Of a DNA stretch of 64,000 nucleotides, positions 1 through 64,000 are shown piece after piece. The translations under genes were made by a program, and so were the position numbers. Source of the stretch: Pelosinus sp. UFO1 (lineage in GTDB: Bacteria; Bacillota; Negativicutes; DSM-13327). Below the pieces are notes generated by a model. That model had not been told where the DNA came from and did no database searches. It saw only the letters and a list, made by a program, of their open reading frames with translations. Where the stretch lies: contig NZ_CP008852.1 in assembly GCF_000725345.1 (NCBI RefSeq), positions 1,765,693 to 1,829,692 of the forward strand, in the 5' to 3' direction. Every line of letters starts with the position of its first letter. Positions within the stretch are counted from its first letter, which is position 1.

Positions 1-825
1 ATTAAAATCGCTTTCTGACAAAAGCGTTACGGCCTTATTAATTCGTAGGTAATTCATATAATCAACTGCGCTTTTACCGGTAATGCTTTTAAAGAGACGA
101 CAAAAATGTTGGTTGCTCATGTTGGCTAAACTTGCCAATTGGCTCAGACTAATATTTTCATTGTAATGCTGATCCATATATTTTAAAACAGTACGTAAAT
201 GGTGCATGTTTTTTTGTTGGTGATCTTGCTGAATTTTATGAGATGTGTCCTGTTGATAATGCCGCAATAGTAATACGATTATATGGTAAATTAGTGATTT
301 GACTGCTAATTCGCACCCTATTTCTTGCTGATTATATTCGTTAAAAATTTGCTGGACTTGCTTTGCCAATTCATTATCTTGGGGGATATGATTTTGAAAG
401 CGAATTCGGCCTTGTAGCAAGGGATTTAAATATTTTGTTTGGCAAAAGTCCACCTGACTGCCAAGTAGGAAATTAAGATCGACTTTTACGATATAATAAA
501 CTAGATGTTGGCAGATAGTCTCGCCGTAGTGTATTTCATTACTATTTATAATCACTAGATCCCCTGGTTTGACCTCGTAGGGGTGGGAGTTGCAGTGAAT
601 CAATGCCTCGCCTTGTTCAAAATATAAAATTTGAAATTGTTCATGCCAGTGACTTTCAAAAATAGGACCACGTTCCAAACGTTCGTTGCGGGTTATTTTC
701 ACCGGAAAATCTCGATACATGTCGTAATCCCACTGCTGGCTATTGTCGTTAACTTTTGGCTGACCATTGCATAATAGCATACATATACTGTAGTTTTTCT
801 CGCAGAGATTTCTGTCAATCATCAT
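1..825 (-). CDS. AraC-family transcriptional regulator (3' end outside window)
   Basis: Reading leftward from ATG at 825, 275 codons stay open to the window edge, so the C-terminus is missing. The N-terminal half has a cupin-like sensor pattern (HWHEQFQILYFEQGEA, then VKPGDLVIINSNEIHY). The far part carries an AraC helix-turn-helix (ISLSQLANLSNMSNQHFCRLFKSITG). A Shine-Dalgarno AAGGTGAT lies just upstream of the tandem ATGATG. The gene is divergent from an MFS transporter at 1008, so local control of that transporter is the natural inference. The ligand is not readable from the sequence. Confidence 0.9.
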   Translation of the reverse strand, partial: MMIDRNLCEKNYSICMLLCNGQPKVNDNSQQWDYDMYRDFPVKITRNERLERGPIFESHWHEQFQILYFEQGEALIHCNSHPYEVKPGDLVIINSNEIHYGETICQHLVYYIVKVDLNFLLGSQVDFCQTKYLNPLLQGRIRFQNHIPQDNELAKQVQQIFNEYNQQEIGCELAVKSLIYHIIVLLLRHYQQDTSHKIQQDHQQKNMHHLRTVLKYMDQHYNENISLSQLASLANMSNQHFCRLFKSITGKSAVDYMNYLRINKAVTLLSESDFN

Positions 826-1007
826 TTGCTATCACCTTCTAATGTTAATATTGTGCTAATATCGAGTAATATAGTCCATGAATTATAATATTGATTTATA
901 TATAATAATACCATGATGCAAATAAATGTATAAGGTATATTCTAAAAATATCAAATTAATTTTATGCTACTATGCAAAACGCAATTTGTATCGGAAAGGG
1001 GAATATT

Positions 1008-2222
1008 ATGAAAATAAATTTTTTTAATGGTATAGACCGCAATTATTTTTTCTTTTTATTATCGACAGCTTTTATTGGTATTGGACAGAGTGTTGATGGT
1101 GCAATTCTGACTAATTATTTAAAAGAAGGCTTGGGAATGATGATTCTAGAACGGTCAGCTTTGGAGTTCCCGCGAGAACTACCGGGGCTACTGATGGTTG
1201 TTATTATTGGGCTGCTTTCTTTCCTCGGTGATATTAGAACTATGTTAGTAGGAAATGTTATCTCGGCGATAGGTATGTTTTCTTTGGGGATCATCCCTCC
1301 AGAATACAGTTGGCTCATAGTAACTATTTTCGTTTACAATATGGGAACTCATATTTATATGCCTTTGTCTAATAGTATTGGAATGAGTTTTGCTTCTGCT
1401 GGTGAATTAGGGAAAAAACTGGGACAAATGAACGCCATTAACACTTTGACGCTAGTCATTAGTAGCGCAGTCTTATGGATGTTGTTCAAGTTTCTGCACA
1501 TTAGTTATATGACCGCTTTTTCAATAGGCGCGGTGGCCTTTTTATTGGCAGCCGTCTCACTTATTTTTATGAAGCCAACCAAAACAATAAAAAAATCCAG
1601 ACGTTTTGTTTTCAGGAAAGAATATGGTCTATATTATTGGTTGAGCATTCTGTATGGAGCGCGCAAACAGATATTTATTACTTTTGGTCCATGGGTACTT
1701 GTTGATGTTTTCCGCCAACCAGTTACTACTATGATTATGCTGTTTTTTATTGTGTCGATTGCCGGAATTTTTGTAAAGCCGTGGATTGGGCATATGATTG
1801 ATCATTTGGGAGAAAAAAATGTTCTTAGCAGTGAGGCAATAGGTTGTTTTATTATTTGCTTAGGCTATGCGTTTGCTGATAATCTATTTGGTCAGCAGCT
1901 TGCATTGTTTGTAATTTGTGCATGTTATGTTTTGGACCAGGCGATGAATGCAGTGAGTATGGCCAGGGCTACTTATATGAAAAAAATCGCCCTACGACCT
2001 GAGGAAATTTCACCTAGTTTGTCTTTAGGTACTAGCATTGATCACGTCGTAACCATGTTCTTACCTATCTTAGGAGGTTTAGTTTGGTACAATGGCGGTC
2101 CGAATGGATATAAATATGTATTTATGGGCGGTGCGGTCATTGCTTTGTTAAACTTTGTATCGACTAGATTCATCCAAATAGAGGAGGCAAAGCCGCAACA
2201 AAAAGTTGTAAGTGGTGCTTAA
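1008..2222 (+). CDS. MFS transporter
   Basis: 404-residue integral membrane protein with about 12 hydrophobic segments and a charged central loop near residue 200 (KPTKTIKKSRR), the two-half layout of the major facilitator superfamily. An upstream ATG at 972 would add 12 residues, but GGAAAGGGG sits directly before the ATG at 1008, so that start is preferred. It is divergent from the AraC regulator and is followed by a hairpin terminator at 2269-2300. The substrate is unknown; the pairing with AraC suggests an inducible solute or drug transporter. Confidence 0.85.
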   Translation: MKINFFNGIDRNYFFFLLSTAFIGIGQSVDGAILTNYLKEGLGMMILERSALEFPRELPGLLMVVIIGLLSFLGDIRTMLVGNVISAIGMFSLGIIPPEYSWLIVTIFVYNMGTHIYMPLSNSIGMSFASAGELGKKLGQMNAINTLTLVISSAVLWMLFKFLHISYMTAFSIGAVAFLLAAVSLIFMKPTKTIKKSRRFVFRKEYGLYYWLSILYGARKQIFITFGPWVLVDVFRQPVTTMIMLFFIVSIAGIFVKPWIGHMIDHLGEKNVLSSEAIGCFIICLGYAFADNLFGQQLALFVICACYVLDQAMNAVSMARATYMKKIALRPEEISPSLSLGTSIDHVVTMFLPILGGLVWYNGGPNGYKYVFMGGAVIALLNFVSTRFIQIEEAKPQQKVVSGA

Positions 2223-2268
2223 TGTACTGAGCTTTAGCTACGATGGAATATGCAATTCATAATGATAG

Positions 2269-2300
2269 GCTTACAGGCATTCTGCTTGTAGGTCTTTTTT
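2269..2300 (+). terminator. Rho-independent terminator after MFS gene
   Basis: An 11-bp stem (2269-2279 with 2283-2293, three G-U pairs) with a 3-base loop is followed by a T-run at 2295-2300. Confidence 0.75.
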
Positions 2301-2431
2301 ATTACTTATGGATACTTAAGTAGGGGTTTGGAAAAGTATAGGATTTTGAACTAAAAGTTCCCTATTCCTTCTGATTGTAGTAGAATATGAGACAACACTG
2401 TTTTTTAATATTGAATAAAAGGGTGAATAGA

Positions 2432-3073
2432 ATGAAATATACGGGAAGAATAACTGGCTTAATAATTATGCTAATGACTATTATAGCGGTAAGGTTATAT
2501 GCTTATATTTATTTAGACTATTCATTCAGCAATCCGCCTTATCCTGGAATTATTGGTTTACTTATTGCTTATTGGGCTGGTAAACAGTATGACAAAGTAA
2601 AATTTTATTCAGAAAAAGATAGTTTGACGGGTTTTTATAATCGAAGATTTGTTGATGAACTTCTTCCGTCTCTTTTGGCTAAAATGGATAGAAAAAATGA
2701 AAAATTAAGTATAGTTATTTTAGATTGTGATAATTTCAAGGCCATAAATGACCGATATGGTCACAGAAAAGGGGATTTGGTGCTGCAAGAGCTTTCAGCT
2801 TTACTTTTAACTATTATAAGAAAGGGTGATATAGCTGCTAGGTGGGGCGGTGATGAATTTTTAATTATTGCGCCTTGTGCAGGTGATGAAGAGATAAAAC
2901 AAATTCTTAAACGTTTTAATAATGAGCTACTCGAATTATCGAAGAAAATGCAAATGGCCATTTCTATTTCAAGTGGTTATGCAATCTACCCTAGTGACAC
3001 AAAAGAAATAGAAGATTTAATCAGTATTGCGGATAGCAAGATGTATAGACTTAAAAATGCAGCTAGATCATAG
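2432..3073 (+). CDS. Membrane-anchored GGDEF diguanylate cyclase
   Basis: 213 residues. Two N-terminal hydrophobic segments (about residues 5-25 and 35-52) are followed by a complete GGDEF domain: SLTGFYNRRF at its start, DCDNFKAIND, an RKGD inhibitory-site motif five residues before GGDEF, and SSGYAIYP. It should make cyclic di-GMP from two GTP at the membrane face and is probably feedback-inhibited, since the RxxD I-site is intact. An ATG at 2387 lies in frame, but AAAAGGGTGA precedes the ATG at 2432. There is no sensor domain beyond the short membrane anchor. Confidence 0.92.
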   Translation: MKYTGRITGLIIMLMTIIAVRLYAYIYLDYSFSNPPYPGIIGLLIAYWAGKQYDKVKFYSEKDSLTGFYNRRFVDELLPSLLAKMDRKNEKLSIVILDCDNFKAINDRYGHRKGDLVLQELSALLLTIIRKGDIAARWGGDEFLIIAPCAGDEEIKQILKRFNNELLELSKKMQMAISISSGYAIYPSDTKEIEDLISIADSKMYRLKNAARS

Positions 3074-3120
3074 TAGGGTATTTTTTATATAGAGCTTAGG
3101 GGTAGAATTAGGAGGGGCTT

Positions 3121-3654
3121 ATGAGAATTGGATTGATACGGCATTTTGAAGTTGAGTGCCCTCATAAATGGATGATGTCTGCAAAAGAATTTAGTGAATG
3201 GGTCAATTTGTATGACGGTTCACCCATTAAAATTATGGATTTAATAATAGAGCAAGGAACGTGGGAAAAGTGCTATTGTAGTAATTTATCGCGTACAATC
3301 GAAACTGCGCAGCATATCTATAGAGGAGATATTACTAAATCAGAATTAATTCGAGAAGTGCCGATTTCACCAGCATTTGATTCTAAAATAAAATTGCCAT
3401 ATATATTTTGGTTACTGGCAGGGAGATTGGCGTGGCTTAGTTCGCAGCAATCTCAACTTGAAAGTATAAAACAGACAAGGGATCGGGTAAAAAGGTTTAT
3501 TTCAAGTATTCTTGAGGAAGATAATGTGTTAATAGTGACACATGGATTTTTGATGCTGCAAATTAAAGAACAGTTGATTAATATGGGGTTTCGTGGGGAC
3601 GAATTCAAGAAAGCGAAATATGGAAAGGTTTATGTATTTGAAAGATCACAATAA
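3121..3654 (+). CDS. Histidine phosphatase family protein
   Basis: 177 residues of the phosphoglycerate-mutase-like superfamily. The catalytic RHxE-type motif is at the N-terminus (IRHFEVE), NLSRTIETAQ lies mid-protein and VTHGFLM carries the second catalytic His. The size fits small two-His phosphatases such as alpha-ribazole phosphatase or SixA-like enzymes, and the substrate cannot be assigned. AGGAGGGGCTT precedes the ATG. It lies 47 bases after the GGDEF gene and may be cotranscribed with it. Confidence 0.85.
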   Translation: MRIGLIRHFEVECPHKWMMSAKEFSEWVNLYDGSPIKIMDLIIEQGTWEKCYCSNLSRTIETAQHIYRGDITKSELIREVPISPAFDSKIKLPYIFWLLAGRLAWLSSQQSQLESIKQTRDRVKRFISSILEEDNVLIVTHGFLMLQIKEQLINMGFRGDEFKKAKYGKVYVFERSQ

Positions 3655-3656
3655 AA

Positions 3657-3693
3657 AACTGCAGGAATCTAAAGAGATTCTTGCAGTTTTTCT
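3657..3693. terminator. Bidirectional terminator between convergent genes
   Basis: A near-perfect 14-bp stem (3657-3670 with 3675-3688) with loop AAAG has T-rich tails on both strands. It serves the phosphatase (+) and the symporter (-). Confidence 0.85.
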
Positions 3694-3699
3694 GTTTCT

Positions 3700-5100
3700 T
3701 TAAGCGCATTCAGAGGTAGTAATCGCCTTTGAATCAAGTAGATATGTTAATAGAAAGGTTCCAACACAAGCAATCCATTCAAGATAAATTACATGAGGGA
3801 ATATGTGCGTTGAAGGGAAGGTCTGCCAGAGAATTAATATAGCTAAGCTGACTGCAATAGTATAAAAAGCAGCATTTTTTCGGCAAAGAGACGGGGCGAA
3901 CAAGGTAAAGAGTACAATCACACTAAAAGATGCGGTTAAACTGAGACCAATCATAAGAGTAGTGATAATACCGCTAATCGTCATAGCAAAAATTAGGGTT
4001 AATAATCCTAAGGAGAGTACAGATGCTTTGGTGACAATAAGAAACCTTTTATCACTCGCTGCAGGATTAATGAATTTTTTGTAGATGTCTTGGGAAAATA
4101 AAGTTGCTGAGCTGAGGAGCAGATTGCAGGCCGTTGATACATCTGCCGCCCATAATGCCGCAAGAGTAATTCCAGCTAGAATTGGGTTCAAAGACATAAT
4201 GGTCATTGGCAAAGCCATAGCAGGGCTTACATCTGGAAACATTGTTTTTGCAATGACCCCTAATAAGGCACTGACAAAGCCAATCGGCAACATCATTAAT
4301 CCACCAATAACAAAACCACGGCGAGCTGTTTGCACGTCTTTTGCTCCTAATGAAATTTGAATGATACTTTGTAGTGACAAGTTAACAGTTACTAATACTA
4401 GCATCCAGGTAACAATGCCGATGATACCAACACCGTCAAAAAAACTGAGATACGTTGTATTAGCAGGAAGTTGAGCCTCGATGCTTTTAAGACCTCCAGC
4501 ATGTGTTACGCTGACAATAGTGGCTAAGATAATACCGATATATTTTAGCGAGACGTTTAAAATATTGGAAAGGCTAGCTGACCACATACCGCCAATCATA
4601 GTTACGCTTATGAATACTACAGCACTTGTAAGCATACCAGTGGTAAGTGTGAATATCTCAGGCATTAAAGCACAGAGGATACTGCCGCCTGCTAGATATT
4701 GAAGGGACATAACGACTAGTTGAATAAGTATCTGACAAGCTATTCCGGCAATCATGCCCTTTTTATCATAATACCTGCCTAATAGTTCGGGGATGGTAGT
4801 GATATTGAGCTCACGATATTTTTTGGCAACTAACATTCCCATAGTAATAGCGCCGATGCCCCAGGCTGTTGTATACCAACCAGCCGAAAGACCAACTTTA
4901 TAAGCTTGTTCAGCCACACCGATCGTTGAAGCTCCGCCAACTGCAAGCCCTACAATTGATACAGTAATCAGCGGCGTTGTAAGTTGCCTGCCTGCTAAAA
5001 TGTAATTTGTAGCACTGCCAGCAGAACGCCGCTGGGCAAAATAACTGATCACAAAAAGTAGAAAAATATAAATACATACGATAAGAAATGGAATATTCAT
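3700..5100 (-). CDS. Sodium:solute symporter (SSS family)
   Basis: 466 residues with about 13 hydrophobic segments and SSS-family landmarks: FAQRRSAGSATNYILAGRQL after TM1, GGASTIGVAEQAYKVGLSAGWY, and AADVSTACNLLLSSATLFSQD. It imports a solute with Na+. Reading extends 54 codons upstream, but that part overlaps the regulatory leader; the ATG at 5100 is preceded by CTAGGAGGTTT and is the real start. A T-box leader upstream (5101-5465) whose specifier reads UUC suggests expression rises on phenylalanine starvation. The cargo could therefore be phenylalanine, another aromatic amino acid or a precursor (inference). Confidence 0.9.
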   Translation of the reverse strand: MNIPFLIVCIYIFLLFVISYFAQRRSAGSATNYILAGRQLTTPLITVSIVGLAVGGASTIGVAEQAYKVGLSAGWYTTAWGIGAITMGMLVAKKYRELNITTIPELLGRYYDKKGMIAGIACQILIQLVVMSLQYLAGGSILCALMPEIFTLTTGMLTSAVVFISVTMIGGMWSASLSNILNVSLKYIGIILATIVSVTHAGGLKSIEAQLPANTTYLSFFDGVGIIGIVTWMLVLVTVNLSLQSIIQISLGAKDVQTARRGFVIGGLMMLPIGFVSALLGVIAKTMFPDVSPAMALPMTIMSLNPILAGITLAALWAADVSTACNLLLSSATLFSQDIYKKFINPAASDKRFLIVTKASVLSLGLLTLIFAMTISGIITTLMIGLSLTASFSVIVLFTLFAPSLCRKNAAFYTIAVSLAILILWQTFPSTHIFPHVIYLEWIACVGTFLLTYLLDSKAITTSECA

Positions 5101-5465
5101 GATTAAACCTCCTAGTAATAAACAATTTTTGCATATATTTTCTTTTATGCTGGCTATAAAAGAAAAAACGCCCCTCGTAAAGAGGGACGATATGACCGTG
5201 GTACCACCCAAATTTAACCTTAAGACAAAAATAAAAAGCGATACCGATAAGGGACGAATCACCGCGGTACCACCCTAGTTTTGATCATAAGATCAGCTCT
5301 ATGTCTGTAACGTAGACGTACGGCAAGACCTACTGTAAATTTCAGTCTGCAGTTCGGGAAGGAACTTCATTATGTATTTTCAACTAGTTTACACCAACCA
5401 CTAGCTCTCTGTATGAAAATAACATAATTACTTTTTTCCGTCATCACCAATAACGATATGGTATT
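5101..5465 (-). promoter_or_regulatory. T-box leader with two antiterminator modules, predicted Phe specifier
   Basis: Read on the minus strand, Stem I is complete. An AGTA loop-E strand is followed by a 13-bp stem (ATTATGT/ACATAAT continuing into ATTTTC/GAAAAT), an apical AGAGA...GGTTGGTG region, and a specifier strand GAA-G-TTC-C. By the glyQS arrangement this gives UUC (Phe). The antiterminator AGGGTGGTACCGCGG is at 5261-5276. A second T-box sequence TGGGTGGTACCACGG lies at 5196-5210 with its own terminator at 5163-5189 (CGTCCCTC/GAGGGGCG plus T6). The TGGT bulge fits a tRNA with discriminator A, as tRNA-Phe has at 55156. Confidence 0.88.
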
Positions 5466-5471
5466 GTAACG

Positions 5472-5500
5472 ATTATAAAATGTTGCAACACAAATGTCAA
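5472..5500 (-). promoter_or_regulatory. Sigma-A promoter of the T-box transcript
   Basis: Perfect consensus on the minus strand: TTGACA (5495-5500), 17-base spacer, TATAAT (5472-5477). It places transcription start near 5465, giving a leader of about 365 nt. Confidence 0.85.
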
Positions 5501-5636
5501 TACACAATGTACAGTAATTTACGGTTTTTTTATATTTTCGTAACCATTATCCTTCTATTTGTTTGTACTATTTGCAGGAAAAGTTTTTAGTAAAAGAGAA
5601 GTTCTTTAAGTTACTTATGATAAACGGAGGCTATTT

Positions 5637-7388
5637 ATGTCTATTTATAAAAAATTCATTCAATATTATAAACCATATCAGCGGTTATTTTATTTCGATT
5701 TATTTTGTGCATTGGTTGTTTCCTTGATCGATCTTGCATTCCCTCAGATTCTTTATTATCTTACCCATGGGATTTTTACTGGTGATGCAACTGAAATTTT
5801 GAATGTGATTGGTTTTGTCGGTGTGGGAATGCTCATCATGTACAGCATTCGTTATGCTTGCCAATATTATATCACTACTTGGGGGCACATAATGGGGGCC
5901 CGAATGGAAAGCGATATGCGTCAAGATTTATTTAACCACTATCAAAGGCTGTCCTTTTCTTATTATGACAATAATAACACCGGCGAGATGATGTCAAAAT
6001 TGGTATCTGATTTATTTGATATATCCGAATTGGCTCATCATGGGCCAGAAAATATTTTTATATCGACCATAAAGATTTTGGGCTCTTTTGCATTTTTGAT
6101 GTTGATCAATGTCAAAATGACATTGATTCTTTTTGTTGTTACCTTGCTTATGATTATTTTCAGTATTTATAAGAACAAAAAAATGAAAGCAGTATTTATG
6201 GATAACCGAAAAAAGATTGCCAGTGTGAACTCACGTGTGCAGGATAGCCTTTCCGGTATTCGTGTTGTCAAATCTTTTGCTAATGAGGATTTGGAAAGGG
6301 AAAAGTTTTGCTCTAGTAATCTTGAATTTTTGGATTCCAAGGAAGACAGTTATAAAATTATGGGTAGCTTTCATGCGGGTAATGCCTTTTTTCAAGGATT
6401 ACTATATACGGCGGTACTTGTGAGTGGAGGCTTTTTCATTGCCAATGGTAGTTTGAAAGTTGCTGATCTTGCTGTGTATGCACTATATATCGGGATTTTT
6501 ATTAATCCGATTGATGTACTGATCAATTTTACGGAACAGTTTCAAAAAGGCTATTCTGGTTTCAAACGTTTTATGGATGTGGTGGGAATAACCCCGGAAA
6601 TTCTAGATAAACCGAATGCAATAACATTGACTAATGTTGAAGGTAATATTGTCTATCAAGATGTTTCTTTTCGGTACAATCAAAATACAGGAGTGCTTCA
6701 TAAAGTAAACATTTCCATTGCGGCTGGGAAAACAGTGGCATTGGTGGGCCCTTCTGGTGGTGGAAAAACTACACTATGTTCCCTATTGCCACGCTTCTAT
6801 GATGTTACTGAAGGTGCCGTTATGATTGACGGAAAAAATGTGCGTGATGTTACGCTCAAGTCTCTGCGCAGTTCGATTGGTATTGTTCAACAGGATGTTT
6901 ATATATTCGCTGGCAGCATCGGTGATAACATTGCCTATGGTAAACCAGATGCTACCAATGCAGAAATTATAGAGGCGGCTAAAAACGCCAATATTCATGA
7001 TTTTATTATGAGCCTTGCTGATGGGTACGATAGTTACGTCGGTGAAAGAGGAACACGCCTTTCTGGTGGTCAAAAACAAAGAATTGCTATTGCTCGCGTG
7101 TTTTTGAAAAATCCTAAGATTCTTATTTTGGACGAAGCTACATCTGCTTTGGATAACGAAAGCGAACGTTATATTCAGACCTCTCTGGAACGCCTTTCAA
7201 AAGATCGTACTACCATTGTTGTGGCTCATAGACTTAGTACCATTCGGAGTGCAGATGAAATTATTGTAATCAATCACAAAGGAATTCAAGAGCGGGGATC
7301 CCATGACGAACTATTATCTTTAAATGGTCTTTACGCTAAATATTATAAGATGCAATTTGAAGGGTTGGATCAACTGCAAGACGAATAG
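5637..7388 (+). CDS. ABC exporter, fused permease-ATPase (MsbA/LmrA type)
   Basis: 583 residues. An exporter-type transmembrane domain with six helices (residues 1-310) is fused to an ATP-binding domain with Walker A GPSGGGKTT, Q-loop QQDVY, signature LSGGQKQR, Walker B ILILDEATSALD and H-loop VAHRLSTI. It should act as a homo- or heterodimer exporting lipid, peptide or drug substrates; no partner gene is adjacent. GGAGG precedes the ATG. It is divergent from the T-box/symporter unit. Confidence 0.93.
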   Translation: MSIYKKFIQYYKPYQRLFYFDLFCALVVSLIDLAFPQILYYLTHGIFTGDATEILNVIGFVGVGMLIMYSIRYACQYYITTWGHIMGARMESDMRQDLFNHYQRLSFSYYDNNNTGEMMSKLVSDLFDISELAHHGPENIFISTIKILGSFAFLMLINVKMTLILFVVTLLMIIFSIYKNKKMKAVFMDNRKKIASVNSRVQDSLSGIRVVKSFANEDLEREKFCSSNLEFLDSKEDSYKIMGSFHAGNAFFQGLLYTAVLVSGGFFIANGSLKVADLAVYALYIGIFINPIDVLINFTEQFQKGYSGFKRFMDVVGITPEILDKPNAITLTNVEGNIVYQDVSFRYNQNTGVLHKVNISIAAGKTVALVGPSGGGKTTLCSLLPRFYDVTEGAVMIDGKNVRDVTLKSLRSSIGIVQQDVYIFAGSIGDNIAYGKPDATNAEIIEAAKNANIHDFIMSLADGYDSYVGERGTRLSGGQKQRIAIARVFLKNPKILILDEATSALDNESERYIQTSLERLSKDRTTIVVAHRLSTIRSADEIIVINHKGIQERGSHDELLSLNGLYAKYYKMQFEGLDQLQDE

Positions 7389-7464
7389 TAAAATAATTGG
7401 TGAAAAACCCCAGTGCTTGATTTGAAAGTAAGATGTAAAAATAACTTTTAGAGGGGGAATTTTT

Positions 7465-7653
7465 GTGGAGAAACAACTTAGATATCGATTAATTACAGGA
7501 AAAGATGATGCAACGTTTTGTCAGAGAATTTCTACATTGTTAGATGAGGGGTACATGCTATACGGATCTCCTTCTGCCACGTTTAATGGAACCGATGTGA
7601 TAGTGGCACAAGCTGTCATTCTTAAGGATGCCGTTGCAACCACAAAGGTATAA
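7465..7653 (+). CDS. Small DUF1737-type protein
   Basis: 62 residues starting at GTG after GAGGGGGAA. The layout RYRLITGKDDATFCQRI...LLDEGYMLYGSPSATFNG...AQAV matches the small cytosolic DUF1737 family (a domain of about 50 residues), whose function is unknown. It is followed within 30 bases by the flavodoxin/ferredoxin gene. The family assignment is from memory. Confidence 0.65.
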   Translation: MEKQLRYRLITGKDDATFCQRISTLLDEGYMLYGSPSATFNGTDVIVAQAVILKDAVATTKV

Positions 7654-7680
7654 CTAGTTTGTTGTATGGTGGTGATCAAA

Positions 7681-8733
7681 ATGATTGAGAAGTCATTTGT
7701 GTTTTATATGACGGGTACAGGGAATTCCTATAAGGTAGCAATGTGGTTTGCTGAAGTAGCAAGGTCTATGGGGATGCAAACAGGTGTACAACAAATAAAG
7801 ACCGAGAAGCTGTGTTTTGGACCAGATGAGAAAACCTTGTGTGTTTTTACACTGCCTACTCATGGTTTTACAGCTCCTTGGTTAGTGATAAAACAGATTT
7901 TCCAGCTTCCGCGGGCGAATGGTGCGTCGGCTGTTGTTCTACCAACGCGGGCTGGTACTAGAGTAAAAGGAATTGCGTTACCAGGAATGGAAGGGACAGC
8001 TGGTTACCTAACGGCATTTCTGTTATTTTTGAAAGGGTATAAAATCAAGGGTGTTATGGGAATTGACATGCCTAGTAACTGGACAGCTGTTCATTGGGGG
8101 TTAAGCAAGGAGAATGCCGAATTCATAATTTCGGAGGCAGAACCAAAAGTCAATTCTTTTGCTAAAACTGTTTTATTAGGGCAAGTTTATTTTGGAGGAT
8201 TTATTCCTTTGGTTTTAGGTCTCTTGTTAGCGTCGGTTTCATTTATGTATCTAATTATGGCACAACTTATTTTATCAAAACTTTTCTTTGCCTCAGATAA
8301 ATGTGTAGGATGTGGGCTGTGTTCTAATATTTGTCCGACAAAAGCTATTAAGATGACTGGAAAAATTAAAAAACGCCCGTATTGGAGTTATTCCTGCGAC
8401 AGCTGCATGGCTTGTATGAACTATTGTCCCCATAAGGCAATTGAAGCAAGCCCAATATTAGCGATCGTTTTTTACTATCTAACCACAGTGCCTGCTGCTG
8501 CCTATTTACAGGGTCATCTATTTAACGGACATTTAGATTGGCTTCCTATAAATTGGGTAGGAATCGTGCAATATGTATTTGTATTAATTGCAGTTTACCT
8601 TGCGTATATACTCATTCATCAAGTCATGAGGTGGCGATTATTCAGTATGATTTTTAGCAGACTATCGCATACTCATTATTTACGCAGATATCATGCTCCA
8701 GATGTAACTTTAAAGGACATTAATAATAGATGA
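7681..8733 (+). CDS. EFR1-type flavodoxin/4Fe-4S membrane protein
   Basis: 350 residues. An N-terminal flavodoxin-like fold (FYMTGTGNSYKVAMWFAE, FMN-loop style) is followed by a hydrophobic segment near residues 165-195. Two 4Fe-4S motifs come next (CVGCGLCSNICP and CDSCMACMNYCP), then two more membrane segments. This is the EFR1 (EF-hand-less flavodoxin-ferredoxin) arrangement, presumably an electron-transfer protein tied to the membrane. The ATG at 7681 has GGTGGTGATC upstream and is preferred over the in-frame ATG at 7666. Confidence 0.82.
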   Translation: MIEKSFVFYMTGTGNSYKVAMWFAEVARSMGMQTGVQQIKTEKLCFGPDEKTLCVFTLPTHGFTAPWLVIKQIFQLPRANGASAVVLPTRAGTRVKGIALPGMEGTAGYLTAFLLFLKGYKIKGVMGIDMPSNWTAVHWGLSKENAEFIISEAEPKVNSFAKTVLLGQVYFGGFIPLVLGLLLASVSFMYLIMAQLILSKLFFASDKCVGCGLCSNICPTKAIKMTGKIKKRPYWSYSCDSCMACMNYCPHKAIEASPILAIVFYYLTTVPAAAYLQGHLFNGHLDWLPINWVGIVQYVFVLIAVYLAYILIHQVMRWRLFSMIFSRLSHTHYLRRYHAPDVTLKDINNR

Positions 8734-8817
8734 GTATTCTATTATTAAAGATAATTAATTGACCTAGAAGTATATAGTGGGAGCTATTAATCTAGAAAAT
8801 ATGGAGGGTAACGAGTT

Positions 8818-9678
8818 TTGAAACGATATTTAGCGATATGGGCCATGCTGTTGGTAATTACTTTCTCTGTCACTCCTACTCAAGCTTGTACATTATGGGC
8901 TGCAAATGGGAATGCAGTTGAGGGTGGAGGAAGCCTTATAGTAAAAAATCGCGATTGGTTACCTGACCATCAACAAGATGTACAACTTATTTCACCCGCA
9001 GATGGCTATAGGTATTTGGGACTTTTTGCAATGGATGGAGCTCATAAAGGCCTGAAGGCCGGAATTAATGAGAAAGGGCTTGTGGTAGTAAGTGCCACTG
9101 CAGGAAGTATATCAGTTAAAGAACGAAAAGGCATGGCATATACCCATGGGCTTTCTGCGAGATTGCTAAAAGAGTGTAATAGTGTCGAAGAAGCTATATC
9201 TAAAACTGATTTATTTGTGGGGCCACAGATTTTAATGATCGCTGATAAGGAAAAAATTGCGACAATAGAAATTGGGCCTGAGGGTAATTTTTCTGTTATG
9301 GTGAAGGAAAATGGGGCTATCTTTCATACCAATCATTATGTAGCTGAATCTATGCTAGAATTTAACCATATTTCTGGTACAAGTAGTCAGAAAAGATATA
9401 GTCGCATTGGAGAATTGCTAAATAATATTTCGGAGAAGGTTGATCTCGATACCTTTATAGCTCTCAGTAAAGATCAAAATGATGGACCGGATAATAGTAT
9501 TTTTCGTACAGGAAGCACACCAAATAAAACTCGGACAATGGCTGTTTGGGCAGTAGCAATACCACAAAATAACTCTCCGGAATTATATATTAGAATTCTA
9601 AATCCTAATGAAAGTGAGCAAGTTTTAAGAATAAATCCTGAGGATGTTTTTAATGGGAAGTTGTTTTTAAACAAATAA
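8818..9678 (+). CDS. Exported Ntn hydrolase (choloylglycine hydrolase / acyltransferase-like)
   Basis: 286 residues beginning at TTG with GGAGGG upstream. A classic signal peptide (KRYLAIWAMLLVITFSVTPTQA) ends immediately before CTLWAANG. Cleavage would expose Cys24 as the N-terminal nucleophile. Downstream features fit the linear-amide C-N hydrolase / isopenicillin-acyltransferase-like superfamily: KNRDWLPDHQ, GINEKGLVV, HTNHYV and RTMAVW near the C-terminus. A periplasmic or extracellular amidase or acyltransferase role is inferred. The substrate is unknown. Confidence 0.75.
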   Translation: MKRYLAIWAMLLVITFSVTPTQACTLWAANGNAVEGGGSLIVKNRDWLPDHQQDVQLISPADGYRYLGLFAMDGAHKGLKAGINEKGLVVVSATAGSISVKERKGMAYTHGLSARLLKECNSVEEAISKTDLFVGPQILMIADKEKIATIEIGPEGNFSVMVKENGAIFHTNHYVAESMLEFNHISGTSSQKRYSRIGELLNNISEKVDLDTFIALSKDQNDGPDNSIFRTGSTPNKTRTMAVWAVAIPQNNSPELYIRILNPNESEQVLRINPEDVFNGKLFLNK

Positions 9679-9696
9679 ATAAAAATATCATGTTTT

Positions 9697-9738
9697 CCAG
9701 AAGTACTATTTGTTATTAAACAGATAGTACTTTTCTGG
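9697..9738 (+). terminator. Hairpin after Ntn hydrolase gene
   Basis: A long imperfect stem-loop (CCAGAAGTACTAT with ATAGTACTTTTCTGG) lies between the hydrolase and the phosphoesterase. It lacks a strong T-tail, so it may be a terminator or an mRNA-stability element. Confidence 0.5.
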
Positions 9739-9791
9739 GCGCGCTGAGCATAGAGGCTTATTTTTCAGTATAAGTTAAGGAGATGGTAACA

Positions 9792-10814
9792 TTGAATAGA
9801 CGAGATTTTTTAAAACATCTCGTAATAGGTGGAGGGGCTGTGTATTTTTACGGAAAATTTGTATGCCCACAGATATTAACGGCTATGCCTCTCTTGGCTA
9901 GAACTGGGGAAAATGCTACTGAATCGGTGGGCTATCATCGCATTGTTGTACTGGGTGATCCACATTTGCCCTCACGTATACGGGAGCATCCGAATGTTGC
10001 AACGCAACAAAGGATTATGAATGTCAAGAATGCAGTGATAGACGATATTAATGCCTGGGAAGATGTGGATCAGATTAATGTTGTAGGTGATATCGTAGCC
10101 CAATTTGCAAACGACGAAGAATATGCTTATTGCAAAACCTACTTTGACCAATTTGAGAAACCTGTGCACTTTATAACTGGAAATCATGATTATATATATA
10201 ACAATTCCTTTTCGCCCGACATGCATTTTGTCAGTGCGGACGCTAATGTCCGACAGCAAAGTCTTGAGCGCTTCAAAGAAACATGGGGGTTGTCGGAAGT
10301 ATTCTATACGCAAAAACGCGGGAAGTATCTATTAGTTTATTTATCGGTGGATTCCCTTGAATCATCGAACCTGACCGAGATGTCTAAACGTGAGTTAGAT
10401 TGGTTGCGGGAAACATTGAATATGAATCAGGCCACTCCTACCATAATTTTTTTCCATGGTCCACTTAAAGGAACATTATCTAGCACTACTAACAAACATG
10501 CAAATACCCCTAGGTTTATTGCTCAGCCTGAGGAGGAAATTCGCAATATTATCAATAACAACGACCAAATTTTGCTTTGGGTTTCTGGACATACTCACAC
10601 TCCTGCTACAGACCCATCCTTTGCATCGGATATTAATCTTTACGAAGGACGGGTCACTAACATACACAACTCAGATATGGACAGAGTGAATGTTTGGACC
10701 AACTCACTCTATCTGTATTCTGATAAAATTGTGGTAAGGACGTTCGATCACGGAAGGAAAATTTGGATGGACAATCTGGAACGAACATTTTTTGTTCCGA
10801 ATCTATCAAAGTAA
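9792..10814 (+). CDS. Tat-exported calcineurin-like metallophosphoesterase
   Basis: About 340 residues. The N-terminus NRRDFLKHLVIGGGAVYF is a twin-arginine signal, implying export of a folded, metal-loaded enzyme. Metallophosphoesterase motifs follow in order: VLGDPHL, VVGDIVAQF, ITGNHDY, FFHGPL and WVSGHTHTP. The TTG at 9792 is preferred because AAGGAG lies about 10 bases upstream; the in-frame ATG at 9783 is only one base from that site. Phosphodiesterase or phosphatase substrate unknown. Confidence 0.88.
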   Translation: MNRRDFLKHLVIGGGAVYFYGKFVCPQILTAMPLLARTGENATESVGYHRIVVLGDPHLPSRIREHPNVATQQRIMNVKNAVIDDINAWEDVDQINVVGDIVAQFANDEEYAYCKTYFDQFEKPVHFITGNHDYIYNNSFSPDMHFVSADANVRQQSLERFKETWGLSEVFYTQKRGKYLLVYLSVDSLESSNLTEMSKRELDWLRETLNMNQATPTIIFFHGPLKGTLSSTTNKHANTPRFIAQPEEEIRNIINNNDQILLWVSGHTHTPATDPSFASDINLYEGRVTNIHNSDMDRVNVWTNSLYLYSDKIVVRTFDHGRKIWMDNLERTFFVPNLSK

Positions 10815-10985
10815 AATGGCCTGAAGGTCTATTGCTGTAGGGTGGAGTGGTTGGGGCTATGGCCATTGTAATTCATTAGCTTGCTATCTTCTCATTATTT
10901 ATGGCACAATATAATCATATTAAAAATAAATTTTGCGATGAAGAGTATAATCCCAGTTGAATTCCGTTTTTGAAGGGAGCAAGGT

Positions 10986-11867
10986 ATGGATTTAAAGAAA
11001 ATGGAATATTTTGAGAGCGTAAGTAGGCTCAAGAATTTTACTAAAGCAGCAGAGGAACTTCATGTTGCACAGCCATCGATTACTGTATCCATACTCAAAC
11101 TTGAAGAAGAACTAGGTGTTTGTCTGTTGCATAGAGATCAGCGCTCTGTCAACCTTACAAAGGAAGGCGAAATTTTTTTAGAACGAGTGAAAAAGATATT
11201 AAATGATGTACAAAACACTGTGAGTGAGATGTATGATCTTGGTTCTAAAGCGAATCGGGAACTTAGGTTAGCAATCCCTACTGCCCTCGGGTCGTGGATG
11301 TTTCCAATTATATTTACAGAGTATGCTTCGCGATATCCTCATGTTATTCTCAATATTCATGAACTTGGAGTACAGAACATTATTGATAGAGTTTCTGATG
11401 AAACCATTGAATTAGGTTTAATTGTATTGTCTGATCCATCCCCGTCCTATATGACTCTTCCTTTTTACCATGGTGAACTTCTTGTTGTGTTTCCCATAGA
11501 CCATCCTTTGAGCCGTTATGAAACAGTACCCTTTGAAATATTGAAAAATGAAAAGTTTATTCTGTGTGCTCGCGGTAGTTATATAAAGAAGAGAATAATG
11601 GAGGAATGTGAAAAATGTGGCTTTGCCCCCGATATATTATTTACTCCATTACAAGTTGTAACTGCATTTAATATGGTTGCGAGCGGGGCGGGAATAACAT
11701 TTGTTCTTGACGATACAATCGCTATAATTAAAAATAATCCTCACATAGCAATCAGACCTTTGGCAGAGCCGATACAATTTCAGACAGGTTTTATTTGGGC
11801 TAAAGACAAATATTTATCGGCGTTAGCACTTGATTTTATTAAGTTTATGCAGAAATTTAAATCGTAA
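10986..11867 (+). CDS. LysR-family transcriptional regulator
   Basis: 293 residues. An N-terminal winged helix (MEYFESVSRLKNFTKAAEELHVAQPSITVSILKLEEELG) is followed by a substrate-binding effector domain (residues about 90-290). GAAGGGAG precedes the ATG. Its own terminator follows (11876-11913). It sits immediately upstream, on the same strand, of the hydrolase/DcuC/M20/porin cluster and is the obvious candidate regulator (inference from position). Confidence 0.93.
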   Translation: MDLKKMEYFESVSRLKNFTKAAEELHVAQPSITVSILKLEEELGVCLLHRDQRSVNLTKEGEIFLERVKKILNDVQNTVSEMYDLGSKANRELRLAIPTALGSWMFPIIFTEYASRYPHVILNIHELGVQNIIDRVSDETIELGLIVLSDPSPSYMTLPFYHGELLVVFPIDHPLSRYETVPFEILKNEKFILCARGSYIKKRIMEECEKCGFAPDILFTPLQVVTAFNMVASGAGITFVLDDTIAIIKNNPHIAIRPLAEPIQFQTGFIWAKDKYLSALALDFIKFMQKFKS

Positions 11868-11875
11868 ATGTTGAA

Positions 11876-11913
11876 ATGAGTTGATGAGATATATTTCTCA
11901 CCAACTCATTTTT
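11876..11913 (+). terminator. Terminator of LysR gene
   Basis: Hairpin ATGAGTTG/CAACTCAT extended by TGAGA/TCTCA, followed by five T. Confidence 0.8.
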
Positions 11914-12245
11914 GCGTAATCGGAAAGTATACACTTTCTTGTTTCCAAAGCAGGCCTGTGACGCTTCAATGAACGATGTAATGATTTTTTACAATGCGCT
12001 AGCGATATCTTTTTGCCCTGAAGACTTGGTATAAGCCAAGTCTTTTCTTATAGCTACAGAGAGTTATACAGTGAAACTATCGCATGATAGAAAGGAAGTA
12101 TTTCACAAAATATTCGTAAGATTGTAACATGAGGATATAGTTTTTGTGGCAACTGAGACTAAGTCGAGAATCTGATGTGGTTGAGACAATTATCAGGGGA
12201 TTAACCTCAGAGGAAAAATAATGATTAAATAGTGGAGGAAAAATA
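11914..12245 (+). other. Gene-free stretch with a second terminator hairpin
   Basis: 332 bases without a complete gene. A strong 9-bp hairpin (12021-12029 with 12036-12044, then TTCTT) looks like another terminator. It sits at the end of a short open stretch (about 11911-12034) with no start codon context that could be the tail of a lost gene. The last 20 bases hold the GTGGAGG ribosome site of the next gene. Confidence 0.5.
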
Positions 12246-13580
12246 ATGGCGTCGACCCTCATTCCCGGAGCCCATAATGTAGAAGTGAAAATATATGATG
12301 ACTTAACGACTAATAATCCTATTATTGCCAAAGAAGCAGTTGTAGGTGTTGATAATATTGAGGTTCATGATTGGACTTCTAAAGGTAAAGCTTTCAAACC
12401 AGAATGGTTAATCCCTAAGGCGAGTGTTCCAGGTATGGAGATATCAGGCATGTTTGATGATTCTAAGTTTGTCATTCGCATTCCTGATAAATGGAATAGT
12501 AAACTAGTTGTTAGTGCAGCTGGTGGAGCGGCTAGTGAGCGATCGATGGATGTGCTTCTTAGCGATTATGTACTTACAAAATTAGATGATGAGAAGGCCT
12601 CGTATGCTTATGCTAGTACTGATAAAGGGACTAGGGGCGAAATTATTCCGGCAGCAGATGGAAAGCTGTATTCAGAGAAACGGGCAAATACTGCTTTTCT
12701 GCACTCTAAAGATAATCTAGCAGCATGGCATGTTCGGATGAGGCAGTTAACAATAGCAGCAAGGGAATTATTATTGAGTCTTAAAGGTAAGCTTCCTATT
12801 CGAACCTATATATCAGCAGGATCAAATGGTGGCTATGTTACGCGATATGCAATTGAACATGATGGAGATTTATATGATGGCGGGTTAGATTGGAAGGGTG
12901 TTTTATGGACAGTTGATATAAACAACATCACGGTTAAAGTTGATCAAATGCGCCATTGGAAGATACTACAGGACCCGAATGCTAGCCAAGAGACTAAAGA
13001 TGTTGCCCGTGAAAAATACGGTTTTCCACCAGAAACTGACTTTCTTATGGAATACTATGAAAAAAATAAAAAACTTCCTCCCGATTCCTTGCGTATGAAA
13101 TTTGACCCTACCTACTTACATCGAGATTGGTGGGAATATAATGACCATCCGGAAGATTATGATGATTATAATTGGCAAGAACGTCCGAAAGAAGTAAAAC
13201 AAGCCGTCGCTCAGATTTCCCTTACAGGCAATATACAAAAACCCTTACTTTCACTGGCAGGTACTTGGGATGTACAGATTCATCCATTTTATCACGCGAT
13301 TGGCTACCAAAACTTAATTCGTGAAAAAGGTAAAGGGGATAGGCATCGATTATATTTGATCGAACATGGCAATCATTTAGACGGACTTGTAGGAAATCCA
13401 AAAGTTGATAGTAATAATCAACTGCAAGCCATGCTCCCCTATTTCCATCAAGCATTTGACATCCTAGTGGATTGGGTGGAAAAAGGGAACCCACCACCTG
13501 CCAGTAAGACAATAGGTATGCCTTCAACTAGAAGTAAAGCTGTCAGTATAATCACTGGAGAGGATATTGAAAAATACTAA
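12246..13580 (+). CDS. Alpha/beta hydrolase with GSNGG nucleophile motif
   Basis: 444 residues. The region around residue 195 (YISAGSNGGYVTRYAIEH) is a nucleophile elbow with Ser in GxSxGG. LLSLAGTWDVQIHP and LYLIEHGNHLDGL near the C-terminus look like the acid and His positions. The overall style resembles tannase/feruloyl-esterase-like or oligomer hydrolases, but no family is certain. No signal peptide is visible. GTGGAGGAAAAATA precedes the ATG. It heads a run of same-strand genes (DcuC carrier, M20 peptidase, membrane hydrolase) separated by 20-45 bases, suggesting one catabolic transcript. Confidence 0.7.
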   Translation: MASTLIPGAHNVEVKIYDDLTTNNPIIAKEAVVGVDNIEVHDWTSKGKAFKPEWLIPKASVPGMEISGMFDDSKFVIRIPDKWNSKLVVSAAGGAASERSMDVLLSDYVLTKLDDEKASYAYASTDKGTRGEIIPAADGKLYSEKRANTAFLHSKDNLAAWHVRMRQLTIAARELLLSLKGKLPIRTYISAGSNGGYVTRYAIEHDGDLYDGGLDWKGVLWTVDINNITVKVDQMRHWKILQDPNASQETKDVAREKYGFPPETDFLMEYYEKNKKLPPDSLRMKFDPTYLHRDWWEYNDHPEDYDDYNWQERPKEVKQAVAQISLTGNIQKPLLSLAGTWDVQIHPFYHAIGYQNLIREKGKGDRHRLYLIEHGNHLDGLVGNPKVDSNNQLQAMLPYFHQAFDILVDWVEKGNPPPASKTIGMPSTRSKAVSIITGEDIEKY

Positions 13581-13601
13581 ATATAATGGGGGGATGTTTT
13601 G

Positions 13602-14963
13602 ATGTTAGGAGTTCTAATTGCCGCTGTTGTTACAGTATGGGTAGGATATCTTTTGTTTAAGGAATATAAGGCCCAGACCGTAATTTTTGTGGCTGGCATT
13701 ATTCTGTTGGCATGTGCCATTTTGATGGGAAAGCCGATCATAGCTGTTAAACAGAGTATGGGCTTTGCCTGGCTTGATATTTTCAAGGTCGTAGAAGATT
13801 TGCTGAGCAATCGAGTCGCTGGCCTCGGTTTAATGATTATGTCTGTTGCCGGCTTTGTTCGTTATATGGATCATATCGGCGCAAGTAAAGCATTCGTGCA
13901 TCTTGGGGTTAAACCGCTGAATTTCTTCCATTCCCCTTATGTAGTGCTGGCCTTAGCTTTTATCGTCGGTCAAATGATGAAAATAGCCATCATTAGTGCT
14001 GCTGGCCTGGGTTTATTGCTGATGGCCACTATGTTTCCCATTCTGATTGGCTTGGGAGTGAGTCGGTTGAGCGCTGCTGCTGTTATTGTCACAAGTAGCT
14101 GTGTAGATCTCGGGCCTGCTTCGGCTACATCTCAATTAGTAGCTAAAAACGCTGGCATCGATGTTGTGACTTATGTAGCCCAGTACCAGATTATAATTGC
14201 AATTCCAGTCATTCTAACTGTTGCCATCTTACATTATTTTGTACAACAGTGGTTTGATAAAAAAACTGGTCATATCGCAGTGCGTTCTGAGATTGTTGCA
14301 ACAAAAGCTGAAGGAGAACAAACTCCACCGTTATTATATGCTTTTCTACCCTTGCTTCCCATTGTACTCATTTTCATTTTTAGCCCAGTTTTGGGGTCTA
14401 AAATTAGAATGAGCGTTATCGCAGCCATGCTCATTGGTCTGTTCGTCAGCATGGTTTTGGAGTATATCCGATGTAGAGATTATAAGAAAGTTGCGCAAAG
14501 TATCCAAAAATTCTTTGACGGCATGGGGGCATCTTTTGCGTCTGTCGTATCACTGGTTATTGCCGCTGAAACCTTTGCTGCTGGACTGACAGCAGTTGGT
14601 GCTATTGATACTATTATCAAATCAACACAAACAGCTGGATTTGGTGATCATGCCATGATCCTTGTCATGCAAAGTGTTGTTGCGGGGGCAGCCGTTGTCA
14701 CAGGATCGGGTGACGCCTCAATCTTTTCTTTCGCGGCACTGGCTCCGACGATGGCCAAGCAAATGGGTATTGATCCTGTACATATGTTATTACCCATGCA
14801 ATTTGCGGCAACCGCAGCCCGTAGTATATCACCGGTTTCAGCTGTTTGTATTGCCGTTGCTGGTCTAGCTATGGTTTCTCCTATGGACGTTGCTAAACGG
14901 ACAGCCATTCCTATGGTTGGTGCTTTAATTGTAACAACGATTGCAAATTTCTTTCTATTTTAA
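13602..14963 (+). CDS. DcuC-type C4-dicarboxylate carrier
   Basis: 453 residues, 11-13 hydrophobic segments. The N-terminus (LIAAVVTVWVGYLLFKEY, then GIILLACAILMG) and the SPVSAVCIAVAGLA region match the anaerobic C4-dicarboxylate uptake/efflux DcuC family. GGGGGGATG lies before the ATG at 13602. Located 22 bases after the hydrolase gene and 45 before the M20 peptidase, it probably imports or exchanges an acid connected with their substrates. A substrate other than C4-dicarboxylate is possible. Confidence 0.78.
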   Translation: MLGVLIAAVVTVWVGYLLFKEYKAQTVIFVAGIILLACAILMGKPIIAVKQSMGFAWLDIFKVVEDLLSNRVAGLGLMIMSVAGFVRYMDHIGASKAFVHLGVKPLNFFHSPYVVLALAFIVGQMMKIAIISAAGLGLLLMATMFPILIGLGVSRLSAAAVIVTSSCVDLGPASATSQLVAKNAGIDVVTYVAQYQIIIAIPVILTVAILHYFVQQWFDKKTGHIAVRSEIVATKAEGEQTPPLLYAFLPLLPIVLIFIFSPVLGSKIRMSVIAAMLIGLFVSMVLEYIRCRDYKKVAQSIQKFFDGMGASFASVVSLVIAAETFAAGLTAVGAIDTIIKSTQTAGFGDHAMILVMQSVVAGAAVVTGSGDASIFSFAALAPTMAKQMGIDPVHMLLPMQFAATAARSISPVSAVCIAVAGLAMVSPMDVAKRTAIPMVGALIVTTIANFFLF

Positions 14964-15008
14964 TCATCTTTGACGAATTCACCAAAAAAATATTTTTAGG
15001 AGTGGACT

Positions 15009-16145
15009 ATGAATAACGCAGTTTTTGATCTTGCAGCTTACTTGAAAGATTTGGAATATCTCATTAATATTGACAGTGGTTCTAATTATCCAGAAGGAAC
15101 GGCACAGGTAGCTCAATTTTTTCACCAAAAATTTTCTGCTATGGGGTGGCAGGTTAGATCTCACAATTTTGATTCTTCAATTGGCCCCTGTCTAGAAATT
15201 GTTAATACAGACCAAGGACAGTATGATGTCTTATTAATGGGACATATGGATACTGTCTTTAAAATTGGCACTGTAGCAGAAAGACCCTTTATGGTGAAAG
15301 AGGATAAAGCCTTTGGCCCTGGAGTTAATGATATGAAAGCGGGTTTGCTCTCGATCTATTACGCCCTCAGCTCTCTTCAACATGAAGGCAAACTAAACCA
15401 GACATCAATCTGTATTGCTTTTAATAGCGATGAAGAAATAAGTTCAATGTTTTCTCGTACTTGGCTTGAGGAACTTTCGGAAAAAAGTCGATATGCTCTT
15501 GTTCTAGAAGCCGCCAGGGCCAATGGAAATCTGGTGAATCAGCGCAAGGGGGTTGGACGATATAAAATTGAGGTTTTTGGGGTGGCTGCTCATTCGGGTG
15601 TTGATCCTGAAAAAGGTTGTAGTGCCATTCAAGAACTAGCCCACTGGATACTTGCTCTGCATAATAAGACGAATTATCAGACTGGGACTACAGTGAATGT
15701 TGGCGTTATTTCTGGCGGAACTGCAGTGAATGTGGTTGCAGACCAGGCAAAGGCTGAAGTTGATTTAAGATTCTATAATGTTGCCGAAGTAGAAGCGATT
15801 GAAAATATAATGAAAGATTTGGTTGCTCATCCCAGAACGTCAGGGGTTATAGCCAAAGTAACTGGCGGTGTGACTCGCCCGCCGATGAATCCTACAGAGA
15901 AAACCTTGCAGCTTTGCAGCGTAGTAGAGCAAATCGGTTGTGAATTAGGAATTGAGATTGGCTGGACTGCTACTGGTGGCGGGTCGGATGGCAGTTTTGC
16001 TGCTAACCTGGGTATTCCCACAATTGATGGTTTAGGTCCAGTAGGTGGCGGCTCCCATGGAGCCAATGAATACATATTGATTCACTCGATTGAGCCGCGT
16101 TTTCATTTATTGCGTCGGATTATTCAGGATATAGCGGAGAATTAG
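15009..16145 (+). CDS. M20-family metallopeptidase (carboxypeptidase G2-like)
   Basis: 378 residues. Zinc-site motifs are LLMGHMDTVF (His, Asp), GPGVNDMKAG (bridging Asp), FNSDEEISS (Glu pair), then GVAAHSGVDPEKG in the dimerisation lid and GGGSHGANEY near the C-terminus (final His). Members cleave amide bonds in glutamyl or aminoacyl conjugates. Third gene of the 12.2-18.1 kb set. Start supported by AGGAGTGG upstream. Confidence 0.87.
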   Translation: MNNAVFDLAAYLKDLEYLINIDSGSNYPEGTAQVAQFFHQKFSAMGWQVRSHNFDSSIGPCLEIVNTDQGQYDVLLMGHMDTVFKIGTVAERPFMVKEDKAFGPGVNDMKAGLLSIYYALSSLQHEGKLNQTSICIAFNSDEEISSMFSRTWLEELSEKSRYALVLEAARANGNLVNQRKGVGRYKIEVFGVAAHSGVDPEKGCSAIQELAHWILALHNKTNYQTGTTVNVGVISGGTAVNVVADQAKAEVDLRFYNVAEVEAIENIMKDLVAHPRTSGVIAKVTGGVTRPPMNPTEKTLQLCSVVEQIGCELGIEIGWTATGGGSDGSFAANLGIPTIDGLGPVGGGSHGANEYILIHSIEPRFHLLRRIIQDIAEN

Positions 16146-16182
16146 GAGAGGTAAGAGGCAAAAAGCAAACTGGAGGTTTAGT

Positions 16183-18132
16183 ATGGACGATAAAAAAATT
16201 AAAGAAGAAAAACCAAAGAGTAGCAGAAAGAATTGGACAATGATTTTACTGGGTATTTCATTGGCACTTATTCTCATTGGTAATATTGGTGCTTATATTG
16301 TTCAAACGGATGGCGGAAAGATCGATGTGATCGGCCTTAAAATTCCGACGGAAAACGGTCAGTGGCTTACGGCAGATCTGTTTAAGCCCCAAAGTGCTAC
16401 CGCAGAAAATCCGGTACCGATGGTTGTGGTGTGCCCAGGATTTGAAAGAAGCAAAGAAACACTAAGTAGTTATTCCCTTGAACTTGCCCGAAGGGGAATA
16501 GCCGTTATGACGATTGATCCCTATAACCAGGGTGCTTCAAGTTCAACGGTGCAAAAACAGTCCGCCTCATTAGAAGGATACGGCACCGTTCCAATGGTGG
16601 AATACATTTATGATACGCCTAATCTTAATTACATTGATAAAACAAGGATAGGAGCAACAGGATATTCTGCTGGCGGAAATGCAGTACTGCAGTCGGCGTC
16701 TCTTTTTGGCGCACGGCAGGCCGAGGCTCTTAGAAAAGCTAAATCTAAGGACTCTGATGGGGGACAAAACATTACACCTGCAGAACTGGCCTATGCTAAG
16801 TCGCAAAACAAAATATCATCAATTTTTGTTGGCGGGTTTGTAATGACTTTAACAGATAAAATTCTTACAACTGTTGACGCCAATGTTGGGATGGACTATG
16901 GCTTCCATGATGAGGGTGCCTACAGGAACACGAACCGCAGCGCCGATATGCATAATGCACCGGAAGCACTACGGTTGGTAAATACCATTTTCCCTAAAGA
17001 TAAAAAGATCTCCGAAGTGGAAATCGGAAATATATACGGCGACTATACCAACCGGACTATGCGAGTGGTTCACAATACCAACAACATTCATCCCCTTATG
17101 CAGTATGATTCTTCTCATATGGCCCACATGATTGATTTCTTTACTACCGTCTTTAACTTGAATCCCCTTATTCCCTCCTCAAATCAGAAGTGGATGATCA
17201 AGGAATGGTTTACCCTTTTGTCACTGATAGGCGCATTTCTATTCCTCGTTCCATTCGCTACTTTGATGCTGCGTCTTCCCGTGTTCAGCTCCTTAGTGCA
17301 TCCTATTCCTCCAGCTCTGCCAACGCCTAGCAAGAAAGGGAGAATTGTGTTCTGGATTACTTTTGTCATCTCCGCTATTTTGGCCTGTTATCTGTTTGTA
17401 CCGATGGCTCGAGCTACATTCATTCTTTTTCCGAATGCGAGCCAAGCTATGCAAACTTGGTGGTTCCCTCAGCGAATCAATAACGCCGTATTACTGTGGG
17501 CAGTAGCGAACGGCACCATCGGCCTTATTGTCTTCTTTCTTACTTACAAGTTGTTCGGTAAAAAGAATGGCATTTCCCCTGAAATGTGGGGCATCAAGAC
17601 AAATGTGAAAGAATTAGCCAAGACCCTCTGCCTGGCTCTTACCGTATTTGCGGCCTTTTATACTCTGGTTTTTGTCTCTTATGGTATTTTCCACACCGAC
17701 TTTAGATTCGATTTTGTGTCAGCTCCAGCCGCTTTTCCGAGTAAAATGTGGATCGTTGCTCTGGAATATATCCCGTTTTTCTTTATTTTCTATCTTAGCA
17801 ATTCTATCCGCGTCAACTGCGCCAGCCGTTTTGAAGGTCAGAAGGAGTGGGTCAGTATGTTGATCATGGGTTTGGGCAACTCTGTCGGCTTGATGATGAT
17901 TATGGCAATTCAGTATATATATTTAGCCTATACCGGTACCGTTTATTGGACTGATGAGTGGCTTTATATAAATCTGCTTTTTGGAATTATCCCGATGATG
18001 TTCGCTCTCCCATACTACAATCGATACTTCTTTAGGTTAACAGGCAAGGTTTATCTTGGACCAATGGTTACCTGTCTCATATTCATCATGATGATGTTGA
18101 CCAGCAATGTCTGCTATATTCCACTCCACTAG
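16183..18132 (+). CDS. Membrane-anchored alpha/beta hydrolase with polytopic C-terminal half
   Basis: 649 residues. One N-terminal transmembrane anchor (about 20-42) is followed by an extracytoplasmic alpha/beta-hydrolase domain with nucleophile elbow GATGYSAGGNAV (about residue 165) and candidate His in SSHMAHMIDFF. Seven or so transmembrane segments occupy residues 345-645. GGAGG precedes the ATG. The soluble-plus-membrane architecture suggests hydrolysis at the membrane surface, perhaps of an acyl or peptide-like substrate. Last gene of the tightly spaced cluster. Confidence 0.75.
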   Translation: MDDKKIKEEKPKSSRKNWTMILLGISLALILIGNIGAYIVQTDGGKIDVIGLKIPTENGQWLTADLFKPQSATAENPVPMVVVCPGFERSKETLSSYSLELARRGIAVMTIDPYNQGASSSTVQKQSASLEGYGTVPMVEYIYDTPNLNYIDKTRIGATGYSAGGNAVLQSASLFGARQAEALRKAKSKDSDGGQNITPAELAYAKSQNKISSIFVGGFVMTLTDKILTTVDANVGMDYGFHDEGAYRNTNRSADMHNAPEALRLVNTIFPKDKKISEVEIGNIYGDYTNRTMRVVHNTNNIHPLMQYDSSHMAHMIDFFTTVFNLNPLIPSSNQKWMIKEWFTLLSLIGAFLFLVPFATLMLRLPVFSSLVHPIPPALPTPSKKGRIVFWITFVISAILACYLFVPMARATFILFPNASQAMQTWWFPQRINNAVLLWAVANGTIGLIVFFLTYKLFGKKNGISPEMWGIKTNVKELAKTLCLALTVFAAFYTLVFVSYGIFHTDFRFDFVSAPAAFPSKMWIVALEYIPFFFIFYLSNSIRVNCASRFEGQKEWVSMLIMGLGNSVGLMMIMAIQYIYLAYTGTVYWTDEWLYINLLFGIIPMMFALPYYNRYFFRLTGKVYLGPMVTCLIFIMMMLTSNVCYIPLH

Positions 18133-18180
18133 CGTTACATATAGATTCACCCTAGATACTGTTTTTGCTCAATAATGTGA

Positions 18181-18376
18181 TCTTGCATTGGTTTTTCCAC
18201 TAGAGGAGACGCCGGGGACAAGGGAGGTCCAGTGATTTATTACCCGCTAACGCCGACTACTGGTGAAAAGATAATGTCTGTGGCAAGATGATTTTATAAG
18301 GAAACGCAGAGACTTATCAGCTCGTCGGTGCCATATGACAACCTAGTTACAAAAGTAGAATATAAGGGGGATACTC
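18181..18376 (+). pseudogene. Possible protein-coding relic ahead of porin gene
   Basis: Between the hydrolase and porin genes one frame reads as protein-like (GDAGDKGGPVIYYPLTPTTG, then SSSVPYDNLVTKVEYK) for about 65 codons, broken by a single TGA at 18289 and with no start. It has better codon texture than the flanking spacer. I do not recognise the family. It could also be chance. Confidence 0.35.
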
Positions 18377-19570
18377 ATGAAAAAGAAATTAGCACTTTCA
18401 TTAGCCCTGATGTTTAGTCTAGGAATGACAGGTACAGTTTTTGCCGCTTCTGAGCCCGATATGGCGGCAGAACTTGCGAGTTTGAAAGCCCGCATGGCAG
18501 AGCTGGAAAAGAGTATGGCAACCGCAAAGGTTTCTAAGAAAAAGGACAATGATAATAAACTTAGCTTTGACGGTAGCGATTATCGTGTTCGCTGGATAAA
18601 GGATGGTGCCGATGATGGCGACAGTGCTTTTATGCAACGAATCCGTTTGAACATGAGCTATAAAGTTAATGACAAAATCACTTTTAATACCCGTTGGCGT
18701 CTACTAAATGAGAACGAATTCGGTAAGGCCGGTTCTATTACCGATAGCGATGGTAAGACAGCTCTTCAAGGTAAAGATAGCTATTTTGTATCCGATGTTA
18801 ATATGGCCATAAAAGATGTCCTTGGTAGCACTATGACCATAGGTCGATTCAGCCAAGCTTTCGGTACTACTAACTACTGGAACTCCACCGCTATCGGCTT
18901 GATTGACGGTGTTAAATTCGACACTAAGATTGATGACGTGAAAGTGACTGCTGGTTATGCTAACTTCGGAGCTTTTGCTACTCCAACAGCTAAATTTACT
19001 ACAACTTCAAAAACAACATATGATCCAGTTACTAAAAAGTACACAACGATATCCACTACCACCCAAACTAATACTAGCAAACCTAAACTAGAAGATGCCG
19101 TTTTTCTAAACGCAAGTTATCCTATCAGCAAAGCCACTACCGTTAATACCATGTGGGTTAAAGAAGTGAGTGGCGCAGACAGTAACTTCAACGTAAGGGG
19201 CTTAGGCGTGAATACCCAGCTTAACAATGACTTTAAACTCGTCGGTGACTATAACGTAAACTATGGACAGGCCAATGACCCCTCCGGTTATTACATTAGC
19301 CTACGTTGGAAAGGTGCTAAAGACGATGTTCCCGGGTCTTTTGGGATGAGACTTGATTATCGTGATATTAAAGCGGGTAATATGTTCTCATCTTCAGGCA
19401 CTGGCGTTAGTATCCCCACAGAAGGCTATAAAGGACCTGCAATTAGCGCACACTATGCGATGGACAAGAATATTATACTGGAAGGCTTCCAGACTTTCAA
19501 AACTAAAGACGCAGATACTGGAGAAGATTTACCAAACTATAGCCGAGTGCAACTAACAGTAGGTTTTTAA
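18377..19570 (+). CDS. Putative outer-membrane porin
   Basis: 397 residues. A Sec signal peptide (KKKLALSLALMFSLGMTGTVFAA) is followed by a short heptad-like coiled coil (MAAELASLKARMAELEKSMA), then a long alternating-residue region typical of a beta-barrel (RIRLNMSYKVNDKITFNTRWRLL), ending in RVQLTVGF with a C-terminal Phe. That layout is the porin type of diderm Firmicutes, where the coiled coil may span to the peptidoglycan. AAGGGGGAT precedes the ATG. It may admit the substrate of the upstream cluster. Confidence 0.85.
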   Translation: MKKKLALSLALMFSLGMTGTVFAASEPDMAAELASLKARMAELEKSMATAKVSKKKDNDNKLSFDGSDYRVRWIKDGADDGDSAFMQRIRLNMSYKVNDKITFNTRWRLLNENEFGKAGSITDSDGKTALQGKDSYFVSDVNMAIKDVLGSTMTIGRFSQAFGTTNYWNSTAIGLIDGVKFDTKIDDVKVTAGYANFGAFATPTAKFTTTSKTTYDPVTKKYTTISTTTQTNTSKPKLEDAVFLNASYPISKATTVNTMWVKEVSGADSNFNVRGLGVNTQLNNDFKLVGDYNVNYGQANDPSGYYISLRWKGAKDDVPGSFGMRLDYRDIKAGNMFSSSGTGVSIPTEGYKGPAISAHYAMDKNIILEGFQTFKTKDADTGEDLPNYSRVQLTVGF

Positions 19571-19723
19571 ATAGATTTAAGAAATGTATCTTTAGGGAAC
19601 GGGGTTTCTCTGTGCTAGAGAGAAAATCAAATAGTAGCTTTAGTCTTTAGTTTCAATAGCCACAAGAAGCTGTAAGAGAAGGATTTTAATAGCAATTATA
19701 ATCATTGAATAGGGGGCTTTAAG

Positions 19724-20641
19724 TTGAAAATAAAGTGTTTCAGGTGGTACATGCTATTCATTCTCGGTCTTTTTATTTGTAATGCATCAATTGGATGTGC
19801 CAATCCGCAGAACTCTAGTCAATTGAGTATTGGGGCAGGAACGTTTACTATGCCCGAAACTACAGGTGTGAATCAGGAGGACTTACGGGTATTTTATTAT
19901 CGTCCATCAGGGTGGACACCAGAAAAAGAAATTGTAATTGTTTTGCATGGTGTGCAACGCAATGCTGAAGAGTATCGGAATGAATGGAAGAAGTATGCAG
20001 ATGATTATAACTTACTTGTGATTTGCCCTGATTTTTCAGAAAGTAAATATCCTGGAGTAGGTTACTATAATGTGGGTAATGTGATGAATACTGACAATGA
20101 GAATGGGAAATTACAACCACGTGAACAATGGATATTTTCGGTAATTGATCGTGTATTTAATGAGTTGCATGCCCGGTCTGGTGCAACTACCGATACTTTC
20201 ACTCTCTTCGGACATTCTGCGGGGGCGCAATTTGTGCATCGATATTTTCTTTTTTCCCCGGAATCAAAAGCAAAGAGAATTATTTCAGCAAATGCTGGCT
20301 GGTATACCATGCCTGATAGGGATATTCCTTTTCCTTATGGACTCAAAAATATACCCGTGACAAATAAAGATTTGGCAAAAGAGTTTGCTAAGCCAGTGAT
20401 TATTTTATTAGGTGAGAGCGATACCAAGACAGGGGGAGTTCTCAGGCAAACTCTTTTGGCAGCGAGGGAAGGCAGCAATCGTTTTGAACGGGGGAATAAG
20501 TTTTTTTCTATGGCGAAAAATGAGGCTGAAACATTGGGAGTACCTTTTAATTGGAAGTTGATTACTGTACCTGGTGTGGGGCACAGTGACGCTAAAATGG
20601 CAGCTGCAGCAGCAAAGCTGATAGGGAATGGACAACTATGA
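19724..20641 (+). CDS. Lipoprotein alpha/beta hydrolase (PHB-depolymerase/LpqC-like)
   Basis: 305 residues from TTG (GGGGGCT upstream). Hydrophobic N-terminus ends in a lipobox-like ASIGC at about residue 25, so it is probably lipid-anchored. EIVIVLHGVQRNAEEYR is the oxyanion strand, LFGHSAGAQFVHRY holds the nucleophile Ser, VILLGESDT a candidate Asp, and VPGVGHSDAKM the His. It is a third alpha/beta hydrolase close to the cluster. Terminator at 20724-20765. Confidence 0.8.
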   Translation: MKIKCFRWYMLFILGLFICNASIGCANPQNSSQLSIGAGTFTMPETTGVNQEDLRVFYYRPSGWTPEKEIVIVLHGVQRNAEEYRNEWKKYADDYNLLVICPDFSESKYPGVGYYNVGNVMNTDNENGKLQPREQWIFSVIDRVFNELHARSGATTDTFTLFGHSAGAQFVHRYFLFSPESKAKRIISANAGWYTMPDRDIPFPYGLKNIPVTNKDLAKEFAKPVIILLGESDTKTGGVLRQTLLAAREGSNRFERGNKFFSMAKNEAETLGVPFNWKLITVPGVGHSDAKMAAAAAKLIGNGQL

Positions 20642-20723
20642 TGCTGCGCTTCTTTGCCTCAATACGTTAGGTTTTTTCCTTCCTATTTGGAATTTCTAGA
20701 AATAATATTATATGACTTTCTTT

Positions 20724-20766
20724 TTCTAGAACCGCGTATTTCTGTATGCGGTTCTAGAATCTATTT
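20724..20766 (+). terminator. Strong terminator after lipoprotein hydrolase
   Basis: Perfect 12-bp stem TTCTAGAACCGC (20724-20735) with its complement (20748-20759), followed by a T-rich tail. Confidence 0.85.
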
Positions 20767-20780
20767 TTAAATAAAATACA

Positions 20781-21005
20781 TTGTTATGCCAAGATGCGGC
20801 TACTGAGATTAGTAGCAGCCGGCAAATTGTTGGATCAATGAAACAATTTGATGTGCTAAGTAAAAAAGCATCTGGAGAGGCACAGGCTGTATCTGCTGCT
20901 ACGGAAGAACAATCGGCATCTATGGAAGAAATCGCCTCATCTAGTCAATCATTAGCTCATCTGGCAATTGATCTTCGAGGAGCTGTAAGTAAGTTTCAGG
21001 TTTAA
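20781..21005 (+). pseudogene. C-terminal remnant of a methyl-accepting chemotaxis protein
   Basis: About 74 codons match the C-terminal methylation helix of chemoreceptors: ATEISSSRQIVGSMKQF, then VSAATEEQSASMEEIASSSQ and the terminal AVSKFQV. Sensor, membrane and signalling-hairpin parts are absent, and the fragment begins right after a terminator. It cannot form a working receptor. Confidence 0.85.
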
Positions 21006-21106
21006 TGCAAAAGGTAGAGGGTCCTCAGTTTGAAGAATGATTACCAAAAAATACAAGGTATTTGACTCCTTAATTAAGCCATACTATTTATTGTAAAGGG
21101 TTCGTA

Positions 21107-21475
21107 ATGGTTGAGCCAAGACTGGTGCCGGATCTTACAAGGTTCGGTATTGGTCGGCCAAAGATTATTGTCGGGTCGAAAGGCTCGGCAGTAGTCGGCG
21201 GGCAGATCGTTATATGTCTTGTAAGGCTGTACGGCAGCCCAACTGTTGTCGTGTGGTCAAAAGGGATGTATAACGGTCGAGCTAAGACTGTCATGGGTGC
21301 TGAAGATATAGGGGTCGGCCGTTGTCGGGAGATTGCGACCGGTTCGGTAGGTATCTGTGGCAGTCGAGCAAAGGTCAGTATCGGTTGTGTAATGCTTGTG
21401 GGTAGTCGAAAGATTGCGTATAGGTATGTAATGATCGGTATTGGCTGTAGCGTAGATCATTACGGGCTCTTTTTA
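21107..21475 (+). repeat. GTCG-rich quasi-periodic segment
   Basis: About 370 bases, G/T-rich on this strand, with about ten GTCG cores (GGTCGGCC, GGTCGAGC, AGTCGAAA variants) at irregular spacings often near multiples of 10. One frame stays open for 127 codons from ATG 21107 (Val/Gly-rich, no recognised domain), but the composition looks like a degenerate tandem repeat rather than an ordinary gene. Followed directly by a terminator. Confidence 0.5.
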
Positions 21476-21504
21476 AAGCTAACGGATTAATCCGCTAGCT
21501 TTTT
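21475..21504 (+). terminator. Terminator downstream of the GTCG-rich segment
   Basis: Stem AGCTA(A)CGGATT / AATCCG(C)TAGCT followed by a T5 run. Confidence 0.8.
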
Positions 21505-21543
21505 GCTTTTTCCCTATTACAAATTAGTAACATAGCGAAAAAA

Positions 21544-21567
21544 GCCAGAGATATTCTCTGGCTTTTT
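21544..21567. terminator. Bidirectional terminator before EVE gene
   Basis: Perfect 8-bp stem GCCAGAGA/TCTCTGGC with a 3-base loop, flanked by A5 and T5; it terminates the minus-strand EVE gene. Confidence 0.8.
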
Positions 21568-21594
21568 CCGTTGAAATTAGTGTAATTTTTTTAC

Positions 21595-22011
21595 TCACTG
21601 AGATGGTTCCTTGGCGATATTATGTAGCAATTGCCAATGTTCTTCTGATACAGGCATAACAGAAAGTCGTGATTGGCGAACCAGCTGCCAATCTTGAAAG
21701 ATGGGGTTGAGTTTGATTTCTTTTAGTGTTAGGGCTCTTTCTAAACGATAACGAGGCTCCACATCTACGATGACAAATCGATTGTCAGTCTCATTAGGAT
21801 CAGGATAAGCTTGTGTTACGACTTCAGCGACTCCGATGATGGATTTTTCTTTGCCTGTATGATAAATAAAAACTAAGTCACCAGGCTGCATTTTTTTCAT
21901 ATGCTTTAACGCTGCAAAATTTTTCACGCCATTCCAGCGGTCACGTCCTAATTTTTCAAGGTCTCCATAGCTGAAACTTTCTGGTTCGGTTTTGGCAAGC
22001 CAGTAAGCCAT
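21595..22011 (-). CDS. EVE-domain protein
   Basis: 138 residues spanning one EVE domain: MAYWLAKTEPESFSYGDL, RWNGVKNFAALKHMKKMQPGD, VFIYHTGKEKSIIGVAEV. EVE domains are PUA-like folds that bind modified nucleobases in DNA or RNA. AGGAGAG lies about 10 bases before the ATG at 22011; the in-frame GTG at 22020 is too close to it. Single gene, convergent with the relic region and divergent from ung. Confidence 0.92.
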   Translation of the reverse strand: MAYWLAKTEPESFSYGDLEKLGRDRWNGVKNFAALKHMKKMQPGDLVFIYHTGKEKSIIGVAEVVTQAYPDPNETDNRFVIVDVEPRYRLERALTLKEIKLNPIFQDWQLVRQSRLSVMPVSEEHWQLLHNIAKEPSQ

Positions 22012-22102
22012 AGAAATCACTCTCCTATAATATAATTTATATTTAGTGAAAATATCTACAGTACCAGAAGGAACTTTTTATGTGATATAATGGAGCAAGG
22101 TG

Positions 22103-22786
22103 ATGAAAATGATAACATTTAAAAATGATTGGCAGGACTTACTAAAAGAAGAGTTTCAAAAAGAATATTATTTAAATTTGCGGCAATTTTTAATTAAAGA
22201 ATACCAAACAAAGACTGTTTATCCTAATAAATATGATATCTTTAATGCTCTGCATTATACGGCTTATAAAGATGTTAAAGTAGTAATATTAGGTCAAGAT
22301 CCATACCATGGGCCAAATCAGGCTCATGGACTTAGCTTTTCCGTAAAACCAGGTATTCAGTCTCCGCCATCCCTACAGAATATTTACAAAGAGTTAAAAG
22401 ATGATTTAGGATGTTATATTCCGAATCATGGCTATCTGAAAAAATGGACAGAGCAGGGAGTTCTTTTATTAAATACTGTTCTTACGGTCGTAGAGGGACA
22501 GGCAAACTCTCATAGCAAATTAGGATGGGAGCAGGTAACTGATAAAATAATTACTTTGTTAAATGAGAGAAAAGAGCCTATTGTTTTTATTCTATGGGGA
22601 AATAATGCACAATCCAAGACCAGTTTAATAACCAATGAAAATCACTACATTATTAAGTCGGTTCATCCCAGTCCCTTATCAGCAAGCAGAGGCTTTTTCA
22701 AAAGTAAGCCTTTTTCCAAAACGAATACAATGTTAACATCCATGGGACAAACTCCGATTGATTGGCAGATTGACAATTTAAAATAA
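22103..22786 (+). CDS. ung: Uracil-DNA glycosylase, family 1
   Basis: About 227 residues. It removes uracil from DNA in base-excision repair. The water-activating motif [25 protein letters not shown] and the DNA-intercalating [12 protein letters not shown] are all intact. Ribosome sites GGAG and AAGGTG fit starts at either 22103 or 22109. The terminator at 22801-22840 is shared with the convergent ATPase gene. Confidence 0.97.
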
Positions 22787-22800
22787 GTTTCTTCTTATAG

Positions 22801-22840
22801 GTAAGGTCCTAACTCTAATGGGAGTTAAGACCTTACTTTT
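22801..22840. terminator. Bidirectional terminator between ung and the DUF815 ATPase
   Basis: Stem GTAAGGTC..TAACTC / GAGTTA.GACCTTAC with T4 tail and A-rich opposite side. Confidence 0.8.
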
Positions 22841-22843
22841 CAT

Positions 22844-24109
22844 TTAGGATTGATGGCTCAAGAGGTGATTGATAAATTGTTGTACAGTTCGACCGGAACG
22901 TCCGTTATGTCGACGTTCCCATTTTAGAGCTTCTGCTTTTAGTTGTTCCAATGGCAAGGATATATTATTCCTGCTGGCCATTTGTTCTACGATGGCAAGA
23001 TACTCTATCTGATTTGGTGACAAATAGGTAAGGGTGATACCAAAACGCTCAGATAAAGAAAGTTTTTCATTTACAGTGTCAAAGCGATGTACGTCATCGG
23101 TATTGCCTTTTCGATCATCCCAACTTTCTTTTATAAGGTGCATTCGATTTGATGTTGCATAAATAAGAACATTTTTGGGGGTTATTTCGATTCCGCCATC
23201 GATGATGGATTTTAAGTATTTATATTCAACTTCGAATTCTTCGAAGGATAAATCGTCTAAGAAAATAATGAATTTTTGTGAGTGGTCTCGAAGGCAGTCC
23301 ATTAACTTGTGTAAGGATTTTAGTTCATGTTTTGAAACCTCAACAAGGCGTAGGTTTTTGGCGAAAGGTTCATTAATAAGGGCCTTAACAGAAGATGATT
23401 TACCTGTTCCAGGTGACCCGATCAGTAGGATGTGATTAGCAGGCTTTTCTGCAAGGAAAGCACAAGTATTTTGCACCAAAGTTTCTTTTTGTTGTTCATA
23501 TCCAGTAATATCATCAAAGGTAATTTGATCAAAGTTCTTGATGCCCGTAAGTCCAGAGGTGCTGTTCCAGCGGAAGGCATTATAATCAGACATTATGCCA
23601 CATCCATAAGATGAATAATAATGCAATAATTCCTCTACTAATGAATTAGGTGTAGAGGTTTTGTTAAGAAGATTCAAATATGGATGTAGTATTGAATAAT
23701 TGGTTACGGCAGTACTAGGAGTGTTTGGAACGAAATCGAAGAGGAACTTGCTGTTTTCTTTTTTAGATAGAATGTGTAAATCATGAGAAATAAAATTTTG
23801 TATAATCTGCATATCATGTAATGCTGCTTGGTATAGCGTAGAATCACAAGCTAGGATTCCCTTGCTTTTTTCTACAGTCTTACTAAAGATATTTTCATCC
23901 TTAGCAATTAAGTAAATAAGATAGTTTCTTAGCAAGTTCCCTTCTAAATGTAGTTGTTCTGCTTTAGAGAAAAGTTCGCTGCAAAGTTCATAATACAACC
24001 GTTTAGGACAATTATCGTCTTGTAGAAGTTGCACCTTCTTTAGAATCTTGTCATCTAAAATATTACGATAAAGTATTAAGTTGTGTAGAGTAAATTCTTT
24101 AGTAATCAT
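22844..24109 (-). CDS. DUF815-family AAA-type ATPase
   Basis: 421 residues. An N-terminal helical region (1-180) precedes an ATPase core: DQITFDDITGYEQQK, Walker A IGSPGTGKSSS (about 235), Walker B KFIIFLDDLSFEEFE, sensor IYATSNRMHL and SLSERFGITLTYL. This is the layout of the DUF815 (COG2607) family of predicted ATPases with no settled function. No ribosome site of unusual type; stands alone between terminators. Confidence 0.88.
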   Translation of the reverse strand: MITKEFTLHNLILYRNILDDKILKKVQLLQDDNCPKRLYYELCSELFSKAEQLHLEGNLLRNYLIYLIAKDENIFSKTVEKSKGILACDSTLYQAALHDMQIIQNFISHDLHILSKKENSKFLFDFVPNTPSTAVTNYSILHPYLNLLNKTSTPNSLVEELLHYYSSYGCGIMSDYNAFRWNSTSGLTGIKNFDQITFDDITGYEQQKETLVQNTCAFLAEKPANHILLIGSPGTGKSSSVKALINEPFAKNLRLVEVSKHELKSLHKLMDCLRDHSQKFIIFLDDLSFEEFEVEYKYLKSIIDGGIEITPKNVLIYATSNRMHLIKESWDDRKGNTDDVHRFDTVNEKLSLSERFGITLTYLSPNQIEYLAIVEQMASRNNISLPLEQLKAEALKWERRHNGRSGRTVQQFINHLLSHQS

Positions 24110-24222
24110 AGTATTCTAATCCTTCTTTTCGCAAAATTACTCGTTTTAGTTTTCTATATTATTGGCCAAAAAGGGACAATATCCTTTAAAAGTACTAAGT
24201 TTAATAGAAGATATAACGAAAA

Positions 24223-24262
24223 GCTCTCGATTCCACGAATTGAAACAAAGAGCTTCTTGTAT
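24223..24262 (-). terminator. Possible terminator downstream of the phosphoribosyltransferase
   Basis: A 7-bp stem AAGCTCT/AGAGCTT with a long loop and TTTTC on the minus strand; a weak candidate. Confidence 0.4.
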
Positions 24263-24319
24263 ATAGAAGATAACATGCTGGTCAGTATTTTTTTCAATAG
24301 ATTGTCTCTTAAAAGTTTA

Positions 24320-24970
24320 TTACATACGAGGATGATTTAGCTCATGTAAAATAGCTAGCACTTCCTCATCTTCTGTTTGGGAGAATTCTTCATAATACAT
24401 GCCAACCGCTCCAAAGGCCTCTGGTTGAAAGGGACAGATTATTTTATCAACTTGTGATTCAAGTGTTTCTATTACTTCAGGAGGGGCGACTGGTACCGCA
24501 ATGATTATCTTGGCTGGATTTAACGTTTTAATCCACTGTACTGCTGCTTGGATTGTATAACCGGTAGCAATTCCGTCGTCGATAATTACTGCAGTTCGGT
24601 TTGTTACTTCAGGAGGTTGGTCGCTTCCAGTATAAGCCAGCATTCGCCGTTTAATTTCACTATATTGGCTCTGAATCATTTGCTGTAGTTCAGTTTGTCC
24701 AATACTGAACCTTTCAAGAGTATACTGGTCTAAAACAGCACTACCGTCAGGCATGACTGCTCCAATAGCAACCTCTGGGTTTAAAGGATGGCCAATCTTT
24801 CTAGTAACCAACACTCCTAAACTGCTATTTAATTGTTGTGCTAATGGAGCAGCAACTACTACACCGCCTCGTGGCACTGCTAACAGGCAAATGTTGTTGC
24901 CAGATAAAACCGGCGATAGCTTATCAGCTAGCATTTTACCAGCTTCGGTACGGTCCTTAAACATGCGCAT
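24320..24970 (-). CDS. Phosphoribosyltransferase domain protein (COG1926 type)
   Basis: 216 residues. FKDRTEAGKMLADKL and AVPRGGVVVAAPLAQ at the start, and the PRPP-binding loop AVIIDDGIATGYTIQAAV mid-protein, define the phosphoribosyltransferase fold. The family is annotated as a predicted PRTase of unknown substrate. It sits next to the pyrimidine operon but is divergent from it and is not PyrR, which is shorter and has different RNA-binding and PRPP motifs. Confidence 0.85.
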   Translation of the reverse strand: MRMFKDRTEAGKMLADKLSPVLSGNNICLLAVPRGGVVVAAPLAQQLNSSLGVLVTRKIGHPLNPEVAIGAVMPDGSAVLDQYTLERFSIGQTELQQMIQSQYSEIKRRMLAYTGSDQPPEVTNRTAVIIDDGIATGYTIQAAVQWIKTLNPAKIIIAVPVAPPEVIETLESQVDKIICPFQPEAFGAVGMYYEEFSQTEDEEVLAILHELNHPRM

Positions 24971-25112
24971 ATCCCCTTAATCAAGAGAGTAATATCGTTC
25001 AGGTGAAAGTATTACTCTTAGTTTTTCTTAATTGTGATGAACTTATTCTAATGTACTTTACTTCTATTATAAATAAGGCTCTTGATGAAAGTACACAGTA
25101 TGAATAAAGATA

Positions 25113-25142
25113 TTGACATATAAGGGCTGTTTTTGATATAAT
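25113..25142 (+). promoter_or_regulatory. Promoter 1 of the pyr leader
   Basis: TTGACA (25113-25118), 18-base spacer, TATAAT (25137-25142): near-perfect sigma-A promoter. Confidence 0.8.
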
Positions 25143-25167
25143 CACTCTAATAGAATACTACCTTTAA

Positions 25168-25256
25168 CGTGGTCCTGTGAGGCTGCAAAGGAGACATTTA
25201 CTAAAGTAGTGTATATTTATGCCTTCTTGCGTCATCACACGCCAGAAGGTTTTTTT
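25168..25256 (+). promoter_or_regulatory. PyrR-type attenuator 1
   Basis: The PyrR-binding loop signature GTCCTGTGAGGCTGCAAAGG (from 25172) is followed by a terminator hairpin at 25222-25249 (CCTTCTTGCG/CGCCAGAAGG) and T7. UMP-bound PyrR would stabilise the anti-antiterminator and stop transcription here. Confidence 0.8.
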
Positions 25257-25274
25257 ATGCATGTTTTAAAGGGA

Positions 25275-25304
25275 TTGACAACCGTTTCAATAATTTGATA
25301 GTAT
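25275..25304 (+). promoter_or_regulatory. Promoter 2 of the pyr leader
   Basis: TTGACA (25275-25280), 18-base spacer, TAGTAT (25299-25304), located between the two attenuators. Confidence 0.7.
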
Positions 25305-25403
25305 ATATATAAGTAAAACATGCATAAATATAAATGGCTTTCACAAAAGTCTAATATGGTAGGGCGTATTCTGTTGCAAAAATACAAATACTATCCTTTA
25401 AGC

Positions 25404-25491
25404 TAATCCAGAGAGTTTGGCAAGGGTGTTTGTTCGGCCACAAGTCTATCTTGTTGCCTTGAAGCTCCTTGCCTACCTGGTAAGGAGTTTT
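25404..25491 (+). promoter_or_regulatory. PyrR-type attenuator 2
   Basis: AATCCAGAGAGTTTGGCAAG (from 25405) matches the PyrR-binding loop. A terminator hairpin CTCCTTGCC/GGTAAGGAG at 25465-25487 with a short T-run lies just before the pyrB ribosome site AGGAGG (25499-25504). Confidence 0.78.
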
Positions 25492-25511
25492 ATTTATGAG
25501 GAGGAGTGGCT

Positions 25512-26468
25512 GTGAGTAAACGCCAAATATCATTACGGGGAAAAGACATTTTAGGTCTTGAAACGATGACTGTGCCAGAGATGGAATTGATTTTAGAGAC
25601 TGCTCGAGAAATGAAGGGGATTATTGGTCGTGATATAAAAAAGGTGCCATCATTACGAGGTAAGTCCGTTGTAAATTTATTTTTTGAAGCAAGTACTAGA
25701 ACACGTACTTCTTTTGAATTAGCTGGTAAATACCTTGGGGCAGATGTAGTAAATATCACTGCGAGTGCAAGTAGTGTGACAAAAGGGGAAAGCCTGCGGG
25801 ATACTTTATATACAATAGAAGCTATGGGGGTAGACGTGATTGTTATGCGTCACGAGGCTGAAGGTTCTGCCCAGTATGCGGCGAATATAGCCTCCCCTGT
25901 AATTATCAATGCTGGAGATGGAGCTCATGAACATCCTACCCAAGGGCTTCTGGATATGTTTACGATTAAAGAAAGCAAGGGTAAACTTGCAGGGCTCAAA
26001 ATTGCTATTATTGGTGACATTTTTCATAGCCGAGTCGCTAGGTCTAATATTTGGGGGCTCATGAAAATGGGAGCTGAAGTTCACTTAGCAGGACCAAAAA
26101 CCTTAATGCCTCGTGATATTGAACAAGCAGGAGTTTTTGTCCATGACAGAGTGGAAGCAGCCATAGAGGGAGCAGATGTTGTCAATGTCCTACGCATTCA
26201 GCGGGAACGGCAGCATAAAGGTTTATTCCCGTCCGCAAGAGAATATGCACGTATTTTTGGTGTGAATCAAGCTCGCTTGGATTTAGCAAAACCAGATGCA
26301 TTAGTTATGCATCCAGGTCCGATGAATCGAGGATTAGAGATTTCTCCTGATATAGCCTATGGTGATCAATCTGTTATTCAAGAGCAAGTCAAAAATGGAT
26401 TAGCAGTGAGAATGGCAGCTTTATTTTTGGTGTTGACAGGAGGTAAGAACATTGAAACTATTGCTTAA
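25512..26468 (+). CDS. pyrB: Aspartate carbamoyltransferase catalytic subunit
   Basis: 318 residues. Condenses carbamoyl phosphate with aspartate, the first committed pyrimidine step. Carbamoyl-phosphate site [10 protein letters not shown] at residues 60-69, [10 protein letters not shown], and HPGPMNRG near the end are intact. GTG at 25512 is chosen because AGGAGG lies 7 bases upstream; the GTG at 25506 is one base away. No pyrI regulatory subunit is present, so this should be an unregulated trimer-type enzyme. It overlaps pyrC by 17 bases. Confidence 0.97.
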
Positions 26469-27741
26469 AAATGGACGAATGATCGACCCAGCTCAGAACA
26501 TTGATAAAGTTACTGATATATTGATAGAAAATGGTTTAATTGCTAAAATTGGAGACAATCTAAGTGAAGCAGGAACGGAAGTGTTTGATGCTCAAGGACT
26601 CATGATTGCTCCTGGATTTGTAGATATGCATGTACATCTAAGGGAACCAGGGCTAGAAGCAAAAGAAGACATTGCATCGGGTACTAGAGCTGCAGCAGCA
26701 GGTGGATTTACTACCATCGCGTGTATGCCCAACACAAGTCCTACTATAGATAATGCCATTTTAGTATCGGGTATATTGCAGAGAGCACAGTCAGAGGGTG
26801 TAGTGAATATTAAGGTCATTGGAGCTCTAAGCAAAGGTCAGCAAGGCAAAGAGCTGTCCGAAATTGGTGACATGATACTTTCAGGCGCGGTGGCCATTTC
26901 TGATGATGGAAGTTCCCTAGATAATAATCGACTTTTTAAAACGGCTCTTGAGTATACCAGTATGTTTGGATGTCCTGTCATTTCTCACGCTGAGGATGAA
27001 TCCTTGGTAGAAGAAGGAGTCATGCATGAAGGAGCAGTTTCGGCTATGTTAGGAATGAAAGGTCGACCTGCTGTAGCCGAAGACATTGCAGTAGCTCGCG
27101 ATATAATGCTTGCCGAGTATACCGATTCTTTGCTTCATATTGCTCATGTCAGCAGCAAAGGTGCAGTAGAATTAATTCGCCAAGCTAAAAAACGGGGTGT
27201 TAAGGTCACTGCTGAAGTAACACCACATCATCTTACTCTAACAGATGAGGCGGTAAAAACTTTTGATACAGCCACTAAGGTAAACCCACCACTCCGCTCC
27301 TCTGATCATGTTGCCGCCTTGCTAGAAGGGTTAAAGGATGGTACATTAGATGCCATTGCGACAGATCATGCTCCCCATGCTTTTGAAGAAAAAGATCGGG
27401 AGTATAAACAAGCACCTTCTGGTTTTGCGGGGCTAGAAACAGCCATAGGGGTTGTTTTGACGGATCTATATCATACAGGAAAGTTCACATTGGTTGAGAT
27501 TGTCGAGAGGATGTCAACAGCTCCTTCTCGTATATTAGGAATTAAGGCAGGGGGACTAGCAGTAGGAGCCCCGGCAGATATAACTATCATAGATGCAGAT
27601 TTGGAATGGGTGGTAGACAGTAGTACCTTTTATACAAAAGGGAAACATACTCCATATGAGAAAAAAATATTAAAGGGCAAAGCGGTTGCTACACTAGTGA
27701 ATGGCAACTTCGTAATGCAAAAAGGCGAGGTATGTATATGA
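26452..27741 (+). CDS. pyrC: Dihydroorotase, class I
   Basis: 429 residues starting at TTG inside the end of pyrB, with GGAGGTAAG upstream. Zinc ligands [10 protein letters not shown], the HAED and HVSSKG His residues, and ATDHAPH are present. It cyclises carbamoyl aspartate to dihydroorotate. Translational coupling to pyrB is suggested by the overlap. Confidence 0.97.
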
Positions 27742-28802
27742 AAGGGAAACTTATATTAGAAGACGGTTCCGTGTTTTACGGAAATCTGGTAGCAGATAGT
27801 AGTGCCGTTGGAGAAGTAGTATTTAATACAGGGATGACAGGATACCAAGAAATACTAACTGACCCGTCTTATTGCGGTCAGATCGTAACCTTGACCTATC
27901 CTCTCATTGGAAACTATGGCGTGGCAGATCTGTTCGAACAGTCAAGAAAATCATTTGTTCGCGGGTTTATTATTAGCGAACTTTGTGAGGAACCAAGTAA
28001 TTATCAGTGTGAAAACACATTGACCAAATATTTAACGGATCATAATATTCCGTGTATATATGGAGTGGATACTCGCGCAATCACGCGGCGTATTCGTGCC
28101 AATGGAACGATGAAAGGTGTTATTGTTCCAGCAGAAACAAGTGAAGAAGAAATCAAAAAATATTTCGCAGTACTTCCTGAAATGAAAGAAGTACAGGAAG
28201 TTACCACTCCTGAAATATATAAGATTGAAAATAAAGGCCCTCATGTAGTAGTAATGGATTTTGGTATTAAAAACAACATCTTACGTTCTCTTCATCATTT
28301 AGGTTGTAATTTAACGGTTGTGCCAGCAGATACTACAGCTGAGAACATTATGAACTTAAAACCTGATGGCGTCTTTTTGTCAAATGGGCCAGGAGACCCC
28401 AAAGATGTACCCTATGCCATTGAAGCGATTAAAGAATTAATAGACAAAAAACCGATTTTTGGTATTTGCTTAGGCCACCAATTATTAGCTTTAGCGTTAG
28501 GTGCAGATACCTATAAATTGAAATTTGGTCATAGAGGTTCCAATCAACCGGTAAAGAACTTGTTAACGGGCAGAGTGCATATTACCTCTCAAAATCATGG
28601 ATATGCAGTTGAGGAATCTTCCTTTGAAAATTTGGATGTATGTATTAGCCATAGGGCTGTAAATGATAATACAGTAGAAGGTATGCGCCATAAAAGCTTG
28701 CCAGTCTTCTCTGTACAATATCATCCTGAAGCATCGCCAGGGCCAGATGATAGCACGTATTTATTTGAAGAATTTATGGCGCTGTTGCCGAAGGGAGTTT
28801 AA
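27738..28802 (+). CDS. carA: Carbamoyl phosphate synthase small (glutaminase) subunit
   Basis: 354 residues. The N-terminal CPSase small-chain domain ([21 protein letters not shown]) precedes a class I amidotransferase with Cys in [13 protein letters not shown] and His-Glu in QYHPEASPG. It supplies ammonia from glutamine to CarB. Of two in-frame ATGs, 27738 has the better spacing to GGCGAGG; 27732 is possible. Overlaps pyrC by 4 bases. Confidence 0.97.
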
Positions 28803-28804
28803 TT

Positions 28805-31800
28805 ATGCCGAAGAAGGAATATCTTAAAAAAGTCATGGTAATCGGTTCAGGGCCTATCGTTATTGGGCAGGCTGCAGAATTTGATTATGCAGGTACCCAA
28901 GCGTGCCGTGCACTAAAAGAAGAGGGATTGGAGGTAATATTGGTTAACAGTAATCCAGCAACGATTATGACAGATACCAATATTGCTGACCGTGTATATA
29001 TAGAGCCTCTAACTCCAGATTTTTTGGAAGCAATTATCGCAAAAGAACGTCCAGACGGTCTATTAGCTACATTAGGAGGGCAGGCCGGGCTAAATTTAGC
29101 TGTTAACTTATATGAAAATGGCGTACTCTCCAATTTTAATGTAGAACTACTTGGAACCTCACTGGAAGCAATCAAAAAGGCAGAAGACCGTGAATTATTT
29201 AAAGCAACGATGCAATCCATTGGCCAACCTGTTCCAGAAAGTATTACTGTAGAAGATGTAGAAAGTGCCTGCGAATTTGCAAGGCAAATCGGTTACCCTA
29301 TTATTGTGCGTCCTGCTTATACCATGGGGGGAGCTGGCGGCGGTATTGTAGATAACGAAAACGACCTGATTGATGTCGTAATTCGTGGATTGAAATATAG
29401 TATGATTGGTCAGGTTTTAATTGAACGAAGTGTGGCTGGTTGGAAAGAGATTGAATATGAAGTCATGCGTGATGCTGCAGACAACTGTATTGTTGTGTGT
29501 AATATGGAAAACTTTGATCCAGTCGGCGTTCATACTGGAGATAGTATTGTAGTAGCTCCTTCTCAAACTCTGAGTGATCATGAATATCAAATGCTTAGAA
29601 CTGCTTCTTTAAAAATCATTCGTGAACTCGGAATTGAAGGCGGTTGCAATGCCCAATATGCCCTTGATCCTCATAGTAGTCAATATTACGTTATTGAAGT
29701 AAATCCTCGGGTTAGTCGTTCCAGTGCGTTAGCTTCTAAAGCCACAGGATATCCTATTGCGAAAGTTGCCAGTAAGATTGCGATTGGTTACAACCTTGAT
29801 GAAATACAAAATGCAGTCACGAAAAAAACCATGGCATGTTTTGAGCCTACATTAGATTATTTGGTAGTAAAATTCCCGCGTTGGCCTTTCGATAAATTCA
29901 TGTTTGCCGATAGAATACTTGGCACACAAATGAAAGCTACAGGGGAAGTCATGTCCATTGACCGTTCCTTTGAAGGCGCCTTGTTAAAAGCAGTACGTTC
30001 ACTAGAAATTGGACTCAATCATTTGCAGATACCTGAAATGGCGAACTTATCAACAGAAGAAGTACACAAAAAGCTAACCGTTGCCAATGATGAACGTATA
30101 TTTATGATAGCAGAGGCATTGCGTAGGGGTATTTCAGTTGATGAAATCCATCGCATTACTAGTATTAACACCTTTTTCTTAAATAAGATTAAAAATATTA
30201 TAGCTATGGAAGTATTGCTTAAAACAGAGGAGATATCCTCCGAACGTATGTTAAAAGCAAAAAAAATGGGCTTTACCGACAGGACCATCGCTGCATTATC
30301 TTCTAGTTCAATAGAAGAAATCAGAACTTCTCGCAAACAACAAGGTATTGTACCTTCCTATAAAATGGTAGATACTTGTGCCGCTGAGTTTGAAGCGGAT
30401 ACACCTTATTATTACTCTACCTATGCCCAAGAAGATGAAGTGACAGTCTCGGAAAAACGTAAGGTTATGGTTTTAGGTTCAGGCCCTATTCGTATCGGGC
30501 AGGGTGTAGAGTTTGACTATTGCTCTGTACATTCTGTTTGGGCTCTTAGAGAGATGGGCTTAGAATCTATTATCGTTAATAATAATCCTGAAACGGTAAG
30601 TACCGATTTTGATACAGCAGATCGTCTTTATTTTGAACCTTTGACTCCTGAAGATGTAATGAACATTATTGATAAAGAAAAACCAGAAGGTGTTATTGTA
30701 CAGTTTGGAGGGCAGACAGCAATTAACTTGGCTCAGCCTTTAGCAAAAGCTGGTGTTAAAATATTAGGTACCAGTGTAGATAACATAGATCGGGCGGAAG
30801 ATAGAGAACGCTTTGATGAGCTTCTTGAAGCAAATAACATTCCAAGACCTCAAGGTGGTACAGTCACGAATGGGGCAGATGCTGTTATAGAAGCAGCTAA
30901 GATTGGTTATCCAGTTGTAGTAAGGCCTTCCTATGTACTAGGCGGTCGTGCCATGGAGATTGTTTATACGGAAGCAGAATTAAAAGACTATATGACAAGA
31001 GCGGTTAAAGCTTCACCTGAGCATCCTGTATTAGTAGATCGTTATATGCAAGGTACAGAGGTAGAAGTGGATGCCATTTCTGACGGTAAAGATGTCTTTA
31101 TCCCAGGTATTATGGAGCATGTGGAACGAGCCGGGGTGCATTCAGGTGATAGTATCGCTGTATACCCAACTAAGAGCTTGTCACCTGCCATTATTAATAC
31201 AATCGTGGACTATACAACTAGGCTGGCAGTTGGCTTAGAGGTCAAAGGACTTATTAATATTCAATATGTAGTAGTAGACGAAAACGTCTATGTTATTGAG
31301 GTAAATCCACGTTCTAGCCGTACCATTCCTTTCTTAAGTAAAGTAACAGATGTGCCAATGGTAAATGTAGCTACTCGCGTAGCTATGGGGGAAAGCCTTG
31401 CTTCTCTTGGCTATAAATCTGGTTTGTTACCGTCTAAACCATATACGGCAGTTAAAGCACCAGTTTTCTCTTTCTCTAAGATGCAGCAAGTAGATATATC
31501 CTTAGGGCCAGAAATGAAATCTACTGGCGAAGTTATGGGGATTGATTATCATTATGCCAGAGCCTTATACAAAGCCATTACAGGTGCTGGGATGAACGTG
31601 CCTGAATACGGAACGGTATTATTCACCGTAGCAGACAAAGATAAAGAAGAGGGCGGGGAACTAGCAAAAAACCTTGCGGATCTTGGATATCATTTAGTAG
31701 CGACGGGTGGTACTGCGAAACATCTGCAGTCTTTAGGACTAACTGTCAATACTGTGGATAAAGTTCATGAACATAAACCTGACATTATTCAGATGATCAA

Positions 31801-32026
31801 AACAGGAAAAATTAACATGGTTATCAATACGCTGACCCATGGCAAAGAACCAGAGCGCGATGGCTACAAAATTCGTCGAGCAACAGTAGAACATGCTATT
31901 CCTTGTTTTACTTCTATGGATACAGCAAAGGCAGTGTTAGAGGTTCTCACCTTCATGCGGGAACGTCGCTTGTCTTACGTATTAGCAATACAAGATTATG
32001 TAGGTGGAGGGGATAGCCTTGCCTAA
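28805..32026 (+). CDS. carB: Carbamoyl phosphate synthase large subunit
   Basis: 1073 residues, the normal full length. Two homologous ATP-grasp synthetase halves (each starting [14 protein letters not shown] or [14 protein letters not shown], at about residues 8 and 555) are followed by an MGS-like allosteric domain (about 940-1073). It makes carbamoyl phosphate from bicarbonate, ammonia and two ATP. Begins 2 bases after carA. Its end overlaps pyrK. Confidence 0.98.
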
Positions 32027-32786
32027 ACTAGTGGTAGAAGCTCAGATTGTACGTAATAGTGAGATTGGCAATCAGGTGAAAGAATTAGTCCTATACGCCC
32101 CAGAAATTGCCACAATGGCAAAACCAGGACAATTTCTTCATGTGAGAGTGGCTAAGTCCTATCATCCCTTGCTGCGTCGACCCCTGAGCATTTCTGGCGC
32201 AGATAGAGAGGCTGGAACAGTTAGTACAATTTACCGGATAGTCGGACAAGGTACCGCTTACTTGGCGACCTTAGATACTAAGGATTCTGTAGACTGTATG
32301 GGTCCCTTGGGCAATGGTTTTACAATACAAGGTCAACGCCCTTTGTTAGTTGGTGGGGGAATGGGATTGGCGCCGCTAGTTTATCTAGCTGGTGCCTTAT
32401 GCCCACGCCCTAGTGAGGTATTAATGGGCGGTCGTACAAAAGAAGAAATGTTTTGGCTTAGTATGTTCCATAACATGTGTAATAATATCCACGTAACAAC
32501 AGATGATGGTACGTTAGGAAGTACTGGTGTAACATTAGATATATTGCCTGAGTTATTGAAAAAATCCACTTTTGATATAATTTACACTTGCGGCCCCCGG
32601 GTTATGATGGAGGGGGTAGCGAGACTTGCCGAAGAACACAATATTCCTTGTCAAGTTTCTTTAGAGGACTTCATGGCCTGTGGTATTGGAGGCTGTTTGT
32701 CCTGTACTTGTGCCACTAATGATGGGACGCGAAAAAAAGTATGTACGGATGGTCCTGTTTTTTGGGCTCAGGAGGTGATTTCATGA
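32019..32786 (+). CDS. pyrK: Dihydroorotate dehydrogenase electron-transfer subunit
   Basis: 255 residues from TTG with GGAGGGG upstream, overlapping the carB end. FAD-binding [11 protein letters not shown]-binding GGGMGLAPL and a C-terminal 2Fe-2S cluster motif ([11 protein letters not shown]..., then C in [10 protein letters not shown]) mark PyrK. It passes electrons from the PyrD flavin to NAD+, making the type 1B enzyme. Confidence 0.96.
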
Positions 32787-33721
32787 GTAGAGGGCAAGAA
32801 TGCTGTACTCAGAAGGATATGCTTTCCGTAAGTATAGCCGGAATTAAAATGAAAACTCCCGTTATGACCGCTTCTGGAACCTTTGGTTTTGGGCTGGAAT
32901 ATACGGACTATGTAGATTTAAACAAGATTGGTGCGCTAGTTGTGAAAGGGACAACCCTGGCACCACGTTCAGGAAATAATGGGCGGCGTATTGCTGAGAC
33001 GCCAGCTGGTATGCTAAATTCCATTGGTCTAGAAAATCCAGGGGTAGATGAATTTTTAGCTAATACATTACCACGATTATCAGAATATGATGTGCCTGTT
33101 ATTGTGAATATGTCAGGTAATACAGTGGAAGAATATGGGCAATTAGCTGCTCGTCTTTCGGTTAAAGGTGTTGCAGGAGTAGAACTTAATATTTCTTGTC
33201 CTAATGTAAAAGAAGGTGGCATTGCTTTTGGAACGAATTGCGATAGTGCCTCTGCCGTAGTACGGCAGGTAAAAGAGAATACCAATCTACCAGTCATTGT
33301 AAAGTTATCTCCCAATGTAACGGATATTGTTGCTATGGCTCAGGCAGTAGAAGCAGCTGGAGCAGATGCAATATCCCTTATTAATACCTTACTAGGAATG
33401 TCTATTGATATTCATAAATGGCGTCCTGTATTAGGTAATGTGGTGGGGGGGTTATCAGGACCGGCAGTAAAACCAATTGCGGTACGTATGGTATGGCAAG
33501 TTGCCCAAGCTGTTAGCGTACCTATCATTGGTATGGGTGGAATTATGACAGCGGAAGATGCGATTGAGTTTATGTTGGCAGGGGCTAGTGCTATAGCCGT
33601 AGGCACGGCTAACTTTGTTGATCCCCGTGCATCTCAATCCGTAGCAGATGGTATTAAAGACTATCTCGCGCAACGTGGTTTAACCCATGTTGGCCAATTA
33701 GTAGGTAAAGTCAGTATATAA
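32783..33721 (+). CDS. pyrD: Dihydroorotate dehydrogenase, type 1B catalytic subunit
   Basis: 312 residues. Active-site Cys lies in [14 protein letters not shown], the type 1B signature; substrate loop [10 protein letters not shown] and FMN site [22 protein letters not shown] follow. GGAGGTGATTTC precedes the ATG at 32783, which overlaps the pyrK stop (ATGA). It oxidises dihydroorotate to orotate with PyrK. Confidence 0.97.
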
Positions 33722-33739
33722 AATATTGGATGTGAGTGA

Positions 33740-34465
33740 ATGAACGGTGATAAACGTTTAATCGTAGCCTTAGATGTTCATAGTATGGAAAAGGTACAGC
33801 AACTTGTGGAGCAACTAGGTGATTCTGTTAATTACTATAAAGTAGGTATGGAACTTTTCTATAGTGTGGGAAGTCAAGTTATCACCTATTTGCGCCAACA
33901 AACCAAAGATATTTTTCTAGATTTGAAATTACATGACATACCGAACACGGTAGGGCAAGGATTAGCTTCTTTGACAGAATTAGGTGCAAACATGCTAAAT
34001 GTGCATGCATCCGGTGGATTTACTATGATGCAAACTGCAGCGAAAGCTGTAAAGAATAAAGCGGAACAGATGAATATTTGCCCACCTAAGTTAATTGCTG
34101 TTACTGTGCTGACTAGCATGAATCAAGAAGAATGGTCAACCCTTGGATTTGACTCAGAGTTATCTGGACAGGTAGTTCACTTAGCTAAGTTGGCACAAAA
34201 AGCGGGTTTAGATGGAGTTGTAGCATCACCACAAGAAGCGGCACAAATTCGCGTTGCATGTGGTAATGACTTTATAATAGTTACTCCTGGTATTAGACCA
34301 AGTGGAGCAGCGATTAACGACCAGAGCCGTATTGCTACACCAGCTGGTGCGCTTTTAAATGGGGCTAATCACTTAGTGATTGGGCGCCCGATTACTGGAG
34401 TAAGCGATCCAAGGCAAGCCGCAGAAGATATTTTAAAAGAAATGAGGGACTATAGTCATGAATGA
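33740..34465 (+). CDS. pyrF: Orotidine 5'-phosphate decarboxylase
   Basis: 241 residues. The catalytic Asp-Lys-Asp array is in FLDLKLHDIPNTV; PGIRP and NHLVIGRPITG bind the phosphate. It converts OMP to UMP, the last step of the pathway. Overlaps pyrE by 8 bases. Confidence 0.97.
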   Translation: MNGDKRLIVALDVHSMEKVQQLVEQLGDSVNYYKVGMELFYSVGSQVITYLRQQTKDIFLDLKLHDIPNTVGQGLASLTELGANMLNVHASGGFTMMQTAAKAVKNKAEQMNICPPKLIAVTVLTSMNQEEWSTLGFDSELSGQVVHLAKLAQKAGLDGVVASPQEAAQIRVACGNDFIIVTPGIRPSGAAINDQSRIATPAGALLNGANHLVIGRPITGVSDPRQAAEDILKEMRDYSHE

Positions 34466-35030
34466 AACACAAGTAAGACAATTGTTTGTTGATACAGGTG
34501 CCATCCTGGAAGGACATTTTTTATTAACGTCAGGATTACATAGCCCTTTATATGTTGAGAAATTTCAAGTACTGCAATACCCAGAACATACAGCAGCCTT
34601 GTGTAAAGCACTAGCAGAACGGTTCGTTCATGATCAAGTGGAATTAGTAATTGGCCCTGTTACTGGTGGGATCTTACTGGCCCATGAGGTTGGGAAGAAT
34701 CTTGGCACTCGTGCTATCTTTACAGAACGTGAAAATGGTAAAATGACCTTACGGCGTGGGTTTACCATAAAACCTGGTGAACGGGTATTAATCGTAGAAG
34801 ATATTGTTACTACAGGTGGTTCTGTGCAAGAGGTTTTAGATGTTGTCCGTGAACATGGCGGTACACCTGTAGGTGTAGGTATATTAGTAGATCGGAGTGG
34901 TGGCAAAGCCGACTTTGGTGTGCCTCATCAAGCTTTATTGCATTTAACGGTGGAGACACACCAGCCTGACAATTGTCCCCTGTGTGCCCAAGGAAATCCA
35001 ATAACAAAACGTGGCAGCCGTAAGTTATAA
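34458..35030 (+). CDS. pyrE: Orotate phosphoribosyltransferase
   Basis: 190 residues. PRPP loop VLIVEDIVTTGGSVQE and FTERENGKMTLRRGF lid loop intact. The C-terminal tail DNCPLCAQGNPITKRGS has a Cys pair seen in some bacterial PyrE proteins. Last gene of the operon, followed by a terminator at 35039-35082. Confidence 0.96.
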   Translation: MNETQVRQLFVDTGAILEGHFLLTSGLHSPLYVEKFQVLQYPEHTAALCKALAERFVHDQVELVIGPVTGGILLAHEVGKNLGTRAIFTERENGKMTLRRGFTIKPGERVLIVEDIVTTGGSVQEVLDVVREHGGTPVGVGILVDRSGGKADFGVPHQALLHLTVETHQPDNCPLCAQGNPITKRGSRKL

Positions 35031-35038
35031 AGGAAAAT

Positions 35039-35082
35039 TAAGATTCAGATGAACTTTAGTTCAATCTGAATCTTAGTCTTTA
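35039..35082 (+). terminator. Terminator of the pyr operon
   Basis: Long stem TAAGATTCAGAT..GAACT / AGTTC.ATCTGAATCTTA with a T-rich tail. Confidence 0.82.
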
Positions 35083-35158
35083 TAAAATAGTAAATGGTGA
35101 GTAAGTGAAAAACTAAAAAAAAATATAGGTAAATTAACATAATTCGTTAAAAAATGTC

Positions 35159-35187
35159 TTGCCATTAAGAACAAGTTGTGTTATTAT
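35159..35187 (+). promoter_or_regulatory. Promoter of the Asp-Gly-Trp tRNA cluster
   Basis: TTGCCA (35159-35164), 17-base spacer, TATTAT (35182-35187), 30 bases before tRNA-Asp. Confidence 0.65.
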
Positions 35188-35216
35188 TATCAAGTCGGTG
35201 GTTGACGCGACACAGT

Positions 35217-35292
35217 GGCCCAGTAGTTTAGCGGTTAGAATGCCGCCCTGTCACGGCGGAGGTCGTCGGTTCAAATCCGATCTGGGTCGCCA
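35217..35292 (+). tRNA. tRNA-Asp (GTC)
   Basis: Complete cloverleaf with anticodon GTC, acceptor GGCCCAG/CTGGGTC, discriminator G and encoded CCA. Identical copy at 54996. Confidence 0.97.
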
Positions 35293-35298
35293 TTTATT

Positions 35299-35373
35299 GC
35301 GGAAATAGCTCAGCGGTAGAGCATCGCCTTGCCAAGGCGAGGGTCGGGAGTTCGAATCTCCTTTTCCGCTCCA
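35299..35373 (+). tRNA. tRNA-Gly (GCC)
   Basis: Complete cloverleaf, anticodon GCC, encoded CCA. Identical copy at 55163. Confidence 0.97.
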
Positions 35374-35450
35374 TAGGGGTATAGCTCAATTGGTAGAGTA
35401 GCGGTCTCCAAAACCGTTGGTTGAGGGTTCAAGTCCTTCTGCCCCTGCCA
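35368..35450 (+). repeat. Left 83-bp direct repeat (att-like)
   Basis: Identical to 42957-43039; spans 7 bases upstream of tRNA-Trp through its CCA end. Confidence 0.92.
35375..35450 (+). tRNA. tRNA-Trp (CCA), left copy at island junction
   Basis: Complete cloverleaf with anticodon CCA and encoded 3' CCA. It is the last tRNA of the cluster and the integration target of the island; an identical copy lies at 42964-43039. Confidence 0.97.
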
Positions 35451-35462
35451 TATAACAAGGTG

Positions 35463-35492
35463 AAACGTCATTTTAAAAATGACGTTTTTTTT
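35463..35492 (+). terminator. Terminator of the left tRNA cluster
   Basis: Stem AAACGTCATTTT/AAAATGACGTTT followed by T8. Confidence 0.85.
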
Positions 35493-35502
35493 GTTTTTGG
35501 AT

Positions 35503-35517
35503 GTTTGGACATATACC
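35503..35517 (+). repeat. 15-bp island-end repeat, left copy
   Basis: GTTTGGACATATACC, repeated at 42873-42887 near the other end; possible recombinase or excisionase site, or a promoter -35 region. Confidence 0.5.
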
Positions 35518-35556
35518 CCCTAGTCTGTGTGTTGTAAAAAGACAGAGGGATTTTAA

Positions 35557-36486
35557 ATGTCAAAGATTAGAAGTTTAGTTTCAACAGATTCAAACAAATT
35601 TGATAAGCAAAATACCGTAGAACAATTTTTGGTTTTTTGTGAAACGTATGGACTTGGAAAGGATAGCTTACGAAGTCACAAGTATGCCTTAAATCAGTTT
35701 TTTGAGCAGTACACAGAAAAAAATATTGCAAACATTCCTGAAGTAAAAAAGGCGTTAACATCTGTGTTGAATGGTAAACAGGATGCATATTATAATAAAA
35801 CGCTAAATGCAATACGGAAATTTTCAATTATTGTATCGACGAAGGGTTGATGAAGACTAATCCTGCGATAAAACTAAAATATCGCAGACCAACGATTCAG
35901 GTAGTTGACCACTCAGAAAAAAACATTCGAGATTTCATGAATGCCATCGAAACAGACACCTTTGCAGGGCTGAGAGATTTTGCTTTTGTAAACATGATGT
36001 TAGATTGCGGTATAAGACCAAACGAAGCTTTGCAAATTAAACCTTCTGATGTTAATTTACAAGGCAGACAAATTAGAGTAAGACGTGAATATGCAAAAAC
36101 TAGGAAAGAAAGATATTTACCAATTTCCTTACAAGTGGTTGAAGTATTAAAGAAATTAATTTCTGTTAGACCTTCCGATTGGGAAACAGATGTTCCTGTG
36201 CTTTGTACTTATGATGGTCATAGAATGCCAGCGAGAGGAATGCAAGACAGATTTCGCAAATACTCGGCAAAAATCAATGTAGAAATAACACCTTACCATT
36301 TACGGCATGTTTTTGGATTGTTCTATGTTCGAAAATGGAGGTAGTGCATTTAGTTTACAAGCATTGTTGGGTCATGAAACTTTGGACATGACACGTGTGT
36401 ATGTAAACTTAGCTTCTGAAGATGTGCGAGAAAATCATGAAAAAGCAAGTCCGCTCAAAAATTTATCTGCTTCAAAAAAAGAATAA
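35557..36486 (+). pseudogene. Tyrosine recombinase (integrase) with two frameshifts
   Basis: Across three frames the stretch encodes a full-size protein of about 309 residues. The first part (97 codons) is a SAM-like core-binding domain. The second (to 36344) is the catalytic domain with Arg in CGIRPNEALQ and HLRH. The third (from 36325) carries LLGHETLDMTRVYVNL with the second His and the nucleophile Tyr. One break lies at a T4 run near 35822 (a base missing) and one near 36310-36325 by a T5 run. As written, no intact integrase is made; ribosomal slippage or sequencing error cannot be excluded. Confidence 0.85.
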
Positions 36487-36715
36487 TGAAAATCTAATAG
36501 TTTGTTATTTAATTAAAATATAGTATTTCATACAATCGCCTCATTTTTAAATTTACATCTATAGACGAAGTGATATGATTTATTATTTCGTTGCAGCAGT
36601 ATTATATTAATACAAAAATAGAATTAATTTGCTTATAATTTTGTTTACTATTTACCAAATCCCTACTTATTCAGTAAGAATTGTCTGATAGGAGTAATTA
36701 TTATAGAGTAGGATT
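36487..36715 (+). other. AT-rich gene-free stretch upstream of KAP gene
   Basis: About 230 bases between the integrase end and the KAP control region. No open frame, tRNA or strong hairpin seen. Confidence 0.5.
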
Positions 36716-36774
36716 TAACCATTAAGCGGTTAGGTGCTTCTATTTGTAGGATTTTGGTAATTTATATTGAATAT
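36716..36774 (+). promoter_or_regulatory. KAP gene promoter with inverted-repeat operator (copy 1)
   Basis: A 19-base motif with AACC/GGTT arms (36716-36734) is followed by TTGTAG, a 17-base spacer and TTGAAT (36767-36772). The 34-base block 36741-36774 is nearly repeated at 38404-38437, and the 19-base motif reappears there in inverted orientation with one mismatch. Confidence 0.65.
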
Positions 36775-36808
36775 ACTACATATATTACTTTGGCAAAGGA
36801 TGTTTTAT

Positions 36809-38320
36809 ATGCCTGACAATATATTAAAATTATTCAAATCTAATCGACATGAAATTCTGACAGAAGATAATGATTATCTTAATACAATACCAAAGGGTAA
36901 AATGATAAAGAATTTTATTGAAAAAATTAGTGGTCATACAGCAGCACAAGTTCAGATGATAGCACTATATGGAGATTGGGGAAGTGGCAAGACTTCATTA
37001 ATGCGGTGGATAGAAAAAGATTTATGTAAAGAAAGATTTTATCCTGTTTTCTTTGAAGCATGGAAACATGAAAATGATGAAAATTTGGCTTTGTCAATGG
37101 TGGATGTAATAAGTGTAAATAAAGAGACAGAACTAAAAGAAGTAGCAAATGAAGTTTTTTCAGCATTAAAAGGGATATTAAAAGGTGTTGCAAAAAGCAT
37201 TACATTAGAAGTTCCTGGAGCAAAAATTAATCTTGAAAAAATTGTACAGGAAGCAGAAAATTATTTAAAACCAGATGATATTACATTTTATAAAAAAATT
37301 GATAATTTTCAAATTGCATATAAAAAAATGGAAAATTCAATTTTGGGTAACGGTGAAAAAAAACTATTAATATTTATTGATGACTTAGACCGCTGTGAAC
37401 CTGAAAATGTATTAGCATTATTGTCTGCAATAAAACTATTTTTTACATTTGGTCAGAGAACTATATTTATGTGTGGATTAGATAAAGAAGCTGTTAATAA
37501 AGCCGTTCAACACAAATATGGACAAGTTTTAAAATCAGATGAATATTTAGAAAAAATCTTTGATATTTCCTTTTCTATGCCAAAAGAAATATATCTAAGA
37601 AGATTCTTGGAAACATATCTAATAAGCGAAAATAAGAGAGTTATCGAAGGGGTTAATACTATAGAAGGTAAAGAAAAAGAATATAAAACGTCAAACTTGG
37701 TTTCCGATTTTTTTGAAACTATTAAATTTGGTAATTCAAGACAATTAAGAAAAATTTTAAATAAATACATATTTATAAAATATTTAAAAGAACAAGATAT
37801 AGGTAATAATGATTTAATACCAAATTTAAATCAATCATTTTATGTTATTTTGACTCTATTTATTATAATTTTGTATGAATTTCATCCTGATTACTATAAT
37901 ATTATAAAAAACTATGATAATAAACTTATACATTATTCGAATACCATGAATTCGGATATAGATAACAATATAGAAAATGTCAAGTTTTATTTATTATCTA
38001 CTGCTATACAAACAATTAAAGAAATGAAATGTGAAAAACAAGTGCCAAGAGGAAAAGACCTAAATAAATTATCATCAGATGAACAGAAAAACTTTGAAAT
38101 ATTTAGATATAGTTTTCTTACTATTTTTGCACCGTTATCAAAGAAATATCTTATTCTTAATTATTCTTATCCAAATGCTTATATGAATCAATTTACCGAA
38201 CAAGATAATATTTTATCGAGATTTTGTATGTTTATTGAAAAGAATATAGATTGTGTACTTGAATGTAATGATGAATATATTTTATCAGATATATTTGCTA
38301 TGGCTGAATTATACTTATAA
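36809..38320 (+). CDS. KAP-family P-loop NTPase
   Basis: 503 residues. KAP-type STAND-like ATPase: Walker A GDWGSGKTS at residues 55-63, the KAP hallmark FFEAWKHE about 20 residues later, Walker B LLIFIDDLDRCEPENVL, and the downstream SNRQLRK-like NSRQLRKILNKY motif. The C-terminal part is mostly helical with one hydrophobic stretch (YVILTLFIIILYEF). KAP NTPases are membrane-associated; PifA of plasmid F, a phage-exclusion protein, belongs to the family. The ATG at 36809 has AAAGG 9 bases upstream; the longer frame from 36767 would start inside the promoter. Followed by its own terminator. Defence role is inference. Confidence 0.85.
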   Translation: MPDNILKLFKSNRHEILTEDNDYLNTIPKGKMIKNFIEKISGHTAAQVQMIALYGDWGSGKTSLMRWIEKDLCKERFYPVFFEAWKHENDENLALSMVDVISVNKETELKEVANEVFSALKGILKGVAKSITLEVPGAKINLEKIVQEAENYLKPDDITFYKKIDNFQIAYKKMENSILGNGEKKLLIFIDDLDRCEPENVLALLSAIKLFFTFGQRTIFMCGLDKEAVNKAVQHKYGQVLKSDEYLEKIFDISFSMPKEIYLRRFLETYLISENKRVIEGVNTIEGKEKEYKTSNLVSDFFETIKFGNSRQLRKILNKYIFIKYLKEQDIGNNDLIPNLNQSFYVILTLFIIILYEFHPDYYNIIKNYDNKLIHYSNTMNSDIDNNIENVKFYLLSTAIQTIKEMKCEKQVPRGKDLNKLSSDEQKNFEIFRYSFLTIFAPLSKKYLILNYSYPNAYMNQFTEQDNILSRFCMFIEKNIDCVLECNDEYILSDIFAMAELYL

Positions 38321-38328
38321 GTATCATA

Positions 38329-38358
38329 AACCTTGCATTTAATTGCAGGGTATTTTTT
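38329..38358 (+). terminator. Terminator of the KAP gene
   Basis: Stem ACCTTGCA/TGCAGGGT with a 6-base loop and T7. Confidence 0.82.
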
Positions 38359-38371
38359 TGTCCTAAACGCC

Positions 38372-38437
38372 CCTAACTGCTTAATGGTTAGATTTCACTT
38401 TCATATTTGTAGGATTTTGGTAATTAATGTAGAATAT
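38372..38437 (+). promoter_or_regulatory. Second copy of the KAP promoter/operator block
   Basis: The 19-base operator-like motif (38372-38390, inverted relative to copy 1) is followed by TTGTAG, 17 bases and TAGAAT. It drives the small gene at 38472. Confidence 0.65.
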
Positions 38438-38471
38438 GATATTTATGATTATTGGGGAAGGAGGATGAAAT

Positions 38472-38619
38472 ATGGAAAGCTATAACGCTGCAAGTTTAGC
38501 TATTAAACATCTTGAATATGGAGGAAATAGTAACAAATGTTATTGCAGAAAAAAACAAGAAGATTATAGTTGATGATAATATTAATGTCGGATACGCTAA
38601 CTATAGCCCTGTCAATTAA
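38472..38619 (+). pseudogene. Small gene, possibly frameshifted, co-regulated with KAP
   Basis: AAGGAGG sits 7 bases before ATG 38472. That frame gives only 33 residues (MESYNAASLAIKHLEYGG...), while an overlapping frame from ATG 38518 gives another 33 (MEEIVTNVIAEKNKK...VNVGY-like tail) ending at a terminator. Joining them with one base removed near 38517 makes a smooth protein of about 49 residues. Either a frameshifted small gene or two overlapping ORFs. Function unknown. Confidence 0.5.
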
Positions 38620-38636
38620 GGCAGGGTTATTTTTTA
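38605..38636 (+). terminator. Terminator after small gene
   Basis: Stem GCCCTG/CAGGGT followed by a T6 run. Confidence 0.75.
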
Positions 38637-38706
38637 CTATGTAGAGAATTGAAATAAAATGTAAAAAATGGAAAATATAAACTATCGGGCAAAGGTGGGA
38701 GAAAAT

Positions 38707-39969
38707 ATGTCAGATGAAAAAGAATCAAGTGAAGCAGATAAACCTTTAATTAGAAAAGATTTATTAGATTATGTAGTGAAATTAAATGATAGAGAAATTG
38801 GAAAAACTAAAAATACAGGCTTTACGATTTTAGCATTATTAAGTGCAGTAGGGGCAATTGGTTATAAGATGTTTGAATTTTTTCCGATTTATCAAATTGA
38901 ACAAGAGAGTTTATTAGTAGTATTTACAGCACTTGTTAACTTTGTTTTAGTTGCTTATCGTTTGTGGTTGGATTTATGCAATGAAAATAGTAAAGTTTAT
39001 TTAGCAAATGGAATTAGAAATTATCATTTTTCTATACACTCTATAATGTGGAGTGTAATAATTTTTACAGCTATTTTCTTAAATATAAAATCGAAAGATA
39101 TATTTTTTTATTTCCTTAATCATCAATATACAGTTAACCAATGTTTTATATATGGATATATTTTTGTAATATTATCAAACCCAATTCAATATTTTATATA
39201 TCAAGTAAAAAAGAAAATTAAAAAAGTAAAATATGAAATAACAAATTTACGAATAGATGCGTATAACTTTTGGGTAATTAGTTATATGCAAGTAATTGTA
39301 CCTATAATCTTTTTAGGTATTTTGATAATAAATTTTGATTGTAAAAGTTATTTGTTTTATTTTGACGATTATAATAATTTTTATCTAATTAATTCAAAAG
39401 TTATAAAATTGTCTTGTTTAATATTAGCGATTTGCATTTTAGTTGTTATGAGTATTAGACAATCAATATTTTCACTAACTAATAAATACAGTGAAAGCAT
39501 AGAAAAAAATATAATCGCATCAAATTTATCAATAGATGAAATAAGGGGAAATGTTATAAAACATTTTGGATGTCAGACTCTACACGAATGGATTCAAGAA
39601 CAATATAAATATCAAGAAGAATATAAAACTTGTGTTGATGATGATATAACAAATATCCCAACGTGTCTTAACATGCTGAAATATGAAATTGTAGATAAAA
39701 AAATGAAGCCAAATGAAATATATTTTTATATTATCGAATCAAATATGAAATTAACAAAACATAGAAAAGAGTACGAAAAGAGAACAAAAGAACTGAAATT
39801 GATGTGGGTGCAAGTTGGATTACTTAGTTATGAAGCTAATAAAATTGATGAAATAATTCGTTCATGGGATGCTAATTTTGATTTATTTAAAAACCATGCA
39901 AAATGGTTTGAAGAATCAGTTGAAAATTTATTATTACAACAAACAAACGAACCTCACGACCTGCTATGA
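38707..39969 (+). CDS. Unrecognised polytopic membrane protein
   Basis: 420 residues from an ATG with GGTGGGAG upstream (the longer frame from 38668 lacks a site). A charged N-terminus is followed by about six transmembrane segments between residues 40 and 250, then a 170-residue soluble helical domain rich in Lys/Glu/Tyr. No family recognised. AT-rich like its neighbours; ends inside its own terminator. Position next to the KAP NTPase makes a joint membrane function plausible but unproven. Confidence 0.7.
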   Translation: MSDEKESSEADKPLIRKDLLDYVVKLNDREIGKTKNTGFTILALLSAVGAIGYKMFEFFPIYQIEQESLLVVFTALVNFVLVAYRLWLDLCNENSKVYLANGIRNYHFSIHSIMWSVIIFTAIFLNIKSKDIFFYFLNHQYTVNQCFIYGYIFVILSNPIQYFIYQVKKKIKKVKYEITNLRIDAYNFWVISYMQVIVPIIFLGILIINFDCKSYLFYFDDYNNFYLINSKVIKLSCLILAICILVVMSIRQSIFSLTNKYSESIEKNIIASNLSIDEIRGNVIKHFGCQTLHEWIQEQYKYQEEYKTCVDDDITNIPTCLNMLKYEIVDKKMKPNEIYFYIIESNMKLTKHRKEYEKRTKELKLMWVQVGLLSYEANKIDEIIRSWDANFDLFKNHAKWFEESVENLLLQQTNEPHDLL

Positions 39970-39989
39970 CAGCAGGTCTTTTTCTTTTT
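39958..39989 (+). terminator. Terminator overlapping the stop of the 420-residue gene
   Basis: Perfect stem GACCTGCT/AGCAGGTC, 5-base loop, T-rich tail; the stop codon lies in the loop. Confidence 0.85.
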
Positions 39990-40091
39990 ACTCTAACAAC
40001 AATTTTATCTTTGTTATAATTTCAATATTTCCGATTACATATCACAAAATATGTTAAAATATACCTATCTAAGAACTTAAAGGAGACAAGC

Positions 40092-41111
40092 ATGGATAAA
40101 AAATTAAAAAGATTTTTAAAATATGCATTAGTTACTGCTTGTATATTTCTTGCAATTGGTTGGTATATGCAATACTGTAATAATCCAAATAATTACTTTA
40201 CTATTGCTACACAACAATGGTGGCAGAATGTTTTATTGAATATTGGAGCAGGTTTACTTACAACAATTGCAGTAATATTTTTTTATGACATGGTTCTATT
40301 AAAAAACAGTGAAAAAGATAAAATTTTTAAAAGTCAAATTGCTTTAAATAGTCTATATAAGGTTTTAGATGACCACTTTCGTCATGTTCTATATGCTATG
40401 TATAGGTCATCAGCATTGCAAGAAAAAGAATTTAATTCATTAGATGATTTCTTTTCTGATGAATATTTTAAAGAAATAGAATATCTTGATTTCAATAAAT
40501 CGCCATATTTAAATAAAGATGATGAAAGGCAAGATGAAGTAGAAGAATATAGTTCAATTCCACGTAATTATAAAATTGTTCTTGATTATAATAAGCGACT
40601 TGCTGAATATCTGCTGAATGAAGTGTTAATGGCTTACGGTCAATTCCTTGAAGCTGACATCTCTGAAGTTTTACAAGAAATCAGATTTTCTCCTTTTATA
40701 CTATACTCATATAATTTACCATCATTGACGAAGTGGCATAGTCAATCTTTTTTTAAAATGTTAAGACCTTTAGCAGTTAATGGGAGTATTGCACCAAATG
40801 GATTTGATATAAAAGAAAATGAAGAACTGATTGAGGCATTAAAAAAACACGTTAATTTATTTAAACAAATAGTATCACTTTATAATAAATATGCACCACC
40901 TGAAAAGAAGTTCACTTTTGAAAAAGCATCTAATGGAGTTATAATTGAATGGGGGTGTTGTAGAATAACTAATAAAATTATAACAGGAACAGCTTCTCTA
41001 AGCTTATCTGACGATGAAGCTGATATTAATAAAACAATATTGAAAAAAATTACTAAGATAGAAGAACAACTTAATAAACTAATTACAGAACCAAATGTAA
41101 AATCAGTTTGA
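40092..41111 (+). CDS. Unrecognised membrane protein with large soluble domain
   Basis: 339 residues. Two N-terminal transmembrane segments (about 10-27 and 47-68) are followed by a cytosolic helical region (DDHFRHVLYAMYRSS, YKIVLDYNKRLAEYLLNE) to the end, with a C-terminal coiled coil (ILKKITKIEEQLNKLI). AAAGGAGA precedes the ATG. No family recognised. Followed after 35 bases by another single-anchor protein gene and perhaps cotranscribed with it. Confidence 0.7.
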   Translation: MDKKLKRFLKYALVTACIFLAIGWYMQYCNNPNNYFTIATQQWWQNVLLNIGAGLLTTIAVIFFYDMVLLKNSEKDKIFKSQIALNSLYKVLDDHFRHVLYAMYRSSALQEKEFNSLDDFFSDEYFKEIEYLDFNKSPYLNKDDERQDEVEEYSSIPRNYKIVLDYNKRLAEYLLNEVLMAYGQFLEADISEVLQEIRFSPFILYSYNLPSLTKWHSQSFFKMLRPLAVNGSIAPNGFDIKENEELIEALKKHVNLFKQIVSLYNKYAPPEKKFTFEKASNGVIIEWGCCRITNKIITGTASLSLSDDEADINKTILKKITKIEEQLNKLITEPNVKSV

Positions 41112-41146
41112 TTATTTTAATAAATACAACGAAAAGAAGGTGATTT

Positions 41147-41805
41147 ATGGAAACCTTTGCTCAATGGGTACAAACTTATCAATCAATCATTGTAGTAATT
41201 ATTGGTGTTGTTGGTTGGATAACTAATCATCAACTAAGTTTACGTGCACAAAATAAAAATTTTTTAAATCAACTACATAATACAGCTAGGATAGATATAA
41301 CTTTAAAATTAAGGGAATACCAAGCTTTTTTAATTCTATTATCAAAATTCTATTCATTATTACATGAAACATATAAAAAGAAAGAAATTGATTTTCCTAG
41401 TGATATAGAAAGTTATATTCGCATTCTGCAAAAACGTGATGATAGATGGTCGTTAGTTATGAAAGAGTATCAAATTTTAATTCTGAATTAGAGCAAGCAT
41501 ATAATATATTAAATGAACGTGATTCTAAAATAAAAACTTTTATTAAAATTGGGTTTACTGCAGATGGATTTAATCACAACTTATTTACTAAAATTATTGA
41601 ACAATCTTTAGGGACTTCAATTTTAATCATAGACCAAATATCATTAATTGATGACTTGCTGTTATATTTACAAGAAAAATCCTTTGCAAACATAACAGGA
41701 AAGGCAATTCGTGAAACCAAATCTGATGGTGATAATAGACCCAAATTTATTTATGATGGGAAATTAAAATACGTAGAAGAAAAAGAAGAACACAATGCTC
41801 TTTGA
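41147..41805 (+). pseudogene. Single-anchor membrane protein, frameshifted near 41475
   Basis: The first frame (114 codons, AGAAGGTGATTT upstream) has one transmembrane segment (SIIVVIIGVVGWITN) and a helical stretch. It stops at 41491, where an overlapping frame from 41446 continues with a similar helical, hydrophilic sequence (SELEQAYNILNERDSKIKTF) to 41805. Joining them at the ATTTT run near 41475 gives one protein of about 210 residues. Alternatively two separate ORFs. No family recognised. Confidence 0.55.
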
Positions 41806-41824
41806 GCCATTGTGTTCTTCTTTG
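41784..41824 (+). terminator. Strong hairpin terminator
   Basis: A 14-bp perfect stem (41784-41797 with 41808-41821), extended into the loop by CTC/GAG, flanked by T-rich sequence. Confidence 0.8.
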
Positions 41825-41894
41825 TTAATATACCATAAATTACATGTCATGATATAATATGGTAGAAATCTTAATAATTTGGATGGTGAAATAA

Positions 41895-42647
41895 ATGAGT
41901 TTCCCAAAGAGAATAGATAAAGATTTAAATGATATATCATTAAAAGACAATACATTACAAGGAATAGCAGGTGATAATTTTTTAAAAGATTTATCTACAC
42001 TTGTGACTTCTGCTGTTGTTGACCCTACAGGCATATCTCCTGCTGTTACATTTGCAAGTTTACTATTTAATTTTCGTGGTTCATTACTAAAGGAACGTGA
42101 AATAATGCTTTTTGAAGAATTGAACAGAAATCCTAATATGCTAACAGCAGATGTAATAAAGAAATCCGATTTCCTTCATAAAGCTTTAATTACGTGTCAA
42201 GTTGTAGCTATGACAAACAGGAAGGAAAAAATTATATATCTTGCTAAGTTACTTAAATCATCTACAGTAGAAGAAAATAATATAGGTGTTGATGAATATG
42301 AAGAATATCTTAGTATCATTGCTGACTTATCTTTTCGTGAATTACAGATACTTGCTATTATAGATAAGAATTATATTTTATATCCCGAACCATCTGACCC
42401 AGTTGACGAAGTTCTGACCAAGAATAAAGCGGAGTGGCAAAGTGCATTCTTCCCTAGGGTTAGAAATGAAATTCAAGAATCTCTTGGTGTAAGAAGACAA
42501 GAATTGGATGATATTTTAATAAGAATAAGTCGTTCTGGTTTATATAAGCAATTTGATTACGTAGGAGGACATAATGGAAATGGAACTTTGACACCGTTAT
42601 TCTATCGAATTAAAGAATTAATTCAGCTTAATGATTTCATTCTTTAA
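41895..42647 (+). CDS. Unrecognised soluble protein, last cargo gene
   Basis: 250 residues with GGATGGTGA before the ATG. A Gly/Ala-rich stretch (LVTSAVVDPTGISPAVTFASLLFNFRG, about 38-64) could contact membrane; the rest looks like helical cytosolic protein, with a possible winged-helix-like end (SRSGLYKQFDYVGG). I do not recognise the family. Own promoter likely (TATAAT near 41854). It is separated from the preceding gene by a terminator. Confidence 0.65.
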   Translation: MSFPKRIDKDLNDISLKDNTLQGIAGDNFLKDLSTLVTSAVVDPTGISPAVTFASLLFNFRGSLLKEREIMLFEELNRNPNMLTADVIKKSDFLHKALITCQVVAMTNRKEKIIYLAKLLKSSTVEENNIGVDEYEEYLSIIADLSFRELQILAIIDKNYILYPEPSDPVDEVLTKNKAEWQSAFFPRVRNEIQESLGVRRQELDDILIRISRSGLYKQFDYVGGHNGNGTLTPLFYRIKELIQLNDFIL

Positions 42648-42767
42648 ATTAAAAACTCTTTTAAGAATATTTATTAGCCCAATATTTTATGGGTATTGGG
42701 CTAAGTATGTTGAAAATTAAAACACTTTTAAAATACCTTTCAGATATATGATTTTAATACTTATTTG

Positions 42768-42795
42768 TGTCAGGGGCAGAAGGATTTGAAGCCTC
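42768..42795 (-). repeat. Inverted partial copy of the tRNA-Trp 3' end
   Basis: On the minus strand 24 of 28 bases match the T-arm and acceptor end of tRNA-Trp (core TCCTTCTGCCCCTG). Likely a relic attachment site. Confidence 0.6.
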
Positions 42796-42872
42796 AATCA
42801 ATAGAATTAACTTTACATAAAGTACAACTAAAACTTCAATGTAGGACATGTTTGTTGATGTACTATTTTTTC

Positions 42873-42887
42873 GTTTGGACATATACC
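42873..42887 (+). repeat. 15-bp island-end repeat, right copy
   Basis: Exact match to 35503-35517, with further similarity after a 3-base gap (CTAGT.T.T.TG). Confidence 0.5.
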
Positions 42888-42956
42888 TAGTGTATATGAT
42901 ATAATAATAAGAACAACACATATAGGGTGAAAAGCCAGTAATGACGTGGCTCGAAT

Positions 42957-43039
42957 GCTCCATAGGGGTATAGCTCAATTGGTAGAGTAGCGGTCTCCAA
43001 AACCGTTGGTTGAGGGTTCAAGTCCTTCTGCCCCTGCCA
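42957..43039 (+). repeat. Right 83-bp direct repeat (att-like)
   Basis: Identical to 35368-35450; the match breaks immediately on both sides. Confidence 0.92.
42964..43039 (+). tRNA. tRNA-Trp (CCA), right copy
   Basis: All 76 bases identical to the left copy, so both should be functional if transcribed. Confidence 0.95.
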
Positions 43040-43050
43040 CTCAAACACAC

Positions 43051-43078
43051 AGAATCTCTCATGTCTGAGGGGTTCTTT
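43051..43078 (+). terminator. Terminator after right tRNA-Trp
   Basis: Stem AGAATCTCTC/GAGGGGTTCT (some G-T pairs) plus T7. A near-copy lies at 43953-43981. Confidence 0.75.
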
Positions 43079-43092
43079 TTTTATTTTCCAAG

Positions 43093-43289
43093 TGTATCAT
43101 TACAGAGAATTATGGGAGCATGAGAATTTGGATTTGACAAAGGTCTATGTAAATTTAGCAAATGAGGATATACAAGCAAGTCACGTAATGGCAAGTCCAC
43201 TGGTTAACCTAATGAATAACAAGCGAGTTTCTTTTAGACAACGAAAAAGAACAGGCTTATTATGCCTGCCCTTGTTGTTTATTACCTGA
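43093..43289 (+). pseudogene. C-terminal remnant of a second tyrosine recombinase
   Basis: HENLDLTKVYVNLANEDI and ASPLVNL align with HETLDMTRVYVNLASEDV and ASPLKNL of the integrase at 35557, including the nucleophile Tyr. The preceding SLQRIMG is in another frame, so the relic is also shifted. Everything upstream of it is missing. Confidence 0.8.
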
Positions 43290-43310
43290 GGTATATTATT
43301 CTCTATTTGT

Positions 43311-43853
43311 TTAGTCTTCTTTATTCTGTTTATCTTCGTTTTTAGGTAATTGCTTAGCTGCCGCTGGTTGTAAGTTCAACTGTGACTTGGTTCTTTTAGT
43401 TTGAGTAAATATATCGTCTTGCCACATTTGATAGCCGTAAAGCAGCAACATGTGCATAAAATTAATTAATAATACTTGAAAGCTAGAAATACCGACTAAC
43501 TCGTAAATTCCTCTACTTGGTAAAAATTTGCCCAAAAACAAGAAAGAGAAAACAATGTCAAAAACCACATTGGTAATAATATATAACCAAATTCGACTAT
43601 AAGTAAATTTAAAAATCCACATTGACAACACTGGTAAATTTCCAAAAAAATAAGGAAGCATGTGGTATAAAGGAAACGAAGATTCTCGTACAACCCAAAA
43701 CCCTAACGCAGTTCCAATATCATGAATTATTACTGTTGCGACTATAGCAAGCAAGCCAACTGGCATATAACGTTTAATATCTTCTTTTCTCATAAAAAAC
43801 ATGGTTAGCCAAGGTGCAAAAAACATTGACCACTGTATCAGTTCATTACTCAT
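43311..43853 (-). CDS. CBO0543-type membrane protein
   Basis: 180 residues with five hydrophobic segments and a charged C-terminal tail (TQTKRTKSQ...). The pattern (WSMFFAPWLTMFFMRKEDIKRYMPVG, FYLLP-like PLYHMLPYFFGNLPV) fits the CBO0543 family of endospore-forming Firmicutes, function unknown. AAGGAGAACAGC upstream of the ATG. It lies between two near-identical terminators beyond the island. Confidence 0.65.
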   Translation of the reverse strand: MSNELIQWSMFFAPWLTMFFMRKEDIKRYMPVGLLAIVATVIIHDIGTALGFWVVRESSFPLYHMLPYFFGNLPVLSMWIFKFTYSRIWLYIITNVVFDIVFSFLFLGKFLPSRGIYELVGISSFQVLLINFMHMLLLYGYQMWQDDIFTQTKRTKSQLNLQPAAAKQLPKNEDKQNKED

Positions 43854-44089
43854 AAGCTGTTCTCCTTATCGGAATAAAATTAGTATGTTTCGATAGATTT
43901 TTTTTATACAAATCTAAAAGGTGGTTAACAAGGTATTGCGTCTCAAAACGAAAAGAATCTCTCATGTCAGAGGGATTCTTTTTGTTTTATATGATTAACT
44001 CGTCTAAGCCTATTTTATAGGCAATATAATGAGATGTTTAAGAAATAAAACCAGTACAATTAGAAGGTTTTTACTGTCTCAAATTTTCA
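43854..44089. other. Gene-free stretch containing a duplicated terminator
   Basis: Holds a hairpin at 43953-43981 (AAGAATCTCTC/GAGGGATTCTT plus T5) nearly identical to the one after the right tRNA-Trp. Nothing else recognised. Confidence 0.6.
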
Positions 44090-44148
44090 TTGACAATAGA
44101 CTACGTTTGGGGGATAATAACGACATACCGACTGGTAGGTTTGTCGTT
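44090..44148 (+). promoter_or_regulatory. tetR promoter and TetR operator 1
   Basis: TTGACA (44090-44095), 17 bases, GATAAT (44113-44118), immediately followed by a 30-bp palindrome (44119-44148; arms AACGACA/TGTCGTT, core TACCGACTGGTA). A bound repressor would cover the transcription start. Confidence 0.8.
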
Positions 44149-44174
44149 ATTTTTATGACAAGGTGGATGATATA

Positions 44175-44756
44175 GTGACCAAAGAGAGTATTATCATTGT
44201 AGCGTTGCGCTTATCGCTAACGCGCGGCTATAAGTCGGTTTCACTCATCGATGTTGCGAATGAGATTGGCATTACTAAAGGAGGGATATATCATTATTTC
44301 TCTAGTAAAGATGAGTTATTGCTTGCTGCGCTCCACTTTTCTCTTGATTATTTTGAAAAGAGATATGCTGAATTATTAAGTAATAAGAGTACCCTGCGAG
44401 AAATTTTATACGCCTTATTGGTTGATAACGTATTCGACGAAGATTCTAAGCAATTTATAGGAACAACAGGAGAATGCAACGTAGATCACGTGCACTTTTA
44501 CATTGAAATGATGCAGCGATTTTCTGAGATTCAAGAAAGAGTGCAAAAAATTAATGTGTCAACTTGCGAGGCTTTTGCAAAAAGAATTCAGGTCGCGATG
44601 GATATGGGGGAAATTAAGAGTAATCTTGATAGTTATGCATTAGCAGCCAATGTTATGGCGTTGGTAAATGGTCAAAAATCATTAGGATGTAATTTTCAAT
44701 CTCAAGAGATGCGTAAGCGCATGATGGATTCGATGTGGACATTGATGAATAGTTAG
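44175..44756 (+). CDS. TetR-family repressor of the RND pump
   Basis: 193 residues. N-terminal helix-turn-helix (SLIDVANEIGITKGGIYHYFSSKDELL), then a ligand-binding helical domain. GTG at 44175 has AAGGTGG 8 bases upstream and is preferred over GTG 44163. The same operator core occurs upstream of this gene and of the pump operon, so it most likely represses both. Confidence 0.9.
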   Translation: MTKESIIIVALRLSLTRGYKSVSLIDVANEIGITKGGIYHYFSSKDELLLAALHFSLDYFEKRYAELLSNKSTLREILYALLVDNVFDEDSKQFIGTTGECNVDHVHFYIEMMQRFSEIQERVQKINVSTCEAFAKRIQVAMDMGEIKSNLDSYALAANVMALVNGQKSLGCNFQSQEMRKRMMDSMWTLMNS

Positions 44757-44787
44757 GGCTGATAGAAAGCTCTAATTATTTTTTGAA

Positions 44788-44817
44788 CATAACATACCGA
44801 CTGGTAGGTATGTTATG
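44788..44817 (+). promoter_or_regulatory. TetR operator 2, upstream of RND operon
   Basis: Perfect-arm palindrome CATAACATACC-GACT-GGTAGGTATG..., sharing the core TACCGACTGGTA and flanks with operator 1. Confidence 0.82.
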
Positions 44818-44848
44818 GTTATTTTAGAAGAAACTGGAGGATAGATTA

Positions 44849-45946
44849 ATGAATCGATTGAAAAAAACTAAATTCTGGATTATTCCACTTGTACTTATCG
44901 TTGGGATTACATTAGTATTTCGTAGTGGTGTCTTTGCTAGCAAAGACAAAACGAAAGTTGTTGATAATTCTTTGAGCGTAAAAGTTACAGAAGCGCAGCA
45001 GGTAGATCTGGTGCCTAGCTTGACGTTTACTGGCTCCCTAGAAGGTCAAGTATCGGCAACCGTTAGTGCCAAAATTTCTGGATTAATTGAAGAAGTTTTT
45101 GTTCAAGAGGGGCAACAAGTTAAAGTGGGTGACCCATTGGTAAGACTGGGCACTGTTGAACTTGCAAACGCTGCACGTCAAGCAGGTGATGCTGTAAACA
45201 AGGCACAGGCGAACTATGAATTGGCATTAAATGATTTTAACCGTTATCAAACCTTATATGAAAAAGGTGCGACTTCTGAGCAACAATTAGATAATGCTAA
45301 GGCAAAGCTTAAAACAGCTCAGGCCGACTTATCAAGTGCTACAGCTAACCAAAGCAGCTCCGAACAACAATATAGTTATGGCGTTATTAGCTCACCAGTC
45401 GACGGTCTAGTTGCGAATAAAACAGCTACTGTCGGACAGGTGGTTTCTCCTGGGCTGGCATTGATGACGGTACAAGATATTAATCAGGTTTATGCTGTAG
45501 TTAATGTAGAGCAAAAAGAATTAGGACGTGTGAAAATTGGTCAAAAAGCAAACGTGACCATCGACGCTTATCCTGGTAAAGTTTTTTCAGGCGTAGTTGA
45601 TATTATGAATCCCGAAGCAGGATCAGCCAGTCGTATGTTCCGTGTTAAGATTAAAATTGATAATGCTAGCGGTGAGTTAAAGCCTGGTATGTTTGCTAAA
45701 GTACAATTAACTACAGGTAATAATTATAAAGTTATTACTGTTCCCCAAGCTGCTGTTCTTCAAAAGCAAGGTATCAATTATGTATTTGTTTTAGAAGGCG
45801 GTAAAGCTCTTCGTCATCAAGTTGAAATAGGTGAGATTTCTGAGAACACGATCATCATAAAATCTGGCTTACAGCCGGGTGAACAAGTTATTATAAACAG
45901 CGTAAACCGACTAAATGATGGAGATGCTGTAAAAGTAACGCAGTAG
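44849..45946 (+). CDS. RND efflux periplasmic adaptor (membrane fusion protein)
   Basis: 365 residues. N-terminal membrane anchor (FWIIPLVLIVGITLVF), split lipoyl domain (VSAKISGLIEEVFVQEGQQVKVGDPLVRL and YGVISSPVDGLVANK), intervening coiled-coil hairpin (residues about 105-165), then beta-barrel and membrane-proximal domains. It bridges the inner-membrane pump to an outer-membrane channel. ACTGGAGG before the ATG; 17 bases before the pump gene. No TolC-like gene adjacent. Confidence 0.93.
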   Translation: MNRLKKTKFWIIPLVLIVGITLVFRSGVFASKDKTKVVDNSLSVKVTEAQQVDLVPSLTFTGSLEGQVSATVSAKISGLIEEVFVQEGQQVKVGDPLVRLGTVELANAARQAGDAVNKAQANYELALNDFNRYQTLYEKGATSEQQLDNAKAKLKTAQADLSSATANQSSSEQQYSYGVISSPVDGLVANKTATVGQVVSPGLALMTVQDINQVYAVVNVEQKELGRVKIGQKANVTIDAYPGKVFSGVVDIMNPEAGSASRMFRVKIKIDNASGELKPGMFAKVQLTTGNNYKVITVPQAAVLQKQGINYVFVLEGGKALRHQVEIGEISENTIIIKSGLQPGEQVIINSVNRLNDGDAVKVTQ

Positions 45947-45963
45947 AATAGGGGAAATAGACT

Positions 45964-48900
45964 ATGAATATTACTGAAATTAGTATTAAACGTCCAGTAT
46001 TTGCAACTGTAGTGATTTTTGCATTGGTAGTGCTAGGTTTATTTAGTTATGTATCTTTGAGTGTGGATCAGTATCCTAGCGTTGAAATGCCAGTTGTTGC
46101 TGTTACCGTTCTATATCCTGGTGCAGCACCTGAACAAGTAGAAACGAAGGTAACGCAAAAGATAGAAGAAGCGGTTAGTGTAGTAGCTGGTGTTGACCAT
46201 GTAACATCAACTGTAAGTGAAGGTTCATCCATCACTGTTATTCAGTTTACAATGGAAACCAATGCGGATGCGGCAGCGCAGAATGTCCGGGATAAATTAG
46301 GTGTTGTTCAAGCGACTTTACCTCAAGATGCAAAGGCGCCAATTGTTTCACGATTTGACCCGACAGATACACCGATTATGTCTATTGCCTTAATGGGAGA
46401 TATTAGCCAAAGAGAGTTGACAGTGCTTGCAGATGATCTTTTAACTAAGCGTCTAAAAGCAGTAAATGGTGTAGCATCTGTTACTGTTCAAGGGGGGCTG
46501 GATCGTGAAATTCAAATCCGCTTGGATGGTAACCAAATGGCTGCCTACGGCTTTACTGTGCCCGAAGTCTTAAACAGCTTACGAAATGAGAATGTTGATT
46601 CTCCGGGAGGTAAGGTGACAAACGGGCAGCGAGAAACGGATTTACGTGCAGTAGGTAATATTACCTCCACGAATCAGTTTCTCAGTATCCCGATTGGTCA
46701 GCGAGACGGTGTTCAATTTTTTGTGAAAAATATTGCGACAATTAAGGATACAACCCAAGAAGTTAGTACAATCACCAAAGTCGATGATAAACCTGCTCTT
46801 GGGTTAGATATTATGAAACAATCTGGTAGTAATACAATCCAGGTTGTAGATAACGTAAAAAAACAGTTAGAAAGTATTAAAAAAGAGTTGCCACCGGGCG
46901 TTACATTAGTCGTCGTTCGTGATAATTCGAAGACAATTAGTGAGTCAGTGGAAGACGTTCAATTTAACCTTGTTCTGGGTGGGATCTTGGCTGTTGCTAT
47001 TGTATTTCTGTTTCTGGGGAACTGGCGTAGTACGATTATAAGTGCTATTGCGATTCCTGTTTCAGTAATTACATCCTTCCTTGTAATGAAATTGCTCAAT
47101 TTCACCCTGAATACTATGTCCCTCTTGGCGTTGTCCCTCGCTGTTGGTCTGTTGATTGATGATGCGATCGTAGTAATTGAAAATATAGTACGTCATCTGG
47201 AAATGGGCAAAGATAAGTTCACTGCAGCTATTGATGGTACATCTGAAATTGGTCTTGCCGTTATGGCAACTACTTTTACCTTGGTAGCTGTTTTCTTACC
47301 AGTAGGTATGATGAGTGGTATTGTTGGTCAATTTTTTAAACAATTCGGTATTACGGTGGCGGCCAGTGTGCTGGTTTCCTTATTTGTCGCTTTCACCTTA
47401 ACTCCCATGTTATCAGCTAAATACCTTGCTCATTCTGAGATTAAAGGTGATAGTCGATTAGGAAAAGCTTGGCTTGTATGGAACCGCAAGTTTGACGAGG
47501 CAACTGCTAAATATGGTAATTTCTTAGGTAAGGCATTAAAACAAAGGAAAAAGGTAATTAGTGTTGCAGTAGCCTTGTTCTTTGGCAGTTTATGTCTCCT
47601 GCCGTTTCTCGGTTCTACCTTTGTGCCTGATGCGGATAATTCGGAAATTAATGTAACCGCTACTGTTGATCCAGGTATGAGTGTGCAAGCGGTAAGCGAT
47701 ATGTCTGACAACATGGTGCAAATCATTCGGGCTATTCCTGAAGTCAAGATGACCTATAGTGTCGCAAACCCTAGCAACATTAGTATACTGACTCAGTTAG
47801 TACCGAAAAATCAGCGCGCCATAAGTGATAACAAAATTATTGAAGATTTGAGACAAAAACTCAATACGATTCCTGGTGCGAATATAAGTGTTTCGAAAAA
47901 ATCTGGATTGTCAGGCGGTAAGCCTGTATCTATAGTTATTCAAGGACAGAAATTGGAGACGTTATCTACTATTTCTGATCAGGTACAACAAATTGTGGCA
48001 AGCGTGCCAGGAGCCGTAGAGGTCACCTCTAGCTATGAAGCTGGTAATCCTGATGCGCAAATTGTGGTAAATCGTGATCGCGCCGCTGATATCGGCATTT
48101 CTGCTGCAAGTATAGCGGATACCTTACAGACAATGTTTAACGGAAAAATCGTAACCGAGTACAAAGAGGGGGACGATGCTTATGATGTAAGAGTCATCTT
48201 AGATCCAGAAGCACGTCGTAGCTTAACCGATGTAGATAATGTTTATCTAGCCAGCTCTGCGCGAAACAAAAACGGGCAAGCAGTAATGGTTTCTCTCTCT
48301 CAAGTAACGGATACTGTTTATGCAACAAGTGCAGCACAAATAAAGCGTTACGATAACCAGCAACAGATTACCATTTCAGCCAATTTAAATGGTATCACTC
48401 TTGGCGAATTTAACAAAGAATTTAATAAAAAAATTACTGAAGTCAAGATGCCAGAAGGATATAAAATTGTAACAACAGGTCAAACTCAGTCGATGAATGA
48501 TGCTTTTAAAGGCATGGTAATGGCTCTAGCGATGGCCGTACTATTTATCTTCTTTGTTTTGGCTGCTCAGTTCGAAAGCTACATTGATCCATTCGCGATT
48601 ATGCTGGCCTTGCCTTTGGCGATTATTGGTGCGATTATTGGCCTCTTGCTAATGGGTAGTGCCCTTAGTATCATGTCGTTGATCGGTATCATAATGCTAA
48701 TGGGGCTTGTAACCAAGAATGCTATCCTGCTCATTGACTTTGCTAAACAAAGGCGTGCTGCCGGTGTAGAACGTAATCAAGCTTTAGTGGAAGCTGCAGT
48801 ACAACGGATGCGTCCCATTATCATGACGACGGCAGCTATGATTGTAGGTATGATTCCACTAGCACTAGGTATTGGACCAGGTGCGGAATCACGTGCGCCT

Positions 48901-49053
48901 ATGGCTCATGCCATTATTGGTGGTCTAATCACTTCGACCATCCTAACATTGATCGTTGTACCAGTTGTGTATAGTTTATTTGATGATCTTCAAAGTAAGA
49001 AATTCAGTTTTAAATCATTATTTCACAAAAAAAATAAAAGTGTTTTACAATAA
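45964..49053 (+). CDS. RND multidrug efflux permease (AcrB/MexB-type, HAE1)
   Basis: 1029 residues, full size. TM1 (FATVVIFALVVLGLFSY), two large periplasmic loops, the proton-relay Asp pair in LLIDDAIVVIENI of TM4, and FFVLAAQFESYIDPFAIMLALP, GLVTKNAILLIDFA and RMRPIIMTT in the C-terminal half. Proton-driven export across the envelope. Same operon as the adaptor; terminator at 49061-49097. Confidence 0.96.
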   Translation: MNITEISIKRPVFATVVIFALVVLGLFSYVSLSVDQYPSVEMPVVAVTVLYPGAAPEQVETKVTQKIEEAVSVVAGVDHVTSTVSEGSSITVIQFTMETNADAAAQNVRDKLGVVQATLPQDAKAPIVSRFDPTDTPIMSIALMGDISQRELTVLADDLLTKRLKAVNGVASVTVQGGLDREIQIRLDGNQMAAYGFTVPEVLNSLRNENVDSPGGKVTNGQRETDLRAVGNITSTNQFLSIPIGQRDGVQFFVKNIATIKDTTQEVSTITKVDDKPALGLDIMKQSGSNTIQVVDNVKKQLESIKKELPPGVTLVVVRDNSKTISESVEDVQFNLVLGGILAVAIVFLFLGNWRSTIISAIAIPVSVITSFLVMKLLNFTLNTMSLLALSLAVGLLIDDAIVVIENIVRHLEMGKDKFTAAIDGTSEIGLAVMATTFTLVAVFLPVGMMSGIVGQFFKQFGITVAASVLVSLFVAFTLTPMLSAKYLAHSEIKGDSRLGKAWLVWNRKFDEATAKYGNFLGKALKQRKKVISVAVALFFGSLCLLPFLGSTFVPDADNSEINVTATVDPGMSVQAVSDMSDNMVQIIRAIPEVKMTYSVANPSNISILTQLVPKNQRAISDNKIIEDLRQKLNTIPGANISVSKKSGLSGGKPVSIVIQGQKLETLSTISDQVQQIVASVPGAVEVTSSYEAGNPDAQIVVNRDRAADIGISAASIADTLQTMFNGKIVTEYKEGDDAYDVRVILDPEARRSLTDVDNVYLASSARNKNGQAVMVSLSQVTDTVYATSAAQIKRYDNQQQITISANLNGITLGEFNKEFNKKITEVKMPEGYKIVTTGQTQSMNDAFKGMVMALAMAVLFIFFVLAAQFESYIDPFAIMLALPLAIIGAIIGLLLMGSALSIMSLIGIIMLMGLVTKNAILLIDFAKQRRAAGVERNQALVEAAVQRMRPIIMTTAAMIVGMIPLALGIGPGAESRAPMAHAIIGGLITSTILTLIVVPVVYSLFDDLQSKKFSFKSLFHKKNKSVLQ

Positions 49054-49060
49054 ATAAGAA

Positions 49061-49103
49061 AGTACCCCGTCGATACGAATCGTATTGGCGGGGTACTGTT
49101 TGT

Positions 49104-49105
<2 letters not shown>
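49061..49105. terminator. Terminator between RND operon and convergent MFS gene
   Basis: Stem AGTACCCCG/CGGGGTACT with inner ATACG/CGTAT; T-rich on the plus side and A-rich before it. Confidence 0.8.
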
Positions 49106-50783
<1,678 letters not shown>

Positions 50784-50873
50784 TCACCAAGAATAAAGTC
50801 TATTTTTAAGATTTCCCTATTCAAAGAAAAAAATGCAACTTTCTAAAACCTTAAATACGCCAATAAGACTGAG

Positions 50874-50925
50874 TGCAATAAAAATAAGTAACCTACTAAC
50901 TCGTAGGTTACTTATTTTTATTGCA
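50874..50925. terminator. Perfect 23-bp palindromic terminator
   Basis: Perfect inverted repeat of 23 bases (50874-50896 with 50903-50925), 6-base loop, T-tracts in both strands. It overlaps the last codons of the ABC ATPase gene. Confidence 0.85.
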
Positions 50926-51715
50926 CAGAAAGACCATTTTTGCTATTAATAACTTCATCGCGAAGAATGAGCCAAATGGACTGAAATAATTGATTATATT
51001 GAAGGGAGGTACGGATATCTGATATATTTCGTGGGCGGGGGAGGTCAATATTTATTATAGTTTTGACCTTGCCTGGGTTGGCGGTCATGACCATAACTCT
51101 ATCACCTAAGCACAAGGCTTCATCTATACTATGTGTGATAAATACAGTCGTTTTTCTGGTTTCTTCCCAAATTCGTAATAACTCTTGCTGTAGAAGGATT
51201 CGATTTTGTTCGTCTAGGGCTCCGAAGGGTTCATCCATCAATAAAATTTCGGGATCATTGGCAAAGGCGCGAGCTACGCTGACTCGTTGCTTCATGCCGC
51301 CTGATAATTGAGAAGGATAGGCGTGAGTAAACTTGTTAAGGCCAATCATTTCAATATAGTGTTCCGCTATTTCATATCTTTCTTTTTTGGGGATGTTCCG
51401 CATGCGCAGCCCATAAGACACATTGTCAATCACTGTCATCCAGGGAAAAATGGATTGTTCCTGAAATACCATAGAATTAATCGGTCGGTTTTCCTGGTTT
51501 GCTTTGATGAAAATATTGCCGCTTGAGTGATCATCGAGGCCGGCTAAGATTCGGAGTAATGTTGTTTTTCCACATCCGCTTGGCCCAACAATACAGAAGA
51601 ATTCTCCGTTGCCAATAGAGAGGGAAATATCATCTAAGGCGGTCACCAAACCAGAATTAGTGTGAAAAAATTTACTTAGATTTCGAACTGAGATGCGTTC
51701 TTCTTCATAAACCAT
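50918..51715 (-). CDS. ABC transporter ATPase (SsuB/TauB/NrtD type)
   Basis: 265 residues. Walker A GPSGCGKTT, Q-loop, signature LSGGMKQR, Walker [14 protein letters not shown]-loop FITHSIDEAL. Energises uptake with the permease and binding protein upstream. The ATG at 51715 fits the AAAGGAG site better than the adjacent one at 51724. Confidence 0.93.
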   Translation of the reverse strand: MVYEEERISVRNLSKFFHTNSGLVTALDDISLSIGNGEFFCIVGPSGCGKTTLLRILAGLDDHSSGNIFIKANQENRPINSMVFQEQSIFPWMTVIDNVSYGLRMRNIPKKERYEIAEHYIEMIGLNKFTHAYPSQLSGGMKQRVSVARAFANDPEILLMDEPFGALDEQNRILLQQELLRIWEETRKTTVFITHSIDEALCLGDRVMVMTANPGKVKTIINIDLPRPRNISDIRTSLQYNQLFQSIWLILRDEVINSKNGLSVQ

Positions 51716-51731
51716 GCTCTGCATCTCCTTT

Positions 51732-52505
51732 TTATATTTGCTTTTTCCAAGGCAGGAACCAAATTTCTATCTTATCCAGAAGTAAAGAAAAAATATAGCC
51801 TAAAATCGATAGGGTAATAAGTGCTACAAACATTTGTTCAATGTCAAACATATCATAGGCCCGCCATATCATCCAGCCCACCCCGGCTTTTGCTGCGGAA
51901 AGTTCTGCTGCGACAATGAGAATCAGGGCCATACCCATACCTAGCTTTAATCCCGCAAAAATCATTGGCAAGGCACCGGGCAAGGCGACAGTCAGATAAA
52001 AGTTTTTTCGGTTAGCGCCAAAATTCTGGGCAACGTCTAAATAAATTTTATCAATACTAAGCACACCAGCCATGGTGTTGATAACAACCAAGTAGAATAC
52101 GCCAATGGCAATTGTAAAAATCTTGGACGTTTCTCCTAAACCAAATATAAGTAAGATTAGCGGCATCAAAGCGAGTTTTGGAATGGGATAGGTGGCAGCG
52201 ATCATCGGCTCAAGTGCCGAGCGGATGACTGGAGATAACCCCATGCCTATTCCCAGTAATATACCTGGGATGGAACCAGCTAAGAAGCCCCACAATACCC
52301 TTTGTACGCTGACTGCCGTATTATACAATAAGTCACCCGAAAACAAGAGGGGAATGAAAGCTTGTAATATTAAACTAGGACTTGATAGCAGGCGAGTATC
52401 TATGATGTGAATATGAGCCATTATCTCCCACAATAAGAGAAGCGTTATAGGAGATAATACAGAGAGTATTCGAATAAATAGAGTAGAGTTATGCTGTTTT
52501 ATCAT
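51732..52505 (-). CDS. ABC transporter permease (SsuC/TauC type)
   Basis: 257 residues, about six transmembrane segments. The EAA-loop region (LDVAQNFGANRKNFYLTVALPGALPMIFAGLKLG) contacts the ATPase. The start at 52505 follows TTGGGAG; 16 bases separate it from the ATPase gene. Confidence 0.92.
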   Translation of the reverse strand: MIKQHNSTLFIRILSVLSPITLLLLWEIMAHIHIIDTRLLSSPSLILQAFIPLLFSGDLLYNTAVSVQRVLWGFLAGSIPGILLGIGMGLSPVIRSALEPMIAATYPIPKLALMPLILLIFGLGETSKIFTIAIGVFYLVVINTMAGVLSIDKIYLDVAQNFGANRKNFYLTVALPGALPMIFAGLKLGMGMALILIVAAELSAAKAGVGWMIWRAYDMFDIEQMFVALITLSILGYIFSLLLDKIEIWFLPWKKQI

Positions 52506-52528
52506 GCTCTCATCTCCCAAACAATTTT

Positions 52529-53608
52529 TTAGTTATTGTATTTTCCTAGGGTTTTAATTGCAAAGTCTACATACTGGTTATCTACAGCATCTTCGTATTT
52601 AATATTGGATTTTAATAAATTATTTTCTTTGTACCAATCTAGATCCATGATAATGCCTTTTTTACGAACGTAGCCATCTGGATTTAAGCCAGTAGGATAC
52701 ATTTTTTCATATAATGGTGCATCCTTTATGACAGAGTACTTGCATAGAATATCTATAATTTCGGCTTTATTTTTATTTTTGAAAAAGGCGTTATTATAGT
52801 CTCGTACAGATTGTATGTAGGCTGTCATAAAACGATTGGCTACATCTGGATGCTGCGTCAAGCTGGTGCCGAAAACTAGCAGCGCAGTCTGGGCATCTGG
52901 ATCATAGTCAGCTGGATCTTTCCAGGGGTCAGTTAGATCTTTGTTCATGCTTAGTGTAACAAAGGGTTCAATGACCATAGCAGCATCGATACTCTTGTTT
53001 CCAAGGGATACTAACATGTCAGGAAAAGAACGAATAATTTGTACATCAACGTCTTTGGTAGTTAATCCTCCTTTTTGTAAAACCCTTGCTAAAGCAATCT
53101 CGTCGAGAGAGGCGGTGGCAACAATAGCAATTTTCTTATTGCGAAGATCTTTATAATCCTTAATCGTATTCACTAAGTCTTTGCGAATTACTAAACGATA
53201 GTAACCTTGCCCGGCGACATTAATTCCCTTATCCGCAACAATTTTTACTGGTATATCACGAGACATCGCATTTAGTAAGCCAGAGGAGGTAACGGTAGCT
53301 CCCACGTCGAGTTGTCCGGCTGCTAATTGATTAATCATTTCCTGCCCGGTGTTGAATTGAACAGGTTCGATCTTGATGCCAACATCTTTATAATAATTTT
53401 TTGCCATACCAATTAATATGCCCGCATCAGAGACAACCTGCTTCATACCGACCTTGACTACCGTTTCCTCAGGTAGAGGAGATAAGCCTTGAGCCCATGT
53501 AGGTCCAGTGGTAGATGTATTTTTAGTAACAGTACCTTGACTGCAAGCAGTGATAAGCAGCGTTAAGAGCAATAGGGTTATTATTTTAAAATTTATAAAA
53601 CGTTTCAC
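52529..53608 (-). CDS. ABC transporter substrate-binding lipoprotein (SsuA/TauA/NMT1-like)
   Basis: About 359 residues. Lipobox LLITAC at the end of a short signal peptide, then the NMT1/THI5-like fold (VGMKQVVSDAGILIGMAKNYYKDVGI; LAAGQLDVGATVTSSGLLNAM). GTG at 53608 has GGGAGGGAAG upstream; the in-frame ATG at 53632 has none. Candidate ligands are sulfonates, nitrate/bicarbonate-type anions or thiamine precursors. First gene of the minus-strand three-gene operon. Confidence 0.9.
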   Translation of the reverse strand: MKRFINFKIITLLLLTLLITACSQGTVTKNTSTTGPTWAQGLSPLPEETVVKVGMKQVVSDAGILIGMAKNYYKDVGIKIEPVQFNTGQEMINQLAAGQLDVGATVTSSGLLNAMSRDIPVKIVADKGINVAGQGYYRLVIRKDLVNTIKDYKDLRNKKIAIVATASLDEIALARVLQKGGLTTKDVDVQIIRSFPDMLVSLGNKSIDAAMVIEPFVTLSMNKDLTDPWKDPADYDPDAQTALLVFGTSLTQHPDVANRFMTAYIQSVRDYNNAFFKNKNKAEIIDILCKYSVIKDAPLYEKMYPTGLNPDGYVRKKGIIMDLDWYKENNLLKSNIKYEDAVDNQYVDFAIKTLGKYNN

Positions 53609-53743
53609 ATACTTCCCTCCCGAATTAATCATTAATTTATCACATGATATTCATTTTTATTATATTTGGTGATAAAGTAGCAGGTTTTTAGATGGAAATA
53701 CAGAATACGTAATAGTACTCCAATTAGAAAGGTATCGTTTTGT

Positions 53744-54406
53744 ATGGAAAAAATAATAGAGCAAGTACAAGCATGGAACATGCTTGGTAAACTTCCAAAA
53801 GAATTTGTCGGGTTCACTTTAACACTAGAATTAGAGAAGCGGGATACACAATACTGTATATTTACTTACAAAAATGAAGAAAGGCATAGAAGTTTCTCAG
53901 TATTGTATGATCATGCAACTAAAGAATATTTTGCTCGCACAGTGATTGGCTTGATGGAATATTATGACGTTAATTTTATTGTTGGAGATATTGAGCGGCT
54001 GGAAAGCTTATTAGTTGAAAGATTGAGAGCTGTTTTAACTAGCCTAGCTTCTTTTACTAGAGAAAATTTAGATAGCATTCTTCTTGACAAAAAAGTCATT
54101 GAGTGGCCATATAATAAAGAACTGCAACAAAATCTCTTTGGGTTTGAATTGTTCATAAGGCCGGATGAACCTATAAAAATTATCAATGGTTCTTATATAA
54201 TCTTAGATTACAGTGATTTTAAAACAGAAAGTAATTTAGCGATTTATTATAATATCTTTAGGGATGAGTTTTTTGGAGAAACACGTATTAGGCGTACTCC
54301 GACTATGGCTGCTGTTTTTGATGCCAATAACTTAGATGACTTACAAGAAGCTCTTGCAAGCAACCTTACGAGTGTCTTAGAAAGTTTAAGGGCACAAATA
54401 GATTGA
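53744..54406 (+). CDS. Unrecognised cytosolic protein
   Basis: 220 residues, no signal peptide or membrane segment. Two similar-looking halves may exist: each has an alternating strand region (FVGFTLTLELEKRDTQYCIFTY; GFELFIRPDEPIKIINGSYII) followed by YYDV/IYYNIF and a C-terminal helix with RLESLLVERLRAVLTSL or LDDLQEALASNLTSVLESL. That suggests an internal duplication. Family unknown. It lies 60 bases before a CheY-like gene. Confidence 0.65.
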   Translation: MEKIIEQVQAWNMLGKLPKEFVGFTLTLELEKRDTQYCIFTYKNEERHRSFSVLYDHATKEYFARTVIGLMEYYDVNFIVGDIERLESLLVERLRAVLTSLASFTRENLDSILLDKKVIEWPYNKELQQNLFGFELFIRPDEPIKIINGSYIILDYSDFKTESNLAIYYNIFRDEFFGETRIRRTPTMAAVFDANNLDDLQEALASNLTSVLESLRAQID

Positions 54407-54466
54407 TTATGTAAAGTATGAAGAATTTAAGTATCAAGATTGTTAATTGTAGGAGGTTCAATTCGA

Positions 54467-54829
54467 ATGGCAAGAATATTAGTCTGTGATGACTCTGCTT
54501 TTATGAGGATGATGTTAAAGAGAGTGCTGGTGGATAATGGTCATGAGGTGGTAGGTGAAGCAGGAGACGGAATGGAAGCCGTCCAACTTTATCGGCAACA
54601 TAAACCTGATTTGATAACGATGGATATTACAATGCCTAAAATGGATGGGATACAAGCAGTAACACATATCCATGAAGAAGATCCTTTGGTCAGAATTATT
54701 ATGGTTACTGCTCTTGGGCAGCGAGCAATTATTACAGATGCTCTTAAGGCGGGTGCGTCAGATTTTATTGTGAAACCTTTTGATAATATACAAGTAATTG
54801 AAACCATTAAAAAGGTATTAGAGGAATAG
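54467..54829 (+). CDS. cheY: CheY-like single-domain response regulator
   Basis: 120 residues: acidic pair D8-D9, phosphoacceptor D53 (LITMDITMPKMDG), Thr in VTALGQ, Lys in IVKPF. It has no output domain. AGGAGGTTCAATTCG precedes the ATG at 54467; the longer frame from 54440 is not supported. No kinase or flagellar gene is adjacent, so whether it serves chemotaxis is not shown. Confidence 0.88.
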   Translation: MARILVCDDSAFMRMMLKRVLVDNGHEVVGEAGDGMEAVQLYRQHKPDLITMDITMPKMDGIQAVTHIHEEDPLVRIIMVTALGQRAIITDALKAGASDFIVKPFDNIQVIETIKKVLEE

Positions 54830-54852
54830 GTAAAGTTTATTTACGAAAGTAC

Positions 54853-54974
54853 TTGACAATAAAACTCCACATGCTATAATAGTATCTGTGGCCGAGGCTT
54901 GTAACTGGAAAAAAGTGCTTCGAAAGAAAATGCTAAAAAAACTAGTTGACAAGTCGAAAGAAAGATTATATAAT
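54853..54974 (+). promoter_or_regulatory. Tandem promoters of the second tRNA cluster
   Basis: P1: TTGACA (54853-54858), 16 bases, TATAAT (54875-54880). P2: TTGACA (54946-54951), 17 bases, TATAAT (54969-54974), 21 bases before tRNA-Asp. Confidence 0.8.
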
Positions 54975-54995
54975 GGTTTTTGTGACCAATGAAGT

Positions 54996-55071
54996 GGCCC
55001 AGTAGTTTAGCGGTTAGAATGCCGCCCTGTCACGGCGGAGGTCGTCGGTTCAAATCCGATCTGGGTCGCCA
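54996..55071 (+). tRNA. tRNA-Asp (GTC)
   Basis: Identical to the copy at 35217; encoded CCA. Confidence 0.97.
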
Positions 55072-55083
55072 TTTAATCTTAAT

Positions 55084-55159
<76 letters not shown>

Positions 55160-55162
55160 TTT

Positions 55163-55237
55163 GCGGAAATAGCTCAGCGGTAGAGCATCGCCTTGCCAAG
55201 GCGAGGGTCGGGAGTTCGAATCTCCTTTTCCGCTCCA
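55163..55237 (+). tRNA. tRNA-Gly (GCC)
   Basis: Identical to the copy at 35299. Confidence 0.97.
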
Positions 55238-55243
55238 TTTAAA

Positions 55244-55317
<74 letters not shown>

Positions 55318-55361
55318 AATTAGTTTCATACACTGCCTTTAACAGTTTGGCATAGTAATAT

Positions 55362-55450
55362 GCCGGGGTGGCGGAACTGGCAGACGCAACGGACTTAAAA
55401 TCCGTCGGAGAGAGATCTCCGTACCGGTTCGATTCCGGTCCTCGGCACCA
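55362..55450 (+). tRNA. tRNA-Leu (TAA)
   Basis: 89-base class II tRNA with long variable arm, anticodon TAA, encoded CCA. Confidence 0.96.
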
Positions 55451-55459
55451 CGAGAATTC

Positions 55460-55488
55460 AAAGCTTCGCAGCGATGCGAAGCTTTTTT
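55460..55488 (+). terminator. Terminator of the second tRNA cluster
   Basis: Stem AAGCTTCGCA/TGCGAAGCTT with T6. Confidence 0.88.
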
Positions 55489-55685
55489 GCTATGAAAATT
55501 TAAGGTAATAAGACATCTTTAGAAAAACAATAGATAAAAATGACATAATTTTATAAATTTTCACATAAAAGTGAAACCCTTTTCAGGAGGAAGTAGGCAA
55601 CTTTAATACGAATAGGAGAGTTGTAGGAAAAAGTAGTGAAGGAAATTTGGGCTGGTATAATATTCAAATAGAGGAGGATTCGAAA

Positions 55686-57167
55686 ATGATAAATATTCCA
55701 AAAGTTAAACTTGGGATTGTAGCAGTAAGCAGAGATTGTTTTCCCGCTCAGCTTAGTGAAGAAAGACGAAATGCAGTTGTGCAGGAATGTAACAATAAAA
55801 AGATTGCCATTTTTGAGGTAAAAACCGCAGTGGAAAATGAAAGAGATGTAGTAGAGGCATTAGAGGAACTTAAAAATGCAGGTGTAAATGCATTGGTAGT
55901 ATACCTTGGAAATTTTGGTCCTGAAGGGCCGGAAACAATTCTAGCCCAAAAATTTGCTGGACCAACTATGTTTGTTGCAGCTGCAGAGGAAACAGAATCC
56001 AATCTTATAAACGGCCGTGGCGACGCATATTGCGGAATGCTTAATGCATCCTATAATTTAGCGTTAAGAAAACTGAACCCCTATATACCAGAATATCCTG
56101 TGGGTACACCGGATGAAATTGCCGGCTTTATTTCTGATTTTGAAAATATTGCACGAGTAGTGCTTGGGGTTTCCAACTTGAAAATTTTTAGTTTTGGACC
56201 TAGACCTCACGATTTCCTAGCATGCAATGCACCGATAAAACCTCTATTTGACCTTGGTGTAGAAATCATGGAAAATTCTGAACTTGATTTGTATGCTTCA
56301 TTTAATGAACATGAAAATGATCCGAGAATTCCGCAAGTTGTCAAGGAAATGGAACAGGAGTTGGGAGAGGGAAACGGGTATCCAGGTATTCTTCCGAAAC
56401 TAGCCCAATATGAGTTGACGCTGCTTGATTGGCTGAAGAATAATATAGGAATTTCAACATATGGTGTTTTTGCCAATAAGTGTTGGCCTGCTTTCCAAAC
56501 CCAATTTAAGTTTGTACCCTGTTTTGTAAACTCAAGAATGGCTGCAAAAGGTATTCCTGTAGCCTGTGAGACGGATATATACGGTGCATTGAGTGAATAC
56601 ATCATAACCTGTGCGACGAATTTGCCTGCCACGCTACTTGATATAAATAATTCAGTGCCGAAGGATATGTTTCATAATAATAAGGAGAAATTCGACGGAT
56701 ATCAGCTTAGTGATTTGTTTATGGGCTTTCACTGTGGCAATACTCCAAAGAGTTGCATGAAAAATGCTGCTATGAAATACCAATTGATTATGAAAAGACT
56801 TCTTGAACCTGATAAGGAACCGGATATATCAAGGGGAACGTTAGAAGGGACGATAAGACCTGGTGATATTACCTTCTTTAGAGTCCAGGGTACAGCAGAT
56901 TGTACCTTACGAAGTTATGTCGCCGAGGGTGAAATAATTGATGTGGATCCAAATACTTTTGGCGGAACAGGAATTTTTGCAATTAAGGAGATGGCAAGGT
57001 TTTATAGGCATGTACTAATTGGAAAGCGATACCCTCATCATGGTGGTGTTGGTTTTATGCATGCTGGCAAAGTATTATATGCTGCGATGAAAATGTTTGG
57101 CGTGTCAGATGTAGCCTTTAATCAGCCTGCATCTATGCTTTACAAAAACGAAAATCCTTTTAAATGA
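55686..57167 (+). CDS. L-fucose/L-arabinose isomerase-fold protein
   Basis: 493 residues. The N-terminus KLGIVAVSRDCFPAQLSEERR, then FGPRPHDFLACNAP, CETDIYGALSEYI and GFHCGNTPKSCM match the FucI/AraA-like superfamily of Mn-dependent sugar isomerases. The C-terminal part has YPHHGGVGFMHAGKVLYAAMKMFGV. AGAGGAGGATTCG before the ATG at 55686. No sugar kinase, aldolase or transporter is adjacent, so the substrate is open. Terminator at 57185-57221. Confidence 0.85.
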   Translation: MINIPKVKLGIVAVSRDCFPAQLSEERRNAVVQECNNKKIAIFEVKTAVENERDVVEALEELKNAGVNALVVYLGNFGPEGPETILAQKFAGPTMFVAAAEETESNLINGRGDAYCGMLNASYNLALRKLNPYIPEYPVGTPDEIAGFISDFENIARVVLGVSNLKIFSFGPRPHDFLACNAPIKPLFDLGVEIMENSELDLYASFNEHENDPRIPQVVKEMEQELGEGNGYPGILPKLAQYELTLLDWLKNNIGISTYGVFANKCWPAFQTQFKFVPCFVNSRMAAKGIPVACETDIYGALSEYIITCATNLPATLLDINNSVPKDMFHNNKEKFDGYQLSDLFMGFHCGNTPKSCMKNAAMKYQLIMKRLLEPDKEPDISRGTLEGTIRPGDITFFRVQGTADCTLRSYVAEGEIIDVDPNTFGGTGIFAIKEMARFYRHVLIGKRYPHHGGVGFMHAGKVLYAAMKMFGVSDVAFNQPASMLYKNENPFK

Positions 57168-57184
57168 GAATTTAATCAAATCAT

Positions 57185-57223
57185 AAAGAAACTCTATTCC
57201 TCTTAGGAATAGAGTTTCTTTCC
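57185..57223 (+). terminator. Terminator after isomerase-like gene
   Basis: A 16-bp stem AAAGAAACTCTATTCC with its complement, 5-base loop, T-rich end. Confidence 0.87.
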
Positions 57224-57325
57224 GGTATTTTTAATAATAGAGAAAGTGTGGTATAATATTACAATATATAAAAATAGAGGAGGTGTCCTATTTTCCCAGA
57301 GGATTAGGGATAATAGGGACTTTTA

Positions 57326-58624
57326 TTGGACCCTGCGTCGATCTTGTTTAATATTTTTTTAGTTTTATTGTTAGTTATATTGAATGGATTCTTTGTAGCA
57401 GCTGAGTTTGCTATGGTTAAGGTTAGGAGTAGTCGAATCGAAACGTTAGTTTCGGAAGGCAATCTGAAAGCAAAATTTGCACAACGGTTAACAAAAAACT
57501 TAGATGCCTATTTATCAGCTTGTCAGTTTGGTATCACTCTTGCTTCTCTTGGATTGGGTTGGGTTGGAGAACCAGCGGTAGCTAAGATGCTTACGCCGAT
57601 TCTCTCCGTATTCGGTTTTTCTGAGCAAACAATTGAGACAATTTCCTTTACCATCGCCTTTTCTGTGATTACTTCCCTTCATATTATTTTAGGGGAACTA
57701 GCACCAAAATCATTGGCAATTCAAAAAGCAGAGCAAATTACCATGTGGACAGCACCACCCTTAATTGGTTTTTACAAAATTATGTACCCATTTATTTGGT
57801 TTATGAATGGAACGGCAAATAAGTTTCTAAAATCTTTAGGACTTGAACATGCAACGGATAGTGAATCTGCTCATACAGAGCAAGAGATACGCATCCTTAT
57901 GGAAGAGAGCCATAAACAAGGCTTTATTAATCAAACAGAATTAACGTTAATGGACAATATATTTGATTTTGCGGAGAAACATGCCCACGAAATAATGATT
58001 CCCCGTACAGATATGATATGCTTAGACATAAAAAAAACTAATGAGGAAAACCTAGATATTGCATTACGTGAGGAAAAAACGCGTTATCCAGTATGTGATT
58101 CCAATAAAGATGATATCATTGGTTTTGTTCATATTAAAGACTTGCTTACACCCATTGCATTAGGGGAGGCACCTGCATTGCAGGATATTACGAGAGAAAT
58201 ACTAGCCGTACCCGAAAATATGCAAATTAGTGCTGTTTTGAAACTTATGCAAAAGAATAAATCGCAAATCGCGATTGCGGTAGATGAGTATGGTGGCACA
58301 GCTGGACTTGTCACAGTAAAGGATATTCTTGAAGAGATCGTAGGTGAAATGCAAGATGAGTTTGATGACGAGCGTCCTTTAATTGAGATGCAGGATTCCA
58401 ATGCTCATATTGTAGATGGAAAGATATTAATTGAAGAATTTAATGACTTTTTTGATTTAAAACTTCAATCGGATGATGTGGATACTCTTGGCGGTTGGAT
58501 TTGTGCTAGAACAGAATTGCCATTAGAGGTTAATCGCAAGATTACCTACGAAGGGTATGAGTTCATTATTACAGAAGCTGATAATATGCGCGTCAATCGA
58601 GTGCTCGTTAGGAAAAAGGAATAG
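57326..58624 (+). CDS. CNNM/CorC-type membrane protein (DUF21, CBS pair, CorC_HlyC)
   Basis: 432 residues from TTG. DUF21/CNNM transmembrane domain with four hydrophobic segments (FNIFLVLLLVILNGFFVAAEFAMVKVR, residues 5-195), a CBS pair (IMIPRTDMICLD; TRYPVCDSNKDDIIGFVHIKDLL; IAVDEYGGTAGLVTVKDILEEIVGE) and a C-terminal CorC_HlyC domain. Often annotated hemolysin-like, but the family is linked to Mg2+/Co2+ transport. The start codon has only a modest ribosome site. Confidence 0.9.
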   Translation: MDPASILFNIFLVLLLVILNGFFVAAEFAMVKVRSSRIETLVSEGNLKAKFAQRLTKNLDAYLSACQFGITLASLGLGWVGEPAVAKMLTPILSVFGFSEQTIETISFTIAFSVITSLHIILGELAPKSLAIQKAEQITMWTAPPLIGFYKIMYPFIWFMNGTANKFLKSLGLEHATDSESAHTEQEIRILMEESHKQGFINQTELTLMDNIFDFAEKHAHEIMIPRTDMICLDIKKTNEENLDIALREEKTRYPVCDSNKDDIIGFVHIKDLLTPIALGEAPALQDITREILAVPENMQISAVLKLMQKNKSQIAIAVDEYGGTAGLVTVKDILEEIVGEMQDEFDDERPLIEMQDSNAHIVDGKILIEEFNDFFDLKLQSDDVDTLGGWICARTELPLEVNRKITYEGYEFIITEADNMRVNRVLVRKKE

Positions 58625-58634
58625 AGAATATTTC

Positions 58635-58664
58635 ACCCCTCGCAGACAGTGCGAGGGGTTTTCC
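58635..58664 (+). terminator. Terminator after CNNM/CorC gene
   Basis: Stem ACCCCTCGC/GCGAGGGGT with a T-rich tail. Confidence 0.87.
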
Positions 58665-58705
58665 TATAACCACTTAGAATATTAAAATAAAATTCTAAAA
58701 ATTCC

Positions 58706-58941
58706 GTAATATTAGCAGTCCAGAGGATCAGAAACTTATTTCTGATGCTGCCGCTGAATCAGTTGCATATGAAAAAAAATTATGGGCTGATTTTACTGCT
58801 ACATCGCTTAAAGAATTGGAGGAAAAAGGCGTAGTAATTTCTAAGCCTGATAAAGAGCCTTTCCGCCAAGCTGTAGCTCCAATGTACGCTAAATTCCCTG
58901 AATATAAAGAAATAGTTGCACAAATCCAAGCAGTTAAATAA
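58706..58941 (+). pseudogene. C-terminal remnant of a TRAP transporter DctP binding protein
   Basis: About 77 codons without a start codon context read as the end of a DctP-type solute receptor: ISSPEDQKLISDAAAES, EKKLWADF, LEEKGVVISKPDKEPFRQA and KFPEYKEIVAQIQAVK then stop. The rest of the gene and the DctQ/DctM partners are absent. A terminator (58957-58987) still follows it. Confidence 0.82.
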
Positions 58942-58956
58942 AGGAATGGGTAATGA

Positions 58957-58987
58957 AAAGACCTTACAGATTGTAAGGTCTTTTTTC
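58957..58987 (+). terminator. Terminator after DctP remnant
   Basis: Stem AAAGACCTTAC/GTAAGGTCTTT with T6. Confidence 0.85.
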
Positions 58988-59104
58988 TATTACTACTTTA
59001 CATACAAAGGTTTTAAGGGTATTATTTGTCATACTTTCTTTAATATGTAATAAGTTAATGTTATACTTGTAGCAGATAAAACTTGATGGAAGTCAGGTGG
59101 GAAA

Positions 59105-59746
59105 ATGAGTTTGTTTTCTTTATTAAAAGATCGAGCAGACTTCTTCAGCGAGCTAATCGTGCAGCATATTATACTATCTATGATCTCCATAGGATTTATT
59201 ACAATCATCGGGGTTGTCGTCGGTGTTGTGATAACAAGAAACAAATCTGTAGCACGCATTGTAATAGGAGTTACGAATTTTTTATATACGATACCCTCTA
59301 TCGCCTTATTTGGTTTTTTAGTATCCATTACAGGCATCGGAAATAAAAGTGCAATTATTGCTCTTGTAGTATATGGATTATTGCCAATTATAAGGAATAC
59401 ATATGTAGGGATAACTGAAGTTGATAAGGAGATCGTAGAATCTGCTGTTGGAATGGGAAGTACAGAAGCTCAATTGTTGTTTCATGTACAAATTCCTCTT
59501 GCATTGCCTGTCATTATGGCAGGATTTAGAACCATGGTTGTAATGACGATTGCTCTCGGGGGAATTGCTTCCTTTATAGGAGCTGGTGGGCTTGGAGTTG
59601 CTATCTGGCGAGGCATAACTACCAATAATCCTGAAATGACGATAGCAGGAAGTTTGCTAGTTGCTCTATTGGCTTTACTTTCCGACTTTGTACTGGAGTT
59701 AGCAGAAAAAAGATTGCATCTTAAAATATTAGGGCGTCAGAAATAG
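59105..59746 (+). CDS. Osmoprotectant ABC transporter permease (OpuCB-like)
   Basis: 213 residues, about five to six transmembrane segments. Permease signature VGMGSTEAQLLFHVQIPLALPVIMAGFRTM (EAA loop). The gene order permease, binding protein, ATPase with 5-12 base gaps forms one operon for glycine betaine, choline or carnitine-type solutes. GGTGGGAAA precedes the ATG. Confidence 0.9.
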   Translation: MSLFSLLKDRADFFSELIVQHIILSMISIGFITIIGVVVGVVITRNKSVARIVIGVTNFLYTIPSIALFGFLVSITGIGNKSAIIALVVYGLLPIIRNTYVGITEVDKEIVESAVGMGSTEAQLLFHVQIPLALPVIMAGFRTMVVMTIALGGIASFIGAGGLGVAIWRGITTNNPEMTIAGSLLVALLALLSDFVLELAEKRLHLKILGRQK

Positions 59747-59758
59747 GAGGGGATTATA

Positions 59759-60652
59759 GTGAAAAACAGATTGGTAGTAGTGATGATTACCGTGATTCTT
59801 GTTTTTATCGCTGCGGGTTGTAGTCCTAGTTCTAGTCAAAAGTCGGTGGTAGTTGCATCTAAGCCTCATACGGAACAATATGTTTTAGCGGAACTAATTA
59901 CCCAATTAATTGAAGGAGATTCTGATATTAAGGTTGTGCAAAAGCTGGGGATTGGTGGCGGGACAGCTAACATACAGCCTGCTATTCTAAAGGGTGAAAT
60001 TGATATATATCCAGAATATACAGGAACAGGCTGGTTATATGTGTTGAAGGAGAAACCTGAAAGTGATTCAAGTAAGCTATATGAGGAATTAAAAAGTAAA
60101 TATATTGAGCAATATAATATCAAATGGCTTGGTTTATATGGTTTTAATGATACCTATGCCTTAGCGGTAAAAAAATCGGTTGCTGATAAGTATAATTTAG
60201 TTACTTATTCCGACCTTGCAAAAGTCAGCGAAAATCTAGCTTTTTGTGCAGAAGCTGATTTTTATGAGCGGGAAGATGGGTTTAAGGGGCTTGAAAAAAC
60301 ATACAACTATCACTTTAAAGATAAGAAAGAAATCGATATTGGTCTAAAATATGAGGCAATCGATTCTGGACAAGTTGATGTAATAAATGCCTTCTCCACA
60401 GATGGATTGTTAAAGAAATACGATTTAAAAGTGTTAAAGGATGACAAAAACTTTTTTCCTTCTTATTTTGCAGCAACTGTTGTGAGAAATGATACATTGA
60501 AGAAGTATCCTGAATTAGAGAAAATATTAGGAAAGTTAGATGGGCAAATTAGTGAAGAAGAAATGATAGAAATGAATTATGCTGTGGAAAAGGATAAGAA
60601 GGATCCAAAAGAAGTAGCAAAAGCATTCTTAATTAAAAAGGGATTAAAATAA
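59759..60652 (+). CDS. Osmoprotectant ABC transporter binding lipoprotein (OpuCC-like)
   Basis: 297 residues from GTG with AGGAGGGG upstream. Lipobox AAGC at about residue 20, then the OpuAC-type fold ([48 protein letters not shown]). The EYTGT and aromatic positions resemble quaternary-ammonium binding sites. Confidence 0.9.
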
Positions 60653-60657
60653 GTATT

Positions 60658-61611
60658 ATGATACGATTTGAAAATATAGTGAAATCATATGGTGAAAAAA
60701 CAGTACTAAAAAATCTTACTATTTCTATAAACAAAGGTGAATTTATTACATTGATTGGGTCATCAGGTTGCGGTAAAACAACGATATTAAAACTAATTAA
60801 TGGATTGATTAAGCCTGATAGTGGAAAGGTCTGGATTAATAATCAAGATCTTTCTGCGCAAGACTTAATTGAAATGAGAAGAAATATTGGCTATGTAATT
60901 CAAAATGTAGGCTTATTTCCTCATTTTACGATTGCCGATAATATTAGCTACGTGTTAAAACTAAAGCAAGTTGATAAAGTAAATGCAAGGCAAAGGGTGG
61001 AAGTACTAATTAACCTTGTAGGCCTTGATAAGAGTTATTTACAGAAATATCCGTGGCAATTAAGTGGGGGGCAGAAGCAAAGGGTTGGCGTAGCACGTGC
61101 CTTGGCCGCTGATCCAGAAATCATCTTAATGGATGAGCCTTTTGGTGCGGTGGACGAACTTACACGAAGGTCCTTGCAAGACGAGATACAAAATATACAT
61201 AGGAAACTTGGTAAAACGATCGTGTTTGTAACCCATGATATTGAAGAAGCTATTAAACTTGGCAATCGTATTGTCTTGCTAAATGAGGGGGAGATTGAGC
61301 AGATTGGTACAAAAAAGGAATTAATTTTCTCCCCGAAAAACGATTTTGTTAGGAATTTCTTTGGAAACCGAAATTTTGTAGCTTACCTTAATACTACCAA
61401 GATAAAAGAAGTATTTAATCCTTTATCTAGGGAGGAGGCAAAGGATTATGAAGAAATGCCCTATGCTTTTGCTGATGATACCCTTACTGAGGGAATAAAA
61501 ATTATTTTTAATCAAGGCGTAAACAAAATCGCAGTTCGAGATGAAGAGAATAAGGTGATCGGTGAGTTTGGTTTTAATTTTCTAAAGCAATGCAGTAAGA
61601 GTAGATGCTGA
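60658..61611 (+). CDS. Osmoprotectant ABC transporter ATPase (OpuCA-like)
   Basis: 317 residues. Walker [10 protein letters not shown], signature LSGGQKQR, Walker [17 protein letters not shown]-loop VTHDIEEAI. The C-terminal 80 residues ([25 protein letters not shown]) look like a single reduced CBS domain rather than the usual pair. Third gene of the operon. Confidence 0.9.
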
Positions 61612-61650
61612 TAAGATGCAATTAAGATAATAATGTTAGGAGTGCTAATT

Positions 61651-62085
61651 ATGGAAAAAAATATAGAATGGCTGAAAAAGAATTTGGTTACGATTTATGA
61701 TCAAAATCCATATATTAATTTATTGGATATTCAGATAGATACATTAAAAGAGGGGCAAGCAGAGCTTGGTATGCCAGTTATTGCAGGTAAGCATACTAAC
61801 TTATACAATATTGCCCATGGGGGAGCCTTGGCTTCACTAGCCGATACTGTAATGGGCGTTGCATGTGCTACAACGGGAAAAAAAGTAGTTACTCTGGATC
61901 TGAATATGAATTTTATAAAAGGTGCAATACCTCAATCTGAAATTAAGGCTTATGGAAAAGTCGTGCATAATGGGAAAAGTACAATGGTAGCAGAAGGCGA
62001 AATTTTTGATAGGGAAAAGCAGTTACTTGTAAAAGCGCGAGCTACTTTTTTCGTTACAGGTATGTTTGAAGAAGAAAAAGAATAG
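61651..62085 (+). CDS. PaaI-family hotdog thioesterase
   Basis: 144 residues. NLYNIAHGGALASLADTVMGVAC contains the HGG active-site motif of the PaaI/YigI hotdog fold; VTLDLNMNFIKGA and VAEGEIFDREKQLLVKARATFFV complete it. It hydrolyses acyl-CoA, possibly phenylacetyl-type. Start 61651 follows AGGAGTGC. Terminator at 62094-62122. Confidence 0.87.
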   Translation: MEKNIEWLKKNLVTIYDQNPYINLLDIQIDTLKEGQAELGMPVIAGKHTNLYNIAHGGALASLADTVMGVACATTGKKVVTLDLNMNFIKGAIPQSEIKAYGKVVHNGKSTMVAEGEIFDREKQLLVKARATFFVTGMFEEEKE

Positions 62086-62093
62086 AAAAAAAG

Positions 62094-62122
62094 ACGCCTA
62101 TCTTTAGTGATAGGCGTTTATT
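62094..62122 (+). terminator. Terminator after thioesterase
   Basis: Stem ACGCCTATC/GATAGGCGT, 6-base loop, T-rich tail. Confidence 0.82.
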
Positions 62123-62250
62123 TGTTAAAATGTCTGAAATTCTCTTTACAAGAACGTTTGTTTGCTTTAGTATAAAAAGGCAAACTAATGTTCGTAATGT
62201 TTTCGCTACGCTAAACGATACTGCATAAGTCGTACTACACAATGAAATAG

Positions 62251-62589
62251 GTGATTATTTTCAATTGGGCGATACATATTATTATTGGTCTTTTTTTTAG
62301 CATGGAATTCGCCAATCAGCCAACGGATATTCTTTTTATCATGATTGGTAGCTTGTTGCCGGATATTGATCACCGCAGGTCGATGGTGGGTAGGTTGAAT
62401 ATCTTTGTGAAATTTATGAGTCATCGAGGTTTTTGTCACACACTAGTAGGGTGTATTGTACTGTCTCTTCCTTTTTTATTGATTCAAGGCGCGGCGCCTT
62501 ATGTTTTCTTAGGGGGAGTTTCTCATCTGTTCGGAGATCGGTTGCAATCTGCATATAGTTCAAAAATGTTTAGAATTAAAGGTTGGTAA
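62251..62589 (+). CDS. Small DUF457/YdjM-type membrane-bound hydrolase
   Basis: 112 residues from GTG. Three hydrophobic segments and a metal-binding layout (HIIIGLFFSMEF; GSLLPDIDHRRS; SHRGFCHTLVG; GGVSHLFGDRL) typical of the LexA-regulated YdjM/DUF457 family of predicted metal-dependent hydrolases, but shorter than usual. The ribosome site is weak. Confidence 0.75.
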   Translation: MIIFNWAIHIIIGLFFSMEFANQPTDILFIMIGSLLPDIDHRRSMVGRLNIFVKFMSHRGFCHTLVGCIVLSLPFLLIQGAAPYVFLGGVSHLFGDRLQSAYSSKMFRIKGW

Positions 62590-62601
62590 ATTCATAAATT
62601 T

Positions 62602-62778
62602 TTATTGAGGAAATAGGATACTATAAATAAGAATAATTGCAATAGCTAGTCCAGAAAGGGAAAATAAAATTGCCTTTCTAGTTTGGTGCTGCTGATAGTT
62701 ATACATTCCGACCCAAAGCAGGGTTAGAGATAATAATAGTCCACCTAACATGGAAGAGTAATAAATTAATGTTTCCAA
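62602..62778 (-). CDS. Small two-helix membrane protein
   Basis: About 58 residues with two transmembrane segments (MLGGLLLSLTLLWVGMY and AILFSLSGLAIAIILIYSIL) joined by a charged turn (NYQQHQTRK). TTG at 62778 has AAAGGATG at good spacing; the ATG at 62787 overlaps that site. No family recognised. Confidence 0.6.
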   Translation of the reverse strand: METLIYYSSMLGGLLLSLTLLWVGMYNYQQHQTRKAILFSLSGLAIAIILIYSILFPQ

Positions 62779-62994
62779 TATAAACATCCTTTCCGTACTA
62801 ATATAGGAATTATGAATACGTGCATCTATTATTTTCTCATTTTACACTGTTAGCGTCAATCTTTTAATCAATATCGCATATAGTATTGTCGTGGTGTTTC
62901 TATCGATACTTGCTAAAAATATGCATATTGCAGGACGTTTTTCCGGTTATAACGAATATCTATAGGAATGAAATTTTTGAAAAGAGGTAATGGC

Positions 62995-64000
62995 ATGGAT
63001 TTGATAAAAGGAAATCTGTATAACGGCTTTCGTTTAGAAGAAGAAAAGAAGCTTGATGATATAAATTCGCTAGCCAGGACATTTTATCACGAAAAAAGTG
63101 GCGCGCGGTTATTATACTTGCAAAATGATGATGATAATAAGGTATTTTCTATTACGTTTCGCACCCCGCCAGAAGATAGTACTGGGGTTGCTCATATAAT
63201 AGAACATTCTGTATTGTGTGGATCTCGTAAATTTCCCTTAAAGGAACCATTTGTTGAATTAATAAAAGGTTCATTAAATACGTATCTAAATGCGATGACT
63301 TTTCCTGATAAGACCATGTATCCTGTTGCTAGCCGTAATGCCAAGGATTTTCGCAATTTAATGGATGTATATATGGATGCCGTGTTTTATCCAAATATAT
63401 ACAAAACTCCAGAAACTTTAATGCAGGAAGGGTGGCATTATGAACTAGAGGATAAAGATGGTGAAGTGACTTATAAGGGCGTTGTCTATAACGAGATGAA
63501 AGGTGTTTTTTCCTCGCCTGATGCCATTTTAGAAAAGAAAAATTTTGAATCCTTGTTTCCTGATACAGCCTATGGAGTAGAATCTGGTGGTGATCCTGAG
63601 TTCATTCCTGAACTAACACAAGAAAAATTCATTGATTTTCACAAAAAGTATTATCATCCATCTAATGGCTATATCTTTTTATATGGTGATATGGACATTC
63701 TTGATAATCTTAAATTTATTGATGAAGCCTATTTGCAAAACTTTGAAAAGATCCAAATCAATTCTGAGATTGCAATGCAGAGTGCTTTCCCTCAAAGGGT
63801 AGAAAAAACTTTTGAGTATTCTATTGCCCCTAGTGAAACTACAGAAGATAAAACATTTATTAGTAGGAACTTTGTCTTAGGGAAAGCAACGAATTCTGAA
63901 ATAAGCTTGGCCTTTCAAGTATTAGAGTACTTGCTTTTAGAAACTCCAGCAGCTCCCCTGAGAAATGCGTTAATCGAGGCAGGATTAGGGAAAGATGTAG
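62995..64000 (+). CDS. M16C metallopeptidase (presequence-protease-like), partial
   Basis: 335 codons visible, continuing past the window. Inverted zinc motif in AHIIEHSVLCGSRKFPLKEPF (HxxEH), the distal Glu region in VVYNEMKGVFSSPD, and SLNTYLNAMTFPDKTMYPVAS match the PreP/Cym1-like M16C group, usually about 970 residues. AAGAGGTAA lies before the ATG. It degrades peptides in a closed chamber. Confidence 0.93.
   Translation, partial: MDLIKGNLYNGFRLEEEKKLDDINSLARTFYHEKSGARLLYLQNDDDNKVFSITFRTPPEDSTGVAHIIEHSVLCGSRKFPLKEPFVELIKGSLNTYLNAMTFPDKTMYPVASRNAKDFRNLMDVYMDAVFYPNIYKTPETLMQEGWHYELEDKDGEVTYKGVVYNEMKGVFSSPDAILEKKNFESLFPDTAYGVESGGDPEFIPELTQEKFIDFHKKYYHPSNGYIFLYGDMDILDNLKFIDEAYLQNFEKIQINSEIAMQSAFPQRVEKTFEYSIAPSETTEDKTFISRNFVLGKATNSEISLAFQVLEYLLLETPAAPLRNALIEAGLGKDV

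Follow-up and report, generated by a model that had tools for sequence, protein, structure and literature searches.

A phenylalanine T-box leader with one Stem I, two serial modules and a putative first terminator that uses the T-box strand, upstream of a sodium/solute symporter gene in Negativicutes

Results

Organisation of the locus

The window, by which we mean the whole 64,000-nucleotide stretch of Pelosinus sp. UFO1 DNA that was analysed, contains a gene for an SSS-family sodium/solute symporter (5100-3700) and a divergent ABC transporter gene (start at 5637, plus strand), and the leader described here sits between the two. The covariance search that had been proposed in the initial annotation gave a match to the Rfam T-box leader model RF00230 at 5453..5247 on the minus strand, with 152.9 bits (E-value 1.8e-34) against a gathering cut-off of 93 bits; the match spans Stem I through the end of antiterminator 1 and places the specifier at UUC. 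All the T-box leader elements named earlier, for which no strand had been given, are present on the minus strand (Table 1). The two T-boxes are there as well, with cores beginning at 5275 (GGGUGGUACCGCG) and 5209 (GGGUGGUACCACG) on the minus strand, although their spacing is 66 nt and not 65. Full tandem T-boxes occur widely in Bacillota (PMC12452182, in the part available to us), but the 66-nt spacing, the single Rfam match and the lack of a second Stem I make a pair of complete T-boxes practically inconceivable here.

The symporter leader has the best RF00230 score among the 21 T-boxes of the genome and is the only one in which two cores were found, 18 having one core and two having none by pattern. 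In the same genome, the pheS leader belongs to the same Rfam family and has a UUC specifier and one module. Another T-box of this genome (L008), with a Stem I strand GAAAUAC (Tyr), precedes a DAHP synthase-like gene. Elsewhere in the window, a PyrR binding site at 25391-25497 (plus strand) scores 56.8 bits, barely over its gathering score, and two tRNA-Trp (CCA) genes lie at 35375-35450 and 42964-43039 (plus strand).

The symporter itself scores 105.4 bits with PF00474 (SSF; cut-off 22.8). The earlier description, a single Stem I with a Phe specifier and a pair of serial modules preceding an SSS symporter gene, is thereby borne out. No equivalog cut-off of NCBIfam was reached (TIGR00813, 120.5 against 184), and the nearest solved relatives are carriers of choline, sugars and urea; we infer from the specifier alone that phenylalanine is transported. 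A 520-aa version starting at GTG in the list of open reading frames extends into the leader, and the 466-aa version was taken.

Table 1. Elements of the symporter leader and related features in the window
Feature	Position	Strand	Basis
Promoter TTGACA-17-TATAAT	5472..5500	-	12/12 consensus matches
Stem I, with S-turn (AGUA/GAA) and distal motifs AGAGA / GGUUGGUG	5352..5447	-	RF00230 alignment
Specifier UUC (Phe), next base C	5362..5364	-	RF00230 alignment
Specifier strand GAA-G-UUC	5368-5362	-	Sequence
Stem III hairpin UGAUC-UUAU-GAUCA	5282..5295	-	RF00230 alignment; coordinates counted from sequence
Antiterminator 1, AGGG-UGGUACC-GCG...CGUCCCU	5250..5276	-	RF00230 alignment, pair counts, sequence
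T-box bulge 1, UGGUACC (UGGU complementary to tRNA-Phe ACCA end)	5266..5272	-	Sequence
Terminator 1 (predicted)	5235..5276	-	Fold and complementarity test
Terminator 1, 5' arm AGGGUGGUACCG (the T-box strand itself)	5276-5265	-	
Terminator 1, 3' arm CGGUAUCGCUUU	5246-5235	-	
Terminator 1, U-tract UUUUUAUUUUU	5227..5237	-	Sequence
Antiterminator 2, GGG-UGGUACC-ACGG...CGUCCC	5184..5209	-	Pair counts, sequence
Terminator 2, canonical, CGUCCCUC / GAGGGGCG	5169..5189	-	Fold, terminator scan, sequence
Terminator 2, U-tract	5163..5168	-	Terminator scan, sequence
Ribosome-binding site AGGAGG	5108..5113	-	Sequence
SSS-family sodium/solute symporter P0001, 466 aa	3700..5100	-	PF00474, 105.4 bits
tRNA-Phe (GAA), ending in A-CCA	55084..55159	+	ARAGORN and sequence

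The specifier matches tRNA-Phe

The UUC specifier fits the tRNA-Phe (GAA) encoded in the same 64-kb window, and the UGGU of both modules matches the ACCA end of this tRNA. As the base after UUC is C, where the Rfam consensus has a purine, the registers GUU (Val) and UCC (Ser) were also considered. They were ruled out: GAAGUUC is constant in all of the 40 distinct double leaders assembled, including one before an ABC binding protein gene (L045), and the next base varies between C, A and U. Registers other than UUC are further ruled out by the Tyr versions of the leader, which alter exactly those three positions (GAAGUACC, GAAAUACC). In a wider set of leaders, UUC was read in 54 of the 55 that precede symporters; the specifier of a symporter paralogue (L148) was read as AUC (Ile). 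This paralogue and a second one (L089) lie on the same contig (genome G016, contig 92); in both, the modules are doubled and the first terminator is of the T-box-pairing type, and the Stem I of L089 is odd.

The predicted first terminator pairs with the T-box strand

In the usual T-box terminator the 5' arm is the 3' strand of the antiterminator (CGUCCC). Module 2 follows this rule and module 1 does not, since its predicted terminator uses the T-box 5' strand. The arm CGGUAUCGCUUU, placed immediately before and into the U-tract UUUUUAUUUUU, can pair with AGGGUGGUACCG, the T-box strand including UGGU, over 12 bp that enclose an 18-nt loop. A GGGACG arm is absent, as the initial annotation had noted, and CGUCCC is not the partner; a 3' arm is nevertheless present in CGGUAUCGCUUU, which had been overlooked.

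This pairing was compared across leaders. Among 43 double leaders, the arm forms a better duplex with the T-box strand than its shuffled versions do (p<=0.05) in 40 first modules, against 0/43 second modules and 0/20 single T-boxes, with the reservation that the arm of L044 was measured at a later U-run, so that one of the 40 positives is not a terminator 1 arm. The mean complementarity is -15.8 kcal/mol for the real arms and -6.6 kcal/mol for the shuffled ones, and the arms are of 32 distinct kinds. The misses are L043, L048 and L073, although the fold of L073 nevertheless pairs six of the seven bulge letters. In folds up to the U-tract, at least five of the seven UGGUACC bulge letters are paired with the arm in 42/43 first modules, in 0/43 second modules and in 0/20 single T-boxes. 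Dinucleotide shuffling of this short arm is not a discriminating control, because at least five bulge pairs are kept in 59% of 2150 shuffles.

Once 34 leaders had been aligned, the helix of terminator 1 was found in 85.2% of cells; a shift of the pairing partners by 1-3 columns lowers the pairing of the whole structure from 89.5% to 41-55%. No two-sided covariation was seen in the terminator 1 helix of this alignment, which follows from the invariance of the T-box strand. Taken alone, the terminator 1 hairpin of the window does not stand out from shuffled sequences (z -0.81, 41/200 equally good), and a simple terminator scan with a loop limit of 8 does not list it. The case for terminator 1 is hence comparative, resting on conserved pairing between leaders, and not one of bare-hairpin stability.

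The wider set points in the same direction: the arm pairs with the T-box strand in 64 of the 70 Phe, Tyr or Ile (non-Trp) double leaders of the class, and the six misses (L136, L138, L140, L152, L159 and L160) are all symporter leaders. The two arm tests are not independent, since their loci overlap; L073 and L140 are identical in sequence. Judged from complementarity and folds, the first terminator is of a different type, one formed with the T-box strand, and is conserved.

The first terminator had initially been described as poor, with decay of the module as one explanation. The absence of the canonical GGGACG arm and the weakness of the bare hairpin agree with a relic beside which module 2 alone would act, but UGGU, the antiterminator pairs, the arm and the U-tract are intact in symporter leaders of many families. 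Conservation of the arm (40/43 and 64/70) and of the antiterminators thus contradicts a relic, and we regard decay as highly improbable; what had looked like a poor hairpin is predicted to be a distinct, T-box-strand type of terminator.

Both antiterminators are conserved and the second terminator is canonical

In the alignment of 34 leaders both antiterminators are kept, with 95.8% of cells paired, which argues at the sequence level against the refuting case named in the initial annotation, that of one module alone functioning as antiterminator. Five antiterminator pairs have changed on both sides, compared with 1.8 in shuffled alignments, none of 500 being as high, and sliding the partners lowers the pairing to 49-73%. 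UGGU is conserved in both modules. From the sequence and the pair counts, antiterminator and terminator are predicted to be mutually exclusive in each module. Terminator 2 is canonical (CGUCCCUC-uuuac-GAGGGGCG-UUUUUU), and only 3/200 shuffles fold equally well, in agreement with the strong second terminator described earlier. In the window, the calculated energies of terminator and antiterminator are -14.2 and -3.3 kcal/mol for module 1, and -13.9 and -3.1 kcal/mol for module 2, a wide margin in either case.

The conserved strands also permit pairings between the modules. T-box 1 could pair with the CGUCCC of module 2 in 99.3% of cells (135/136), and in the window this helix is longer than that within module 1 (6 versus 4 contiguous A2 pairs). 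The tRNA end might then stay on T-box 1 while the antiterminator swaps its 3' strand, giving up the CGUCCC of module 1 for that of module 2, with T-box 2 as a spare or a helper. We consider such an exchange unlikely. Other constraints already keep these strands almost invariant, which leaves the pairing test with little power; moreover, module 2 retains a complete T-box of its own and A2 pairs that covary within the module, and the A2 helix within module 1 is the longer one in about one third of the leaders.

Alternatively, as GGUACC is self-complementary, a free T-box 1 might grip T-box 2 and block antiterminator 2, so that module 1 would serve chiefly as a decoy and reinforce the off state of module 2. 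The pairing of T-box 1 with T-box 2 is the minimum-energy structure in 22 of 43 folds of the full two-module region, that of the window included (-37.4 kcal/mol), and is calculated at -19.6 kcal/mol, compared with -14.7 kcal/mol for T-box 1 with the arm. The pairing of T-box 1 with another T-box 1, however, scores alike (-19.2 kcal/mol), and the preference is therefore a general effect of the T-box sequence; furthermore, the arm is transcribed earlier than T-box 2, and neither the arm nor its U-tract would be explained. A decoy role for module 1 thus appears distinctly improbable.

Double leaders in Negativicutes and beyond

Relatives of the symporter were found by name in Pelosinus, Sporomusa, Propionispora, Anaerospora, Veillonella and other genera. 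Among the 31 such relatives, 23 have a double leader, two a single T-box and six none, two of the six having less than 430 nt of upstream DNA. Control of an SSS symporter by a Phe T-box, called uncommon in the initial annotation, is so in general but not within the Negativicutes. A stretch before T-box 2 (5210-5226, minus strand; AAGGUUAAAUU) is alike in most symporter leaders, though without a Stem III.

A covariance model of the two modules matched 100 of 380 genomes of the class at E<=1e-6, weak matches including single T-boxes. Ninety loci from this search (L090-L179) were examined: 76 have two cores 50-110 nt apart, and the other 14, with no such pair, were left out. Seventy of the 76 are not trpD leaders and are spread over 66 genomes and, by family labels, 17 families. 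Comparison with relatives, which had been suggested as a check for module duplication, thus finds the doubling in relatives as well, and as far as leader sequences can tell the architecture spans the Negativicutes.

In the phylum, 46 of 398 genomes match the two-module model. The loci examined outside the class are mostly single T-boxes, and L182 gave no core. Of the phylum matches examined, only three, L181 (before an aminotransferase gene), L183 (another SSS symporter, UUC) and L196 (DAHP synthase, UUC), have two cores and were added to the wider set; in all three there are two modules, and pairing between arm and T-box is absent. The Phe double modules of L183 (1508-1690) and L196 (1508-1670, both oriented), with ordinary first terminators outside the Negativicutes, are perhaps independent doublings. 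The clostridial symporter orthologues L077 and L080 have one module each.

Genes other than symporters also lie behind double leaders. These are TrpX-like ABC binding proteins, whose leaders have a UUC or a UAC (Tyr) specifier and are sometimes neighbours, and, with UUC, amino-acid ABC binding proteins of Pfam SBP_bac_3, prephenate dehydratase (pheA; L086) and DAHP synthase (L161). This set of genes supports an aromatic amino acid, chiefly phenylalanine, as the signal. Adjoining TrpX-like ABC operons with near-identical double modules, one UUC (Phe) and one UAC (Tyr), were observed at L083 and L085, and again at L130 and L131, both of genome G316.

Discussion

T-box leaders with more than one decision point are of several kinds. 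A class with duplicated terminator-antiterminator elements was reportedly described by Vitreschak et al. in 2008; the symporter leader may be set apart from it by its first terminator on the T-box strand. The accessible part of a 2020 review (PMC7583486) names partially tandem T-boxes, which likewise have one Stem I and two antiterminator/terminator modules, the arrangement found here, and calls their mode of action unknown. Full tandem T-boxes (thrS, trp) also repeat a decision before one gene (PMC12452182, in the part consulted), but there every copy carries a separate Stem I and hence reads a separate tRNA. In translational T-boxes (anti-sequestrator type), as covered in the same portion of PMC7583486, the off state is likewise a competing helix and not an altered ligand site; they mask the ribosome-binding site, whereas the off helix of the symporter leader ends in a U-tract. 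The single Phe T-box of pheS shares UUC and the Rfam family with it and differs in having one module and a terminator on the antiterminator 3' strand.

In the Negativicutes, the Trp double leaders that precede trpD likewise combine one Stem I (UGG) with two modules, 70-88 nt apart. Their first terminator is however canonical, with an arm complementary to the T-box in 0/6 (L163, L164, L165, L171, L177 and L178), against 64/70 of the non-Trp leaders, and doubling and the T-box-pairing terminator are therefore separate traits.

A sodium symporter is mentioned in the available part of PMC2494555 among T-boxes unusually far from the start codon, and may be related. In the portion seen of PMC9481103, a T-box that joins one reader to two platforms does not figure in the table of tandem riboswitches with identical ligands. 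In the literature searched, including parts of PMC7583486, PMC9413887, PMC2494555, PMC7778990, PMC12452182 and PMC9481103, we found no description of a first terminator that pairs with the T-box, which does not prove its absence in print. The two-gate architecture is already known, and the first terminator that sequesters the T-box appears, within the literature searched, to be a new variant.

Our comparison of leader sequences shows one Stem I with a UUC specifier, two conserved antiterminators and two predicted terminators, with a T-box-pairing arm conserved in Negativicutes. The leader is probably a transcriptional Phe T-box in which one tRNA reader, Stem I, serves two serial decision points, the first with a terminator on the T-box strand. 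A stop of transcription at terminator 1, a single tRNA at both gates and a hand-over between them are the steps that we infer from this organisation. When tRNA-Phe is charged, T-box 1 would be left free and its strand would fold onto the downstream arm to form terminator 1, and polymerases leaking past it would be caught by the strong canonical terminator 2. When it is uncharged, the tRNA held by Stem I would pair its ACCA end with the UGGU of T-box 1, so that antiterminator 1 is built and the tRNA end itself covers the strand that terminator 1 needs as its 5' arm. A second, identical decision would follow at T-box 2. Since success would be needed twice, one would expect little basal expression and a steep response.

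Once the polymerase is past the first gate, the arm of terminator 1 may fold back on T-box 1 and thereby release the tRNA end, which T-box 2 could then take up; the difference between terminator 1 (-14.2 kcal/mol) and antiterminator 1 (-3.3 kcal/mol) means that refolding could pay for this transfer. We put forward tentatively, as a speculative extension, that the tRNA end competes directly with terminator 1, and that the hairpin later strips it off and passes it to T-box 2, so that one tRNA molecule might be read twice, giving aromatic amino acid uptake in the Negativicutes a steep, proofreading-like response to starvation.

The symporter leader bears on the mechanism of partially tandem T-boxes, an open question in the part of PMC7583486 available to us. 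The single-module pheS leader and the two-module symporter leader, both Phe T-boxes of one genome, make a compact natural test, and in relatives a Phe and a Tyr version stand next to each other before adjoining ABC transporters. Two readings of one tRNA would make the response the product of two decisions, and a hand-over by the terminator 1 arm, if real, would add to what is known of riboswitches a new means of letting go of a ligand and using it again while transcription proceeds.

Follow-up and report, generated by a model that had tools for sequence, protein, structure and literature searches.

A tRNA-Trp island with probably independent candidate anti-phage genes, among them a soluble KAP NTPase behind a sigma-H-type promoter

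Does a run of genes led by a KAP P-loop NTPase and rich in membrane proteins form one undescribed defence system, or has it been assembled from genes that work alone? The question is raised by a locus in the window (the whole 64,000-nt stretch of DNA analysed here), for which a preliminary description had proposed a new, possibly anti-phage system, with a collection of independent cargo as the fallback. Our reading, to which we give a probability of about 0.55 on the basis of sequence comparisons, is that the locus is a tRNA-Trp island with independent anti-phage genes that probably work alone, chiefly a soluble single-gene KAP NTPase that would be switched on by sigma-H.

The host genome is a single contig of 5.1 Mb, and its gene content, together with general knowledge, suggests a spore-forming Negativicute. 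At the left end of the locus, the tRNA-Trp gene closes an Asp-Gly-Trp tRNA cluster (ARAGORN and Rfam) and is followed by integrase pieces, the KAP gene, a small ORF, genes for a multi-pass and a two-TM membrane protein, a single-anchor gene with a frameshift, the gene of a 250-aa protein and a second tRNA-Trp gene (Table 1). Each tRNA-Trp gene lies inside an 83-bp perfect repeat, and the two are spaced by 7,589 bp. The site is empty in the nearest relative (G006), whose flanks are 94-95% identical. Because the single tRNA-Trp of this relative runs straight into the sequence that follows the second copy in the window, we delimit the cargo island proper, by this comparison, to 35451-43039 (7.6 kb). 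The right-end site and the single site of G006 match over 131 bp with 97.7% identity, after which G006 continues with sequence matching window positions 43954-43999 and then 44019 onwards. Direct repeats that include the tRNA, an integrase and an empty site in a relative thus identify a strain-specific tRNA genomic island. All genes lie where they had been placed, with the reservations that 41147-41805 is frameshifted, that the small ORF encodes only 33 aa and that the integrase has two frameshifts. An inverted copy of the tRNA-Trp 3' half (42767-42801, 89% match) is found within the island, some 200 bp ahead of the second tRNA-Trp, and may be left over from the att site of another insertion. 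For the family of the membrane protein in the second insertion, beyond the right end, several further partial DNA matches occur in this genome.

Table 1. Features of the tRNA-Trp island and of the adjoining insertion (window coordinates)
Feature	Position	Strand	Evidence or remark
Direct repeat copy 1, left end; holds tRNA-Trp 35375-35450	35368-35450	+	83 nt, 100% identical to 42957-43039
Tyrosine integrase, two frameshifts	35557-36486	+	Phage_integrase 1.3e-21 on middle piece; three frame segments needed
Sigma-H-type promoter of KAP gene	36746-36772	+	GTAGGATTT-N11-ATTGAAT; exact match to RNAGGAWWW-N11/12-RNNGAAT
KAP P-loop NTPase, 503 aa	36809-38320	+	Pfam KAP_NTPase, E 2e-32; PADLOC; hydropathy; model
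KAP gene terminator	38330-38351	+	Terminator prediction
Second sigma-H-type promoter, ahead of small gene	38409-38435	+	GTAGGATTT-N11-GTAGAAT; exact pattern match
Small ORF, 33 aa, good ribosome-binding site	38472-38573	+	Sequence
Small-gene terminator	38603-38630	+	Terminator prediction
Orphan membrane protein, multi-pass, with a soluble tail	38707-39969	+	Four strong hydrophobic segments
Two-TM protein	40092-41111	+	Sequence; loci of relatives
Single-anchor protein, frameshifted	41147-41805	+	Frame analysis
250-aa protein, no strong hydrophobic segments	41895-42647	+	Sequence; loci of relatives
Direct repeat copy 2, right end; second tRNA-Trp; runs into ancestral downstream sequence	42957-43039	+	Comparison with G006
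Second, degraded insertion	43088 to ~43945	.	Missing at this place in G006
Integrase C-terminus remnant, inside second insertion	43092-43289		Resembles end of island integrase
Membrane protein, inside second insertion	43311-43853	-	Missing at this place in G006

The identification of the leading gene as a KAP P-loop NTPase was borne out. Its product matches PF07693 with 113 bits against a cut-off of 20 and carries a Walker A motif and a DDLDRCE Walker B signature; residues G58, G60, K61 and D191-E197 are invariant among 24 homologues. Hydropathy analysis located its sole hydrophobic segment at residues 336-354, beyond the NTPase core; the stretch from Walker A to Walker B lacks a transmembrane insertion such as many PF07693 members have in the NTPase domain. 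Soluble KAP NTPases exist, and the missing insertion is thus no bar to membership of the family. A structure model of medium confidence (pLDDT 73) was compared with solved structures using Foldseek, and the top 15 were all RdrA of RADAR. Since the TM-scores are low (about 0.4), this result points to kinship of the NTPase fold and not to RADAR membership; RdrA, 12-14% identical, is moreover a larger protein that works with RdrB, for which no match was found among the neighbours. The KAP profile found nothing when run against PDB sequences.

Among known or candidate defences, the best PADLOC match is PDC-S20, a single-gene KAP NTPase that likewise stands alone, with an E-value of 1.1e-36. Residues 35-442 of the 517-aa frame align with positions 18-421 of 464, so that most of the model is covered. 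PDC-S20 itself has candidate status only; it is not named in the papers searched, where no description of sigma-H control of it was found either. PifA, the T7 exclusion protein of the F plasmid, comes next (2.5e-22 over residues 52-336) and is also encoded by a single gene with a KAP NTPase core. The match is not full length, covering only 30-315 of 720 model positions, and the island KAP is chromosomal in Bacillota whereas PifA is on a plasmid. PifA is held to sense T7 infection and stop the cell. QatA of the Qat system (QatABCD) has this core in common (6e-21), but the NCBIfam score of the island KAP, 84.6 bits, falls well short of the 600 required for QatA, and no neighbour matched another Qat model. 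Finally, anti-phage activity has been reported for Tmn, a single KAP-family NTPase gene (PMC11846954); Tmn has two unusual transmembrane domains whereas the NTPase domain of the island KAP has none, which sets the latter apart.

The other proteins were analysed individually. The membrane protein at 38707-39969 (38668 in our scans), presented previously as a six-helix protein with a soluble tail, is indeed multi-pass and tailed; four strong hydrophobic segments were counted and six are still possible. It has no convincing Pfam, PADLOC, NCBIfam or PHROG match and one weak match among 150 relatives, and a close-relative scan of genome contigs with its single sequence gave none. The two-helix protein is present as a two-TM protein (40092), with homologues in three of the 150 genomes; a 62% identical relative in G034 lies near a 1,240-aa nSTAND (STAND NTPase) protein and a ToxN/AbiQ gene. 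The 250-aa protein (41895) is present and intact, with homologues in two of these genomes and a structure model too poor for use (pLDDT 52). One of its relatives is found beside an Mrr-like nuclease and PDC-S31, and another beside PDC-S54, both of them PADLOC candidates. In two prophage-like stretches, the place right before the terminase genes is taken by a relative (L028:8510-9283 and L191:5911-6594), which makes the family, lacking a PHROG entry, a candidate for phage accessory (exclusion) genes. A relative on a Moraxella plasmid, among molybdenum-cofactor genes, is a counter-example to this defence company. Neither the 40092 nor the 41895 family has an entry in the libraries searched. The single-anchor protein, presented as one gene, is split by its frameshift and is a pseudogene unless the frameshift is a sequencing error. 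The ORF of the small gene is possibly decayed. A structured RNA was considered for this gene and rejected, as the fold is no better than that of shuffles (z-score -0.57) and no Rfam family matched.

The preliminary description had made co-occurrence of homologues the test of a multi-gene system. Among the 150 relatives, homologues of KAP, 38668, 40092 and 41895 lie in different places and none together, in a check that included a tblastn search of the fetched loci with the whole cargo. One genome, G058, has distant relatives of both KAP and 41895, yet on separate contigs (C74 and C2). A KAP profile scan of 84,980 species genomes returned 80 KAP loci, and the nearest 26 loci from other taxa contain none of the other island cargo. 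As the homologues share no neighbourhood in any locus found, the proposal of one undescribed system fails this test, and independent cargo becomes the better reading. A single system, in which KAP would be the sensor or energiser and the membrane proteins the effectors, draws on adjacent genes on one strand of one island and on the promoter element common to KAP and the small gene. With homologues that are never found together, separate terminators (present, as described, after KAP, the small gene and the membrane protein) and a frameshifted gene as one member, it is highly improbable. Slightly less so, yet still improbable, is a decaying island without present function: the integrase and 41147-41805 are frameshifted and the second insertion is degraded, but the frames of KAP, 40092 and 41895 are open and full length compared with homologues, and that of 38707 is open. 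To judge from the comparisons, the conserved unit is the promoter with the KAP gene. Relatives of KAP, 40092 and 41895 each have defence or prophage company of their own, and the region is best read as independent defence cargo. The suggested anti-phage role is thus supported gene by gene, through the neighbours of relatives, and not for one system; the record is corrected from a new system to several candidate single-gene defences.

KAP leads a solitary life elsewhere. Among the 150 relatives, homologues occur in 10 genomes beyond the window's own; only that of G126 belongs to the window's KAP clade, which is missing from the rest of the genus. In G126, the 3' end of a SIS-domain gene reading as glmS immediately precedes the KAP gene (L012:1396-3818). 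The glmS 3' end is the classic Tn7 attachment region; no Tn7 genes were found on the short KAP contig of G126. In Clostridium intestinale, the KAP relative adjoins an integrase and is 117 bp from the LmuB gene of a complete LmuABC Lamassu set, and in a Clostridia MAG a single gene run holds an AbiO/Nhi-like helicase, one other gene and then the KAP relative. In Bacteroidota, by contrast with such defence islands, solitary KAP genes stand among core genes and are convergent with polA in 14 loci, in several genera, so that a non-defence role is possible for this clade. These polA-convergent loci (L041, L045, L049-L052, L054-L059, L063 and L065) form a recurrent chromosomal site for solitary KAP. 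Viral contigs gave no match in a close-relative scan with single sequences of KAP, 38668, 40092 and 41895, nor with KAP and 40092 alignments; phage records contained KAPs, all distant, and none of the other island cargo.

The two boxes of a sigma-H promoter are separated by a spacer of 11-12 nt. The element GTAGGATTT-N11-(ATT/GTA)GAAT, common to KAP and the small gene, matches exactly, in both copies, the pattern derived from the consensus boxes RNAGGAWWW and RNNGAAT (PMC8510167). The two promoter regions are near-copies (56 nt, 77%); the shared promoter had been recognized previously, its sigma-H type had not. The genome encodes SigH (375 bits, cut-off 295) and, with the pattern upstream, the KAP gene has the sequence features of a sigma-H regulon member. 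Across the whole genome, 100 sites fit the strict pattern, compared with 26 for a reversed control; the strict sites show a strong strand bias per chromosome half, as expected of promoters co-oriented with replication. This roughly four-fold enrichment is enough to draft the sigma-H regulon of the genome; among the genes behind the first 30 strict matches, one, located 63 bp downstream, reads by eye as sepF.

Conservation of the promoter was then assessed among KAP relatives. The core AGGA-N17/18-GAAT is found upstream of KAP in the window, in Paenibacillus (KAP 35% identical) and in C. zeae (33%), and all but one base of it in G126 (55%); it was not found in the C. intestinale upstream region. 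Shuffles yield the core by chance in 0.7-3.7% of upstream regions, and we estimate the chance of three core matches in five spore-former-group KAPs, all those of the clade found in these groups, at about 1e-4, for a small sample. As the window and G126 are related, independent support for the motif amounts to about three. Homology between these two begins about 3 bp above the -35 box, the promoter being 81% and the 60 bp above it 22% identical, and the conserved promoter and leader reach a local score of 63 against a null maximum of 40. Among the 80 KAP loci worldwide, drawn from all phyla, the core is confined to C. zeae, and more distant Bacillota KAPs lack the motif save for two doubtful matches; the claim is therefore limited to the window's KAP clade.

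That the match could be chance or a vestige, and KAP a conventional single-gene defence, constitutive or induced by infection, on a defence island, deserves consideration, since spore-former homologues are few, one is without the motif and GC-poor DNA yields a core match in about 1-4% of upstream regions. Two perfect matches in the island, core or near-core elements at -45 to -117 in three relatives, and a promoter conserved beneath an unrelated upstream stretch nevertheless make this rather unlikely. Alternatively, the promoter could be genuine and KAP a developmental or housekeeping factor, sigma-H control and the polA-side position reflecting chromosome or envelope remodelling and not immunity. 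The promoter type, and the way KAP stands alone among core genes in Bacteroidota (beside polA in Flavobacteria), are consistent with such a role; the patchy presence of the clade, carriage beside integrases or recombinases, and Lamassu and AbiO-like neighbours argue against it, and we consider it unlikely.

Under the preferred reading of a stand-alone KAP defence, sigma-H RNA polymerase would switch the gene on as cells pass into stationary phase and sporulation. The P-loop domain would act as the infection sensor, assembling or changing shape with ATP like PifA and other KAP/STAND-type NTPases, and the helical C-terminal domain would halt the infected cell, a timing that would protect a population on the verge of dormancy. 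Each of the remaining island proteins would work on its own, those in the membrane by envelope exclusion or as effectors of abortive infection. More tentatively, a mobile anti-phage gene may carry its own sigma-H promoter from host to host, turning immunity on at commitment to dormancy, with this wiring retained or acquired anew in Negativicutes, Paenibacillus and Clostridium. Dormancy has been treated as a refuge from phage (PMC9429907), and a literature search for sigma-H together with phage defence found nothing. The promoter would thus add a testable link to sporulation to a KAP defence gene. If KAP protects against phage and also depends on sigma-H, it would escape defence screens run in growing cells, and immunity and dormancy, two answers to phage, would be joined in one promoter.

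A near-palindrome of the TAACC-ATTAAGC-GGTTA type is located just above both sigma-H-type promoters (36713-36742 and 38364-38393) and is missing in G126. Considered as an integron attC site, it was dropped, being too short and without an array; it looks like an operator.
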